Assembly: GCA_024637095.1 (NCBI GenBank)
Contig: JAGXFV010000021.1
Coordinates: 1-52,076, forward strand
Length of the DNA: 52,076 bases
Reading direction: 5' to 3'
Origin: Actinomycetes bacterium
GTDB lineage: Bacteria; Actinomycetota; Thermoleophilia; RBG-16-64-13
In this document: positions 1-52,076 of the stretch, one piece after another
Layout: every line of letters starts with the position of its first letter
Position numbering within the stretch: the stretch's first letter is position 1
Made by a program: the position numbers and the translations under genes
Notes under the pieces: generated by a model
Seen by the model: the letters and a program-made list of their open reading frames with translations, nothing else
Told to the model about the DNA's origin: nothing
Databases searched by the model: none

Positions 1-280
1 TCGCGAGACCGTCCAGCCGCAACCCGAAGAACACGTCCAGATCGCCCACCGAGAACCAGAGGGCCTCCACTCGGGGCGCGGACTCGCCCGCGGAAGAGAC
101 TCCCACGAGGGCCAGCACGAAGGGAACCGCGACGCCAAAGACCGATAGGGGTCCCGTCCAGCGATCCACAAAAGCGCGGTAGTCCGGCCCCAGCCGCGTG
201 TGCAAAGCCGCTGCCAGCAGCAGAACTACAGCCACTCCCAGAGTCGTGAAGGGCATCAGCACGAGAAGAGCGTCGCTCAC
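1..280 (-). CDS. nuoL: NADH-quinone oxidoreductase subunit L, N-terminal part (cut by window edge)
   Basis: NuoL is a large antiporter-like proton-pumping subunit in the membrane arm of complex I. Only about the first 93 residues are in the window. They start at GTG (278-280) behind a GGGGGTGAGG ribosome site. There is a hydrophobic first helix, then a second, then a stretch ending FFGLRLDGLA, which matches the FGFRLDGLS-type motif near the start of NuoL proteins. nuoK stops 4 bases upstream, the usual K-L order. The rest, and probably nuoM and nuoN, lie left of the window. Identity rests on this short match plus context. Confidence 0.85.
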   Translation of the reverse strand, partial: MSDALLVLMPFTTLGVAVVLLLAAALHTRLGPDYRAFVDRWTGPLSVFGVAVPFVLALVGVSSAGESAPRVEALWFSVGDLDVFFGLRLDGLA

Positions 281-284
281 GTCC

Positions 285-584
285 TCACCCCCTCAGGAAG
301 TCGATCCGACCGACATCGGTGGTGCCAAAACGGCGGAAGACCGCGAGGATGAGCGCGAGCCCCACGGCCGCTTCGCAGGCGGCGATGCTGATGCCGACCA
401 GCGCGAAGACCTGCCCGGTCATGAGCTCCGGCTCCCACAGCCGCGAGAAGGCCACGAAGTTCAGGTTGGCCGCATTCATCAGGATCTCCACCGAAATCAG
501 TAGGGTGATGGCGTTCCGGCGAGTGAGCACGCCGTAGGTGCCGATGGCGAAGAGCAGGCCGGAGAAGACCAGAACCAGAGTCAC
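285..584 (-). CDS. nuoK: NADH-quinone oxidoreductase subunit K
   Basis: A 99-residue protein with three membrane helices, the normal NuoK length. It is a small MrpC-like subunit of the membrane arm taking part in proton translocation. The segments GTYGVLTRRNAITLLISVE and LMNAANLNFVAFSR are typical, including the Glu in helix 2 (SVEILMNAAN), and a second Glu lies in AACEAAVGLAL. I place the start at GTG 582-584, which overlaps the nuoJ stop by four bases (GTGA). The frame stays open further upstream, but that part is out-of-frame nuoJ sequence and looks nothing like NuoK. Confidence 0.95.
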   Translation of the reverse strand: MTLVLVFSGLLFAIGTYGVLTRRNAITLLISVEILMNAANLNFVAFSRLWEPELMTGQVFALVGISIAACEAAVGLALILAVFRRFGTTDVGRIDFLRG

Positions 585-1081
585 AGCCGCTCCCCTCTCA
601 CGATGACCAGCGCCGTCACCACCGCCGCCAGCAGGATTATCCCGATCACCTCGAAGGCCACCAGCTGCTGATCCAGAAAGGCCCGGCCCAGGAAGGCCAC
701 GGTTTCCCCGGGAACCTCTCCGGCCTCCGGCAGGTCCTCTCCAAAGGCCGCCCAGACCAACCAACCGCCCACCGCGTAAGCGACGACCGCGCCCAATCCG
801 CGGTGCTCCGAAACGGCCAGGGGATGCTTCTCGCCGACCGCCGAAAGCATCAACGCGAACAGGATCAGAACCACAACGCCGCCCACGTAGACGAAGATCT
901 GGATCAGCGCCACGAAGTCGGCCGCCAGCAGATAGAACTGCCCGGCGATGGCCGTGAGGAAGGCGCCGAAGGCCACGATGCTGCGCAGCAGAAAGCGGGT
1001 GAGCACCGCGGCGAGCGCGGCAAGCACGGCAACTCCGCCGAAGGCGGCGAACAGGGCGATCTGAACGTCGCTATCCAACAA
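581..1081 (-). CDS. nuoJ: NADH-quinone oxidoreductase subunit J
   Basis: A 166-residue protein with about five predicted membrane helices, matching NuoJ (MrpA/ND6-like membrane-arm subunit). Diagnostic segments are FYLLAADFVALIQIFVYVG and VVVLILFALML, which form the helix 3 region that changes shape during turnover in this family. The start is a TTG at 1079-1081 with a second TTG right after it, and the nuoH stop lies one base upstream. The gene overlaps nuoK by four bases, so J and K are probably translationally coupled. Confidence 0.95.
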   Translation of the reverse strand: MLDSDVQIALFAAFGGVAVLAALAAVLTRFLLRSIVAFGAFLTAIAGQFYLLAADFVALIQIFVYVGGVVVLILFALMLSAVGEKHPLAVSEHRGLGAVVAYAVGGWLVWAAFGEDLPEAGEVPGETVAFLGRAFLDQQLVAFEVIGIILLAAVVTALVIVRGERL

Positions 1082-1082
1082 C

Positions 1083-2138
1083 TTAGAACACCGCCTTCAT
1101 GACGAGCCCAGCGAGCAGCAGGTTGACCAGCGACAGCGGAAGGAAGTACTTCCAAGCCAGGGCCATCAGCTGATCCTGACGGAAGCGGGGTAGTGTGAAG
1201 CGGAGCACGACCGCGAAGAAGATGATGACCGCGGTCTTCAGCACGAACCATACCACCGGCGGCAGGACCGGGCCGAGCCCACCGCCAAAGAAGAGGGCGA
1301 CAGCAAAGGCGCTGGCCGTGGTTAACGAAGCGTATTCACCGAGGAAGAACAACGACCAGCGAAAACCGGAGTACTCGGTGTGGAAGCCCGCCACCAGTTC
1401 GGATTCTGCCTCGGGGATGTCGAAGGGGACCCGGTTGACCTCGGCCAGCGTGGTGACCACGTAGATCACAAAGCTGAGCGGTAGCAGCAACACGAACCAG
1501 GTGGTGTCGGCCTGGGCTTCGATCAACCTCGCCGAACTCAGGCTGCCGGTCAGCATGACCACGGTGACCACGGAGAGCGTCCGCGGAATCTCGTAGCTGA
1601 TGAACTGGGCGGAGGCACGCAAACCGCCCAGGAAGGAGTAGTTGTCGTAAGAAGCCCAACCGGCGAGCAGGAGACCCACGCCGGTGACGCTGGGCACCGC
1701 CAGAAAGTAGAGGATGCCCACGTTCAAGTCGCGGATGACCATGGGCACGCCGAAGGGCACCACCACGAAAGCCATGACCGCGGGCACCACGACCAAGAGC
1801 GGGGCCAGGCGGAAGGCGAGGGCGTCCGCCGCTGCCGGCCGGACGTCCTCCTTGACCGCAAGCTTGACCACGTCGACCAGGGTCTGCAGTAGCCCGTGCG
1901 GCCCGGTTTCCATGGGACCCAGCCGTCCCTGAATCCGGGCGGAGACCTTGCGCTCCACGTACACGTATACGGCGGTCAGCGCGCCCACCATGGTGAAGAC
2001 CAAGACCCCCCAGAAGAAACCAAGCAGGAGCAGCCCATACCAGTAGTCGTGAAACCAGTTGGTGTCGATCCAGGGTAGCTCCAACCAGCTCAGGTCCAGC
2101 CAATCGAAGCCCAACCAATCCGGCCAGTTCACTTCCAC
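1083..2138 (-). CDS. nuoH: NADH-quinone oxidoreductase subunit H
   Basis: A 351-residue membrane protein, the subunit that joins the membrane arm to the quinone site. Family segments are ERKVSARIQGRLGP, the quinone-chamber loop AEVNRVPFDIPEAESELVAG, FHTEYSGFRWSLFFLGEY, and a Phe/Arg-rich end. About eight helices are visible. The N-terminus has an unusual run of Trp/Asp/Leu (WLGFDWLDLSWLELPWI) before helix 1. The start overlaps the end of nuoA by 10 bases. The A-H-J-K order on this strand, with no B, C, D or I genes between, is unusual. Confidence 0.97.
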   Translation of the reverse strand: MEVNWPDWLGFDWLDLSWLELPWIDTNWFHDYWYGLLLLGFFWGVLVFTMVGALTAVYVYVERKVSARIQGRLGPMETGPHGLLQTLVDVVKLAVKEDVRPAAADALAFRLAPLLVVVPAVMAFVVVPFGVPMVIRDLNVGILYFLAVPSVTGVGLLLAGWASYDNYSFLGGLRASAQFISYEIPRTLSVVTVVMLTGSLSSARLIEAQADTTWFVLLLPLSFVIYVVTTLAEVNRVPFDIPEAESELVAGFHTEYSGFRWSLFFLGEYASLTTASAFAVALFFGGGLGPVLPPVVWFVLKTAVIIFFAVVLRFTLPRFRQDQLMALAWKYFLPLSLVNLLLAGLVMKAVF

Positions 2139-2509
2139 ACCAGGGCTCCCTTACGCCAAGCGTAGAAGAGCCCGTCGGCCACCAGCACTATGAAGATGCC
2201 GGCCTTGAGCAGATCCATCCAGGAGGCGTCGCGCAGCACGGGGCTGACGGCGAAAAGCAGCACGGTCTCGACCTCGAAGACGATGAACACCAGGGCGAAG
2301 TTGTAGTAAGCCATGTGAAAGGGGCGCCGGGGAGCCGTTGTCTGCACCACGCCGGACTCGTAAGGTTCCATCTTCACGGCCGACGGGTGCTGGGGGCGAA
2401 TGTAGCGGAAGAGCAACAGGGGAAGCATAGGGAGCAGAAGCCCGGCAACGCCAAAACCCAGCAAGAAGAATACGTCGGCAAGGAGCTCCTCGCTCAACGC
2501 CCGCGCCAC
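2129..2509 (-). CDS. nuoA: NADH-quinone oxidoreductase subunit A
   Basis: A 126-residue protein with three membrane helices, of NuoA length. Typical segments are KMEPYESGVVQTTAPRRPF, the conserved cytoplasmic loop (usually with Cys where this has Val), followed by FIVFEVETVLLF with the conserved Glu pair. It is the first gene of the leftward membrane-arm operon. The GTG at 2507-2509 is called. A TTG at 2495-2497 is an alternative, because the GGGAGG purine run abuts the GTG directly but sits about 11 bases before the TTG. Confidence 0.93.
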   Translation of the reverse strand: MARALSEELLADVFFLLGFGVAGLLLPMLPLLLFRYIRPQHPSAVKMEPYESGVVQTTAPRRPFHMAYYNFALVFIVFEVETVLLFAVSPVLRDASWMDLLKAGIFIVLVADGLFYAWRKGALVWK

Positions 2510-2743
2510 CTCCCGTATCGTTCTGGCTTTTCCTCCCTCCGCAGACGCTACCCTGTCCTTCAGAGAGCAGCGCCCGTCGACCCTGCCCCCTAGCCCTGCG
2601 GAGGCGAAGTCCGAAACCCCATACCCCGAGCTTTCTGGACGTAATCAGCGGCAAAGACGTGTTTGGGGAGCAGAGCGACCGGGCAATCTTGGCTGACGCG
2701 GAGGCCACGCCGCGCGAAGTACAACGCTCATGGAGGCAGACCA
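2510..2743. promoter_or_regulatory. Divergent promoter region between nuoA and nuoB
   Basis: A 234-base spacer between the two diverging complex I operons. It must hold both promoters. A TANNNT-type -10 candidate (TAGCGT on the minus strand, complement of 2546-2551) lies about 40 bases before nuoA, but I could not assign a convincing -35. A small open frame, ATG 2730 to TAG 2744-2747, encodes only MEADQ and sits just before nuoB. No larger gene is supported here. Confidence 0.5.
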
Positions 2744-3463
2744 ATAGAGGAGAAGGATCGGGAGCCCGAGGCGCGCGAGCACGCCGAAGACCCGCGGGAG
2801 CCGGCCGAGGAACCCACGCTCCGGGCGGACGGAGCAGGCGAACCCCCGGCGGACGGAGCAGGCGACGTCGACCCCCCGGCCGAGCAACCGGGCGAGCCGG
2901 ACCAGGAGCCGCTCAGTCCCTGGTTGAGCAACGGCGTTATCGTCCCCACCAAGGCCCCTGTCCGCGATTCCTACGGGCCCCTGGTAATCGGTCCCGGGAT
3001 CGTCGTTCACTCCGTCGAAGACGTGCTCGGGTGGGTGCGAAGCCACTCCCTCTGGATGTTGATGTTCGGATTGGCCTGCTGCGCCATCGAGATGATGCAC
3101 ACCAATGCCTCCAAGTTCGACCTCGACCGTTTTGGCATCATGCCGCGAGGCTCGCCACGGCAGTCGGACCTGTTGATCGTTTCGGGAACCGTCACCTACA
3201 AGGTCGCCCCCATGGTGAAGCGCGTCTACGAGCAGATGGCGGAGCCCCGCTGGGTGATCGCCATGGGTAACTGCGCGACCGCGGGAAGCCTCTACTTCCA
3301 CGACGGCTACAGCGTGGTCAAGGGAGTCGACCAGGTCATTCCCGTTGACGTCTATGTCTCCGGTTGCCCCCCGCGCCCCGAGGCGCTGATCGATGGCATC
3401 GTCGAGCTTCGACGACTGATCGAGGGTAAGCCGACCGGCCGCGGACGAGAGGGACGGTCGTGA
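2744..3463 (+). CDS. nuoB: NADH-quinone oxidoreductase subunit B, with an acidic N-terminal extension
   Basis: NuoB carries the terminal cluster N2 that reduces quinone. Ligand motifs are present: [18 protein letters not shown] and [11 protein letters not shown]. The frame is open from a TTG at 2663 to the stop at 3463. Before the core is a roughly 60-residue Glu/Pro/Asp-rich stretch with normal coding base use, whereas residues encoded before about 2744 are Arg-rich and look non-coding. There is no in-frame ATG before the core. A strong GGAGG (2732-2736) sits 7 bases before an in-frame ATA (2744). Other options are TTG 2663 and a TTG near 2924. The product is secure; the start is not. Confidence 0.9.
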
Positions 3464-3954
3464 CGAGCGACAGAGCCAACCAGCAGCGCCAGGCCCGGGA
3501 CGACCTTTGCGAGGCTTTGGGCGCGCGTCTGAGCGCCCAAATCAGCTGCGCTCTGACCGGGCCCGACGAAGTCCTGCTCGTCCGGCTGGAACTCGATCAA
3601 TATCGCCCGGCTGCGGAGACCCTGTGGGAGCGCGGACTCGACCGGCTGGACTTCCTCACCTGCGTGGACTGGCGGGATCACTTCACCCTCACTCTCCAGG
3701 TCTACTCGATGGATAGCGGGGCGGTCGCCCGGCTCGCCTGCGACCTGCCCCGTGACGGGGTGGCGCCGCCGACCATCTCCGACCTGTGGTTCCTTGCCAA
3801 TTGGGAAGAACGGGAAGCTCACGACATGTTCGGTCTGGTCTTCGAGGGACATCCCAACATGCGCCGCATCCTCCTGCCCCAGGCCTGGGAGGGCCACCCC
3901 CTGCGCAAGGACTACGTGGACCGCTTGGGCATCGAACGGCCCCAGTATTTTTGA
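3460..3954 (+). CDS. nuoC: NADH-quinone oxidoreductase subunit C
   Basis: A 164-residue NuoC (30 kDa subunit), part of the quinone-reducing module of the peripheral arm. The signature is visible as [18 protein letters not shown] followed by RRILLP and EGHPLRKDY. It starts at GTG 3460, overlapping the nuoB TGA by four bases, and ends in TGATG, overlapping the nuoD start. It is separate from nuoD, unlike the fused nuoCD of enterobacteria. Confidence 0.96.
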
Positions 3955-5138
3955 TGGAGGACATGGACACGCGCGATAAGCAGCCTGACGACCCGCGGCC
4001 GGAAATACGCGTCCCTGAAGAAGGGGCGGAAGGCCTCGAGGACGTCAACGATTTCCTGATCAACATCGGCCCGCACCACCCAGGTACGCATGGGGTCATG
4101 CGCATGATCACCCGGCTCGACGGCGAGAAGGTGGTGGGCCTGGACACCCGTATCGGCTATATGCACCGCTCCTTGGAGAAGATCGCCGAGAACCGCACCT
4201 ACCATCAGGTGGTGGCCTTCACCGACCGCACCGTGGACTATCTGGCCGCCATGCACAATGACTGGGTCTACTGCATGGCCGCGGAGAAGCTCATGGGCAT
4301 CGAGGTACCCGAGCGCGCGGAGTACCTACGGGTGATCGTAGGCGAGCTCAACCGCATATCGAGCCACCTGCTCTCTCTGGGCGCACTAGGCTTGGACAGC
4401 GGCGCGATGACCTACTTCTTGTGGACGATGATGGCCCGCGAGAAAGTCGTGGATCTCTTCGAGCAGCTATGCGGCGCCCGCCTCACCTACGTCTACATGA
4501 GGATCGGCGGCGTCATGTACCAGCCGCCCGAGGGCTGGGTCGAGAGGGCCGACGAAGTGGTTCGCGAGGTCGTGGACGAGCTACCCCGATACCGTAGGCT
4601 GTTCCACGACAACTACATCTGGCATCTGCGCTCCAAGGACATCAGCACACTCACCCCCGAGGAAGCCCGGCGGATCAACGCGCAGGGCCCGACGCTACGC
4701 GCGTCCGGAATTAATTGGGATCTGCGCAAGAACCTGCCCTACTCGATCTACGACCGTTTTGAGTTCGACGTCCCCGTAGGCACCACCGGCGACGTCTACG
4801 ACCGCACCGAGGTGCGCTACGAGGAGATCCTCGAGAGCGCGCGTATCGTCAGGCAGGCGCTCGCGGATATTCCCGCCGGTCCCGTGTTGGCCCACCGCAT
4901 CGCACGGGTGCCTTCTCCCCCGCCCGGCGAGGCCTATGCCCGACTGGAGTCCCCACGGGGGGAAATCGGCTGCTACCTGGTCAGCGACGGCAGCCACAAG
5001 CCCTACCGGATGAAGTGGCGGGGCGCCTCCTTCCACAACGTGCAAATGCTGCCAGAAATGTGCATCGGCTACACCCTCTCGGACATGATCAACATCGTCG
5101 GCACCATCGACCCGGTTATGGGAGACGTCGACCGATGA
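3954..5138 (+). CDS. nuoD: NADH-quinone oxidoreductase subunit D
   Basis: A 394-residue NuoD (49 kDa subunit), which forms the quinone pocket with NuoB. Key segments are NIGPHHPGTHGVMR with the quinone-binding His, IGYMHRSLEKIAENRTY, and the C-terminal end DPVMGDVDR, typical of the family. The ATG at 3954 overlaps the nuoC stop. An ATG at 3963 follows a GGAGG that is only 2 bases away, so 3954 is preferred. The stop overlaps the next start (ATGA at 5135), implying coupled translation with the unusual NuoI fusion. Confidence 0.96.
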   Translation: MEDMDTRDKQPDDPRPEIRVPEEGAEGLEDVNDFLINIGPHHPGTHGVMRMITRLDGEKVVGLDTRIGYMHRSLEKIAENRTYHQVVAFTDRTVDYLAAMHNDWVYCMAAEKLMGIEVPERAEYLRVIVGELNRISSHLLSLGALGLDSGAMTYFLWTMMAREKVVDLFEQLCGARLTYVYMRIGGVMYQPPEGWVERADEVVREVVDELPRYRRLFHDNYIWHLRSKDISTLTPEEARRINAQGPTLRASGINWDLRKNLPYSIYDRFEFDVPVGTTGDVYDRTEVRYEEILESARIVRQALADIPAGPVLAHRIARVPSPPPGEAYARLESPRGEIGCYLVSDGSHKPYRMKWRGASFHNVQMLPEMCIGYTLSDMINIVGTIDPVMGDVDR

Positions 5139-7108
5139 GGCTCGGGGACATCTTCCGCCCCTGGACCAGCATCCTCAAAGGCACCGGGGAAACGCTCAAG
5201 CAGATGATCGAACCCCCGACCACCATCCAGTATCCCCGGGAACCGGCCCAGGTCGATGCGCGCTGGCGTGGGCCGTTGCGCTACCGCGGGGTCATGGACG
5301 ATCAAGACCCCCCGGTCACCGACGCCGGCCCGCTCGAGTTCAACAACCTGATGAACGAGCTCCACCACCAGCAGAAGGTGGCCCCTTGCATCGGCGGCTG
5401 CCCCGCGAACGTGGACGCCCGCGGCCAAAACGCTCTGGTTGCGGCAGGCCGTGAAGTCGAGGCCTACGTCAACACGCGCCGCCGCAACATCCTTCCTGCG
5501 GTCCTGGGCTACGTATGCCCAGCGCCCTGCGAGGACGTCTGCCGGCGCTCAAATCTGGACGATCCCATCGCCATCCGTCAGCTCCACCGCCACTCCTACG
5601 AGGTCTACGATCGGGAGGTGCGGCGCCCGGGTCACCTGGAAAACCTGGTGTGGCGCGAGGAAAAGGTGGCCATCATTGGGGCCGGACCGGCCGGGTTGGC
5701 CGTGGGCTACGACCTCATCCAGATGGGCTACCGCGCCATCGTTTACGAGCGTGAGGAGATCCCCGGCGGCCTGCTGGTGACGAGCGTGCCGCTCTACCGG
5801 CTGCCCCGCGACGTGGTCGCCAAGGAGATAGAGGACCTGGTGGAGATGGGCCTGGAGATCCGCACCGGCGTCGAGGTTGGCAAGGACATTACTCTGGACG
5901 AGCTGCGCGCGAGCCACCACGCCGTGGTGGCGGCCGTGGGCTACTCAGCGGGCCGTAAGCTTCCCCTCCCGGGGGCGGATGCGCCGGGCGTCTGGTCGGC
6001 GCTCGACTTTCTCTACGCCTACACCATGAACAAAGGCTGCGACGTGGGAGACACCGTGGTCACCATCGGTGGGGGCGACGTGGCCGCCGACTGCTCGCGC
6101 AGCGCCCTGCGCTGCGGAGCCAAGAAGTCGATCCAGGCCATGCTCGAGATCCGCGAAGAGATGCCCGGCCAGGACATCGAGGTGGAGGGCGCCATTGAGG
6201 AAGGCGTCCAACTCATGCACCGCTGGGGGCCCCATTCGGTGATCGTCGAGGACGGTAAGGTCACCGGCATCAAGCTCAAGAAGATCTCCAGCCGCTTCGA
6301 CGACACCGGCAAATGGAATCCGCAATTCACCGGGCAGTCGAAGATCGTCAAGTGCGACACAGTAATCTTTGCCGTGGGGCAGCGCCTGGACGTCGACTTT
6401 CTCAAAGGCTCCGGAGTGAAGTACGACGACGTCGGCCGCCCGTTGGTGGACCCCGTCACCGGCGAGTGCGGGGCCGAAGGCCTGTTCCTGGCCGGCGACG
6501 TCGCGACCGGCCCCAAGACAATCATCATCGCCATGGGCCAGGGGCACGAGGTCGCGACTAGCGTCCACCGGCATATTCTGGGCGAGCCCATCACCGCACC
6601 CGGCCGGCTCGCTCCCGTGCACCCGCCTGAGTACTACCTGCAGGAAGTGTACGCACAGTCGCCCGATGAGGTGCTCACCGATACTCCCGGGGGACGACGC
6701 CGACCGATGCCCGAGGCCGATCCCAAGCTTCGCCGGAACACTGATCAGCAGGTGGAGCTCGGCTGGCCCAAAGGCGTGGGCCACGAGGAGGCCGTGCGCT
6801 GCATGCGCTGCCAGACCCACGTATGCGTCGCTTGTACGATGTGCGCCCGGGTCTGCCCCGACAACTGCATCACGGTAGAAGGTCACGACACGGGTTATGT
6901 ACGGCAGGTTACGCGGTATGACTTTGTAATGGAGTGGTGCTGCTTCTGCGGGCTGTGCGAAGACATCTGCCCCACCCAAACGCTGGATCTGGTTGCGGGC
7001 TTCGACTACGCGAGACGCTCCAGAAAGGATCTGTTCATAGACAAGGATGCGATGGCCCGCCCGTTCGAAGGGCCCGAGGAGCTCTTGGACCGGGACGGAT
7101 GGCCGTAG
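5135..7108 (+). CDS. nuoI: NuoI-type ferredoxin subunit with an inserted GltD-like FAD/NAD(P)H oxidoreductase module
   Basis: A 657-residue chimera. Residues 1-52 look like the NuoI N-terminus (membrane-touching helix, IQYPREP, RWRGPLRYRG). Residues about 60-553 are a complete GltD/NfnB-like unit: Cys motif C85xxxC89 and C128xxxC132xxxC136, FAD fold GAGPAG at 182-187, NAD(P) fold GGGDVAAD at 312-319, second FAD motif LFLAGDV near 450. Residues 564-640 return to NuoI, with CVACTMCARVCP and CCFCGLCEDICP for two [4Fe-4S] clusters, then the NuoI-like tail. An extra CxxC (556, 559) is the usual GltD end. Seen: NuoI split exactly before its clusters. Inferred: the insert feeds electrons to complex I in place of NuoEFG, which are not in this window. 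Confidence 0.9.
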   Translation: MRLGDIFRPWTSILKGTGETLKQMIEPPTTIQYPREPAQVDARWRGPLRYRGVMDDQDPPVTDAGPLEFNNLMNELHHQQKVAPCIGGCPANVDARGQNALVAAGREVEAYVNTRRRNILPAVLGYVCPAPCEDVCRRSNLDDPIAIRQLHRHSYEVYDREVRRPGHLENLVWREEKVAIIGAGPAGLAVGYDLIQMGYRAIVYEREEIPGGLLVTSVPLYRLPRDVVAKEIEDLVEMGLEIRTGVEVGKDITLDELRASHHAVVAAVGYSAGRKLPLPGADAPGVWSALDFLYAYTMNKGCDVGDTVVTIGGGDVAADCSRSALRCGAKKSIQAMLEIREEMPGQDIEVEGAIEEGVQLMHRWGPHSVIVEDGKVTGIKLKKISSRFDDTGKWNPQFTGQSKIVKCDTVIFAVGQRLDVDFLKGSGVKYDDVGRPLVDPVTGECGAEGLFLAGDVATGPKTIIIAMGQGHEVATSVHRHILGEPITAPGRLAPVHPPEYYLQEVYAQSPDEVLTDTPGGRRRPMPEADPKLRRNTDQQVELGWPKGVGHEEAVRCMRCQTHVCVACTMCARVCPDNCITVEGHDTGYVRQVTRYDFVMEWCCFCGLCEDICPTQTLDLVAGFDYARRSRKDLFIDKDAMARPFEGPEELLDRDGWP

Positions 7109-7171
7109 AGTTTTGCGCATTGCTCCTCTTGGGAGACTTGGTCGGGCACCGGGGGTAGAAAGGAACGGAGC

Positions 7172-7540
7172 ATGGAAATTTCCACCAGTGAGCTTCGAGG
7201 CGTTGAGGTCTTCGAGGTAAGCGGTGAGATCGATCACAGCAACGCAGGGCGTCTGAGCAGCGCGGTGGATGAGCCGCTCGAACGCGGTGACGAAGTGATC
7301 GTCCTCGACCTGTCCGAGGTCGATTACATAGACAGCGGGGGGGTTTCGGTTCTTCTATCCACCGTCCGCCGTCTGCGCAACCGGGGTTGGCTCGGGGTGG
7401 TCAATCCCAACGCCAATGTTCGTCGGCTGCTGGAGATCGTTGGACTGACGGTTGACCACGGTTTCCGTCTGTTCTCCGACAGGGCGGAGGCCGAAGGCGC
7501 GATCGAGGAAGTCATCAGCAATGAGCAGGGGAACCGCTAG
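7172..7540 (+). CDS. STAS-domain anti-sigma factor antagonist (SpoIIAA/RsbV-like)
   Basis: A 122-residue single STAS domain. The phosphorylation loop is YIDSGGVSVL, with the Ser that partner kinases phosphorylate in the SpoIIAA/RsbV family. In that family the unphosphorylated form binds the anti-sigma factor and frees the sigma factor. AAAGGAA lies 6 bases before the ATG. The next gene overlaps it and encodes the matching kinase, so this is a partner-switch pair. No sigma factor gene is adjacent in the window, so the controlled regulon is unknown. Confidence 0.9.
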   Translation: MEISTSELRGVEVFEVSGEIDHSNAGRLSSAVDEPLERGDEVIVLDLSEVDYIDSGGVSVLLSTVRRLRNRGWLGVVNPNANVRRLLEIVGLTVDHGFRLFSDRAEAEGAIEEVISNEQGNR

Positions 7541-7961
7541 CACCGACGCAATGATGAAGGAAGGCAACAGCTTTTGCAGGCAGATCGGCGTGGAGGCCTC
7601 TCCGGAGAATCTGCGCGAGGTCCGTCGTTTCGTCGAGCAGGTAAGCCAAGAACTGCAGTTGGAAGGGGATAACGGCTACGATCTGAAGGTCGCGGTCTCG
7701 GAGGCCGCGGCGAACGCGATCGAGCACTCCGGAGCCGAATCCTTCCTGGAAGTGTGTGCCACCCAGTACCCGGACGATCGCCTCACTTTTGAGATCAGCG
7801 ACGAAGGCAACTTCCACCTGTCCCCCCGCAAACCCGAGCAGGCCGGCGGACGGGGACTCGGACTCCCCCTGATGGTCGCCCTCATGGACGAGGTCCGCAT
7901 CTACCGCAACAGCCGCGGGGGGACCACCGTATCCCTCACGCTGTTTCTCGGAGGCCAGTAA
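7521..7961 (+). CDS. Anti-sigma regulatory factor, serine kinase of the RsbW/SpoIIAB type
   Basis: A 146-residue GHKL-ATPase domain protein. The N-box is SEAAANAIEHS, the G1 box SDEGNF, and the G2 box GGRGLGLPLM. Such proteins bind a sigma factor and phosphorylate the partner STAS protein. I choose ATG 7521, inside the end of the STAS gene, because GAGGAAG lies about 9 bases upstream. An in-frame ATG at 7551 would trim 10 residues but has a poorly spaced ribosome site. Confidence 0.88.
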   Translation: MSRGTASTDAMMKEGNSFCRQIGVEASPENLREVRRFVEQVSQELQLEGDNGYDLKVAVSEAAANAIEHSGAESFLEVCATQYPDDRLTFEISDEGNFHLSPRKPEQAGGRGLGLPLMVALMDEVRIYRNSRGGTTVSLTLFLGGQ

Positions 7962-7964
7962 CAG

Positions 7965-7997
7965 GAGTCCGCCTAGGCTGCTCCGGGACTTGGACTC
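7965..7997. terminator. Possible bidirectional hairpin between convergent genes
   Basis: GAGTCC (7965-7970) is matched by GGACTC (7992-7997), with a second copy of GGACT at 7986-7990 and a small palindrome GCCTAGGC between them. It sits exactly between the anti-sigma gene and the convergent ABC gene and overlaps the latter's stop. There is no T-run, so a terminator role is only suggested by position. Confidence 0.3.
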
Positions 7998-9909
7998 AAA
8001 CCTCTTCGGCCAGCTTCAGAAAGGCATCCTCGAGATCTGGCTGCTTCTCCTCCACGCTGAACCCCCGCAGCCCCGCTTCCGAAAGCAGCTTTGTTATTGC
8101 GGCCTCGTCCCCCCGGCCGGGGTCCACGCGGATGGCGGTGCCCGATAGCGAAGCGCCCAGGGCCTCCTTTAACAAGAGAAACGCCGTTTCCCAGGGATCG
8201 GCGCGGACCTCGAGCACCCGGCCCCCATGCCTCGCACGCAACTCGGCGGGTGTCCCCAGGAACCGAAGCCTGCCCTGAAGCATGACGCCTATGCGGTCGC
8301 ACACCTCCGCCTCTTCCAGGTGATGGGTGGTGATCACCACCGTTCTGCCCTCCGCCGCCAGTCCCCCCAGGAAGTTCCAGAACGTGCGGCGGCCGGCAGG
8401 GTCCATGCCGCTGGTGGGCTCGTCCAGAATCAGCACTTCCGGCCGGTGAAGCAGGGCGGCGGCAAGCGCAGCGCGCCGCCGCACCCCGGTGGGCTGGCTT
8501 CCCACCAGCCTGGGAGCGGCCTCGAGCAGACCGAACCAATCGAGTTCTTCGCGCACGCGCCGCTCGGCCTGCTCCGAGTCCAGCCCGTAGATGCGGGCGT
8601 AGAACTCCAGATTCTCCCTGACGCTCAGGTCCGCGTAAAGCGAGTGAAGTTGGGAGACGTAGCCCACCCGAGCCCGCAGGGCGGACCCCTCGCGTCGAGG
8701 ATCGAGCCCCAGCACGGCGGCCTCTCCGGAGGTGGGCTGGAGCAACCCCAGGAGAATGCGCAAGGTGGTGGTCTTGCCGGCGCCGTTCGGCCCCAGAAAT
8801 CCGAAGATGCTGCCCCTTTCGATGGAGAAGCTGACGTCATCGACGGCGACCTTGCGGCCAAAGTTACGGGATAGACCGCGCGCCTCGAGCGCGGCGGCCG
8901 CAGCGGGCGCCGCCGAAGCAGTCGCCGCGGCTCCGGGGGGCGGCTTCTCGATCCCCCGAGCCGGGCCGCTCATCGGCTCCTCCCTGGTTACGTCCGATGA
9001 GAACTCCATCTCCCCGAGGAGCACGAAGGCGTCGTCGAGGTTCGGCTCGACCTCGCGCAGCCCGCTCGGTCCTTGGGCCGCCGAGGGGAGTTCCCGCAGA
9101 ACCGGACTGATCCGCGACCAGGCCTCTTCCCAATCACGGCCCACCACCGTAAGCCCCTCGCGTCGAAGGTAGAGTCGGGGATCCGACGAAAATCGAGCGA
9201 GCGCCGAACGGGTGCGCATGCGGTCTTCGCCGAGCGGCAGGACCCAGGCATGCACCCCCTGCAGCAGTTGGGAGACGTCGCCGCCCGGAACCTCCCACAG
9301 CCTGCCGTCGCGAACGATGACCACGCGCCGGGCACGGGTGGCCTCGTCCAAGAAGGGACTTGTGTAGACCACCGCGGTGCCCCGCGCGTTGGCCTCGGCG
9401 AGCACGTCCCACAGTTCCCGCCGGGAGACGGGGTCGACGCCGGTAGTGGGCTCGTCCAGCAGGACCAGCCGAGGATCGTGAATCAACGCGGCCCCCAGCG
9501 CGAGCTTCTTCTTCATCCCTCCGGACAACCGCTCGGCCAGGCGCCCGCGGGCCTCCGCGAGTCCGGTCAGTTCGACCATCCGTTCCGCTCCCGTCTGGAT
9601 CGCAACTTCGCTCAGGCCCCGCAACCGGGCGAAGAAGAAGAGGTTCTCGTCGACGGTGAGGTCTGGGTAAAGATCGAAGTCGGCGCCCGCGTAGCCCACC
9701 TCGTTGAGGCCCAGGCGGCGCTGGACGTTTCCTTCGGACGGCTGGAGCAAGCCGGCGGCCAACCTGAGCAGCGTGGACTTCCCGGCTCCGTCGGGACCGA
9801 TCAATACGAGCAGATCGCCTTCGTGAACCTCCAAGTCCACCTCGTGAAGCGCAGTCCGGGAACCAAAGCTCTGCCCGACCCCGGCAAAACTGAGCAGCAG
9901 CCGGCTCAC
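7996..9909 (-). CDS. ABC transporter ATPase with two fused nucleotide-binding domains (YbhF-like)
   Basis: A 637-residue protein with two ABC domains. Domain 1: Walker A GPDGAGKST, signature LSGGMKKK, Walker B LVLLDEPTTGVDP, but no Gln in the Q-loop (GYAGADFDLY) and no switch His (VVYTSPFLDEA). Domain 2: Walker A GPNGAGKTTT, Q-loop GYVSQLHSLY, Walker B VLILDEPTSGMDP, switch His VVITTHHLEEA, but a degenerate signature (SQPTGVRRR). A Pro/Ala-rich linker joins them. The motifs predict one active composite site (domain 2 Walker with domain 1 signature). It starts at GTG 9909, overlapping the permease stop. With the permease and MFS genes it suggests an exporter; the substrate is unknown. Confidence 0.9.
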   Translation of the reverse strand: MSRLLLSFAGVGQSFGSRTALHEVDLEVHEGDLLVLIGPDGAGKSTLLRLAAGLLQPSEGNVQRRLGLNEVGYAGADFDLYPDLTVDENLFFFARLRGLSEVAIQTGAERMVELTGLAEARGRLAERLSGGMKKKLALGAALIHDPRLVLLDEPTTGVDPVSRRELWDVLAEANARGTAVVYTSPFLDEATRARRVVIVRDGRLWEVPGGDVSQLLQGVHAWVLPLGEDRMRTRSALARFSSDPRLYLRREGLTVVGRDWEEAWSRISPVLRELPSAAQGPSGLREVEPNLDDAFVLLGEMEFSSDVTREEPMSGPARGIEKPPPGAAATASAAPAAAAALEARGLSRNFGRKVAVDDVSFSIERGSIFGFLGPNGAGKTTTLRILLGLLQPTSGEAAVLGLDPRREGSALRARVGYVSQLHSLYADLSVRENLEFYARIYGLDSEQAERRVREELDWFGLLEAAPRLVGSQPTGVRRRAALAAALLHRPEVLILDEPTSGMDPAGRRTFWNFLGGLAAEGRTVVITTHHLEEAEVCDRIGVMLQGRLRFLGTPAELRARHGGRVLEVRADPWETAFLLLKEALGASLSGTAIRVDPGRGDEAAITKLLSEAGLRGFSVEEKQPDLEDAFLKLAEEV

Positions 9910-10991
9910 ACCAAGCGGCGCCGGAAGCGCAGCGCGGCGATGCTCACGACCACCACCGCGTAGAGACTGAGCACCGCCACGTACACCCAGAGTTCGCTGA
10001 TGCCCGCGTCCTTGAGAAAGATTCCCCGGGCGATGGGCAGGAAGTATGTCAACGGGGCCAGGTAGGAGACCCAGCGCACGGCCCACGGAATCGCGTCCAG
10101 AGGAAAGATGAACCCGGACAAGAGAATCTGGGGCAACAGGGTGAACACCGCCAGCTGCATGGCCTGCTGCTGTGTCTGCGAGACCGTGGAAACCAGCAAT
10201 CCGATACCGAGACTGGTGAACAGGAACACGACGGAGAGCAACAGGAGCAGCGCCGGGTTGCCGGCGAAGGGAACGTTGAAGATGTACACGCCGAGCAGCA
10301 CCACGATCACCAGGTCGACGAAGGCGATCAGCATGTAGGGGATGATCTTGCCCAGCATCAACTCGACCGGCCGCAGGGGCGTGACCAGTAGTTGCTCCAT
10401 GGTCCCCCGCTCGCGCTCGCGCACCACGCCCACGGCGGTCATCATGGTGGCGATGAATACCATCACGGCACCCACCAACCCCGGGATCATGAAATTCGCG
10501 GAGCGGAGCTCGGGGTTATAGAGAATCGTGGTTTCGAAGGGTAGCTCGACGGGCGCCTGGGCGGCGCCGCCCAGGGCCAGGCTTAGCTCCTGCAAACGAC
10601 GCGCGGCGGTCTGGGCCGTGAAAAGGTCGCTGCCGTCGGCCAGCACCTCCCCTTTTGCCTGGACTCCGGGGAGAATGATGCCCACCGCGATGCGGCCCTC
10701 CCGCAGCGCTTCCACCAGACCCTCCCGGCCGGTGAACTCGCCCTCGACCGGCTCGAAGTAGTCGGACTCAGCCAGGAGTCTCTCCAGCCGGCCTCGCATC
10801 TCAGGCGAGGCGGATGAACCCTCCACCGCCGTGGCGATGCCCGTAGGAATTTCTCGCACGTCGAAGGTGGCCGCATAGCCGAAGACGATCAGCCAGAGAA
10901 CCGGGATCATGATCATCATGGCCAGGGTCCGCCGATCCCTGCGGATCTGCACGAACTCCTTGCGTATCAGGGCGGCCAACCTCCGCCTCAT
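9906..10991 (-). CDS. ABC-2 type membrane permease (YbhS/YhhJ-like)
   Basis: A 361-residue ABC-2 permease. It has one N-terminal membrane helix after MRRRLAALIRKEFVQIRRDRR, a large extracellular domain (about residues 45-165), then five or more C-terminal helices including the conserved RERERGTMEQLLVTPLRPVE coupling loop. The ATG at 10991 overlaps the stop of the MFS gene (ATGA) and the end overlaps the ATPase start. Only one permease gene is present, so it may act as a homodimer with the fused ATPase. In related systems the substrates are drugs or cations; nothing here identifies the substrate. Confidence 0.9.
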   Translation of the reverse strand: MRRRLAALIRKEFVQIRRDRRTLAMMIMIPVLWLIVFGYAATFDVREIPTGIATAVEGSSASPEMRGRLERLLAESDYFEPVEGEFTGREGLVEALREGRIAVGIILPGVQAKGEVLADGSDLFTAQTAARRLQELSLALGGAAQAPVELPFETTILYNPELRSANFMIPGLVGAVMVFIATMMTAVGVVRERERGTMEQLLVTPLRPVELMLGKIIPYMLIAFVDLVIVVLLGVYIFNVPFAGNPALLLLLSVVFLFTSLGIGLLVSTVSQTQQQAMQLAVFTLLPQILLSGFIFPLDAIPWAVRWVSYLAPLTYFLPIARGIFLKDAGISELWVYVAVLSLYAVVVVSIAALRFRRRLV

Positions 10992-12478
10992 CTGCGCATC
11001 TGCCCGGCCGCGGGTTGTCCTCTTACCAGACTGACCAGGGCGCCCAGAAGACATATCCCCGCCGCCACCCAGGCCGCATCGTGCTCCGCCCGGAGAAAGG
11101 CTTCCTTCTCGGCAGTCTCGCGGCCCAACTCACCCAGCAGCCGCCCGAGGTAGACGGGTTCGCGCACTGCGATCACCATGGCGGCGAGAGAAACCCCCAG
11201 TACCATGCCCACGTTGCGGGCCGTCGCCACCATGCCGGAAGCTATGCCCAGGCGATGGCGCGGTACCGAGCCCATGATCGCGCTCGTGTTCGGCGACTGA
11301 AAGAGCCCCATGCCCACGCCGATCAGCAACAGCCGGCCCACGATCCCCACCGTACCCGTGTCCCGCTCCAATCCCGCCAGCGCCGCCACCCCCACCGCGC
11401 TGATGAGCAGACCGGTGGTGCTCAAGAAGCGAGACCCGATGCGGTCGGACCAGCTCCCGGAAAGCGGCCCAAAGATGGCGGTCATGAGCGGCACCGGGGT
11501 GAGCAGCAGCCCCGCAACCTGGACCGGGAAGTCTCGGATGTCGATCAGATAGAAAGGTATGGTGAAAATCACCGTGGCGGTGACCACGTAGCTGGCAGTG
11601 GCACTGATGGTGGCCGCCGAAAACAGACGGATGCGGAAAAGCCCCAGATCCAGCACCGGTTGCTCGACGCGCAACTCGGTCACGACAAAGGTGATAGCCC
11701 CGGCCGCCGAGAGCGCGAACAGGCCGAGCACCAGCGGTGAGTCCCAGCCCCAGGCTTCGCCCCGAGAGAGCGCGAGCAGCAGAGGAAAGAGGGCGAGAAA
11801 CGAGGTCAGCGAGCCCAATGGATCGAAGCGCTGCTCGTGCGGTTCGTCATACCGGAGCACGCGCCAGGCGAGCAGCAGGGCGAACAGGCCGACGGGCAGG
11901 TTGACCAGGAAGATCAGATGCCAGTCGAAGATGCCGATGAGAAGGCCGCCCAAAGTGGGACCCAGGGCCAGGCCGACCGCCACGGACACCCCCACGAAGC
12001 CCAGGGCCTTGCCGCGCTCGGCGGGCGGAAATGCGTGGGTGACGATGGCCGGGCCGACGGCAAAGAGCATGCCCGCCCCCAGGGCCTGCAGCACGCGGAA
12101 ACCCACCAGCGCCCAGATGTTCCAGGCAAGGGCGCAGGCGGCCGAGCCCACCACGAAGACGGCAAAGCCGGTGAGGTAGATCTTCTTCAGACCGATCATG
12201 TCGCCCAGACGGCCGAAGGTGAGCAGCAAGGTGCTGACTGTCAACAAGTACGCCACCACCACCCACTCGACCGTGGTCACCCCCACCCCGAAGTAGTCGG
12301 TGAGACGCGGAAGAGCAATGTTGACCACGCTGCCGTCGAAGGGGCCCATGAAGGTCCCGACCATGACCGTCACGAGCACCCACCATTTACGGGAGAATGC
12401 CGGAGGCGCCGCAGCCTCTCCCGTCGCCCCCGGAGGCGGAGCAGGCGCCTGCGCTTCGGGCATCGGGCCGGGGCTCAT
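10988..12478 (-). CDS. MFS multidrug efflux transporter, DHA2 (EmrB/QacA) family
   Basis: A 496-residue proton-driven exporter of the 14-helix DHA2 type. Helix 1 holds MVGTFMGPFDGSVVNIALP (motif D1-like), loop 2-3 has GRLGDMIGLKKIYLTG (motif A), and helix 5 has the antiporter motif C (GLALGPTLGGLL). A Pro/Ala-rich cytoplasmic tail of about 28 residues precedes helix 1. The ATG at 12478 overlaps the selD stop, so translation is coupled to selD. A link between selenium metabolism and this exporter is not established; it may be only operon packing. Confidence 0.9.
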   Translation of the reverse strand: MSPGPMPEAQAPAPPPGATGEAAAPPAFSRKWWVLVTVMVGTFMGPFDGSVVNIALPRLTDYFGVGVTTVEWVVVAYLLTVSTLLLTFGRLGDMIGLKKIYLTGFAVFVVGSAACALAWNIWALVGFRVLQALGAGMLFAVGPAIVTHAFPPAERGKALGFVGVSVAVGLALGPTLGGLLIGIFDWHLIFLVNLPVGLFALLLAWRVLRYDEPHEQRFDPLGSLTSFLALFPLLLALSRGEAWGWDSPLVLGLFALSAAGAITFVVTELRVEQPVLDLGLFRIRLFSAATISATASYVVTATVIFTIPFYLIDIRDFPVQVAGLLLTPVPLMTAIFGPLSGSWSDRIGSRFLSTTGLLISAVGVAALAGLERDTGTVGIVGRLLLIGVGMGLFQSPNTSAIMGSVPRHRLGIASGMVATARNVGMVLGVSLAAMVIAVREPVYLGRLLGELGRETAEKEAFLRAEHDAAWVAAGICLLGALVSLVRGQPAAGQMRR

Positions 12479-13536
12479 GCAGGTCGCGGTCTCGCCAGAA
12501 CCTGAAGCAGTCGGCTGCGGCGGGCCGTCATCCGGGCGATGACGGCGGAGGCCAGCGATCCCCGGCTTTCCAGTTCTTTTCTAAGCCCGTCCACCCGGTC
12601 CTCCGGTAACGAGATCAACAGCCCCCCCGAAGTCTGAGCGTCCGCCAGCAGCCAACGCTGCCACGGCTCCAGCCGCTCGGCCCACTCGACCTCGCCCGAC
12701 AGGTAGTCCAGATTGCGCTTGGTCCCGCCGGGGACGATGCCCTCTTGGGCCAGCTGGGCCGCGCCGTCGATCAGCGGCACCTGCTCGGCCCAGACCTCCG
12801 CACTTAGGCCGCTCCCCCGGCAGACCTCCGAGAGGTGCCCCAGGAGCCCGAAGCCGGTGACGTCGGTCATGGCGTTGACACCGTGAGCCAGCGCCGCCTC
12901 GGCGGCATCCCGATTGAGCAGGGTCATGGAGGCCACCGCCTCCGCAACCGCCTCTTTCGGGGCGACTCCCCGCTTGATTGCCGTGGCGATGATCCCGGTA
13001 CCGAGCGGCTTGGTCAGCACTACCACATCGCCCTCGCGGGCGGTCGAATTCGCCACGAAGCCGCCAGGCCTCACCAGGCCGGTCACGGCCATCCCGTATT
13101 TGGGCTCGGGGTCGTCGATGGTGTGCCCCCCGCCCACAGTCACTCCGGCTTCCCGGGCCACGTCCGCCCCGCCTTTGAGGATTTCCACCAGATAGTCCAA
13201 GGGGAGCACGTTCACGGGGAAGCCCACGACGTTCAGCGCCAATCGGGGCACCGCACCCATGGCGTAGATATCGGAGAGCGAATTGACCGCCGCGATCCGG
13301 CCAAAATCGTAGGGGTCGTCCACCACTGGAGTAAAGAAATCGACGGTCTGAACCAGAACCAGGTCGTCACTCAGCCGGTAGATGGCGGCGTCGTCGACCG
13401 TGTCGGTTCCCACCAGGAGGTCTGGATCGACCGCGGGGGGCAGGAGACCCATGACGTACCCCAAGTCCTTGGGGCCGAGCTTGCACGCTCAGCCAGAGCC
13501 GTGAGACAGCGTGGTCAGCCGAGGAACTTCGCCCAC
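12475..13536 (-). CDS. selD: Selenide, water dikinase, itself a selenoprotein (Sec at in-frame TGA 13489-13491)
   Basis: SelD makes selenophosphate from selenide and ATP for selenocysteine and selenouridine synthesis. After the TGA the protein reads ACKLGPKDLGYVMGLLPP, then GTDTVDDAAIY, VGGGHTID and TDVTGFGLLGHLSEV, the expected ATP and metal motifs. Reading upstream through TGA gives VGEVPRLTTLSHGSG-Sec-ACKLGPKDL, matching the family active site GxxC/U-x-C-K. The GTG start at 13534-13536 has AGGGAGGA 7-8 bases upstream. With Sec at position 16 the length is 353 residues, normal for SelD. A start at the first ATG after the TGA would remove the catalytic Sec. A hairpin follows the TGA. Confidence 0.93.
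13459..13474 (-). promoter_or_regulatory. Bacterial SECIS hairpin of selD
   Basis: The mRNA reads CCCCAAGGACUUGGGG. This is a perfect six-pair stem with a GGAC loop, starting 15 nt after the UGA, with the apical G at +21/+22. GCGU just after the UGA can also pair with ACGU beyond the stem. Bacterial SECIS elements lie inside the coding region with an apical G roughly 16-37 nt after UGA, so this fits. Confidence 0.75.
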
Positions 13537-13651
13537 TGTTTCTTCCTCCCTTCCTGGTCAGGTTCGCAGGACAGAGTACCAGGAAACCCGCTTCGCTCGG
13601 GAGACGGTTGCCTCGCCGGCTCCGTACCCCCGGGACCCGGCCCCGCCCGTG

Positions 13652-13680
13652 TTGACGCTTCCGCCTAATTGCAATAGCCT
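13652..13680 (+). promoter_or_regulatory. Promoter of the Fur-family gene
   Basis: TTGACG (13652-13657), a 17-base spacer and TAGCCT (13675-13680) form a good housekeeping promoter. Transcription would start near 13687, about 40 bases before the small upstream ATG. It lies in the 211-base spacer between selD and the regulator. The -10 overlaps the Nur-like repeats listed next. Confidence 0.65.
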
Positions 13681-13691
13681 TGCAGGTGCAA
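13669..13691 (+). promoter_or_regulatory. Nur-like operator (TTGCAA-N5-TTGCA) over the -10 box
   Basis: TTGCAA (13669-13674), five bases, then TTGCAG (13680-13685) resembles the tTGCaa-N5-ttGCAA box known for the nickel regulator Nur of Streptomyces. TTGCA-GG-TGCAA (13680-13691) adds a perfect inverted repeat. Overlap with the -10 would suit repression. The downstream genes encode a Fur-family protein and a Ni/Co transporter, consistent with autoregulated nickel uptake. Confidence 0.55.
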
Positions 13692-13725
13692 TCGGCCTTC
13701 ATACGACCTTACTCGGGGATTCGGC

Positions 13726-13765
13726 GCATGCCGCACCACGCAACCGCATGACGCACCACGCAACC
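13726..13765 (+). repeat. Tandem 20-base duplication at the start of the Fur-family gene
   Basis: 13726-13745 and 13746-13765 are two copies of one 20-base unit beginning GCATG, differing at one base (C to A at position 6). Because 20 is not a multiple of three, the ATG in the first copy reads only MPHHATA and stops at a TGA overlapping the second ATG. The regulator then starts in the second copy. Confidence 0.85.
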
Positions 13766-14164
13766 AGGACCCTGCAGGAGCTGGGTTACCGGCTGACTCC
13801 TCAGCGCACCCTGGTCTGGGATCAGCTTCGCGAGGACGGCGGCCACCTGACGGCGGAGGTACTGTGCCGGCGCGTCCAGAGCCAGTTTCCTCACATCAAC
13901 ATTTCCACCATCTACCGCACCCTGGAGCTCCTGGTAAACCTGGGCCTCGTCAAGGAGACCCATTTAGGCAGCGGCGGCAGGCACTTCGAGGTCGAGGAAG
14001 AAGTGCCTCACCATCACCTGGTCTGCGAGAAATGTGGCCGCGTCGAACACGTGCACGGCGAGGACCTGAACGGCGCCGACGCCGCCCTGCTGAAGACCCG
14101 CGGCTTCGAGTTGCACGACGCTCTCCTCTTCGGCAGCTGCTCGGCCTGCGCCACTACGGCCTGA
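13748..14164 (+). CDS. Fur-family metalloregulator, likely nickel-responsive (Nur-like)
   Basis: A 138-residue Fur-family repressor. The N-terminal winged helix has RLTPQRTLVWDQL and NISTIYRTLELLVNLGLV. The metal-binding part has RHFEVEEEVPHHHLVCEKCGRVEHVH and a C-terminal SCSAC (second CxxC of the structural zinc site). The start ATG 13748 lies in the second copy of a 20-base duplication and overlaps the stop of a 7-codon frame. There is no ribosome site directly before it, so re-initiation after the short frame is plausible. The NikMN/CbiQO genes follow in the same direction and the promoter carries a Nur-like box, which favours nickel over zinc or iron; the metal is inferred. Confidence 0.85.
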   Translation: MTHHATRTLQELGYRLTPQRTLVWDQLREDGGHLTAEVLCRRVQSQFPHINISTIYRTLELLVNLGLVKETHLGSGGRHFEVEEEVPHHHLVCEKCGRVEHVHGEDLNGADAALLKTRGFELHDALLFGSCSACATTA

Positions 14165-14178
14165 ACTAGAGAAGGCCC

Positions 14179-15348
14179 ATGCATCTCCCCGACGGTTTCC
14201 TCGATGGCACGACGGCTCTGGCCACGGCCGGAGGTTCCGCGACGGTGCTCACCTACGCCGTTCACCGGACGAATCGGGAATTGGGCGACCGTTTGGTTCC
14301 CCTGCTCGGTGTGACCGCCGGCTTCGTCTTTGCCGCCCAAATGGTCAACTTCCCCGTGGCCGGGGGTACCAGCGGGCACCTCCTCGGCGCTCTATTGGCT
14401 GCGGTGCTGATGGGGCCCTGGGCCGCGGTGGTGGTGATGACGGCGGTGCTGGGCCTACAGGCCATTGCCATGGCCGACGGCGGAATCACGGCCTTCGGCG
14501 CCAACGTGCTCAACATGGGAGTGGTCGGGGGCGTGGTCGCTTACGCCGTGTTCGCGGGGACCCGCCGCCTCTTGCCGGATTCACGCGGCGGATTCCTGTC
14601 TGCGGTGGCCTTGGCCGCCTGGCTATCGGTCGTGCTCTCAGCGGGCGCCGCGGCCCTCGAGCTCGCCTGGTCGGGGACAGTGCCACTGGGGGTCGGGCTG
14701 CGCGCCATGACTTCGGTGCACATGATCATCGGCATCGGGGAGGCAATGATCACCACCACCGTCGTTGGCGCGGTTCTCGCCACCAGACCGGATCTGATCG
14801 CAACCCTTCCCGCCGGGTTGGCCGCCGCTCTGGAGCCGGGCGCGCTGGAAGGGGATCCGGAAGGGCTTCGGGCGGGCGGGCGCGGGCGGGCGCGGCTGGG
14901 TGGATTCGTGGCCGCGGCGCTGGCGGTTTCCCTGGCCGTGGCGGTCCTTTTGGCTCCGCTTGCCTCGCAGGAACCGGACGGGCTTGAGAGGGTCGCCGAG
15001 GACGAGGGATTCGCCTCGGCGGAGAAGGAGTCCGTCCTGAACTTCACCCCCTTCTCCGATTACGAGTTCCCTGGGATCGAGGGCGATCTGGGCGTGATCC
15101 TGGTGGGCGTAGCCGGCACCCTGGCCGTCTTTGCCGGGGCTCTCGGCCTGGGCCGCCTTCTCAGCCGAGGGCACGGGCAGACGGCCACCGACGAAGGCGC
15201 AACCCCGGGCGGGGGAGCAGAACCTGGAGCGGGACGCGGGGCAGGACCGGCAGTGGGACGAGTACCGGGCCACGGACCAGGTCACGGAGTGCTGGGCCAC
15301 CGGCATAGCGGGCACGAGCATGCCTCAACGCAAAGAGACGCGGGTTAG
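14179..15348 (+). CDS. Nickel/cobalt ECF transporter substrate subunit, CbiM-CbiN fusion (NikMN-like) with His-rich tail
   Basis: A 389-residue membrane protein. It begins MHLPDGFLDG; in this family the N-terminal Met-His directly coordinates Ni or Co. Residues 1-210 are CbiM-like with about six helices, including GVTAGFVFAAQMVNFPV and MTSVHMIIGIGEAMITT. Residues about 240-335 hold two more helices and a PDGLE motif (QEPDGLERVAEDEGF), the CbiN/NikN part. The end is His/Gly-rich (GHGPGHGVLGHRHSGHEH), a likely nickel-binding tail. GAGAAGG precedes the ATG. Fusion and His tail favour nickel, though cobalt is not excluded. Confidence 0.9.
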   Translation: MHLPDGFLDGTTALATAGGSATVLTYAVHRTNRELGDRLVPLLGVTAGFVFAAQMVNFPVAGGTSGHLLGALLAAVLMGPWAAVVVMTAVLGLQAIAMADGGITAFGANVLNMGVVGGVVAYAVFAGTRRLLPDSRGGFLSAVALAAWLSVVLSAGAAALELAWSGTVPLGVGLRAMTSVHMIIGIGEAMITTTVVGAVLATRPDLIATLPAGLAAALEPGALEGDPEGLRAGGRGRARLGGFVAAALAVSLAVAVLLAPLASQEPDGLERVAEDEGFASAEKESVLNFTPFSDYEFPGIEGDLGVILVGVAGTLAVFAGALGLGRLLSRGHGQTATDEGATPGGGAEPGAGRGAGPAVGRVPGHGPGHGVLGHRHSGHEHASTQRDAG

Positions 15349-15359
15349 GGCTCCAGGAT

Positions 15360-16136
15360 ATGGCCGGCACCCATCACTTCCTGACCGACGTTCGGTACGG
15401 TACCAGTCCGATCCACGCCCTCGACCCCCGAACGAAACTGCTGAGCGTGCTCGCTCTGGCGGCCTTCGCGGTCTCCACTCCGCCCACGGCGGTCTGGGCC
15501 TTCGCGGTCTACCTGGCCGCCGTCTTCTTCGTGTTGGGGCTGGCCCGCCTCCCCCTGGGATACGTGTTGCGACGCGCCTTGATCATCCTGCCTTTCATCT
15601 TGGCCGTGGCAGTCTTCCTCCCCTTCTTCGATCGAGCCGGGTCCGGCAGCTACGAGGTCGGGGGCGTGGAGCTCTCGCATCACGGCCTGCTCATTCTCTG
15701 GAACGTGGCAGTGAAGGCTCTTATCAGCGTGGTTGCTGCCATCATCCTCATCTCGACGACCTCCTTTCCGGAGCTCATCCGGGGCCTCGAGGGCTTGCAC
15801 GTCCCGCGGGTGTTTACCCTGGTGGCCAGTTTCATGTACCGCTACGGCTTCCTCTTCCTCGAGGAGGCTGGACGGATGAGACGGGCGATGGCTTCGCGCA
15901 ACTACAGCGGCCGCTGGTTGTGGGACGCACGCCTGATGGGTCACCTGATCGCCGCCCTCTTCTTGCGCAGCTACGCCCGCGCCGAACGGGTCTACGTGGC
16001 CATGGTCAGCCGGGGTTTCGAGGGCACCATGCCGGGAGCGGTTCCGCTCGATTTCCGGACGGCCGACTACGCCTTCCTCGGCGCGCTGCTCGGGCTCCTC
16101 GGGGTCGTGCGTGTGGCGGTGGCGATGTCGGCATGA
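15360..16136 (+). CDS. cbiQ: Ni/Co ECF transporter transmembrane subunit CbiQ
   Basis: A 258-residue T-component that couples the ATPase to the substrate subunit. It starts MAGTHHFLTDVRYGTSPIH with the conserved LDPRTKLL motif, has about five helices, and carries the two Ala-Arg-Gly-type coupling helices near EEAGRMRRAMASRNYSGR and RAERVYVAMVSRGFEG. The gene starts 11 bases after cbiM and its stop overlaps the cbiO start (ATGA). All ECF parts are thus coded together in one operon. Confidence 0.93.
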   Translation: MAGTHHFLTDVRYGTSPIHALDPRTKLLSVLALAAFAVSTPPTAVWAFAVYLAAVFFVLGLARLPLGYVLRRALIILPFILAVAVFLPFFDRAGSGSYEVGGVELSHHGLLILWNVAVKALISVVAAIILISTTSFPELIRGLEGLHVPRVFTLVASFMYRYGFLFLEEAGRMRRAMASRNYSGRWLWDARLMGHLIAALFLRSYARAERVYVAMVSRGFEGTMPGAVPLDFRTADYAFLGALLGLLGVVRVAVAMSA

Positions 16137-16882
16137 GCGACAAGGCCTTGGCCGTCGAGATGCGGGACGTCGAATACACCTACCCCGACGGCACCCCGGC
16201 GCTTCGGGGTGTTGATCTAGCCATCGAAGCCGGGGAATCGGTCGCGCTCATCGGTCCCAACGGCGCGGGCAAGTCCACGCTGCTCCTCCACCTCAACGGC
16301 ATCCTTCGGGGAAAAGGAGAAGTGCGCATCTTCGGCCTGGCGGTCAGCCAGGACAACCTGAGGGAGATCCGGCGGCGCGTGGGGCTGGTGTTCCAAGACC
16401 CGGACGATCAGCTGTTCTTGACCACGGTGGCCGAGGACGTCGCCTTCGGCCCGCTGAACATGGGGCTCAGCGGAGCCGAGGTTGCGGATCGGGTGCATCA
16501 GGCGCTGGAGGCCGTGGGTATGGCCCACGCCGGCGACCGGGCGGCTCACCACCTCTCCTTCGGCGAACGCAAAAGAGTAGCGACCGCGACCGTGCTTGCC
16601 ATGCAGCCCGAGCTGCTGGTGCTGGACGAACCCTCCTCCAATCTGGACCCGCGCGGCCGCCGGGGTCTGATCGAATTGCTCAACCGGTTACCGGTGACCC
16701 GCCTGGTGGTCACGCACGATCTTCCCTACGCTTACGAGAGCTGCACGCGTGCCGTGATCCTTGCGGAGGGTAGGGTGACCGGGGACGGGCCCATCGAGCA
16801 GATCCTGAGCGATGAGGACCTGCTCCAACGCTACGGTCTGGAGTTGCCCTACGGTTTCACGCCCGACGGGAGAAGAAGGTGA
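16133..16882 (+). CDS. cbiO: Ni/Co ECF transporter ATP-binding subunit CbiO
   Basis: A 249-residue ABC ATPase. Walker A is GPNGAGKSTLL, the Q-loop FQDPDDQLF is the CbiO-type version, the signature is LSFGERKR, Walker B is LLVLDEPSSNLDP, and the switch His is in VVTHDLPYAY. It starts at ATG 16133 overlapping the cbiQ stop. An open frame continues far upstream, but that is a shadow within cbiM/cbiQ. Its own stop overlaps the next gene's GTG. Confidence 0.95.
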   Translation: MSDKALAVEMRDVEYTYPDGTPALRGVDLAIEAGESVALIGPNGAGKSTLLLHLNGILRGKGEVRIFGLAVSQDNLREIRRRVGLVFQDPDDQLFLTTVAEDVAFGPLNMGLSGAEVADRVHQALEAVGMAHAGDRAAHHLSFGERKRVATATVLAMQPELLVLDEPSSNLDPRGRRGLIELLNRLPVTRLVVTHDLPYAYESCTRAVILAEGRVTGDGPIEQILSDEDLLQRYGLELPYGFTPDGRRR

Positions 16883-17436
16883 CAGAGCACGACACACATC
16901 CACAGCCCGGCGAGGTCGCACTGATGCAGGGGGAAGGATTCAGCGCGGTCTCCCTCCGCCGCGTCGGTCCTTACTGGAAGCTCTCGGGACCCCTGACCGA
17001 GTTGCGCGAGTTCATGGAGAAGCTCGGCCTGGACGCAAGCGGGCCCCCCATTGGCGTCTTCTATGACGACCCCGAGACCACCCCACAGGAAGAGACGCGG
17101 TACAACCTGGCCTATCCCGTGCACGACGAAACCGCGGAGCGCGCCCGCGCAGTCATAGACGCGACGCCGGAGCTTCGAGCGATCGCCGGAGGCGATGCGA
17201 GCAGCAGCTATTTCGAAGTGCTCAAGCTTCCGCCCACAGAAGCGGCGGCCCTGGAATTTCAGGGCGCCGGAAGCGATTCGGGGCCGGCATACGAAAAAGT
17301 GCAGCAGTGGGTCGCCGCTCGAGGACGGCAACCCTCAGGCCCGCCCCGGGAGGTCTACCTGGCAGAGCCGGGCACACTACCCCGGGGTCAAGTGCACCTC
17401 ATCATCCAGCAGCCCGTGGCTCCTCGGGAACGATGA
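16879..17436 (+). CDS. GyrI-like small-molecule-binding domain protein
   Basis: A 185-residue soluble protein resembling the GyrI/effector-binding domains of AraC- and MerR-type regulators but with no DNA-binding domain. Supporting segments are GPPIGVFYDDPETTPQEETRYNLAYPV in the first half, and EVYLAEP-type strands near the end (REVYLAEPGTLP). The GTG at 16879 overlaps the cbiO stop, so it is the last gene of the nickel transporter operon. Its 3' end overlaps the convergent pspC gene by 35 bases. A role in metal uptake is not established. Confidence 0.7.
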   Translation: MTEHDTHPQPGEVALMQGEGFSAVSLRRVGPYWKLSGPLTELREFMEKLGLDASGPPIGVFYDDPETTPQEETRYNLAYPVHDETAERARAVIDATPELRAIAGGDASSSYFEVLKLPPTEAAALEFQGAGSDSGPAYEKVQQWVAARGRQPSGPPREVYLAEPGTLPRGQVHLIIQQPVAPRER

Positions 17437-17599
17437 TCCAGAGGATGATATAGGCCAGCACCCCGCTGCCCCCGAGGAGGGTGACCAGAACCCAAAGGAC
17501 TCGGATCAAGGTCACGTCCACATCGAGATATTCGGAGAGCCCACCGGACACGCCGCCCAGTATGCGGGTCTTGCGCGATCTGTAGAGTCTCTTCGCCAT
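17402..17599 (-). CDS. PspC-domain membrane protein
   Basis: A 65-residue protein with the PspC motif: LYRSRKTRILGGVSGGLSEYLDVDVTLIRVLW, followed by one or two membrane helices (VLVTLLGGSGVLAYIILWIIVP). Such small proteins are linked to envelope stress, but no psp genes are nearby. It lies 3 bases after the zinc-ribbon gene in the same direction and overlaps the convergent GyrI-like gene. Length and motif are normal for stand-alone PspC proteins. Confidence 0.85.
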   Translation of the reverse strand: MAKRLYRSRKTRILGGVSGGLSEYLDVDVTLIRVLWVLVTLLGGSGVLAYIILWIIVPEEPRAAG

Positions 17600-17602
17600 G
17601 GC

Positions 17603-17839
17603 CTAAGGCTGGCCCAGATCTTTGTAGGTCTGGTTGAAGTCACAATCCGGGCAACTGTAGATTTCGGTGCCCTCGTCGCCTAGGGTAATCTCCAGGTTGA
17701 CATGGCAGTGGGGACACAGCCCCGCCGCCATCATGCACTCCACGTTGGTGCAGAGATACTGGGTCTCACCGCCCTTGGTCTCCAGATGGACATGGGCTTC
17801 TTCTTTCTCGCATTGTTCACAGTAATGCAGTTCGGTCAC
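17603..17839 (-). CDS. Small Cys-rich zinc-ribbon protein
   Basis: A 78-residue protein with four Cys pairs: CEQC, CTNVEC, CPHC and CPDC, suggesting two zinc-ribbon or rubredoxin-like knuckles. I do not recognise a named family. The GTG at 17837-17839 follows AAGGAGC with good spacing. The segment YLCTNVECMM parallels WFCVNPDCVM in the next gene upstream, so the two may be diverged duplicates. Function is unknown; DNA, RNA or metal binding are all possible. Confidence 0.75.
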   Translation of the reverse strand: MTELHYCEQCEKEEAHVHLETKGGETQYLCTNVECMMAAGLCPHCHVNLEITLGDEGTEIYSCPDCDFNQTYKDLGQP

Positions 17840-17841
17840 CT

Positions 17842-18087
17842 CTAGCTCCTTTCGTTCTCCGGAGTGTTGGTAGGGGTGCTGCCGATCTCGCCGGCCACTT
17901 CGCCCACCTGCTCCTCGTACACGTCGGTCTTGAACATGACGCAATCGGGATTCACGCAAAACCAGATCCGGTATACCTCGCACTGCCCTGTCGCCCGGCT
18001 GGCCCCGGTGACATCGCGTCCTTCCTCCTCGAGTCTGTGCTGGAGGGGGCGTCCGCAATTGATGCAGCTCTTGTACTGTTCGTTCAC
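17842..18087 (-). CDS. Small Cys-containing zinc-ribbon protein, paired with its neighbour
   Basis: An 81-residue protein starting VNEQYKSCINCGRPLQHRL at GTG 18087 behind GGAGAGGGG. It has CINC and, later, WFCVNPDCVMFKTDVYEE. The C-x4-C block and flanking residues match the downstream neighbour, which starts 2 bases after its stop. The frame remains open upstream to 18210, but that part would cover the operator-like palindrome and has no better start. Function unknown. Confidence 0.7.
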   Translation of the reverse strand: MNEQYKSCINCGRPLQHRLEEEGRDVTGASRATGQCEVYRIWFCVNPDCVMFKTDVYEEQVGEVAGEIGSTPTNTPENERS

Positions 18088-18123
18088 CTGTCCCCCTCTC
18101 CGTCCGTCCGGCAAGTCCGGATT

Positions 18124-18139
18124 CATTAAGTGCTTAATG
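18124..18139. promoter_or_regulatory. Operator-like palindrome CATTAAG-TG-CTTAATG
   Basis: A perfect 7-base inverted repeat with a 2-base centre, AT-rich in a GC-rich genome. It sits 37 bases upstream of the zinc-ribbon pair, where a promoter would be expected. It looks like a binding site for a dimeric regulator; I cannot name the protein. Confidence 0.5.
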
Positions 18140-18187
18140 GCCCGCGAAGCTCCCGCTAAAACTTGGTCAGCCGGCGGGATCGCCGAC

Positions 18188-18784
18188 CTAGCCTTCCCCG
18201 GAAGACTCATCCGCCAACCTGCGTCCTAGATCCGCAGCCACTTCGCGAGCGCCCTCGAAGTCGAGTATCTCACCCTTAGCATCCACTCCCGGGCAGAGAA
18301 GCTCCCCGATCTTCTTGGCCTCAAGTACGTGAAAGAAGTAGTCGGCCACCTGCCGGGCGCCGTCGAAAACGTCATCAAAGGTCGTACCCGCGGCGCAGAG
18401 GTAGGCCCCACGGCGCTCCGGCCGGCCCTCGGGAACCACCCGCTGGCGCAGCACGTATTTTATTGCCCAGAAGGGTTGGCAGCGATCGACCATTGCCTTG
18501 GCCTGGGCCGCCATGCCCATGGAGAAGATAGGCGCCGCGAGCACGATGCTGTCCGCCTCGCGCAGGTGAGGATATAGTTCCTGCATGTCGTCGCGCTGCA
18601 CGCAGGCTCCGTCGTCGAGACAGCCCTCACAGGCGACGCAACCGCGTATATTGAGCTGCCGCAGCCGGATCTTGACGACCTCGGCTCCCGATTCCTGCGC
18701 GGCTGCGAGCACCCAATCGAGCAGGGTCTCAGTGTTCCCCTGTCGCCGTGGGCTCCCGGCGATTCCCAGTACGATACGCGCCAT
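18188..18784 (-). CDS. Iron-sulfur flavoprotein, NADPH-dependent FMN reductase fold
   Basis: A 198-residue flavodoxin-like protein. The FMN phosphate loop is GSPRRQGNTE at 10-19. A compact cysteine motif C49-x2-C52-x2-C55-x5-C61 matches the [4Fe-4S] site of iron-sulfur flavoproteins such as Isf of methanogens. The segment APIFSMGMAAQAKAMVDR is the usual flavin and dimer loop. In anaerobes such proteins pass electrons or reduce oxygen and peroxide. The oxidoreductase gene ends 23 bases upstream, so the two are probably co-transcribed and may work together. Confidence 0.88.
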   Translation of the reverse strand: MARIVLGIAGSPRRQGNTETLLDWVLAAAQESGAEVVKIRLRQLNIRGCVACEGCLDDGACVQRDDMQELYPHLREADSIVLAAPIFSMGMAAQAKAMVDRCQPFWAIKYVLRQRVVPEGRPERRGAYLCAAGTTFDDVFDGARQVADYFFHVLEAKKIGELLCPGVDAKGEILDFEGAREVAADLGRRLADESSGEG

Positions 18785-18807
18785 ATTGCCTCCGCCCCTA
18801 GTCGCTT

Positions 18808-20166
18808 CTAGCGGGCGATCTTAGCCACGAAGGCGGCGCCTTGGCCACGCTCCAGGCGAAAATCCACGCCGCAGATGGGGCAGGTCACCAAATCGCCGGC
18901 CGCCGCTCCCGGGCTCAGCTGGATTTCGTGCCGGCAGACCGGACACTGAACCCCCAGGTACTCGGTGCGGTAGGTACGATCGAACATCTGGTGAAGCAAG
19001 CCGGCATCCAGATCGGCCTTCTTCGTGCGACTGCGTATCGCCTCTTCGAGAGCTCCGGCCTCGGCAATGCCCCCGAGCAACAAGGCGCCGACTAGTACGT
19101 CGTCGGGGTCAAACACCAGCTTCTTGTAGAACTCCCCATATGGGTACTCCCCGCGCATCTCACTGAAACCGGAGCGATAGGCGACGGTCGTCCGGCCGAT
19201 GGCGACGAGACTAAGGCCGCGGATCTGCATATTCAGCAGATCGAGCTTTTCGGCCGGTTCCGCGGCCCCGCCGGCCATGGACCTCCCCGCAGCCGCTCCT
19301 TCCCGCCACGAGCGCAGCCAGTTGAAATAGCCTCGCGAGGGATCGCTGGTGACGTCTCCGGCGGCCCAAATCCCCTCCCAGGGCGTGGTCAGATCTTCCC
19401 CCACGGCGAAGGCACCGCCGTCTCCCGGCAGGAAGGACAGGGCGGGACGGTAACGGGCACACACCCCAAACACCTCGCCCTCCAGTTCGGTGCCGTTACC
19501 GAGCACCAGCGCCCGCGCTCTTCCGTCGGCACCGGCCACCCGCTCGGCGGAGACACCCGTGACCAGTTCCGCGCCGGCCGCGCGCAGCCGGGCGGCCGCG
19601 ATGTCGGCGGCATCTTCATCCAGGACTTCCGGCCAGATGCGGGGACCGGGCACGGCGTAGGTCGTGGCGAAGCCCGCCCCCGTGAGCGCCCGCACCATCT
19701 CCAGAGCCACGAGCCCGTCGCCATAGACGACCGCTCGGCGCCCCTGACCGCCGCTCTCGCGAAGCGCCTTGGCCTGATCCAGCGTCTTCAAGCAGACGAC
19801 CCCGTCGAGCTTCTCTCCCGGCAGGCCCCCGCCGTCGACCTGACGGCCGGTGGCGATCAGCAGGGAGTCGTAGCCGACTTCCTCACCCGAGGCCAAGCGG
19901 ACTTTGCCCGCCTCGGCGTCTATCGCCTCGACGCGGCACGAGAGACGGAGTTCCAAGCGTTCGCGATCGTAGAACTCGCTGCGCTTGCCCCATAGTGCGG
20001 CGCCCGCCACCTTTCCTGCCACGAAGTCGGGCAGTTGCGGACGGCGGTAGAAGGGATAGTCCTCCTCGGTCATCAGCGTGATTTCGGCATCCGGCAGCTG
20101 GGCGCGGAGCACCTCGGCGGCCCGGGTGCCCGTGACACCGTTGCCGATGATGACGTACTTCCCCAT
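18808..20166 (-). CDS. FAD/NAD(P)H-dependent oxidoreductase with C-terminal zinc ribbon
   Basis: A 452-residue pyridine-nucleotide disulfide oxidoreductase fold of the nitrite reductase or NADH:rubredoxin reductase group. FAD motif GNGVTGTRAAEVL at the start, YDSLLIATGR in the middle, NAD(P) fold VVYGDGLVALEMVRAL, and second FAD motif GIWAAGDVTSD. Residues about 330-390 form the small dimer-type domain. The last 45 residues add two cysteine knuckles, CPVC (408-411) and CPIC (429-432). No redox-active CxxxxC is seen, so it probably reduces a protein partner such as a rubredoxin or the neighbouring flavoprotein. The start has GAGGAGG upstream. Confidence 0.88.
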   Translation of the reverse strand: MGKYVIIGNGVTGTRAAEVLRAQLPDAEITLMTEEDYPFYRRPQLPDFVAGKVAGAALWGKRSEFYDRERLELRLSCRVEAIDAEAGKVRLASGEEVGYDSLLIATGRQVDGGGLPGEKLDGVVCLKTLDQAKALRESGGQGRRAVVYGDGLVALEMVRALTGAGFATTYAVPGPRIWPEVLDEDAADIAAARLRAAGAELVTGVSAERVAGADGRARALVLGNGTELEGEVFGVCARYRPALSFLPGDGGAFAVGEDLTTPWEGIWAAGDVTSDPSRGYFNWLRSWREGAAAGRSMAGGAAEPAEKLDLLNMQIRGLSLVAIGRTTVAYRSGFSEMRGEYPYGEFYKKLVFDPDDVLVGALLLGGIAEAGALEEAIRSRTKKADLDAGLLHQMFDRTYRTEYLGVQCPVCRHEIQLSPGAAAGDLVTCPICGVDFRLERGQGAAFVAKIAR

Positions 20167-20294
20167 CGAAGCCCCTCCTCGGGATGTGGCGCGAAGCTCG
20201 AATTTCTGCGTTAACTCTACGCGCCGATTCTATCAGCCGGACCGGACGGCAGGCCCAGCCCATTGGTTCCGCGCACCGAGATGCTCCAAACTCC

Positions 20295-20323
20295 TTGTCG
20301 GCGTCGGAGTCTTCTTATAGATT
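20295..20323 (+). promoter_or_regulatory. Leaderless-type promoter of the HTH regulator
   Basis: TTGTCG (20295-20300), a 17-base spacer and TAGATT (20318-20323) lie so that only 6 bases separate the -10 box from the ATG at 20330. No ribosome site precedes that ATG. This is the layout of leaderless actinobacterial genes. Confidence 0.55.
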
Positions 20324-20329
20324 TGGCGA

Positions 20330-21058
20330 ATGGAATTGCCGGACCGATTCGCAGCCGGATTGGAGTTCGACCTGGTCGCCGATACCCTGGCTGATCCCAC
20401 TCGGCGAAGCATCTTCCGTCACATCTCGGCCGCCATTCGGCCCCAGTCGGCGGCTGAAGTGGCCGAAGCTTTCCGCATCCATCGAACCGTGGCCAGGAGC
20501 CACCTGGAACGACTGGTCGAAAGCGGTCTGCTCTGCAGCCGTCCCCACCGCCAGGCAAGAAAGGGAGGTCGGCCGCCCAAGATCTATTACCCGAGCGAGC
20601 AACGCATCGATCTGCAGATGCCGGCGCGGCAGTACGAGATCCTTTCGGGCCTGCTGGTGGAAGCGCTCTCCTGCTTTGGTGACGCCGCCGGAGTAATGCT
20701 CCGCGAGGTCGGACTCGAGTTCGGCCGCAGACTTGCCCAGCAGGCCGGAGACGGATGGGAAGCCAGACTCGGTGTAATGGCCGAGTCGGGGGCCGGAGTG
20801 GAACTGATCCGACCGGACGCCGAGCACCTGGACCTCGTGGTCAGAAATTGTCTTTTTCGCGAGATCTCGCACAAGGCGGACGGTTTGATCTGCGGGCTCG
20901 ACCATGCGATCTTCGAAGGCCTGCTCGGCGGCACCGACGGAGAGATTCTCACGCTGGAAGAAGCGGAGCGACGAACCCCGGCGAAGGATATCTGCCGACT
21001 GCGCTTCCGGTTGAGAAAGCCGGGGCGCGAGGGCCCCGGCCACCAAGACTCCGCTTAG
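20330..21058 (+). CDS. ArsR-like helix-turn-helix regulator with conserved cysteines (SufR-like)
   Basis: A 242-residue regulator. A winged helix covers residues 15-85 (LADPTRRSIFRHI, EVAEAFRIHRTVARSHLERLVESGLL, GRPPKIYYPS). The C-terminal part has NCLFREISHKADGLICGLDHAIFEGLL and then KDICRLRF, three Cys spaced like the cluster-binding Cys of SufR-type regulators. A [2Fe-2S] or [4Fe-4S] ligand role is likely but not shown. It is divergent from the flavin oxidoreductase operon and may control it or the facing redox genes. Its mRNA is probably leaderless. Confidence 0.82.
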   Translation: MELPDRFAAGLEFDLVADTLADPTRRSIFRHISAAIRPQSAAEVAEAFRIHRTVARSHLERLVESGLLCSRPHRQARKGGRPPKIYYPSEQRIDLQMPARQYEILSGLLVEALSCFGDAAGVMLREVGLEFGRRLAQQAGDGWEARLGVMAESGAGVELIRPDAEHLDLVVRNCLFREISHKADGLICGLDHAIFEGLLGGTDGEILTLEEAERRTPAKDICRLRFRLRKPGREGPGHQDSA

Positions 21059-21089
21059 ACGCCTGCAGGCTCGACCGCGAGAACGCCGT

Positions 21090-22313
21090 CTAGGCCGTCG
21101 ACTCCGCCTCTGCCGCCTGCTTGAGGCGGCGCGCCACGCTCCTGCCCCACTCCACGCACGCCGACAAGTCGTCGTCCGCAGGGATGAACTTGAGCTCGAG
21201 GGGATCGACCTGATCCAGCTTCAGCTCCTCCAGAACCTGATTGACCTGTTTGACTCCTCCGCCGCCCCAGCCAAAAGAGCCGTAGGCCCCAACCAGCCGG
21301 TTCTTCGGCCTCAACCCCTTGATATAGGTCATGAAAGCGCCGACCGAAGGCAACATGCCGTTGTTGAGGGTAGGGGTGCCCACGAGAAAGGCCTGGCTCT
21401 CGAGCACCGATAGCGCGACGTCCGCCATCGGGGTGCGCCCGAGCTGGTGGACTTCGCAGCGCACGCCTTCCTGCGCGATTCCGTCTTCGATGGCTCGGGT
21501 CATCTTCTCGGTAGACTTCCACATGGTGTCGAAGATCAGGGCCACCTTGGGCTCGGCCTTGAACTGGGTCCAGTCGGCGTAGGATTGGATGATGCGCTCG
21601 ATATCTTCCGGGCGCCGCCACAGCACGCCGTGACTCGGGCCGATGACGTCGATTTCCAGGCCCAGCTCCTGCACCTTCGCCAGGACTTTGTTGATCTGCG
21701 TGCCAAAGGGCATCAGGATGTTGGCGTAATACCGGGCCGCTTCCTCGAAGACGACGTCCATATCGTTTTCGTCGGCGAAGCGCTTGGACGAGGCCAGATG
21801 CTGGCCGAACCCGTCATTGGGCAGCAGCGTCTTGGCTTCTTTGACGTAGGTGAACATGCTGTCCGGCCAATGGACCATGGGGACTTCCAGGAAGCTCAGC
21901 GTGTACTTGCCCAGGGAGAGCTCGTCCCCGCTGCCGACAACCTGGATATCCCAGCCGGCGAACCCCTCGTTGGCGAAGTGCTGCTCGAGTGATTCGTGCC
22001 CGCGCTTCGAAGTCACCACGGTCACCGGGGAGAGCTTCTCGATCAACCAGGGCAGCGATCCAGAGTGGTCCAGCTCGACGTGGTTGACGACCAGGTACTC
22101 AATGGTCTTGGGATCGCAGCAACTGCCGATCCGCCTGAGCACCTCGGGACCGAACCCGTTCCGTACCCCGTCGACCAGAGTCTTCTTCTCATCGGTGATG
22201 AGGTAGGAGTTGTAGGTGGTGCCCCGCTGGGTTTCGTAACCGTGGAAGTCCCGGACATTCCAGTCGATCGCCCCGACCCACCAGATATCTTGTTTAAGAG
22301 GGTAGCGCTCCAT
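21090..22313 (-). CDS. fprA: A-type flavoprotein (FprA/rubredoxin:oxygen oxidoreductase family)
   Basis: A 407-residue diiron flavoprotein that reduces oxygen or nitric oxide. The metallo-beta-lactamase domain has NHVELDHSG, VHWPDSM, NDGFGQHLAS and GPSHGVLWR, covering the expected His/Glu/Asp iron ligands. The flavodoxin domain starts at VALIFDTMWKSTEKM and ends near 400. There is no fused rubredoxin. I start at ATG 22313 because MERYPLKQDIWWVG is the family N-terminus. The rubrerythrin gene ends 9 bases upstream, which supports a shared oxygen and peroxide defence role in an anaerobe. Confidence 0.95.
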   Translation of the reverse strand: MERYPLKQDIWWVGAIDWNVRDFHGYETQRGTTYNSYLITDEKKTLVDGVRNGFGPEVLRRIGSCCDPKTIEYLVVNHVELDHSGSLPWLIEKLSPVTVVTSKRGHESLEQHFANEGFAGWDIQVVGSGDELSLGKYTLSFLEVPMVHWPDSMFTYVKEAKTLLPNDGFGQHLASSKRFADENDMDVVFEEAARYYANILMPFGTQINKVLAKVQELGLEIDVIGPSHGVLWRRPEDIERIIQSYADWTQFKAEPKVALIFDTMWKSTEKMTRAIEDGIAQEGVRCEVHQLGRTPMADVALSVLESQAFLVGTPTLNNGMLPSVGAFMTYIKGLRPKNRLVGAYGSFGWGGGGVKQVNQVLEELKLDQVDPLELKFIPADDDLSACVEWGRSVARRLKQAAEAESTA

Positions 22314-22321
22314 CCTCGGCC

Positions 22322-22816
22322 CTACTCGATCTCGAAGATCTGATCCGCAGGACGCCCGCAGACCACACACTTGTCGGGCACTCCGTCTTCATAGGTCATG
22401 CCGCAGTGATGGCAGACGTAGTACCGCTTGTCCTGCACGCCGTCGAGGTCCGCGAGGGCTTCCTGAAAGATCTTCTCGTGGAACTTCTCGGCTTCGTTCG
22501 CCCAGTTGAACACGCACCGGGCTTCTTTGTCACCAGCCTCCTCGGCCTCTTTCATGAAGTCCGGGTACATGCTCGTGTGCTCGTAGTTCTCGCCCCCGGC
22601 CGCGGCCTGCAGGTTCTCGCGGGTGCTCTTGAGCTCGCCCATCGTCCGCAGATGGTTGATTGCGTGGATGGTCTCCGATTCCGCGGCTGCGCGGAAGCGC
22701 TTGGCCACGGCCGGATACCCCTCTTCCATGGCCTTGTTGGCGTATGCCAGATAACGGCGATTGGCCTGGGATTCGCCGGCGAAGGCGTCCCTGAGGTTAT
22801 TCTGCGTGTCCGCCAC
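22322..22816 (-). CDS. Rubrerythrin
   Basis: A 164-residue diiron peroxidase. Residues 1-125 form the ferritin-like four-helix part with FAGESQANRRYLAYA, ESETIHAINHL and NEAEKFHEKIF (the ExxH iron motifs). Residues about 130-160 are a rubredoxin-like domain with CHHCGMTYE and CVVCGRP. Both centres are complete. The start is GTG 22816 with AAAGGAA 9 bases before it. It heads the pair with fprA and follows a methyltransferase gene after 107 bases, where I see only a GC-rich hairpin (GGGGC-n5-GCCCC near 22896) without a T-run. Confidence 0.96.
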   Translation of the reverse strand: MADTQNNLRDAFAGESQANRRYLAYANKAMEEGYPAVAKRFRAAAESETIHAINHLRTMGELKSTRENLQAAAGGENYEHTSMYPDFMKEAEEAGDKEARCVFNWANEAEKFHEKIFQEALADLDGVQDKRYYVCHHCGMTYEDGVPDKCVVCGRPADQIFEIE

Positions 22817-22923
22817 TTTGCGGTTCCTTTCACTGGCTTTTTTGCTTTCCCGTCCCTTGCTCGTATGCGTCTACGAGCCGCGGAACCCATCCTTACGGGG
22901 CGCGGAGCCCCCGAGGGACCTAC

Positions 22924-23892
22924 TCAATGGGGGCGACGGCCGAACACCAGTTGGTTGTCCGAGTGGTCCAGGTCGATGATCCGGATGTCCTCGAAGCCCG
23001 CCTCGGTCAGCCACTCCCTATATTGCGATTCCCGCCAAACGCCCCCCTCTTCGGTGGCCTGCAGCATGTTGACGGCGAACATGGGCGCTCGCCCGCTTCG
23101 GCCCAGCACGAAATCGCGAACCGCGATGCTCCCCCCCGGTCCGAGCGAGTCAAACACCCGGCGGGTGACCTCGGCGTTCGTCGCGGGGCCGTATATGTGG
23201 TAGACGTTGCCCAGGTAGATCACGTCGAAAGGCCCCGGCGGCAGTTCCTCCGTGAAATCACAGGGATGAAAGTTCAGCTGTGCGGCGCCTTCGCCCTGAT
23301 ATTCCCAGGCTTCCTCCAGTACCTCCGGCCGGTCGCACAACGTCGCCTCGGCGCCCCTCTCCCTGAAGCGCCGTGCCATGTGCCCCACGGCGCCGCCCGC
23401 GTCCAGCAGAGTCAGGCGTTTCTGCGGGTTACCCTCGCGCGAGTAAGCGAGGACCCGTTCCACCACCTCATCCATCGCTTCGGGAGCGCCCTCGGCCATC
23501 GTCCGCACGAAGCTCTTCAGGCTGCCTGCGCTCCGCCGGCGCTCCTTCGGCGCACCGTGCTTTAAGACGTGGGGAAGTTCCAGCCAGCCGCGGGCTTTGT
23601 TCGCCTGGTGAAGCAGGGAATTGCGTTCGAGGTCCGGCCCCGGATCCAGCAGTCGGCGCCGGCCCTCCGCGCTCAATCGGTAACTCTGCCTGCCGCCTTC
23701 GCCCGCGCTGTCGACCGCGCCCACGTCGACCAGCGCATCGAGGACGATTCTGGTGGCGCGTTCATCGGTCGAGGCCAGGCGGCCGACCTCCGCCGGCGTC
23801 CTAGCGCTCTCGCCAAGGGCGTCAATCAGCCCCGACTCGAGAGCTGCGGTGAGAACCAGGAGCTTTTCGATCTCTTTGCGTTCGACCAGCAT
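22924..23892 (-). CDS. SAM-dependent methyltransferase of the O-methyltransferase (AOMT-like) fold
   Basis: A 322-residue protein with an N-terminal winged-helix dimer domain (KLLVLTAALESGLIDALGE, RTPAEVGRLASTDERATRIVLDALV) and a C-terminal Rossmann domain. The SAM motif is LLDAGGAVGHMARRFRERG, followed by FDVIYLGNVYHIYG and GPGGSIAVRDFVLG. This is the layout of small-molecule O-methyltransferases, but the catalytic His/Glu of that group are not clearly placed, so the substrate is unknown. It starts 4 bases after the glutaredoxin stop, so it belongs to the same transcript. Confidence 0.82.
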   Translation of the reverse strand: MLVERKEIEKLLVLTAALESGLIDALGESARTPAEVGRLASTDERATRIVLDALVDVGAVDSAGEGGRQSYRLSAEGRRRLLDPGPDLERNSLLHQANKARGWLELPHVLKHGAPKERRRSAGSLKSFVRTMAEGAPEAMDEVVERVLAYSREGNPQKRLTLLDAGGAVGHMARRFRERGAEATLCDRPEVLEEAWEYQGEGAAQLNFHPCDFTEELPPGPFDVIYLGNVYHIYGPATNAEVTRRVFDSLGPGGSIAVRDFVLGRSGRAPMFAVNMLQATEEGGVWRESQYREWLTEAGFEDIRIIDLDHSDNQLVFGRRPH

Positions 23893-23896
23893 CCGG

Positions 23897-24217
23897 TCAG
23901 GCCCGCTCTTTCTGCGCGACCGGGGCTTCGCCCCCCGTGCCTATGCCCAACGAGTCGGCGATGTCCTGCTCGTTCTCCTCAAAGCCCCAGAACACCCGCT
24001 TGCCCACGACGATTGCCGGAGTGGCAACCCTGCCGAAGGTACCCTCCATCTCGCGGCGCACCGCCTCCTCGGACACGTCCTTCACCTTCATCTCCACGTC
24101 GTGCAGGGTGAAGAAGCGCTTGGCCGCTTGGCAGTCAAGGCAGGTCGGGCTGCTGTAGAGCACTACCTTCCGTTCCGCCTGAGCGCCCACGCCCATCATG
24201 CGCTCGAACAATCCCAC
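23897..24217 (-). CDS. Glutaredoxin-family protein
   Basis: A 106-residue thioredoxin-fold protein with active site SPTCLDCQAAKRFF and the cis-Pro loop VATPAIVVGKRVFWGF. The GTG start at 24217 directly follows the TAA of the selenoprotein gene, and GAGGAGG at the end of that gene serves as its ribosome site. The dithiol motif is intact. Its position suggests it may reduce the selenoprotein or its product, which is inference. Confidence 0.87.
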   Translation of the reverse strand: MGLFERMMGVGAQAERKVVLYSSPTCLDCQAAKRFFTLHDVEMKVKDVSEEAVRREMEGTFGRVATPAIVVGKRVFWGFEENEQDIADSLGIGTGGEAPVAQKERA

Positions 24218-25369
24218 TTAGTCCTCCTCGTATTCAATGGGCAGGCCGGCCTCGACCCATTCGTCGATGCCTCCCGCGTAATCTCTGACATCCGTGTAAC
24301 CCAGCCTTCGCAGCTTATCTGCCGCGATCGCACTGGCCTCTCAGGTGTAGTCATTGCAGTAGACGACGATCGGTTGGTCCTTATCCTTGACCCGGTCGCG
24401 CGACTCGCGGCTGAGATTACGATAGTCGATCCATTCCGACCCAGGCAGATGCCCACGCTCCCAATGATCCCTGCCCATCACATCAAGTACGAGCAGGTCG
24501 CCTTCCGCATCGATGAGATCCTTGAGCTCGTCGCGGTCGATCACCGGCACGTGCGGCCGTCCGGCCTCGGGATCGTAGAAGACCAGATAACTCACGGCGG
24601 TGAAGTAGTCGGCCGCCCGGAAGACGGCTATCTTGCGCACGCTCCTGCCATCGACCACGGCTGCCGGGATCAGCCCCTCCTTCTCGAATTGCCGTCCTGC
24701 GGTCTTTAACGCCCAAACCTGTTTCTCGTCGGAAACATGCGGCGCCAGGATGTCCAGCAGTCCGTAGCGCCGCCCCTCGCTCTCTTCCCGGATTATCAGG
24801 CCCACCGGATGACGGTCTTGGGTGATCACCCAGATCAGATCCTCCTCCATGCCCGCTTCCAACTCGCCGATTGTCGGCGTCTCCTGAAGACCCCGTGCAT
24901 GCGAGTAGAGATCGTGTGCCAGCCGCAGGTGCGGGTAGTCCAGCGGCACCAGGTCGAGACCATCGGCGGGGCCGGGGTCTGCGGTGGTCCGCGACACCAT
25001 CACGCTCATGCTCATCTCCATGGGAAAGCCATAGGCGATGAGCGCGGTCTCGAAGCCGCAATCGTCAGTCCGTACCAGGTGGGCGCGGGGCTCGTAACGC
25101 TCGCGGATCAGATCGACGGCATCTTCGTAGCGGTCGCGGTGATCGCGGGTAAGATACAGCTCGATTAGCGTGACGTGCTCATGTTCGTCATGGGTGTCGA
25201 AGAGCAGCAGGGTGTAGCCTATGGTTTCTTCGCCGTCCCTGATGGCAAAGGGCTCCGCGTGCCGAGCCAGATGCATATGGAAGTTGGGGAAGAGCTGCGT
25301 TTGGAAGGATTCCAATCTCTCTTCCCTCAGACCCGCTATTTCTTCGTAGGGCACCTTTCGCAGGTCCAC
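24218..25369 (-). CDS. Selenoprotein: GNAT-like domains fused to a rhodanese domain (Sec at in-frame TGA 24341-24343)
   Basis: Reading through the TGA gives a 383-residue protein with Sec343. Residues about 1-250 look like two weak GNAT acetyltransferase-type folds (ESFQTQLFPNF, HPVGLIIREESEGRRYGLLD). Residues about 270-383 are a rhodanese domain: LLVLDVMGRDHWERGHLPGS, IVVYC-NDYT-Sec-EAS, then AADKLRRLGYTDVRDYAGG and IDEWVEAGLPIE. The sequence after TGA completes the rhodanese fold, so the TGA is not a real stop. Related rhodaneses have YC-x4-C-x-AS, so Sec replaces Cys. The GTG at 25369 follows AGGAGG by about 6 bases; the frame is open to a GTG at 25399. Function is unknown. Confidence 0.85.
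24308..24327 (-). promoter_or_regulatory. Bacterial SECIS hairpin of the rhodanese selenoprotein
   Basis: The mRNA forms UCGCGGC-AGAUAA-GCUGCGA, a seven-pair stem with one G-U pair and a six-base loop. The apical G is 22 nt after the UGA, almost the same distance as in selD. This fits bacterial SECIS geometry and supports UGA recoding. Confidence 0.7.
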
Positions 25370-25653
25370 ACATACCTCCTGATCCGACTCGTCGTACACG
25401 GCCCGGTGCGCCCTAACCCCTCGCGCCGAATCGAGCGCAGGGCACCACGGGCGGGATTTTGCCTCGCCATTGCAGGAATTACCCAGCCCGGTCAGAGTCT
25501 ACGCCCGCCGAATAGCCGGTGTGGCGGGGCGATGGGTGCTTATCCGGTGCGGCGGGGCGGCGGGGCAATGGGTGTGGCCGCAGGGAAGGCGCGCAATCGA
25601 ATGCGAGTGGGTCTCTGGATTATCCCTTACCACCCTACGGTAGACTGGCAGCG
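25370..25653. other. Divergent spacer with G-rich imperfect repeats
   Basis: A 284-base spacer between the selenoprotein gene and the DraG-like gene. Around 25515-25575 two imperfect copies of a block containing GGCGGGGCGATGGGTG occur, giving five runs of three or more G on the plus strand and possible G-quadruplex character. TAGACT (25641-25646), 7 bases before ATG 25654, is a leaderless-type -10 candidate with only a weak -35. I see no gene here. Confidence 0.45.
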
Positions 25654-26829
25654 ATGAACCAGGTCAGTTCCAAAGCCAAAAATACCGCGGGCAAAGATGC
25701 GCCGCCCACCTGGGACGGTGATCCCGTGGGGGCGGTAACGGAAAGGGTGCGCTCGGGCTTTCTCGGCTCGATGCTCGGGTCCATGATCGGCGACGCGCTG
25801 GGCATGCCCGTGGAAGGCAATTCCGTCCAGGAGATAGCCGAACGTCACGGCGAGGTGCGGGACTTCCTGCAGGCGCGGCTTGGCGCCGGCACCTATACGG
25901 ACGACACGCAGATGATGATGGCCGTGGCCGAATCGTTGGTGGCGCGCCGTTGTCTTTCTGGGCCCGATATGGCCCGCCGGTTCGTCGAGCGTTTCGAGTC
26001 GGCCCGCGGCTACGGGGCGGGAACCCGAGAGGCCATCCACCGGCTTTCCCGAGGCATTCCCTGGGATCAAGCCGGCAAGAGCGTCTTTGGAGTGGGCTCG
26101 TTCGGCAATGCATCTGCGATGCGGGCCGCGCCGGTGGGGCTCCTCTACCACGAGAATCTCGGACGGCTGGTCGAAGCGGCGCGCACGTCCAGTCAGATCA
26201 CCCATTCGCATCCGCTCGGGCTGGGGGGAGCCGCGGTTCAGGCACTGTCGGTCGCCCTGGCTCTGCGCTGGGGCGTGCGGGGTCCAGATACCTTCGACGA
26301 GGCCGGCTTCCTGTCCACCCTGGTGGATCACCTGGAGCCGCAGGAGTCCCTGTTTCAGGAACGCCTGGAAACCGTAGACCACGTGCTCGAGCGATTGGCT
26401 CCTCCGGGAGAGGGCGCCGATCAAGACGAGGTCCTCGAATGGGCGCAGGAGGTGGGCGCCGTCCTCGGGAACGATTCGCGCTCCTTCCAGTCCGTGCCCA
26501 CCTCCATCTACCTGTTCCTCGCCTACCGCGAGTCGCTGGAATTGGCGTTGGTGCGGGCGGTATCTCTCGGAGGTGACACCGACACCCTCGCGGCCATGAC
26601 CGGAGCGCTCTCCGGCGCCTATCGGGGTGTCGAGGCCATTCCCGAAAGATGGATCTCGGGCCTCGAAAGCGGTGCGCGCGGCCGCGAGTACCTGCTGGGG
26701 TTGGCCGACGATCTCTTCCTGGTGTGGTTGGAGCACTTCAGCGGCCAACCCGATCCCTGCGCTGAGGACGAGACCGGTCAGACGGACGGTCAGAGCACGG
26801 GCAAATCCGCTCCCGGCGGGTCCGGCTAG
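25654..26829 (+). CDS. ADP-ribosylglycohydrolase family protein (DraG-like)
   Basis: A 391-residue protein of the DraG/ARH family, which removes ADP-ribose from proteins or small targets using a dimagnesium centre. Motifs are GSMIGDALGMPVEGN, the metal site TDDTQMMMAVAESL, GNASAMRAAPVGLLY, and the second metal site SLGGDTDTLAAMTGALSGAY. The tail from about residue 365 is charged and low in complexity. The ATG has no ribosome site but a -10-like box 7 bases upstream. The 3' end overlaps the convergent M23 gene by 4 bases. No ADP-ribosyltransferase gene is nearby, so the target is unknown. Confidence 0.9.
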   Translation: MNQVSSKAKNTAGKDAPPTWDGDPVGAVTERVRSGFLGSMLGSMIGDALGMPVEGNSVQEIAERHGEVRDFLQARLGAGTYTDDTQMMMAVAESLVARRCLSGPDMARRFVERFESARGYGAGTREAIHRLSRGIPWDQAGKSVFGVGSFGNASAMRAAPVGLLYHENLGRLVEAARTSSQITHSHPLGLGGAAVQALSVALALRWGVRGPDTFDEAGFLSTLVDHLEPQESLFQERLETVDHVLERLAPPGEGADQDEVLEWAQEVGAVLGNDSRSFQSVPTSIYLFLAYRESLELALVRAVSLGGDTDTLAAMTGALSGAYRGVEAIPERWISGLESGARGREYLLGLADDLFLVWLEHFSGQPDPCAEDETGQTDGQSTGKSAPGGSG

Positions 26830-28067
26830 CCTTCTGCCGCACGAAGCACCGGGTAGGGATTTATCGCCCCGCTCCCGGTGCGGATTTCGAAATGCAGATG
26901 GGTGGCCCCGCCGCGCGCATTACCGGAATTTCCCACCGTGGCCAGCGTCTGGCCCGCACCGACCGAGGAACCCGAGGAGATGCCACCGGCGATGGTGTCC
27001 AGATGCGCAAAGTAGTAGCTGCGCCCGTCGTTGCCGCGTAGCCAGACGGTCGTGCCGCCCAACCCGCTGTTTCGCGTCGTACGGGTCACCCTGCCCGAGA
27101 CCACCGCGACGACAGGCATACCCCGGGGAGCCATGATGTCCGTGCCTTGGTGAGAACGGCCGCCGGAGCGGGAGAAACCCCAGTCGTTGATGTAGGAGTG
27201 GGCCCCGGCCACCGGGAAGACGAAGCCGGAAATGGCCGCCATCCCGCCGGAGGAGCGATCGGCAGGTCGAACGGTCGAGGGGGCCGGGGATGCCGCGGTC
27301 TTTTGCCCGGCTGACTTGGCAGCGCCGGCGGCGGACTGCGCGGCGGCTATTGCCGCCGCCTCCCTGCGCTTGGCCTCCTCTTCGGCGCGGCGCCGCGCTT
27401 CCTCCTCGAGACGGGCCACCTCCGTCTGCAACCGGGAGTACTCCGCCGAGACCGCTTCCAGACGGCCTTCCATCGTCTCTTGTGCAGACTCCAGTTGCGC
27501 CAGCGTGGAGGTTTGCGCCTCCCGCTTAGATTCGAGCTCCGCCTCGAGCGTCCCCACACGCTCCAGGTGGCCGCGAATCTCTTGGCGCAGGTCGTCGTCT
27601 TGGCCGGCGATTCGGTTGAGGCTACCGGCCCGCTGGATCACCCGCAGGAAATCCCTTTCCTCGAATAGCACCTTGACAAAGGCGGCGAAGCCATCTCCCC
27701 GGGCCTTGTAGATATCGACCAGACGAGACTCGAAGCGGGTCTCCACCGACCGGAGGTCCTCCCTCGAGCGCTCTGCTTCTGCCTCGGCGGCGGTGACCGC
27801 CTGATCCAGTTCATAGAGTCTTGCCTCCGAGCGCGCGTACTCCTCGGCCAAACCGTCCAGTTCCGACTGAATGCGGCCTAGCTGCCCGCGTGCCCGGTCT
27901 AGCTGCTGGCGGCTGTCTTCCAAACCTGCGGAGAACGCCGGGGCAGGCGAGAGAAATCCCGGGATAAGGCCCATCAAGATAGCCCCGAGGGCGACGACCA
28001 GCCAAACGGGGAGCCTCCGCGGTCTCTCCCCGCACCGCTCGCGCTGGTGTGGGACCTCCCTGGGCAT
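26826..28067 (-). CDS. M23 (LytM-type) peptidase with coiled coil (EnvC-like murein hydrolase)
   Basis: A 413-residue envelope protein. After a short basic start a membrane anchor or signal helix (PVWLVVALGAILMGLIPGFL) leads to two long coiled-coil parts (about 45-220), then an Ala/Lys/Pro linker. The C-terminal LytM domain has SHQGTDIMAPRG and THLHFEIR, the zinc His/Asp motifs of active enzymes. This layout resembles EnvC and NlpD-like factors and Gram-positive cell-separation hydrolases. ATG 28067 is preferred over upstream in-frame starts because the signal-like part then sits near the N-terminus. Confidence 0.9.
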   Translation of the reverse strand: MPREVPHQRERCGERPRRLPVWLVVALGAILMGLIPGFLSPAPAFSAGLEDSRQQLDRARGQLGRIQSELDGLAEEYARSEARLYELDQAVTAAEAEAERSREDLRSVETRFESRLVDIYKARGDGFAAFVKVLFEERDFLRVIQRAGSLNRIAGQDDDLRQEIRGHLERVGTLEAELESKREAQTSTLAQLESAQETMEGRLEAVSAEYSRLQTEVARLEEEARRRAEEEAKRREAAAIAAAQSAAGAAKSAGQKTAASPAPSTVRPADRSSGGMAAISGFVFPVAGAHSYINDWGFSRSGGRSHQGTDIMAPRGMPVVAVVSGRVTRTTRNSGLGGTTVWLRGNDGRSYYFAHLDTIAGGISSGSSVGAGQTLATVGNSGNARGGATHLHFEIRTGSGAINPYPVLRAAEG

Positions 28068-28126
28068 GGGCTGCCATCCTAGCAGAGGGGATGGTCCGGC
28101 CAAACCACTGCCACCACCGAAGGCGG

Positions 28127-28154
28127 TTCTTGGGAGACAAAGCGATGGTAGCAT
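28127..28154 (+). promoter_or_regulatory. Leaderless-type promoter of the MATE gene
   Basis: TTCTTG (28127-28132), a 16-base spacer and TAGCAT (28149-28154) lie 6 bases before the GTG at 28161. No ribosome site is present before that GTG. The same layout is seen before the HTH regulator at 20330. Confidence 0.45.
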
Positions 28155-28160
28155 CGGGCG

Positions 28161-29459
28161 GTGAAAACCAGCCTAGACCGCCGCATACTCGGTTTGGCTA
28201 TCCCCGCGCTCGGCGCGCTGGCGGCCGACCCACTCCTCTCGATGGTCGACACGGCGCTGGTCGGGCATCTGGGCGCGGCTCCACTGGCGGCTCTGGGTGT
28301 TGCGGTCGTCGCCTTCAATCTGGCTTTTGTCGTCTTCAACTTCCTGGCCTACGGCACGACCGGCCCCGTGGCGCGATACCTGGCCGCCGATCAGCCCGAA
28401 CCCGCCGTGCGCCACACCCTGAACGCGGTTTGGCTCGCTCTCTTGCTGGGAGCCGCGTTCACCGGGTTGGGACTGCTGGCCTCGCGCCCTCTGGGCCGCG
28501 GCCTGGGAGCCGAGGGAGAGGTGCTGGAACTCTTCCTCACCTACTACCGCATCCGGATTCTCGCGCTGACCCCGCTCCTGGTGACGCTGGTCGGCCATGG
28601 CCTGTTTCGCGGCCTGCAGGACACTAAAACCCCGCTCTACATCACGGTGTTCGCCAACCTGCTGAACGCTGGGCTCGGCTATCTGTTGATCTATCCCCTG
28701 GGCCAGGGTGTCCGCGGAGCAGCGATCGCTACGGTCGCAGCTCAGGGACTGGCGGGGCTGTTCTTCGTATACTTCGGACTGCGGCGCCTGAGCCAGATCG
28801 GCCTGCCCGCTTCGATCAGGCCCCGCTGGGCCGAAATTCGCGGCCTGCTGCGGCTGAGCCGTGATCTCCTCGTGCGCACGGCCTCGCTGCACGGCACCTT
28901 CGTTGCCTCGACCGCGGTGGCCACCAGGATGGGGACCAACGTCATCGCCGGTCACCAGGTGGCCGTCGAGTTGTGGATGTTCCTCGCCATGGTGATGGAC
29001 TCGCTGGCGATCGCCGGACAGGCCCTGATAGGGCGCTCTCTGGGGATGGGCCGAACCACCGAAGCCCGGCAAATCGCCAGACGTCTTGCCTGGTGGGGCG
29101 TGCTTTTTGGCGTCCTCCTCGGAGGCGCGTATTGGCTGGGGCGCGACGCCCTTCCCCGCATATTCACCTCGGACGCCGAGGTCCTGGCCACGGTCGGCTC
29201 GGTCTTTCCCTTCGTGGTGCTATTCCAGCCGCTGAACGGTTACGTCTTTGTGCTGGACGGCATCTTGATCGGTGCCTCGGACACCCGCTTTCTCGCCCGG
29301 GGAATGATCCTGAGCGCCGCCGCGGCGGTGCCGGTCGTCCTGGTCGCCCTGCCGCTGGACTGGGGAGTGCGCGGCATCTGGCTCGGCCTGGGCGTGCTGA
29401 TGCTGGTCCGGGCGATTACCAACGGTGTACGCTTCACCCGCGGCGGCTGGACGGCCTGA
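28161..29459 (+). CDS. MATE-family efflux transporter (DinF-like)
   Basis: A 432-residue, 12-helix exporter. It begins with LDRRILGLAIPALGALAADPLLSMVDTALVGHLG, the conserved MATE helix 1-2 segment, and has the mirrored half beginning near LLRLSRDLLVRTASLHGTF. The pattern AIAGQALIGRSLGMG in helix 8 is typical of the DinF and plant-type branch. It starts at GTG 28161. It converges with the lipoprotein gene, with a 13-base spacer. The substrate cannot be read from sequence. Confidence 0.92.
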   Translation: MKTSLDRRILGLAIPALGALAADPLLSMVDTALVGHLGAAPLAALGVAVVAFNLAFVVFNFLAYGTTGPVARYLAADQPEPAVRHTLNAVWLALLLGAAFTGLGLLASRPLGRGLGAEGEVLELFLTYYRIRILALTPLLVTLVGHGLFRGLQDTKTPLYITVFANLLNAGLGYLLIYPLGQGVRGAAIATVAAQGLAGLFFVYFGLRRLSQIGLPASIRPRWAEIRGLLRLSRDLLVRTASLHGTFVASTAVATRMGTNVIAGHQVAVELWMFLAMVMDSLAIAGQALIGRSLGMGRTTEARQIARRLAWWGVLFGVLLGGAYWLGRDALPRIFTSDAEVLATVGSVFPFVVLFQPLNGYVFVLDGILIGASDTRFLARGMILSAAAAVPVVLVALPLDWGVRGIWLGLGVLMLVRAITNGVRFTRGGWTA

Positions 29460-29472
29460 CAACCGGCCCGGA

Positions 29473-30201
29473 CTACCTGCGGCCCGCAAACACCCGGTAT
29501 GCGACCGCCCCCACCGCCATCAGGCTGACGATCGCCAAGGCCAACAGCGGCGCCAGCCATTCCCAGCGGTAGCGTTCACTGACCGCCCGCAGCGGGGCCC
29601 TGCCCTCCAAACCGGGACGCCACACCAGCTCTCCGTCGACAACCTCGTCCGCGTTGTGCTCCTGGAGACTCCCAGGAAGCCTCAATCTCTGCTCCACCAA
29701 GAGGGCGTCCTGGTATCTCTCCAGTTGACCGAGCTCGGAGGTGCCCGCGGCGATCTCCCCCACCGCCCCAGCCACGTCCATCTGCGCCTCGAAGTTGAAG
29801 CGTTCGGTGAAGGGATCGCTCGTGGTCCAGACGCGGACCCTGTCGAGCAACGGGGGGACTCCCACCGCGTCGGGCCCCTCCTCCGTTCCCGCGGAAGCGT
29901 TTGCCTGCCGGCCGCGAAGCTCACTCAGCGAGACGAATTCACGGGTGGCAAGCAGCCAACGTGTGCCGTCCGGCTCTTGGCCTGATTCGATCTTCCAGCC
30001 CTCGAGCCCCTCTTCGAAGGGCTCGAAGATGTCCCTTCCGCCGCCGCCTTCCTCGAGCAACTCCGCGAGTTCGGGTCCGACCGCGAGCCGCAGACTGCTT
30101 GAACCGGAGCCGTCGTCTTCAATGGTGGTCCCCGCCGTGACCTCCGCCTGGCACCCTGAAAGTCCCAGCGAGAGCAGCAGGATGAAAACCAGCACGGGCA
30201 T
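29473..30201 (-). CDS. LppM-like (DUF3153) lipoprotein
   Basis: A 242-residue lipoprotein. The signal peptide MPVLVFILLLSLGLSGC ends in a lipobox LSGC. The outer part contains AEVTAGTTIEDDGSGSSSLRL, as in LppM-type proteins, with Glu/Gly-rich loops. A C-terminal membrane helix (WLAPLLALAIVSLMAVGAVAY) and a basic end follow. The ATG at 30201 is 4 bases after the hisF stop, so it probably ends the his transcript, although nothing links it to histidine synthesis. The family assignment is tentative. Confidence 0.7.
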   Translation of the reverse strand: MPVLVFILLLSLGLSGCQAEVTAGTTIEDDGSGSSSLRLAVGPELAELLEEGGGGRDIFEPFEEGLEGWKIESGQEPDGTRWLLATREFVSLSELRGRQANASAGTEEGPDAVGVPPLLDRVRVWTTSDPFTERFNFEAQMDVAGAVGEIAAGTSELGQLERYQDALLVEQRLRLPGSLQEHNADEVVDGELVWRPGLEGRAPLRAVSERYRWEWLAPLLALAIVSLMAVGAVAYRVFAGRR

Positions 30202-30205
30202 AGGC

Positions 30206-30973
30206 CTAGCGGCGGACCGGAATACCCCGGGCGTATAGGTAGTCTTTGGCGCGGTGAACGGTGAACTCGCCGAAGTGAAAGATGGAGGCGGCCAGCACCG
30301 CGTCCGCACCGGCGCGGAGGATCACTTCAGCCAGATGCTCCAGATTGCCCGCCCCGCCGCTCGCGATGACGGGCACGTTGACCGCGGAGGAGACCGCCGC
30401 CGTCAGCTCGAGATCGTAGCCGTCCTTGGTCCCGTCGCGGTCCATCGAAGTGAGGAGGATCTCGCCGGCGCCCCGGCCCACCGCCTCTACGGCCCACTCC
30501 ACCGCGTCGCGCCCGGTGGGCAGGCGTCCGCCGTTGGCGTAGGCCTCCCAGCGGGGCTCGCCCTCCCCCGGCACGCGCTTGGCGTCGATGGCCAGCACCA
30601 CGCACTGCGAACCGAAGCGCTCGGCGCAACTGCTTATCAGGACAGGGTCGCGCAAGGGGGCCGAGTTCAGGCTGACCTTGTCGGCGCCGGCCGCGAGCAG
30701 GGCACGGACATGATCTACCTCGCTGATGCCGCCGCCGATGGTGAAGGGCACGAAGAGCTCTTCGGCGCAGCGGCGGGCGAGCTCCACCATGGTGTCCCGC
30801 TTCTCGTGCGTCGCGGTGATGTCGAGGAAGACCAGTTCGTCGGCCCCCTCCTGGTCGTATTTGGACGCCAGCTCCACGGGGTCGCCCGCATCGCGGATGT
30901 CTACGAAGTTGGTGCCCTTGACCACGCGGCCCCGGTCGACGTCGAGGCAGGGAATGATCCTCTTGAGCAGCAA
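30206..30973 (-). CDS. hisF: Imidazole glycerol phosphate synthase, cyclase subunit
   Basis: A 255-residue beta-alpha barrel enzyme of histidine and AICAR formation. [15 protein letters not shown] carries the first catalytic Asp, [10 protein letters not shown] the second, and [16 protein letters not shown] and [13 protein letters not shown] form phosphate sites. Length and start ([13 protein letters not shown]) are typical. It works with HisH, whose gene is two upstream. Confidence 0.97.
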
Positions 30974-31000
30974 GCTATCTGTCTCCCAGCGGTGTAGCCG

Positions 31001-31732
31001 TTACTCGGGGTTCTCGAGCGCGGCGAGGGCCTCGCCGATGGTGAAGTTGCCCTCGTAGAGGGCACGGCCGACGATGACGCCGGTGACGCCCAAGGGCTCC
31101 AGCCGGCGCAGCAGACGCAGGTCGTCCAGCCGGGTAACTCCGCCCGAAGCGATCACCTGCAGACTGGAGCCGTAGGCCAGGTCCCGGAGTTCCTGCAAGT
31201 TAACGCCTTCCAGCATGCCATCGCGGGCGATATCGGTGTAGATGATCTCACGGATCCCCAGTTCGGCCAGGCGATCGGCTTCGTCAATTGCCCGGCGCCC
31301 ACTGGCCTCCTGCCAACCGTGGGTCTTGACCACGCCGCGCTCAGCATCGAGCGCCACCACCAGCCGTTCTCCCCACGCCTCGAGCGCGGACTGCAGGAAC
31401 TCGGGATCATCCAGGGCGGCGGTGCCGACCACGAGACGCGCAACTCCCGCCGCCTGCACGGCCTCCAGCGCCAAGGCGTCGCGCACTCCACCGCCAAACT
31501 GCACGGGTATGCGCACGTCTTGTGTCAGCCGGGTCACGTAGTCCAGGTTATGCGGCCGGCCTTCGCGGGCGCCGTCCAGGTCTACCACGTGCAGCTGTAG
31601 AGCGCCCTCCTGCTCCCAGCGCTGGGCGATGGCGATGGGGTCGTTGCCGAAGACGGTCTCGTCCTGAAAGTCTCCGCGCCGCAGGCGGACCGCCCGGCCC
31701 CCCTGGATGTCGATTGCCGGAAAGAGTCTCAT
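31001..31732 (-). CDS. hisA: Phosphoribosylformimino-AICAR ribotide isomerase
   Basis: A 243-residue barrel enzyme for the fourth step of histidine synthesis. It has [14 protein letters not shown] with the acid-base Asp, VQFGGGVRD, and [12 protein letters not shown] with the second catalytic Asp. The ATG at 31732 overlaps the hisH stop (ATGA) and follows GGGAGGGGGAG. In many Actinobacteria a related enzyme (PriA) also serves tryptophan synthesis; whether this one does cannot be judged here. Confidence 0.95.
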
Positions 31733-32349
31733 CTCCCCCTCCCGTAGACCCATCTGCCGAAGTTGCGGTAGAGCTTGAGTCCCAACTCACTCGACTTCTC
31801 TGGATGAAATTGAAAAGCGGCCACATTTTCCCTCTGGATGGACGAGACGAAGGTTAGGTCGTCGTAGTCGGTCGTGGTGAGCACGTAGGCCGGGAACGTC
31901 GGAACGCCCACGAAACCGTGGACGAAGTAAAAGGCGCTGTGATCGGGCACGCCGTCGAGAAGCGGTGAGTCCTGCATGATCTCGATCTGGTTCCAGCCCA
32001 TATGCGGCACTTTGACCCGATCGGGCAGCCGCGTGACTCGGCCGGGGACGATCCCTAAGCCCTGGACGCCGGGGCTCTCTTCGCTATCTTCGAACAGCAA
32101 CTGGAGTCCCAGGCAAACCCCGAGGAAGGGAACCCCTGCCCCGATCCGTTCCTTGATCAAATCGATGAGGCCACGACCATCGAGTTCGGCCATCGCGTGG
32201 CCAAAAGCGCCCACCCCGGGGAGCACCAGCCCGTCCGCAGAGCGTGCGCGAGACGGATCGGCCCCCACTTCGGCCACCACGTCCACCGCCTCGAAGGCCT
32301 TCTGCACGGAACGCAGGTTGCCGGACCCGTAGTCGAGGATGTAGATCAT
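31729..32349 (-). CDS. hisH: Imidazole glycerol phosphate synthase, glutaminase subunit
   Basis: A 206-residue class I glutamine amidotransferase that supplies ammonia to HisF. The nucleophile Cys is in FLGVCLGLQLLFE, the His/Glu pair is in QFHPEKSSELG, and VPHMGWNQI and YFVHGF are family segments. Start MIYILDYGSGNLRS is typical. Confidence 0.97.
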   Translation of the reverse strand: MIYILDYGSGNLRSVQKAFEAVDVVAEVGADPSRARSADGLVLPGVGAFGHAMAELDGRGLIDLIKERIGAGVPFLGVCLGLQLLFEDSEESPGVQGLGIVPGRVTRLPDRVKVPHMGWNQIEIMQDSPLLDGVPDHSAFYFVHGFVGVPTFPAYVLTTTDYDDLTFVSSIQRENVAAFQFHPEKSSELGLKLYRNFGRWVYGRGR

Positions 32350-32376
32350 CGCTCAGTGACCGCCGCCGCCACGATT

Positions 32377-32994
32377 CTAGAGCATGCCTTTGGTGGAGGG
32401 CACGCCGCCGGCCGGCGACGACACCCTGGAGGCTTCGGCAAGGGCCCGCCCCACTCCCTTGAAAACCGCCTCGACCAGATGATGGGCGTTGGTCCCGCTC
32501 AAGGAGCGGACGTGCAGCGTTACTCGGGCATTATTCACCAGGGCCTGCATGAACTCCTGGAGGAGATCGGTGTCGAAGCCGCCGATGCTCCCAGGGGGCA
32601 ACGCCACGTCCGACACCAAGAGCGGCCGGCCGGAGAGATCAAGCACCACGAGCACGAGCGCTTCGTCCATGGGCAGGTGGATCGAGGCGTAGCGACTGAC
32701 CCCCCACTTGTCCCCCCAGGCCTGCTCCAGGGCCTGGCCCAGGCAGATGGCCACATCTTCCACCGTGTGGTGAGGACCGGTCTCCAGGTCGCCGTCGGCC
32801 TCCACCTCTAAGTCGAAGCCGCCGTGGCGGGTCAGAAGTTCCAACATGTGATCGAAGAAGCCGATTCCCGTGGCGACTCGAGCCCGTCCCGTGCCGTCGA
32901 GAGTCAGCCGCAGGCTGATCTTGGTCTCGGTGGTCTCGCGCTCGACGAGCGCGCTCCTCCGCCTCTGGCCCGTATCTCCGTCTGAGGGCCCCAC
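32377..32994 (-). CDS. hisB: Imidazoleglycerol-phosphate dehydratase
   Basis: A 205-residue manganese enzyme. It has GFFDHMLELLTRHG, GPHHTVEDVAICLGQAL and the repeat motif THxHH-type NAHHLVEAVFKGVGRAL. It is the single-function form, without the phosphatase domain of enterobacteria. I choose GTG 32994, which follows AAGGGGGAA with good spacing. The frame is open upstream through a stretch of short repeats, but that part is Arg-rich and unlike HisB. Confidence 0.94.
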   Translation of the reverse strand: MGPSDGDTGQRRRSALVERETTETKISLRLTLDGTGRARVATGIGFFDHMLELLTRHGGFDLEVEADGDLETGPHHTVEDVAICLGQALEQAWGDKWGVSRYASIHLPMDEALVLVVLDLSGRPLLVSDVALPPGSIGGFDTDLLQEFMQALVNNARVTLHVRSLSGTNAHHLVEAVFKGVGRALAEASRVSSPAGGVPSTKGML

Positions 32995-33013
32995 GCGATT
33001 CCCCCTTGTTCGT

Positions 33014-33091
33014 CTCGGTTGGCGACCGCTTCCTGGCCGGCGACCGCCTTCTCGGTTGGCCGAACGTCTTCTCGGTCGGCCGGCCGAAGGC
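33014..33091. repeat. Four degenerate ~20-base repeats between hisD and hisB
   Basis: Within the 133-base gap, four tandem blocks resembling TCGGttGGcCGaacGtcTTC occur at about 33014, 33032, 33052 and 33072. Copies share GGCGACCG or GGCCG cores and CTTC ends. They diverge by several bases each. Function unknown; they could form hairpins in the his mRNA. Confidence 0.5.
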
Positions 33092-33127
33092 TTGGGCGCG
33101 GCCGACAATACCATAGCGGGGCCGGCG

Positions 33128-34465
33128 TCAGCCCCTCCGCCGCAGGGCGGCCGAGCGCGCGTGAAAGTCAAAGCCCTCGCTTTCGGCCAGAAGTTCGACG
33201 GCGGGCGCCAGACGCTCGATCGAGGCGGGATTCATCTCCACGAGCCAGCTCTTGCGGCGAAACGTATCCACCGAGAGCGGAGAGGCGAACCGCGCGGCCC
33301 CGCCGGTGGGAAGGACGTGATTAGTGCCTGCGGCGTAGTCACCGAATGCCGTCGGGGTCTCCGCGCCCAGAAAGACGGCCCCGGCGGCGCGAAACTCGTC
33401 CAGATAGCCATGCGGATCGCCCACGTGGAGCTCCAGGTGCTCCGGCGCGTACAGATTGACAAAAGCAGAGGCCACCGCGCGGAAGGATTCCCCCGCTTCG
33501 GGGTAATAGGCAAAGATGGTCTCGCCGTCACCGGCTGCGAGGGCCACCGGCTCGTCGAGGGTTTCCGCATCGGAATTCTGGGGTTCGCGCGCCGAATCTC
33601 GTACGAGCCGGTCGACCTCGACCTCGATGCGCCGCACGACCTCCTCGCTGGGCGCGAGCAGCACGGCCACGGCGCCGCTGCCGTGCTCCGCCTGTGCCAG
33701 CAGATCGGCGGCGGCCCAGGCCGCCTCGGGCGCCTCGTCCACCACCACAACGACCTCGCTCGGCCCGGTCACTCCGTCGATCCCCACCACGCCGTAAAGT
33801 TGCCGCTTGGCCTCGGCCACGTAGGCATTGCCCGGGCCCGTGACCACATCGCACTTCGGAAAGGTTTCGGTTCCCAGCGCCAACGCGGCGATGGCCTGAG
33901 CTCCCCCGACGCGGTAGACCTCGTGTATGCCCAGCAGGTGAGCGGCCGCGAGGATGACAGGGGCTACCGAGCCGTCACTATTGGGTGGCGTGGCAATCAC
34001 CAGTTCGCGCACGCCGGCCACCTGCGCCGGGACCGCGTTCATGACGACAGAGGAAGGATAAGGCGCGAGGCCGCCGGGTACGTAGAGCCCTGCCCGCTCC
34101 GCGGGAAGATAGCGGATCCCGACCGTCTGTCCGGTGGGCGCCTGAGCCTCCCAATCGTGACGCAACTCCTTCTCGTGAAACCACCGCAGGTTGTCCCGCA
34201 TCAACTCCAAAGCGGCGACGAGGTCGGAATCCAACTCGTGGAAGGCGCTCTCCAGGTCGCTCTCGGGAACCCGAAGGGTCGAAGCGGAGGCCTCGGCCCA
34301 GTCGAGCCTTTGCGTGGCCTCGACCACGGCGGCGTCTCCCCGGCGGCGCACGTCGGCGATCAACGCCGACACCACTTCGAGCACCTGGTGGCTGCGCTCT
34401 TCCTGGAAGCGGAGTCCCGCGACTTCGGCCTCGAGAGTGTAGGGGGAAAGCGGTCCTATTCTCAT
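33128..34465 (-). CDS. hisD: Histidinol dehydrogenase
   Basis: A 445-residue zinc enzyme for the last two oxidations to histidine. It has VTGPGNAYVAEAKRQLYG, GVTGPSEVVVV, ADLLAQAEHG with zinc ligands Gln and His, and AGTNHVLPTGG with further active-site residues. Length is normal (about 430). It starts at ATG 34465 and lies 80 bases after hisG with no stronger signal visible in the gap. Confidence 0.97.
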   Translation of the reverse strand: MRIGPLSPYTLEAEVAGLRFQEERSHQVLEVVSALIADVRRRGDAAVVEATQRLDWAEASASTLRVPESDLESAFHELDSDLVAALELMRDNLRWFHEKELRHDWEAQAPTGQTVGIRYLPAERAGLYVPGGLAPYPSSVVMNAVPAQVAGVRELVIATPPNSDGSVAPVILAAAHLLGIHEVYRVGGAQAIAALALGTETFPKCDVVTGPGNAYVAEAKRQLYGVVGIDGVTGPSEVVVVVDEAPEAAWAAADLLAQAEHGSGAVAVLLAPSEEVVRRIEVEVDRLVRDSAREPQNSDAETLDEPVALAAGDGETIFAYYPEAGESFRAVASAFVNLYAPEHLELHVGDPHGYLDEFRAAGAVFLGAETPTAFGDYAAGTNHVLPTGGAARFASPLSVDTFRRKSWLVEMNPASIERLAPAVELLAESEGFDFHARSAALRRRG

Positions 34466-34544
34466 CGGAGATCTCCCTCCGGTAGCTGACTACGCCGACG
34501 ATGGCCGCTCCCAGCTCTCGGGCGCACCGTCTTACGCTGGAACC

Positions 34545-35192
34545 CTACCCAGATTCATCGATCAGCTCGCGAAGGCCTTCGGCCAGCTCGGCCACCCGCG
34601 GGGCGAGCAGTTTGTGGGCGACGCGGTTTACGATCAGGCGCGTGCTGCAGGGGAAGAGCTCGAAGCGTTCCACCAGGTTGTTCTCCCGGAGCGTGGTGCC
34701 CGTGGAGGTGAGGTCGACGATGCCTTCGGCCAAGCCCACGAGCGGAGCGAGTTCGATGGAACCGTGGAGCTTGATGATCTCGGGGGTGATCCCCCGCTCC
34801 TGAAAGTAATCCTGGGTGACGTTCGGATATTTGGTGGCCACGCGAAAGGTGCCCAGGTGCCGCAGGGTCTCCAGCGAGGGGTCGGTGCCGGAAGGGGTGG
34901 CGAATATCATGCGACAGAAGCCCACGCCCAGATCGAGCACCTCGTAGACGTTCTTGGGGCTCTCCCGCAGAACGTCCTTACCGACGAACCCCACGTCGGC
35001 GGCGCCGTATTCGACGTAGGTGGGCACGTCGGTGGGCCGCGTGGTGATGAAGCGGGCGCCGTCGGTCGTGTCGAAAATCAGCTTGCGATCGTTGGCGCGC
35101 ACTTCGGTCAGATCGAAGCCGAGCCGCTCGAGCATACCCGCGGTCTCCTGGAAGATGGCTCCACGAGCGAGGGCTATCTTGAGCGACTTCAC
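34545..35192 (-). CDS. hisG: ATP phosphoribosyltransferase, short form
   Basis: A 215-residue short-form HisG, which lacks the C-terminal regulatory domain and needs HisZ. Motifs are LKIALARGAIFQETAGML, GAADVGFVGKDVL, RVATKYPNVTQDYF and GLAEGIVDLTSTGTTLRENNL. The GTG at 35192 overlaps the hisZ stop, matching the fact that both proteins form one complex. The enzyme catalyses the first, feedback-controlled step of histidine synthesis. Confidence 0.96.
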   Translation of the reverse strand: MKSLKIALARGAIFQETAGMLERLGFDLTEVRANDRKLIFDTTDGARFITTRPTDVPTYVEYGAADVGFVGKDVLRESPKNVYEVLDLGVGFCRMIFATPSGTDPSLETLRHLGTFRVATKYPNVTQDYFQERGITPEIIKLHGSIELAPLVGLAEGIVDLTSTGTTLRENNLVERFELFPCSTRLIVNRVAHKLLAPRVAELAEGLRELIDESG

Positions 35193-36475
35193 TTGTCCCT
35201 CCCCGAGGACCCGAGCGCTCCCGGGTCCCGCAACCGGGCGAGGAGCGCCCGGCCCGGGTGCCGCTCCCTGAGGCCGGTGTGCAGATCGGCAAGCCACCAC
35301 TCCGCACCGGAGGCGTCCGCCGGCTCGAGCAGGAAGTCCGCCTCCTTTTGCCGGGCCAGCAAAGGCACATCGGCGGGCGCCGAATTCTCGGCGAGCGAGA
35401 AGACGTGCAGCCCGGCGGCGCGCAAATCCTCGGCCAACTCCACGTGCCGGTCGAGGCCCCCGACCAGCAGCGTCATCGGCACCCGACGGGAAAGCTCCGC
35501 CGACTGCGAAACCAGCGCCGCGTGGACGCGGTCCAGGGCCAGACCGAAGCCCACCGCAGGCATGGCCCGGCCGAAGCGCTCCAACAAGTTATCGTAACGC
35601 CCGCCGCCGCCCAGTGTCGACCCCAGCTCAGGGGCATATACCTCGAAGACCAAGCCGGTATAGTAGGCCAGGTTGCGGAAGATACCGAAATCGAACAGCA
35701 GTCGCTCTGCGTAGCCGTAGATGGCGACCGCACGCTGGACCTCCACCAACCGGTCGAGCGCATCCTGCATGGCCTGGGAGCGCACGTGCTCCCGGGCCTC
35801 GCTTAGAACCTCGGGCCCCCCCCGCAGTTCCGGGACCGCGAGAATGGACTGCCGGTCCTGGGTCGACAGATCGAGCGCCTCGGCGCGCAGGCGGAAGCCG
35901 ACGAAATCCTTGCCCACCAGTTCCCGGGTGAGCGCCTCGCGGTCTTCCACCACCGGGACCAGAGCTGTGAGCAACTCCAGAAAGAAGGCCAGCTGGCCCA
36001 GACCTACGCGATACTCGCGCAGTCCCGCCCGCTCGAGGGCGCGGCAGGCGACGGCGATGACCTCGGCGTCGGCGGAGGCGCCCTCCGCCCCCAACAGTTC
36101 GATGCCCGCCTGGCGAAACTCCGCCTCCAACCCGCGCTGCTCCGGGATACGGCGGAAGATCTTGGAAACGCTGAACACGCGGTGGGGCCCCAGCTGCCCC
36201 CCGAAACGGCTCCCCACCAGCCGCGCGATGGGCGCGGTCAGGTCGGGGCGCAGGAGCAGGAGCTGTCCCCGCTCGTCCAGCAGGCGGAAGCCGGTGAGAA
36301 GAGAGGCTTCGTGCGAGAGGGCCATAACCTCTTCGTGCTCGAGGGTGGGCGTCCGCACCTCGCCGTAGCCGAATTCCCGGAAAATGGTGGTGGCCGCGTC
36401 CTCGATCAGGCGAAGCTCGGCCGCCTCGGTGGGCAGGACGTCTTTGGTCCCCGAGGGCGTGCGCAGAATGCTCAA
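35189..36475 (-). CDS. hisZ: ATP phosphoribosyltransferase regulatory subunit
   Basis: A 428-residue class II HisRS-like protein. It has LRTPSGTKDVLPTEA, LLLLRPDLTAPIARLV (motif 2), FRRIPEQRGLEAEFRQAGIELLG and GGRYDNLLERFGRAMPAVGFGLALDRV (motif 3). It lacks a clear anticodon-binding domain. With short HisG adjacent, HisZ is a better call than histidyl-tRNA synthetase. It begins with TTG at 36475, 11 bases after dnaE. The HisZ-dependent HisG is unlike the long HisG of mycobacteria and streptomycetes. Confidence 0.93.
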   Translation of the reverse strand: MSILRTPSGTKDVLPTEAAELRLIEDAATTIFREFGYGEVRTPTLEHEEVMALSHEASLLTGFRLLDERGQLLLLRPDLTAPIARLVGSRFGGQLGPHRVFSVSKIFRRIPEQRGLEAEFRQAGIELLGAEGASADAEVIAVACRALERAGLREYRVGLGQLAFFLELLTALVPVVEDREALTRELVGKDFVGFRLRAEALDLSTQDRQSILAVPELRGGPEVLSEAREHVRSQAMQDALDRLVEVQRAVAIYGYAERLLFDFGIFRNLAYYTGLVFEVYAPELGSTLGGGGRYDNLLERFGRAMPAVGFGLALDRVHAALVSQSAELSRRVPMTLLVGGLDRHVELAEDLRAAGLHVFSLAENSAPADVPLLARQKEADFLLEPADASGAEWWLADLHTGLRERHPGRALLARLRDPGALGSSGRDK

Positions 36476-36486
36476 CTCAAGCCCGT

Positions 36487-39400
36487 TTAGGCCTGCATGA
36501 CACAGCCGTCACCCAGCAGGCACTTGAGCTCGGCGAACAGGCTGGTCTGCGGATCGACCGTGAACCGCTCCCCGAAGCGCAGCCGGAAGAGACCGCCGTC
36601 CGTCTTGACCTCCGCTTCCACCGGGCAACCGCCGGGGAAACGCGCGAGCACGGCCTTGAGGTCTTCGATAACACCTGCGCAGACCGTCTCCCCGTCGAAG
36701 GAGATCTGAAGGGGCTCGAAGCCGGTCTTGGCCACGAAAGGCGACACCTCGAAGGGGATGAGCTTGGTGTCGGCCTCGTCCTTGCGGTCGACACGCCCGC
36801 GCAACTTGACCACGGCATCCTCGAGCAGGACCTCTCGGTTCTCCGCGTAAAAGGCGGGGAAGCAGAGGACCTCGACCGAGCCCTCGAGGCCCTCGAGGGT
36901 GACGAAGGCCATGGTCTCGCCCGACTTCTTGGTGGTTATCCGTTTGACAGCGCCCACCATGCCGATCACGGTGGTCACCGTGGTGTCGGGCAGCTCGGCG
37001 AGCTTTGAGATCGGGGTCTCCGCCTCGGCCCGGATCTGGCGCCGGATGTCGCGCAGGGGGTGGGAGGACACGTAGAGGCCTAATGTCTCTTTCTCCAGGG
37101 CCAGCAGTTGCTCCTTGCTGAAGTCCCCCGCCGGTATCTCGGGAATAGGAGCAGAGGAAGCGGTTCCGTCGGCCGCGCCCAGCATGTCGAAGATGGAGCC
37201 CTGTCCGGCGGCGGCGTCCGCCTGCGCGGTGCGGGCGTGCGATACCGCCTGGCCCAAGACCTGCAGCATACCCTTGCGGGGGGCGCCAAAGGAGTCCATC
37301 GCCCCAGCTTTGATCAGGCTCTCCAGGGCCCGCTGATTCACCTTGCTCAGGTCGATGCGCTCGCAGAACTCGAAGACATTGGCGAACGGGCCCAGTTCGG
37401 CCCGCGCCGCCAGAATGTCGCGGATGGCGTTCTCGCCCACGTTCTTCACGGCATTCAGGCCAAAGCGGATGCGGCCCTCGATCCCGCGGAAATCGATGCT
37501 GGACTCGTTGACGTCCGGAGGCAGCACCTCGATGCCCATGTCGTTGGCCACGCTGACGTAGTAGGGCACCTTGTCCTTGGTGTTCATCACGCTCGAGATC
37601 AGCGCAGCCATGTACTCAACCGGGTAGTTGGCCTTGAGGTAGGCGGTCTGGTAGGCAATGAAGGCGTAGCAGGCGGCATGTGACTTGTTGAAGGAGTAGT
37701 CTCCCGCCTTCTCCATCAGGCTCCATAGGTGTTGCGCCACCCGCCCGGCGGTGCCGTTGGCCTGAGCTCCCTCTTTGAACTTGGGCTCGAGCCGGTCGAG
37801 GATCTGCCGGTTCTTCTTGCCGATGCCCTTGCGCAGGTCATCGGCCTCGGCCGGGGTGAAGCCCCCAATGCACTTGGCGATCTCCATCAGCTGTTCCTGA
37901 TAGATGGCGACTCCGTAGGTGGGTCGCAGTATGGGCTCCAGCCGGGGATCGAGGATCTCCACCAGCTCGGGATTGCGCTTGTTGCGAGCGTAGACCGGGA
38001 TGTACTCCATCGGGCCCGGACGGTACAGGGCAACCAGGGCGATGAGGTGCGCGAATTCGCTGGGACGGATATCCCGCATGGCCTCGCGCATGCCCGAAGA
38101 TTCGAACTGGAAGACCCCTTCGGAATCGCCCCGCGCAAGCATTTCGTAGGTCTTCTCGTCGTCCAGGGGAATCGCGTCGAGTTCGAAGTCGGTGTTCGCG
38201 CTGTCGCGGATGATCCTGACCGCGCTGGCGATCACGTCCAAGTTGCGCAGCCCCAGGAAGTCCATCTTGAGCAGGCCCAGACCTTCGACGTCCGTCATGG
38301 GGACCTGGGTAACCACCTCGGCGTCGCCCTTCTGCATCAAAGGCAGGTAGTCGGTCAGCGGCTTGTCGGCGATGACCACGCCGGCGGCATGGATGGAATC
38401 CTGGCGGATCAACCCCTCGAGCGGCTTGGCCACGTCTACGACCTGGCGCACCACCTCGTCCTTGTCGTACTCGACCCGCAGTTCCTGCTTGTCCTTCAGG
38501 CAGTCGGCCAGAGTGATCTTGGGACCTTCGGGGATCAGCTTGGCGATCCGGTCGGCCACGTTGTAGGGCACGTCCATCACCCGTGCCGCATCGCGAATGG
38601 CCTGCCGCGCCTTGATGGTGCCGAAGGTGGCAATCTGGGCCACGCGGTCGCGCCCGTACTTGTCCGCCACGTACTCGATGACTTTGTCCCGACCCTCGAC
38701 GGAGAAGTCGATGTCGATATCGGGCATGCTGATCCGCGCCGGGTTGAGAAAGCGCTCGAAGAGCAGATTGTACTTCAGCGGGTCGAGATCGGTGATGCCC
38801 AGCAGATAACTGACCAGGGAGCCCGCCGCCGAGCCGCGCCCCGGTCCCACCGGAATGCCACTGGTCTTGGCGTAGTTCACGAAGTCCCAGACGATCAGGA
38901 AGTAGGGCGGGAAGCCCATCTCTTCGATGGTGCAAAGCTCGCTCTCCAGGCGCTCGCGCTGCTCGGGGCCCACCGCGTCGACGTAGCGGCGGCGCAGGCC
39001 CTCCTCGCACAGCTCGCGCAGGTAGGTCGCCTCGGTGTGACCCTCGGGGACCGGGTAGCTGGGCAGCAGGATCTCCCCCAGCTGGAGCTCGACATCGCAG
39101 CGCTCCGCCACCAGCATGGTGTTGGCGACGGCCTCGGGATACTCGCTGAAGGCCTCGCGCATCTCCTCTTCAGTCTTGAAGTAGAACTCCTGAGAGCTGA
39201 AACGCATGCGCTTCTCGTCGCTGATGCGGGAGCCGGTCTGTATGCAGAGCAGCACGTCGTGCGCCTCGGCATCCCGTGCCTCCAGGTAGTGAACGTCGTT
39301 CGTGGCCACGGCAGGCACGCCGGTTTCGCGGGCGAGTTCGATAATACCGCCGGCCACGTGGGCCAGCTCCTCGATGGCGGTTTGCTGCACCTCGAGAAAA

Positions 39401-39945
39401 ACGTTGCCTACGCCGAAGACCTCCTGCAGGCGCAGGAGTTCCTTGCGGGCCTCGTCCCCCCGGGTGTTCTCCACGGCTTTGGACAGACGGCCGGTGGGGC
39501 AGCCGGACAGGCAGATGATGCCTTCGGAGTGCTCGCGCAGGAGTTCGTAATCCACCCGGGGCTTGAAGTAGTAACCCTCGAGGAAGGCGCGGCTCCCCAG
39601 CCGCAGCAGGTTGCGGTAGCCGGTGGCGTTCTCTGCGAGCAGCGTCAGGTGCCAACGGTGCTCCTGCGCGAAATCCTTGCGCAGACGGTCCTCGACCACA
39701 TAGGCCTCCAGCCCGAGAATGGGCTTGACGCCGGCCTTCTTGGCCGCCTGATAGAACTGGATAGAGCCGGAGAGCACTCCGTGGTCGGTCAGCGCAACCG
39801 CGGGCATCTTGAGTTCGGCGGCGCGGCGGACCAGTTCGGTCACCTTGCAGGCACCGTCGAGCGCGGAGAAATCGGAGTGGACGTGCAGGTGGCAAAAGCC
39901 CGACGACGCGGAGTTCGGGACGGGGGTTTCACCACTCTGATTCAC
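36487..39945 (-). CDS. dnaE: DNA polymerase III alpha subunit
   Basis: A 1152-residue replicative polymerase of the DnaE1 type. The PHP domain opens with HLHVHSDFSALDGA near residue 19. The catalytic palm has GPGRGSAAGSL and PDIDIDF (about 407-413), with the third Asp segment near LKMDFLGLRNLDVI. The helix-hairpin-helix part (FGLNAVKNVGENAI) and an OB fold (VIGMVGAVKRIT, about 985-1025) follow. It sits upstream of the his genes in the same direction, an unusual neighbourhood. A very long open frame on the opposite strand is a shadow. Confidence 0.98.
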   Translation of the reverse strand: MNQSGETPVPNSASSGFCHLHVHSDFSALDGACKVTELVRRAAELKMPAVALTDHGVLSGSIQFYQAAKKAGVKPILGLEAYVVEDRLRKDFAQEHRWHLTLLAENATGYRNLLRLGSRAFLEGYYFKPRVDYELLREHSEGIICLSGCPTGRLSKAVENTRGDEARKELLRLQEVFGVGNVFLEVQQTAIEELAHVAGGIIELARETGVPAVATNDVHYLEARDAEAHDVLLCIQTGSRISDEKRMRFSSQEFYFKTEEEMREAFSEYPEAVANTMLVAERCDVELQLGEILLPSYPVPEGHTEATYLRELCEEGLRRRYVDAVGPEQRERLESELCTIEEMGFPPYFLIVWDFVNYAKTSGIPVGPGRGSAAGSLVSYLLGITDLDPLKYNLLFERFLNPARISMPDIDIDFSVEGRDKVIEYVADKYGRDRVAQIATFGTIKARQAIRDAARVMDVPYNVADRIAKLIPEGPKITLADCLKDKQELRVEYDKDEVVRQVVDVAKPLEGLIRQDSIHAAGVVIADKPLTDYLPLMQKGDAEVVTQVPMTDVEGLGLLKMDFLGLRNLDVIASAVRIIRDSANTDFELDAIPLDDEKTYEMLARGDSEGVFQFESSGMREAMRDIRPSEFAHLIALVALYRPGPMEYIPVYARNKRNPELVEILDPRLEPILRPTYGVAIYQEQLMEIAKCIGGFTPAEADDLRKGIGKKNRQILDRLEPKFKEGAQANGTAGRVAQHLWSLMEKAGDYSFNKSHAACYAFIAYQTAYLKANYPVEYMAALISSVMNTKDKVPYYVSVANDMGIEVLPPDVNESSIDFRGIEGRIRFGLNAVKNVGENAIRDILAARAELGPFANVFEFCERIDLSKVNQRALESLIKAGAMDSFGAPRKGMLQVLGQAVSHARTAQADAAAGQGSIFDMLGAADGTASSAPIPEIPAGDFSKEQLLALEKETLGLYVSSHPLRDIRRQIRAEAETPISKLAELPDTTVTTVIGMVGAVKRITTKKSGETMAFVTLEGLEGSVEVLCFPAFYAENREVLLEDAVVKLRGRVDRKDEADTKLIPFEVSPFVAKTGFEPLQISFDGETVCAGVIEDLKAVLARFPGGCPVEAEVKTDGGLFRLRFGERFTVDPQTSLFAELKCLLGDGCVMQA

Positions 39946-40077
39946 TCCCGGAGTGTACCCGATGCGGACCCGCCCCTCAACCGCCCGTCCTCCTCTAGGC
40001 GTCCCTTGTCCGCTCTTAGCGGTCTTTTTTCTCGGGAAGCGCCGGGATTCGGCGGCTTGCCTGCCGGCCTCGAGGCC
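39946..40077. other. dnaE upstream spacer with a plus-strand terminator-like hairpin
   Basis: CCGCT-CTT-AGCGG (40010-40022) followed by TCTTTTTT on the plus strand looks like an intrinsic terminator, but no plus-strand gene precedes it. GGCCTCGAGGCC (40066-40077) is a perfect 12-base palindrome touching the FAH-family stop. A separate dnaE promoter could lie here; I could not find one. Confidence 0.4.
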
Positions 40078-40845
40078 CTAGTCGGTCTCCTGCACCACCT
40101 CGTTGCGCAGCGTTCCCACGCCTTCCACCGCGACTTCCACCACGTCTCCGACTTCGAGCCCCCCCACCCCAGGAGGGGTGCCCAGCATAACCAGGTCGCC
40201 CGGCTCGAGCGTGAGTGCCTGAGAGATGTAGGAGAGCACCTCGAAGGGATCGAAGAGCATGTCCTTTACCCGGCCCTGCTGGCGCAGTTCGCCGTTCACC
40301 CGGGTCTCGATGAGAGCCTCCGCGTCGGGCATGTCGGTCTCGTAGATGCCGCCCACCGGGCCGAAGGTGTCGTAGCCCTTCGCGCGCCACCACTGTTTGT
40401 CGACGCTCTGCATCTCTCTCTCGGTGACGTCGTTGCCGCAAGTCCAGCCGCGCACGATACCCCGTGCCTCCTCGGGCGAAATCCGGCGCGCCCGGGCTCC
40501 GACCATGACCACGAGCTCGCCCTCGTACTCCACCCGAGTGGCGTCTTTGGGAAAGACCACGGGCTCGCCGTCGGTGATCAGGCAGGACGGTGGCTTGAAG
40601 AATATGATCGGCTCCTTGGGTGCCTCGGTGACCGCCCTCTCGGGGAGCCGGTCGACCATCTCCTCCAGGTGCTTGGGAAAGTTCCAGCCCACGGCCAGTA
40701 TCTTGGAAGGAGGTGGCGGGGGAAGGAGCCTGACTTCTTCCCGGCCCAGTTCCACGGTTCGCCCTCCGATCTGGACCCGGAAGGCATCTCCAACCACCGC
40801 CGCTTCGTGAGCCATGCCCCGATATCCGATCCATGCTCGCCGCAT
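40078..40845 (-). CDS. Fumarylacetoacetate hydrolase (FAH) family protein
   Basis: A 255-residue FAH-fold enzyme. Metal ligands are in VEYEGELVVMVG, and GYDTFGPVGGIYETD and GTPPGVGGLEVGDVVEV are family segments. WNFPKHLEEM is the usual start of the core. Members cleave or isomerise acylpyruvates or hydroxyheptadienedioate; the neighbours do not show which. The ATG follows AGGAGGAG with good spacing. It may be co-transcribed with dnaE and the his genes. Confidence 0.88.
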   Translation of the reverse strand: MRRAWIGYRGMAHEAAVVGDAFRVQIGGRTVELGREEVRLLPPPPPSKILAVGWNFPKHLEEMVDRLPERAVTEAPKEPIIFFKPPSCLITDGEPVVFPKDATRVEYEGELVVMVGARARRISPEEARGIVRGWTCGNDVTEREMQSVDKQWWRAKGYDTFGPVGGIYETDMPDAEALIETRVNGELRQQGRVKDMLFDPFEVLSYISQALTLEPGDLVMLGTPPGVGGLEVGDVVEVAVEGVGTLRNEVVQETD

Positions 40846-40904
40846 GCCGCTCCTCCTAATTCTCGGGGAAGACCCCGTCCGTTTTGGACGTCTACCTCAA
40901 AGCT

Positions 40905-40933
40905 ATTTCACAGGAGGGCGAGGCCGCTGTCAA
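40905..40933 (-). promoter_or_regulatory. Promoter of the FAH-family gene
   Basis: On the minus strand TTGACA (complement of 40928-40933), a 17-base spacer and TGAAAT (40905-40910) form a good housekeeping promoter. It would start RNA about 50 bases before the FAH gene and just after the Cys-rich feo gene. It could drive FAH, dnaE and the his genes. Confidence 0.55.
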
Positions 40934-40967
40934 ACGCGGTCCTGCAGCGAGGGGTGGCAGAAGAAGG

Positions 40968-41093
40968 CTAGCAGTCCTTCTTGCCGCAGCTCTTACAATC
41001 CCCGGAACAGCCGAGAGGCATGGGTTCCAGACACCGGGGGCAGCGCAGCACAACCGAATCCATTCGCAGCCCGCACTTGGGACAACGGATCAT
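40968..41093 (-). CDS. 41-residue Cys-rich protein encoded after feoB
   Basis: A 41-residue protein with nine Cys in pairs: RCPKCG, RCPRCLEP, GCSGDCKSCGKKDC. The ATG at 41093 has AGGAGG 6 bases upstream, and feoB stops 9 bases before it, so it is part of the feo operon. Small Cys-rich proteins (FeoC or FeoB-associated types) often follow feoB, but this one does not match a helix-turn-helix FeoC. Zinc or Fe-S binding is likely; its role in iron uptake is inferred from position. Confidence 0.75.
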   Translation of the reverse strand: MIRCPKCGLRMDSVVLRCPRCLEPMPLGCSGDCKSCGKKDC

Positions 41094-41102
41094 GCGGCCC
41101 TC

Positions 41103-42983
41103 CTAAAGCAAGCCGATGAACTGAGCGAGCAGTCCACCGACGGTGAAGGCGAGAACCACGCTGCCCACCCAGGTGAAGATCATGAAGCTACGGCCGCGTT
41201 CTTTCATGATCACCAGCACCGAGGCCACGCAGGGCACGAAGAGGGTGATGGTCACCAAGGAAACCAGGATGGCAGGCCCGCTGAGTCCCAGATCGTAGAG
41301 CCCGGCGGCGCCGAAGTCGCGCCGGACGAAGCCCATGATGAAGGCGGTCGCCGCCTCGCGGGGCAGGCGCAGCCAGCCCTCCACTAGAGGGGCGGCCAGG
41401 TCCTGGGCGGCAACCAGGGCGCCGGTCACCTGCAGGGTGCCGATCAAAAGGGCGCCCGCGGCGAAGTAGACGGTCACCTCGCGGATGAAACCGGTGGTCT
41501 TGTACCAGGTCTTGGTCAGCACGTTGATGGGCCGGGGTACCCGCAGCGGGGGCAGATCGATTAGCAGACTGGTCGAGGTACCGGGGAGGTAGCGGGAAAG
41601 AGCCACTCCCAGAAGCCCGAAAACCATGAACATGATCAGCCCGTAGGCCAGAGCCATCCGCGGTCCGCCGGCCACCGCCAACAGCGCGACAATCACACCG
41701 AGTTGGGCCGAACAGGGTATGGCGAAGGCCATGAGAGCCGTGGCAATTTTCCGCTCCCGCTCGTTACCCAGGATTCGAGTGGTGATGGTGGCCATCGTGA
41801 TACAACCGAAGCCGAGAATCATCGGGATGACCGCGCGTCCGTTCAGCCCGATGGAGGTCATCATGCGGTCGGTGAGCGCGGCAATCCGCGGCAGGTAGCC
41901 GGAGTCCTCCAGCACCGAGAGCATCAGGTAGAAGCCTATGACCAGGGGCAGCAGTAGACCGATGACGTAGGTGACGGTGAGCGTCAGCACCCCGAACTCG
42001 CCCGCCACCAGCTCGTAGAGTGCGTTGGAATCGCCGAGCACGGCCTGAGCCGCGGAGCGCAGCAGCGGTTCGACGTAGCCCTGCATGACGGTGCCCTCGG
42101 TGAAGCCCACGATGATCTGCGCCACCAGAACCCCGATGAGCTCGTACATCAGGAACAGCGTGACGACGAGCACGGGCAGCCCGGTCAGCGGGCGGATCAG
42201 CGCGTGTCCCAGCCTGGTGCGCAGGTCTAGTGTGTGCTCGCGGCGATCGATCACCCGGGGCAGTATGGCGTTCACCCGCTGCCTGCGGGCCATGTAGAGC
42301 TCGTCCCGCATCCCTTGGGGCTCCACTCCGTGACGCTCGGCCACGTAGGGGTCGCCTTCCAAGATCATCAGAGCCTCGGGTTTGCTGCCCACGCGGTCGA
42401 GCAGCCCCAGCAGCCGGTCCTGCAGAATGGGGTCGGATACGCCGATTCGGGCTTCGCTCAGGGCCTGCTTGACCTCCTCCAAGCCTTCACGCTGTGTGGC
42501 CACCGTGGGAATCACCGGCACTCCCAGCTCGCGGGAGAGGGCGGCCGGATCGACCCGCAGGCCCCGCTTCCCGGCCTCGTCGACCATGTTGAGCGCAACC
42601 ACCATGGGCAGGCCCATGTCGATCAACTGCTGGGTCAGGAAGAGATCGCGCTCGAGGTGAACGGCGTCGACGACGTTGACCACGATGTCGGCCTCGAGGA
42701 TCACGTCGCGGGCGACGGTTTCTTCGTCATTGAAGGAGGAGACCCCATAGACCCCGGGGCTGTCCAGGATAAGGTAGTCGTCCATGCGGCCGCTGGAAAT
42801 GGAGACGGTGGTGCCCGGATAGTTGGACACGTCGACGTAGAGCCCGGTAAAAGCGTTGAAGAAGAGGGACTTGCCCACATTGGGGTTACCGACCAGGACC
42901 ACCTTCCTGGTGCCTTCGGGAACCTCGACTACCGTGGTGCCCTGGCAACAGTGGCCGGTGGCCGCAGGGCTCTGCCCGCTCAT
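41103..42983 (-). CDS. feoB: Ferrous iron transport protein B
   Basis: A 626-residue ferrous iron transporter. The G domain has GNPNVGKS (about 32-39), the G3 DSPGVYG and G4 NMVD. About eight membrane helices follow, with the Gate motif GFGCITMATITTRIL and IPCSAQLGV. The N-terminus has a CC pair (GHCCQG). It is slightly shorter than many FeoB. It overlaps feoA by four bases (ATGA). Iron control is suggested by an IdeR-like box upstream of feoA. Confidence 0.96.
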   Translation of the reverse strand: MSGQSPAATGHCCQGTTVVEVPEGTRKVVLVGNPNVGKSLFFNAFTGLYVDVSNYPGTTVSISSGRMDDYLILDSPGVYGVSSFNDEETVARDVILEADIVVNVVDAVHLERDLFLTQQLIDMGLPMVVALNMVDEAGKRGLRVDPAALSRELGVPVIPTVATQREGLEEVKQALSEARIGVSDPILQDRLLGLLDRVGSKPEALMILEGDPYVAERHGVEPQGMRDELYMARRQRVNAILPRVIDRREHTLDLRTRLGHALIRPLTGLPVLVVTLFLMYELIGVLVAQIIVGFTEGTVMQGYVEPLLRSAAQAVLGDSNALYELVAGEFGVLTLTVTYVIGLLLPLVIGFYLMLSVLEDSGYLPRIAALTDRMMTSIGLNGRAVIPMILGFGCITMATITTRILGNERERKIATALMAFAIPCSAQLGVIVALLAVAGGPRMALAYGLIMFMVFGLLGVALSRYLPGTSTSLLIDLPPLRVPRPINVLTKTWYKTTGFIREVTVYFAAGALLIGTLQVTGALVAAQDLAAPLVEGWLRLPREAATAFIMGFVRRDFGAAGLYDLGLSGPAILVSLVTITLFVPCVASVLVIMKERGRSFMIFTWVGSVVLAFTVGGLLAQFIGLL

Positions 42984-43294
42984 CTAGGGCCCCCGCGCTT
43001 AGAGCCGAAGCGCCATCGGCGTCGATCCCGCTGGGCCCGGCCATGCATCCCGCCACGCCCGGGCCTCAGGTTCGCCTCGGGAGCCTCCTCGACTAGAATC
43101 CGGCCCGCCAATTCACGGCCCAAACAAACCTCTGAATCGTGATGGCGCACCAGCACCGGGCCCACGCGCAGGCGTTCCGCGTCGACAACCGTGCCCTCGC
43201 CGATACCCAGTCGAATGCACTGGGCGCGCGCCTGCGCGTCGCCTATTTCCAAGATGCGAACCGGCCGGCCGGACTTCGCTTCGAGTAGAGTCAT
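42980..43294 (-). CDS. feoA: Ferrous iron transport protein A
   Basis: A 104-residue protein with the SH3-like FeoA fold: GRPVRILEI, AQCIRLGIGEGTVVDAERL and GPVLVRHHDSEVCLGRELAGRILVE. The last 30 residues are a basic Gly/Arg tail not usual for FeoA. FeoA supports FeoB at the membrane. An iron-box match lies 57 bases upstream of the start. Confidence 0.9.
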   Translation of the reverse strand: MTLLEAKSGRPVRILEIGDAQARAQCIRLGIGEGTVVDAERLRVGPVLVRHHDSEVCLGRELAGRILVEEAPEANLRPGRGGMHGRAQRDRRRWRFGSKRGGPR

Positions 43295-43350
43295 GCACCT
43301 TCTCCTAGGGTTCCCGTCGCAAGACAGTAAGGAAATCCTCGCAAATAGTC

Positions 43351-43369
43351 TTAGGTATCCCTAACCTCG
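43351..43369 (-). promoter_or_regulatory. DtxR/IdeR-like iron box upstream of feoA
   Basis: The plus strand reads TTAGGTATCCCTAACCT (43351-43367), matching the DtxR/IdeR consensus TTAGGTTAGSCTAACCTAA at both arms (TTAGGT and CTAACCT). It lies before feoA in the promoter region, so iron-dependent repression of feoAB is expected. Confidence 0.65.
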
Positions 43370-43456
43370 TGGGAGAGTCTACGAGAATCCCGAGATGCTG
43401 TCAAGGCAAACCGGACAATCGGGGTCGGATTTCGCGGATGGGAACAAGGCCGGTAG

Positions 43457-43478
43457 GAAAACACGGCGGATGCGCCGT
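43457..43478 (-). terminator. Intrinsic terminator after cimA
   Basis: On the minus strand ACGGCG-CATC-CGCCGT forms a perfect six-pair hairpin followed by GTTTTCC. It lies 26 bases after the cimA stop and before the feo promoter. It would end the leuCDB-ilvE-cimA transcript. Confidence 0.6.
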
Positions 43479-43503
43479 TCCGGTCGGCGGGGAAGCGCCG
43501 CCT

Positions 43504-45081
43504 CTACGCCTCCCCAGGGTGCTCGTGCATCAGACCGTAGACGATCGAATCCACCAGTGCCTGCCACGACGCTTCGACCACGTTCTCGTGCACGCCCACG
43601 CTCCCCCAGGAGTCGTGCCCGTCCGACGAGTCCAGCAGCACGCGGGTGACCGCCCCGGTGCCCTTGGCTTCGTCCAGGATGCGGACGCGGTAGTTCACCA
43701 ATTGGATCTTCTCGACGTCCGGATACTTGCGCTCGATCGCCAGACGCAGCGCCCGGTCGAGGGCGTTGACCGGGCCGTTGCCCTCCGCAGTCTGAATGAC
43801 GCGGTCGCCATTCACGTGGACCTTGATGGTCGCCTCGGTGAGGATGTCGCCGTCCTCGCGCTTCTCCACGATGATGCGGAAGCTCTCCAGCCGAAAGTAC
43901 TCACGCCGTTCGCCCAATTCGTTCCGCACCAAGAGCTCGAAGGAAGCGTCGGCGGCCTCATAGTAATAGCCCTCGTGCTCTTTGGCCTTCAGCCGGCTGA
44001 GTACGGCGTCGACCTGCTCCGGGGTGGGTTCGAGGCCCAGATCCCTGGCCCGCTCCCGCACGGTTCCCCTCCCCGAGAGCTCGGAGACCAGCACGTGCGA
44101 GGCATTGCCCACCGTCTCCGGGCGAATGTGCTCGAAAGTGCGGGCGTCCGCCGCCACTCCGGCGACGTGCAGGCCGCCCTTGTGCGCGAAGGCGTTGCGG
44201 CCCACGTAGGGCTGGTGGGGGTCCGGCGCGATGTTGCAGAGCTCGGCGACGAAATGGGAGGTGTCGGTCAGCTTACGCAGGTCTTCGTCGGAGATGCAGT
44301 CGCAGTCGAGCTTCAGCTTGAGGGCCGGGATGATCACGCAGAGATCGGCGTTGCCCGCCCGTTCACCGTATCCGTTAATGGTCCCCTGGACGTGCGCGGC
44401 GCCCTCTTCCACGGCGACCAACGAGTTCGCCACCGCGCAGCCCCCGTCATCATGGGTGTGAATGCCCACGCGCACCGCCTCGCCCAGGTCCCGATGCACC
44501 ACGCGCACCGTGCGCGCGATCCCTCCGGGGAGCGTGGCGCCATTGGTGTCGCAGAGCACTACCGCCTCCGCACCGGCCTCGGCGGCGGTGCGCAGGCATT
44601 TGAGCGCGTACTCCGGGTGCTCGGCGTAGGCGTCGAAGAAGTGCTCGGCGTCGTAGACCACGCGCTTGCCCTGCTCTTGCAAGAAAGCGACGGACTCGGC
44701 GATCATGCGCAGGTTCTCGTCCAGGTCGACCTTGAGGATCTTCTCGACATGCAGCTTCCAGGTCTTGCCCACGACGCAGGCGACACTCACCCAACTATCG
44801 GCCAGTACGCGCAGAACAGGATCGGTTTCCGCTTGACCGGCCCGCCCCCTGGTGGTGCCGAAGGCGCTGACGGCAGTCCGGCGCAGGTCCTCGGCTTCGA
44901 GCAGGCGGAAGAACTCGGCGTCCTTGGGATTCGAACCGGGAAAGCCCCCCTCGATCACGTGGATTCCGAGCTCTGCGAGCCGCAGCGCAATGCGCAGCTT
45001 CTCCTCGACCGACACGCTCATGCCTTCGCGCTGCATGCCGTCGCGCAGGGTGGTGTCGTAGAGAGTTATGCTGCGCTTCAC
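43504..45081 (-). CDS. cimA: Citramalate synthase
   Basis: A 525-residue HMGL-like/LeuA-family enzyme that joins pyruvate and acetyl-CoA to citramalate for isoleucine synthesis. It has LYDTTLRDGMQREGM, IEGGFPGSNPKD, VRVGIHTHDDGGCAVANSL (metal His) and NGYGERAGNADL, and a C-terminal LeuA regulatory domain with VKVHVNGDR-type strands and DYRVRILDE-like VNYRVRILDEAKGTGA. GMQREG and length mark the CimA branch rather than 2-isopropylmalate synthase. GTG 45081 follows GGAG by 6 bases; TTG 45102 is an alternative. Confidence 0.93.
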   Translation of the reverse strand: MKRSITLYDTTLRDGMQREGMSVSVEEKLRIALRLAELGIHVIEGGFPGSNPKDAEFFRLLEAEDLRRTAVSAFGTTRGRAGQAETDPVLRVLADSWVSVACVVGKTWKLHVEKILKVDLDENLRMIAESVAFLQEQGKRVVYDAEHFFDAYAEHPEYALKCLRTAAEAGAEAVVLCDTNGATLPGGIARTVRVVHRDLGEAVRVGIHTHDDGGCAVANSLVAVEEGAAHVQGTINGYGERAGNADLCVIIPALKLKLDCDCISDEDLRKLTDTSHFVAELCNIAPDPHQPYVGRNAFAHKGGLHVAGVAADARTFEHIRPETVGNASHVLVSELSGRGTVRERARDLGLEPTPEQVDAVLSRLKAKEHEGYYYEAADASFELLVRNELGERREYFRLESFRIIVEKREDGDILTEATIKVHVNGDRVIQTAEGNGPVNALDRALRLAIERKYPDVEKIQLVNYRVRILDEAKGTGAVTRVLLDSSDGHDSWGSVGVHENVVEASWQALVDSIVYGLMHEHPGEA

Positions 45082-45103
45082 CAGGTGCTCCGCCGTTCGC
45101 AAC

Positions 45104-45979
45104 TCAGGACTTCGAGACCGGATACCCGCTGCTGCGGGCGTACTCAGCGAAGCGCTCCATCAGCCGGCCGGTGATCTCGCCCGGCCGGCCGTCTCCAACG
45201 GCACGGCGGTCCACCTCGACAACGGGCGCCACTTCGGCGGCGGTTCCGGTGAGAAAGGCCTCGTCCGCGCTGTAGACGTCGTAGAGCGTGTAGAGCCCTT
45301 CCTGAACCTCGTAGCCCAGCTCGCGCGCCAGGCGCATGACCGCGGCCCGGGTGACCCCGTGCAGGGCACCGACCCCCGTGGCGGGCGTGTGCACCACACC
45401 GTTCTTGACCATGAAGAAGTTGTCCGCGGTGCACTCCGCCACAAAGCCCTGCGCGCTCAACATGAGGCCCTCGTCAGCGCCGGTGCCCCGCAGTTCCAGA
45501 CTGGCGAGCACGTTGTTCAGGTAGTTGAGGCTCTTGACGGCGGGATTGATCGCCTGCGGGTCGTTGCGCCGGGTCGAGCAGGTGACGATCTTCAGGCCTT
45601 TCTGGTAGAGCTCCTGCGGATACAGCTGAATGGTCGCCGCGATGATGAATACGGTGGCCTTCGGGCACTTCATCGGGTTGAGTCCCAGGTCGCCCACCCC
45701 CCGCGTCACCACCAGACGGATGTAGGCGTCGTCCAGCTGATTGCGCCGCACGGTTTCACAGGTCGCCTCGAGCAGGTCGGCGCGGGACATGGGGATGTTC
45801 AAGGCGATCGCCAGGGCCGAGTTGTACAGGCGGTCGAAGTGCGCGTCGCATTCGAAGATTCGGCCGTCGTAGACCCGGATCCCCTCGAAAACCCCGTCCC
45901 CGTACAGGAGACCGTGGTCGAAGACGCTGATCTTGGCCTCGGTCTCGTCGTAGAACTCGCCGTCGATGAAAATCTGCAT
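45104..45979 (-). CDS. ilvE: Branched-chain amino acid aminotransferase (class IV)
   Basis: A 291-residue PLP enzyme of fold type IV for the last step of leucine, isoleucine and valine synthesis. FDHGLLYGDGVFEGIRVY is the family start segment, the PLP Lys is in AVKSLNYLNN, and EGLMLSAQGFVAECTADNFF and GVTRAAVMRLA follow. Context in the leu/cimA operon favours IlvE over D-amino-acid transaminase or lyase relatives. Start ATG 45979 is 9 bases after leuB. Confidence 0.93.
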   Translation of the reverse strand: MQIFIDGEFYDETEAKISVFDHGLLYGDGVFEGIRVYDGRIFECDAHFDRLYNSALAIALNIPMSRADLLEATCETVRRNQLDDAYIRLVVTRGVGDLGLNPMKCPKATVFIIAATIQLYPQELYQKGLKIVTCSTRRNDPQAINPAVKSLNYLNNVLASLELRGTGADEGLMLSAQGFVAECTADNFFMVKNGVVHTPATGVGALHGVTRAAVMRLARELGYEVQEGLYTLYDVYSADEAFLTGTAAEVAPVVEVDRRAVGDGRPGEITGRLMERFAEYARSSGYPVSKS

Positions 45980-45988
45980 GCTCGCTCC

Positions 45989-47083
45989 CTACCAGCCGCT
46001 CTCTTCGGTGACAGTCCCCTCCTTGACGTGGGTGACCACCATGTCGCCGACCTCGCTGGTGCTCATGCCCATCCTGCCCGCGGCCATCGAGGGTAGGCGC
46101 TCGGTCGAATGCATGACCGCGGCCTCCACCCAACGGGCCGCGTCTTTCTCCCCCAGGTGATCCAGCATCATCTGCATGGAGGCGATGGCCGCCAGAGGAT
46201 TGATCTTGTTCTGGCCGGCGTACTTCGGCGCGGAGCCGCCCATGGGCTCGAACATGGCGGTACCGCCCGGATCGGGATTGATGTTCCCGCCGGCGGCGAT
46301 CCCGAGGCCGCCCTGGATCATCGCGGCCAGGTCGGTGATGATGTCGCCGAACATGTTGTCTGTGACGATCACGTCGAACCACTCGGGGTTCTTGACGAAC
46401 CACATGCAGACCGCGTCGACGTGGGCGTACTCGCGCTTTATCTCGGGGTAATCGGCCTCGCCCACCTCGTTGAAGGCCCGCCACCAGAGATCCCAGGCAT
46501 AGGTGAGCACGTTGGTCTTGCCCACCAGGGTGAGCTCGCCCTCGCGGTCCGGGCGCTTGGCATAGTCGAAGGCGTAGCGCAGGCAGCGCTCCGCCCCTTT
46601 GCGCGTGTTTACGCTCTCCTGCACGGCGATCTCGTCGGGCGTGCCCTTGCGCAGGAAGCCGCCGGTGGAAGCGTAGAGGCCCTCGGTGTTCTCGCGCACC
46701 ACGACGAAATCTATGTCCTCGGGCCCTTTGTCCTTGATGGGAGTTTCGACTCCCGGATAGAGCTTCACCGGCCTCAGGTTGATGTAGAGATCGAGGTCGA
46801 AGCGGGCTTTGAGCAGAATGCCCTGCTCCAAAATGCCGGGAGCCACTTCCGGATGACCGATGGCCCCGAGGAAGATGGCGTCGAAGTCGCGAAGTTCGGA
46901 CACGGCCGAATCGGGCAGGGTCTCGCCGGTCTTCAAGTAACGCTCGCCGCCGAAATCGTACTCGGTGAGGTCGTAGGTGAAACCGGCCCGCGCAGCCGCC
47001 GCCTCCAGCACCCTCAGGCCCTCACGGACCACCTCCGGACCGGTCCCATCGCCGGGAACGACCGCAATCTGGTAATGACTCAT
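45989..47083 (-). CDS. leuB: 3-isopropylmalate dehydrogenase
   Basis: A 364-residue beta-decarboxylating dehydrogenase. It has [67 protein letters not shown] and [20 protein letters not shown]. The family also includes isocitrate and tartrate dehydrogenases; location between leuD and ilvE supports LeuB. It may also act on methylmalate in the cimA route. ATG 47083 overlaps the leuD stop. Confidence 0.9.
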
Positions 47084-47613
47084 CGTTGCTCCCTTGCCTT
47101 CAGGTACGGCAGCAGCCCGCCCGCGGACACGAGTTCGCGCATGAACTCGGGCAGAGGCTCGGCCTGGTAGGACTCGTTACGGGTCAGATTCTCGATGGTG
47201 CCGGCAGCCAGGTCGGCCCGGATACGGTCGCCCTCCTGAATGCGGTCCGCCGCCTCGACGGATACCAGGATAGGCAGGCCGGTGTTGAAAGCGTTGCGGT
47301 AGAAGATTCGGGCGAAGCTCTTGGCGATTACAGCCTGCACGCCGGCGCCCTTGATGGCGATGGGCGCGTGCTCGCGGCTCGACCCGCAGCCGAAGTTCTC
47401 CTGCGCCACCAGGATGTCGCCGGGTTGCACCTTGCGGGGAAACTCCGGATCTTGGTCTTCCATCAGATGCTCGGCCAGTTCCTCGGGCTCCTTCATGGTC
47501 AGGTAGCGCGCGGCGATGATTAGGTCTGTGTCGACGTCGCGGCCGAAGGTCCATACCCTGCCCTCGAGGGTGGTCTGGGGCTCGTCGGCCCCCCGCATGC
47601 TCTGCTCGGCCAT
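47080..47613 (-). CDS. leuD: 3-isopropylmalate dehydratase small subunit
   Basis: A 177-residue swivel-domain subunit. It has [39 protein letters not shown] with substrate-binding residues, and [12 protein letters not shown]. Length and motifs match the LeuD form paired with the short LeuC of archaea and many anaerobes. ATG 47613 shares a base with the leuC stop. In this pathway it probably serves both isopropylmalate and citramalate. Confidence 0.95.
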
Positions 47614-48890
47614 CACGCCGCCCTCCTGCTCTGGATCTGGTCGGGAGTCGCCACGTGGCCGGCAATGGCCGAAGCCGCAGCCACGTAGGGACCGGCCAGA
47701 TACACCTCGGAGTTCACGTGCCCCATCCGCCCGACGAAATTGCGGTTGGTGGTACTGACGGCGCGCTCGCCCTCGGCCAGAACGCCCATGTGCCCGCCCA
47801 GGCAGGGACCGCAGGTGGGCACCGAGAAGACCGCCTCGGCGGCCAGGAAGACGTCCACCAGACCTTCGTCCATGGCCTGCTGATAGATCGCCTGAGTGGC
47901 GGGGATGACGATACAGCGCACGTCGCGCCCCACCTTTTGGCCGCGCAGGACCTCGGCGGCGGCGCGCAGGTCCTCGATACGGCCGTTGGTGCAGCTGCCG
48001 ATCACCACCTGGTCGATGCGCGTGTCCGCCAATTCGTCCGCCCGGGCCACGTTGGAGGGCAGGTGCGGCTTGGCCACCAGCAGGGGGATGTCTTCTCCCC
48101 GCCAACGGTACTCGAACTCATAGGCGGCGTCGGCGTCGGATTCGTAGTAGCGAGGCTCCCGCCGGAAGCGTCCCTCGATGTATTCGCGGGTGATCCGGTC
48201 CGGCGCGATGATGCCGTTCTTGGCCCCCGCCTCGATGGCCATGTTGGCCATGGTCTGGCGGTTGTCCATCGAAAGAGTCTCGATAACCGGGCCGGTGAAC
48301 TCCATCGCCCGGTAGAGCGCGCCGTCCACGCCGATCTCGCCGATGGTGTGCAGGATGAGGTCCTTGCCGCCCACGTACGGCCCCAACTCGCCCTCGAAGA
48401 CGAACCTCAGGCTGGCGGGCACGCGAAACCAGACCTCCCCGGTGGCCATGGCCCCGGCAAGGTCGGTGGAACCCACGCCGGTGGCGAAGGCGCCCAGCGC
48501 CCCGTAGGTACAGGTGTGCGAATCGGCGCCGATCACCACGTCGCCCGGGCCGACCAGGCCCATTTCCGGGAGCAGGGCGTGCTCCACTCCCACGCGGCCC
48601 ACGTCGTAGTAGTGCTCGATTTCGTGCCGCCGGGCGAACTCGCGCATCTGCTTGACCAGCATCGCCGTCTTGATGTCTTTGCAAGGAGTGAAGTGATCGG
48701 GGATCAAGGCAATTCGCGCGGCATCGAACACCTGCTCGAAACCCGCCTTTTCGAACTCGTCGATGGCAACGGGGGCGGTGATGTCGTTGCCCAGGCAGAA
48801 ATCCACCCGGGCCATGATCAAGTCGCCGGGCGCGACCGACTCCCTGCCCACGGCCCGTGCCAGGATCTTCTCGGTTATGGTCATTCCCAT
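47613..48890 (-). CDS. leuC: 3-isopropylmalate dehydratase large subunit
   Basis: A 425-residue aconitase-family subunit. The [4Fe-4S] ligands are in VIGSCTNGRIEDL and SVPTCGPCLGGHMG, with ADSHTCTYGALGAFATGVGSTDL as the third site. It is the short LeuC type. I choose ATG 48890, 9 bases after GAGG; ATG 48884 and GTG 48905 are alternatives. It is the first gene of the leuC-leuD-leuB-ilvE-cimA operon. Confidence 0.95.
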   Translation of the reverse strand: MGMTITEKILARAVGRESVAPGDLIMARVDFCLGNDITAPVAIDEFEKAGFEQVFDAARIALIPDHFTPCKDIKTAMLVKQMREFARRHEIEHYYDVGRVGVEHALLPEMGLVGPGDVVIGADSHTCTYGALGAFATGVGSTDLAGAMATGEVWFRVPASLRFVFEGELGPYVGGKDLILHTIGEIGVDGALYRAMEFTGPVIETLSMDNRQTMANMAIEAGAKNGIIAPDRITREYIEGRFRREPRYYESDADAAYEFEYRWRGEDIPLLVAKPHLPSNVARADELADTRIDQVVIGSCTNGRIEDLRAAAEVLRGQKVGRDVRCIVIPATQAIYQQAMDEGLVDVFLAAEAVFSVPTCGPCLGGHMGVLAEGERAVSTTNRNFVGRMGHVNSEVYLAGPYVAAASAIAGHVATPDQIQSRRAA

Positions 48891-48957
48891 GAAGCTCGTC
48901 CTCACTGGTGGGATGTGGCTGACGCTTCAGGATACCGGCTTAGCGAAGCGCCGTCAC

Positions 48958-48986
48958 AGCATAGAGAAACCCGCGCCGCGCCGCAA
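48958..48986 (-). promoter_or_regulatory. Promoter of the leu operon
   Basis: On the minus strand TTGCGG (complement of 48981-48986), a 17-base spacer and TATGCT (48958-48963). RNA would start near 48951, giving a leader of about 60 bases before leuC. I see no leucine-codon leader peptide in it. Confidence 0.5.
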
Positions 48987-49013
48987 ATTGACGCATAGCT
49001 CGTCATTCTCGGA

Positions 49014-49050
49014 TTGTGACGGCGGAGATCGGTCGGTAAGATCCACCGAC
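49014..49050 (+). promoter_or_regulatory. Promoter of the lipoprotein hydrolase gene with overlapping inverted repeat
   Basis: TTGTGA (49014-49019), a 17-base spacer and TAAGAT (49037-49042). An inverted repeat GTCGGT-N7-ACCGAC (49032-49050) spans the -10 and the expected RNA start, where a repressor could bind. Confidence 0.55.
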
Positions 49051-49072
49051 TAAGCCAATAGAAGGGATAGCG

Positions 49073-50551
49073 GTGACACTTAGCACCCGCCTCTCAGCAA
49101 AGCCGGCCATCACCGGCCTCATCGTCGCGCTCGCCCTCATCACCGCGCTCGCGTGGGCGGTCGGATGTGACGGGGATTCGGAGACCTCAGACCCTAACAG
49201 CGAAGAAACCACGGACGAAGCGGCGCGGGACGTTAGCACGACGGAGGCCGACTTCGAAGACCGCGAGGCCCTGGTCGAGCAGGCCCGCGCCCTGGTCGAG
49301 CAGCTCGCGCGGGGGGAGTACGCTCAGGCCCACGGCTCCTTCGACGAGCAGATGCAGGCCGCGCTCCCCGAGGAACAGATGAGTGGCCTGTGGGAGTCGC
49401 TCGAGCAGCAAGCGGGCGTCTACGAAGAGATCGTGGACACGCGCACGTCCGTCGAGCAAGAGTTCCGCGTGGTGTACGTGGTCTCTCAGTTTCGGGACGG
49501 CCCCATCGACGTCAAGGTGGTATTCGGACCGGACGGCCGCGTGAGCGGGCTCTTCTTCCTCCCCGTGGGCGCCGACGAGTCGCGGTCGGAAAAGGCTCAA
49601 GGGTACAACCCTCCGGGTTACGTGGTCGAGTCCTCCTTCTCCGAGGAGGAGGTCACCGTCGGCGCACCGGATTGGCCCCTGCCGGGCACGCTCACCCTGC
49701 CCGAGGGCGATGGGCCCTTCCCCGCAGTGGTGCTGGTGCATGGCTCGGGTCCCAGCGACCGCGACGAGACCATCGGCCCCAATCGGCCATTTCGGGATCT
49801 GGCCTGGGGCCTCGCCTCGCACGGCATTGCCGTCCTAAGGTACGAGAAGCGGACCAAGGAGCACGCCCAACGCGCGGCCGAGCAGGAGGACTTTGGAGTG
49901 GACGAGGAAACCGTGGACGATGCGGTTTCCGCGCTTGAATTGCTGAAGGCGCGGGAGCAGATCAATGGTGACCAGATCTACGTACTCGGTCACAGCCTGG
50001 GCGCGTTCCTCGCGCCGCGGATCGCGGTCCAGGCCGGGGAAGCGGGTGTGGAGCCGGACGGGCTCATCCTGCTCGCACCGGCGGCCCGGCCCCTCGAGGA
50101 TCTGATCTACGGTCAGTCCCTCTATCTGGCCGAGCTCGACGGTGAGGTGAGCGCCGAAGAACAGGCCCAGCTCGATGAACTCGAGCAACAGATCGGGGCC
50201 GTGCGCCAGGGCGATAAAACGGCGGAAGCGAGCGAACTACCCCTGGGTGTGCCCGCCTCCTACTGGCGTTCCTTGGAAGGCTACGATCCCCTCGCCGTAG
50301 CCGGACAACTCGATCAGCCCATTCTGGCGCTCTTCGGCGAACGCGACTACCAGGTGACGGAGCAGGACGAATCGGCCTGGAGATCGGCCTTCGCCGACGA
50401 AGGCCGGGTGCACATCGAGCAGTTGGCCAACCTGAATCACCTGTTCATGAGCGGCAGCGGCCCGTCCTCGCCCGCGGAATACGAGCAGGCAGACAATGTG
50501 GATCTACTGGTGATTCAGAGGGTATCCGCCTGGATCCTGGCGCTACGCTGA
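49073..50551 (+). CDS. Alpha/beta hydrolase lipoprotein with N-terminal DUF3887-like domain
   Basis: A 492-residue exported hydrolase. A signal helix ends in the lipobox-like AWAVGC (Cys32). Then come an acidic linker and a DUF3887-like domain (about 65-165, ALVEQLARGEYAQAHGSFD). The hydrolase part has VLVHGSGPSDRDETIGP, nucleophile GHSLGA, acid GERDYQV and His in LANLNHLF, so the triad is complete. Such proteins are poorly characterised esterases or peptidases at the membrane surface. It starts at GTG 49073 with its own promoter. A GtrA gene converges from the right. Confidence 0.88.
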   Translation: MTLSTRLSAKPAITGLIVALALITALAWAVGCDGDSETSDPNSEETTDEAARDVSTTEADFEDREALVEQARALVEQLARGEYAQAHGSFDEQMQAALPEEQMSGLWESLEQQAGVYEEIVDTRTSVEQEFRVVYVVSQFRDGPIDVKVVFGPDGRVSGLFFLPVGADESRSEKAQGYNPPGYVVESSFSEEEVTVGAPDWPLPGTLTLPEGDGPFPAVVLVHGSGPSDRDETIGPNRPFRDLAWGLASHGIAVLRYEKRTKEHAQRAAEQEDFGVDEETVDDAVSALELLKAREQINGDQIYVLGHSLGAFLAPRIAVQAGEAGVEPDGLILLAPAARPLEDLIYGQSLYLAELDGEVSAEEQAQLDELEQQIGAVRQGDKTAEASELPLGVPASYWRSLEGYDPLAVAGQLDQPILALFGERDYQVTEQDESAWRSAFADEGRVHIEQLANLNHLFMSGSGPSSPAEYEQADNVDLLVIQRVSAWILALR

Positions 50552-50558
50552 GGGCGAT

Positions 50559-51107
50559 CTACCCCTCCGCCTCGAATTCAGGCCGCACGCACGCCTTCGC
50601 CGAAGTCACCGAGCGGCCGGCGACGGTAGCCAGGCGCCGGCCCAGCCGCAACCGGCGAATCCGGCCCATCAAGGCCAGGAGGCGCGGTTCGTCCCCTTCG
50701 GCAAAGACCAGATAGCGCCGCAGCAGATAGTTCCAGCCGAAGAGACCAACCATCAAAGCGCCCTTCGCGACGAACGGCGAAAAGCCCGCACCCTCGACGA
50801 AGGCGATCATGCCCGCGATGCTCAGGCCCAGGCTGATCAGATTGACTGTGTAGACCAGAAGCAGCTCGACCGAGCGGTCGAAGGGCCGCGCCGCAAACAC
50901 GAAGCGGACCGAAAGCCGGTAGTTCACGTAAGTGCCGACCGCCAGGGAGATGACCGTGCCGACCACGTAGTGCAGGCCAAAAAACTGCAGGATGACAGCG
51001 AAGAGCGCCCAATCCACAACGGTGGCGACCCCGGCCACCGTCAGGTACCTGAAGCCCTGAACGAAAAGGCCGTTGCCGTATCGGGTCCGCTCTATCAACT
51101 CGGTCAC
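50559..51107 (-). CDS. GtrA-family membrane protein
   Basis: A 182-residue protein with four membrane helices and the GtrA pattern: FRYLTVAGVATVVDWALFAVIL, VGTVISLAVGTYVNYRLSVRFVF and GLFGWNYLLRRYLVF. GtrA proteins help flip undecaprenyl-linked sugars for glycosylation of envelope polymers. A basic 45-residue cytoplasmic tail follows helix 4. It lies 16 bases after the glucosaminidase gene in the same direction, so the two may share a transcript. Confidence 0.88.
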   Translation of the reverse strand: MTELIERTRYGNGLFVQGFRYLTVAGVATVVDWALFAVILQFFGLHYVVGTVISLAVGTYVNYRLSVRFVFAARPFDRSVELLLVYTVNLISLGLSIAGMIAFVEGAGFSPFVAKGALMVGLFGWNYLLRRYLVFAEGDEPRLLALMGRIRRLRLGRRLATVAGRSVTSAKACVRPEFEAEG

Positions 51108-51123
51108 TCTGTCCTGGTCCTCT

Positions 51124-52076
51124 CTACCAACCCCGGGTCGTGGGGATCCTCAGCGCGTACTTGAGCACCATTCCCCCATAGTCAAGGCTAGGTGCCCATT
51201 TACCGCCCAGCTCCCATACGGTGCGCACATTACCCTTATGCGGAAGCCCATCGGTCACGAAATGCCGCGGGTCCCCAGGCACTGTGACGACCACGCCTCC
51301 GGGCACCTGTCGGCAGCCCTCCGCCTCCATATGGTCCGGGAAAACATACCAGGCCAGGTGGGCCAAATGCGCGATCACGCCCAGCTCGGCCGTCTGAAAG
51401 GCGTTGCCGGGTATGCCGCCGGTGGCCCCGATGCCCGCAAAGTTGTTCTGCTCAGGGAGCACATCTCCTCCGTACTCCCCGTATCCGGTCTCGTGCACCA
51501 TCTGAGCCCAAGCCACGTCCGCCCGCACACCGAACTCCCGGGCGTAATAGACGTAGAGTTTGGACAGGTCGGTCAGCGGCACGGTGAACTTCTCGCTGGT
51601 GCGCCCCGCGTCCCGGAACAACCGGATCAGGTCCGCGGAAGTGCCCAGAAAGCGCCCGGTCATGCCCTCGGGGTCGGTCCCCATCAGGTTGTAGAGCAAG
51701 GCGGCCGCCTCACCCCGAGTGGCCGAACGCCAGGGCCCGCCTGTCCCCACCAGCCGCAACTCCCGAAGCAGCCCATTGTACTGAGCGATACGGGCGGGTT
51801 CGGCATGCGCCAAGCTGAAGTCGCCCCAAGTCCCCTCATAGCTCGACGGCGGCGTGGCCAAGGGCTCCCCCGCCGCGCGCGTGGCCATGGTGATCGCCTG
51901 GCTAATGCGAACGGGGCTATAGGGAGAGAACTTCCCGGGCGAGGTTCCCTTGGTGATGCCCTCGCGGGCCGCCGCGGCCACGAAATTGTCAGGAAAGAGT
52001 GAGTCAGGGCCCGAGATGACCACGTCGGCAAAGGGACTTACGTCCGCCTCCGTCACCGGCAGACGCATTGAGCGAA
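51124..52076 (-). CDS. SLH-domain protein with C-terminal glucosaminidase domain (5' end beyond window)
   Basis: The visible part has S-layer homology repeats: SPFADVVISGPDSLFPDNF with AREGITKGTSPGKFSPYSPV, and a second unit near GGPWRSATRGEAAALLYNLMG. From about 51700 leftward comes a LytG/glucosaminidase-like domain with AWAQMVHETGYGEYGG (catalytic Glu) and EQNNFAGIGATGG. It would bind the cell wall by SLH domains and cut glycan strands. The frame is open to the window edge and the first repeat is incomplete, so the true start is probably outside. An ATG at 52068 is not trusted. Confidence 0.82.
   Translation of the reverse strand, partial: RSMRLPVTEADVSPFADVVISGPDSLFPDNFVAAAAREGITKGTSPGKFSPYSPVRISQAITMATRAAGEPLATPPSSYEGTWGDFSLAHAEPARIAQYNGLLRELRLVGTGGPWRSATRGEAAALLYNLMGTDPEGMTGRFLGTSADLIRLFRDAGRTSEKFTVPLTDLSKLYVYYAREFGVRADVAWAQMVHETGYGEYGGDVLPEQNNFAGIGATGGIPGNAFQTAELGVIAHLAHLAWYVFPDHMEAEGCRQVPGGVVVTVPGDPRHFVTDGLPHKGNVRTVWELGGKWAPSLDYGGMVLKYALRIPTTRGW

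Follow-up and report, generated by a model that had tools for sequence, protein, structure and literature searches.

Comparative evidence for selenocysteine in a GNAT-rhodanese fusion protein of an Actinomycetota order

Introduction

Rhodanese domains often deliver sulfur. Five forms of rhodanese selenoprotein have been listed, the first of which is defined by the motif UxxS and represented by WP_010941598.1 (PMC13188914). Two families of rhodanese-related proteins are described by NCBIfam models. TsoB (NF045694), a rhodanese/DsbD fusion-like protein with the motif UxxxxU, matches residues 269-381 of the protein studied here and has the same spacing between its two reactive residues, but it contains two selenocysteines (Sec) and a different fusion partner, and the present protein scores 36.4 bits against a cut-off of 805. 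The rhodanese_LYCAU model (NF041203, motif CxU) describes a rhodanese-related seleno/Cys protein in which Sec lies two residues after the Cys, as opposed to five in the present protein, which scores 48.5 bits and falls short of the cut-off of 115. The protein, which is encoded in a 52,076-nt stretch of an Actinomycetota genome (hereafter, the window), stays below the cut-off of every NCBIfam model.

Results

An open reading frame continuing beyond a UGA codon

The minus strand of the window carries a frame that extends from a GTG start at 25369, with AGGAGG immediately upstream, to a TAA at 24218-24220, and that contains a single in-frame TGA (Table 1). A sequence-only reading of this DNA had placed the TGA at 24341-24343, directly after YCNDYT and followed by 40 further codons and a TAA, and the sequence and its translation agree with that description exactly. 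When TGA is translated as U, the residues flanking this codon are IVVYCNDYT-U-EASAIAADKLRRLGY, and a stop at this point would truncate the rhodanese domain within its active-site loop.

Table 1. Features of the GNAT-rhodanese locus and its surroundings in the window
Feature	Position	Strand	Evidence or remarks
GNAT-rhodanese selenoprotein gene (predicted)	24218..25369	-	383 aa, GTG start, TAA stop; TGA=U translation and homologues in 12 genomes of the order
In-frame UGA, predicted Sec343	24341..24343	-	Same alignment column: UGA in 11 genomes, TGT in one
Cys338 codon, predicted rhodanese catalytic Cys (YC), invariant	24356..24358	-	Alignment
bSECIS-type hairpin UCGCGGC-AGAUAA-GCUGCGA	24308..24327	-	Folds, conservation, pair counts, synonymous constraint
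Tandem GNAT-fold region (residues 1-267), without Q/RxxGxG/A motif	24569..25369	-	AlphaFold2 model; 3iwg and MshD matches
Rhodanese domain (residues 274-383)	24221..24550	-	PF00581, E 2.8e-18; structure matches
Glutaredoxin-like protein	23897..24217	-	PF00462; CLDC in window, UxxC (Sec) in five relatives (TGA=U)
O-methyltransferase-like SAM methyltransferase, next operon gene	22924..23892	-	PF00891/PF13489; synteny
Rubrerythrin	22322..22816	-	PF02915; synteny
Flavodiiron protein (ODP beta-lactamase and flavodoxin), true start probably further in	21090..22370	-	PF19583/PF00258; synteny
HTH (ArsR-like) regulator beside operon	20330..21058	+	PF12840; synteny
NAD(P)H/FAD oxidoreductase with C-terminal Zn-ribbon-like domain	18808..20166	-	PF07992, PF21344; synteny in two genomes
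selD (selenophosphate synthetase)	about 12550-13536	-	Own in-frame TGA at 13489-13491

Conservation of the UGA codon and of the downstream segment

A genome of the same genus as the window carries the same gene and TGA, with 93% identity. Of the 18 genomes of the order, 12 contain the fusion in full or in part. The codon at the Sec site is TGA in 11 of these 12 genomes and TGT in the twelfth (G396). The homologue in the latter genome (L069) reads YCNGFRCEAG, with Cys at the exact position of the predicted Sec, which bears out the earlier proposal that the UGA occupies a conserved Cys position. The sequence-only reading had also considered that homologues might all end at this point. None of them does; all 12 run on, 11 through the UGA and one through the TGT Cys codon. 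Among the 396 genomes of the phylum and 399 of the class that were searched, no match covering the GNAT part was found outside this one family. The Cys form pairs with a Sec form in the phylogenetic tree (support 100/100) and hence looks derived, although long branches advise caution. In G389, the fusion (L067) is a decayed copy with a frameshifted N-terminus and a TGA replacing the conserved Trp303, which retains the Sec-site UGA and the hairpin; the two additional TGAs of this copy were rejected as further Sec codons on account of the frameshift and of the TGA at Trp303.

Amino-acid identity to the window protein is 75-95% after the UGA, versus 45-93% before it, and dN/dS after the UGA, computed against the window gene, is about 0.1-0.3. 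These values indicate that the segment 3' of the UGA is under strong purifying selection.

A conserved hairpin downstream of the UGA

The hairpin in Table 1 starts 13 nt after the UGA and presents a 7-bp stem (UCGCGGC/GCUGCGA) with an apical G at 24319. The seven pairs and the distance of 22 nt between UGA and apical G had been put forward from the sequence alone, and folding of the window sequence reproduced both. The hairpin (UCGCGGCU/AGCUGCGA) and an invariant GAUAAG are found in 11/11 UGA members. The folding energy of a 69-nt stretch yields a z of -2.5, with 3/200 dinucleotide shuffles performing as well, and that of a 36-nt stretch yields a p of 0.15 against synonymous-codon shuffles. 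On its own, the energy of this one hairpin sequence is only moderately unusual and weak as proof, and the Sec assignment therefore rests on comparative data, namely the UGA at the same codon, the synonymous conservation of the hairpin and the purifying selection downstream.

Across the alignment, 95.5% of the stem cells pair, versus 27-53% for slid positions. The stem of the fusion hairpin is almost invariant, which explains why no double-sided covariation was detected; where paired columns differ, they do so on a single side. At columns with invariant amino acids, codon identity is 0.88 in the hairpin (codons 348-354) versus 0.47 elsewhere. All UGA members use CGA for Arg354, although this codon accounts for 9% of Arg in those window genes that were checked. 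In the Cys member, the AADKLR peptide is unchanged but is encoded by GCC GCC GAC AAG CTG AGG, with GAC and AGG in place of GAT and CGA; these synonymous changes break both loop and stem, and the hairpin is lost. In a wider set of related rhodaneses, UGA members are more stable relative to their own synonymous shuffles than Cys members (Mann-Whitney p 1.4e-4), a value that is indicative only, since the set was partly chosen for UGA and consists of related sequences. A scan of the window at Rfam gathering scores returned zero matches. Overall, the sequence features by which bacterial selenoproteins are recognised (conserved coding sequence after the UGA, sel genes, a hairpin with an apical G and a Cys homologue) are all present here.

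Selenocysteine machinery

The host assembly of the window spans 2.47 Mb and is 96.6% complete. Searches of this genome located selA at C45:21202-22575 (555 bits), with selB immediately 3' of it scoring over the cut-off, and the tRNA-Sec gene (selC) at C45:45047 (74.9 bits), to which ARAGORN assigned the anticodon TCA. selD (397 bits) lies inside the window itself, about 11 kb from the GNAT-rhodanese gene. The sequence-only reading had made its interpretation dependent on selA, selB and selC, and the genome holds all three as well as selD. The gene for SelB was likewise found in every UGA-bearing genome but three draft bins: G402 (64% complete), G404 (76%) and G397 (320 contigs, 7% contamination). 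selD is a UGA-containing selenoprotein gene in its own right, with the codon in the context LTTLSHGSGUACKLGP (GSGUACKLGP).

Domain architecture

Translated through the TGA, residues 279-373 match PF00581 with 66.7 bits (gathering score 22.2). The AlphaFold2 model (mean pLDDT 80) comprises two GNAT lobes (residues 1-267) and a rhodanese domain (about 274-382). The GNAT part aligns to 3iwg with a Z of 22.1 (rmsd 3.3 over 246 residues) and to MshD (1ozp) with a Z of 16.5, and the rhodanese part aligns to solved rhodaneses with Z of 14-17. The GNAT domain appears in Pfam below threshold only. The original description of the gene as a GNAT-rhodanese fusion holds for both folds on the strength of structure comparison and PF00581, with the amendment that the GNAT region is a tandem, two-lobe one that remains under the Pfam threshold.

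The acetyl-CoA motif Q/R-x-x-G-x-G/A is missing in both lobes, which present HRDRYED (lobe 1) and APHVSDEK (lobe 2) instead. Given the absence of this loop motif, the GNAT region more likely serves in binding or regulation than in acetyl transfer. Residues H60, H63, H65, T67, E70, D102 and C104 do not vary among the intact N-terminal regions. Together with D102 and C104, the arrangement H60-x2-H63-x-H65-x-T67-x2-E70 resembles a metal or ligand site in the first GNAT lobe (25058-25192, minus strand).

Operon context

The order of the genes encoding the GNAT-rhodanese, the glutaredoxin, the methyltransferase, the rubrerythrin and the flavodiiron protein is kept across genera, with losses. The glutaredoxin has a CxxC motif in the genus of the window and UxxC, with a UGA codon in frame, in five relatives (L064, L065, L070, L071 and L072), so the operon often appears to encode two consecutive selenoproteins. 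Among the relatives, G398, G389, G396, G397 and G404 have no glutaredoxin gene beside the fusion, and a role of its product as reductant would accordingly not be universal. The C-terminal domain of the nearby oxidoreductase is a LysW-like Zn-ribbon (sub-threshold match), and this enzyme may supply the flavodiiron protein with electrons.

Discussion

The comparative analysis strongly supports the reading of the UGA in this gene as selenocysteine, and its product is very probably a Sec-containing GNAT-rhodanese fusion protein. Other genes of this genome, such as the glutaredoxin gene with its end at 23897, do terminate normally at UGA, and the protein might in principle end after YCNDYT, leaving the downstream sequence untranslated. 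Such termination would cost the protein a large part of its rhodanese domain, and it is rendered highly improbable by dN/dS values of 0.12-0.3 and 75-95% identity after the UGA, by the lack of any homologue ending there and by the Cys that G396 encodes at this position. Read-through as such is compatible with any decoding, so that another residue (e.g. Trp, by suppression or a change of code) could take the place of Sec. Cys nonetheless occupies the homologous position in those relatives that were read, TGA serves as the stop of another operon gene, and a full Sec machinery coexists with the conserved bSECIS-type hairpin, all of which makes this decoding more improbable still. A decayed copy with two extra TGAs and a frameshift does occur in G389, but the same UGA in 11 genomes from independent assemblies, under strong purifying selection, leaves a sequencing error or decaying pseudogene scarcely credible as the origin of the codon.

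SelB and tRNA-Sec(UCA), guided by the hairpin after the UGA, very probably insert Sec at position 343. For the selenocysteine-containing protein, a catalytic cycle can be outlined. Cys338 would take up sulfane sulfur from a persulfide or polysulfide, or become oxidised, and Sec343, at the opposite end of the same loop, would attack the modified Cys338 and release the reduced product. A Cys338-Sec343 selenenylsulfide would then form and be reduced by the adjacent glutaredoxin-like protein. We consider the chances of such a persulfide/thiol-reductase mechanism to be about even. With Sec inserted, the protein could instead act mainly as a sulfurtransferase or as a GNAT acyltransferase regulated by its rhodanese domain. 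Sulfur delivery is common for rhodanese domains, and the matches of the N-terminal part, which include MshD, leave its GNAT fold clear. The missing Q/RxxGxG/A motif in both lobes, the second thiol/selenol in the loop, which favours redox release of sulfur, and neighbours that are redox enzymes speak against these functions. These functions are a real possibility, if a somewhat improbable one.

The presence of rubrerythrin, flavodiiron protein and FAD oxidoreductase genes in the operon context suggests that the putative persulfide/thiol reductase helps an anaerobe under O2 or NO stress to repair its thiols and persulfides. A broader and more tentative proposal, which we deem unlikely as a whole, is that one Actinomycetota order has, in this locus, a dedicated Se-dependent module for the repair of thiols and persulfides. 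Here, the tandem pseudo-GNAT region (conserved H-x2-H-x-H-x-T-x2-E, D102 and C104, a possible metal/thiol-ligand site) would hand substrate to the C-x4-Sec rhodanese, and the Sec/Cys glutaredoxin would re-reduce the latter, alongside rubrerythrin and flavodiiron protein acting against O2/NO damage. The locus links rhodanese selenochemistry to a putative O2/NO defence operon, and makes the function of a Sec rhodanese testable through its neighbours.

Comparison with known systems

The fusion and rhodanese selenoprotein form 1 (PMC13188914) share PF00581, a single Sec and the motif U-x2-S (here U343-E-A-S346). The fusion differs in having its Sec in a C-x4-U arrangement and in the tandem GNAT region, with WP_010941598.1 compared by its listed motif only. 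The active-site loop C338-N-D-Y-T-U343 is two residues longer than that of GlpE-type sulfurtransferases. A loop of the YC-x4-C type (YCWGPAC) is found in BH2092 (PDB 3nhv/3o3w; Z 16.4), a stand-alone rhodanese domain with Cys where the fusion has Sec. The Colwellia GNAT protein 3iwg and MshD (1ozp/2c27) have the two-lobe fold of residues 1-267 (Z 22.1 and 16.5, respectively), but they share 10-14% identity with the fusion, lack a rhodanese domain and differ from it in the acetyl-CoA loop motif, which is absent in the fusion.

The C-x4-U placement of Sec in rhodaneses is common in the Actinomycetota, and YC-x4-U-x2-S is frequent among the single-domain rhodaneses of this phylum (L031, L033, L042, L081 and others). 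Such proteins, for example L031, L033 and L081, are homologous to the rhodanese part of the fusion, have Sec in the same column and a hairpin after the UGA, and differ from it in lacking the GNAT region, in their flanks and in the sequence of the hairpin. Besides the fusion, two sequence types of single-domain rhodanese in the phylum use this column for Sec, one YCSNFNUHSS-like and the other YCWDSAUDLSPRAAWRLE-like, the latter with a hairpin loop about 21 nt after the UGA. In one single-domain Sec rhodanese type, the next region resembles a putative CBS domain.

The sequence-only reading had regarded the gene as new-looking. The Sec site is of a known kind, since UxxS has been listed as form 1 (PMC13188914) and Sec in the same column is common in single-domain relatives from the phylum. 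The literature searched contained neither a GNAT-rhodanese selenoprotein nor its operon. As far as that literature shows, the novelty resides in the joining of the rhodanese to a tandem GNAT and in the conserved operon around it. The fusion adds to the known rhodanese selenoproteins an architecture that standard annotation would end at the UGA.
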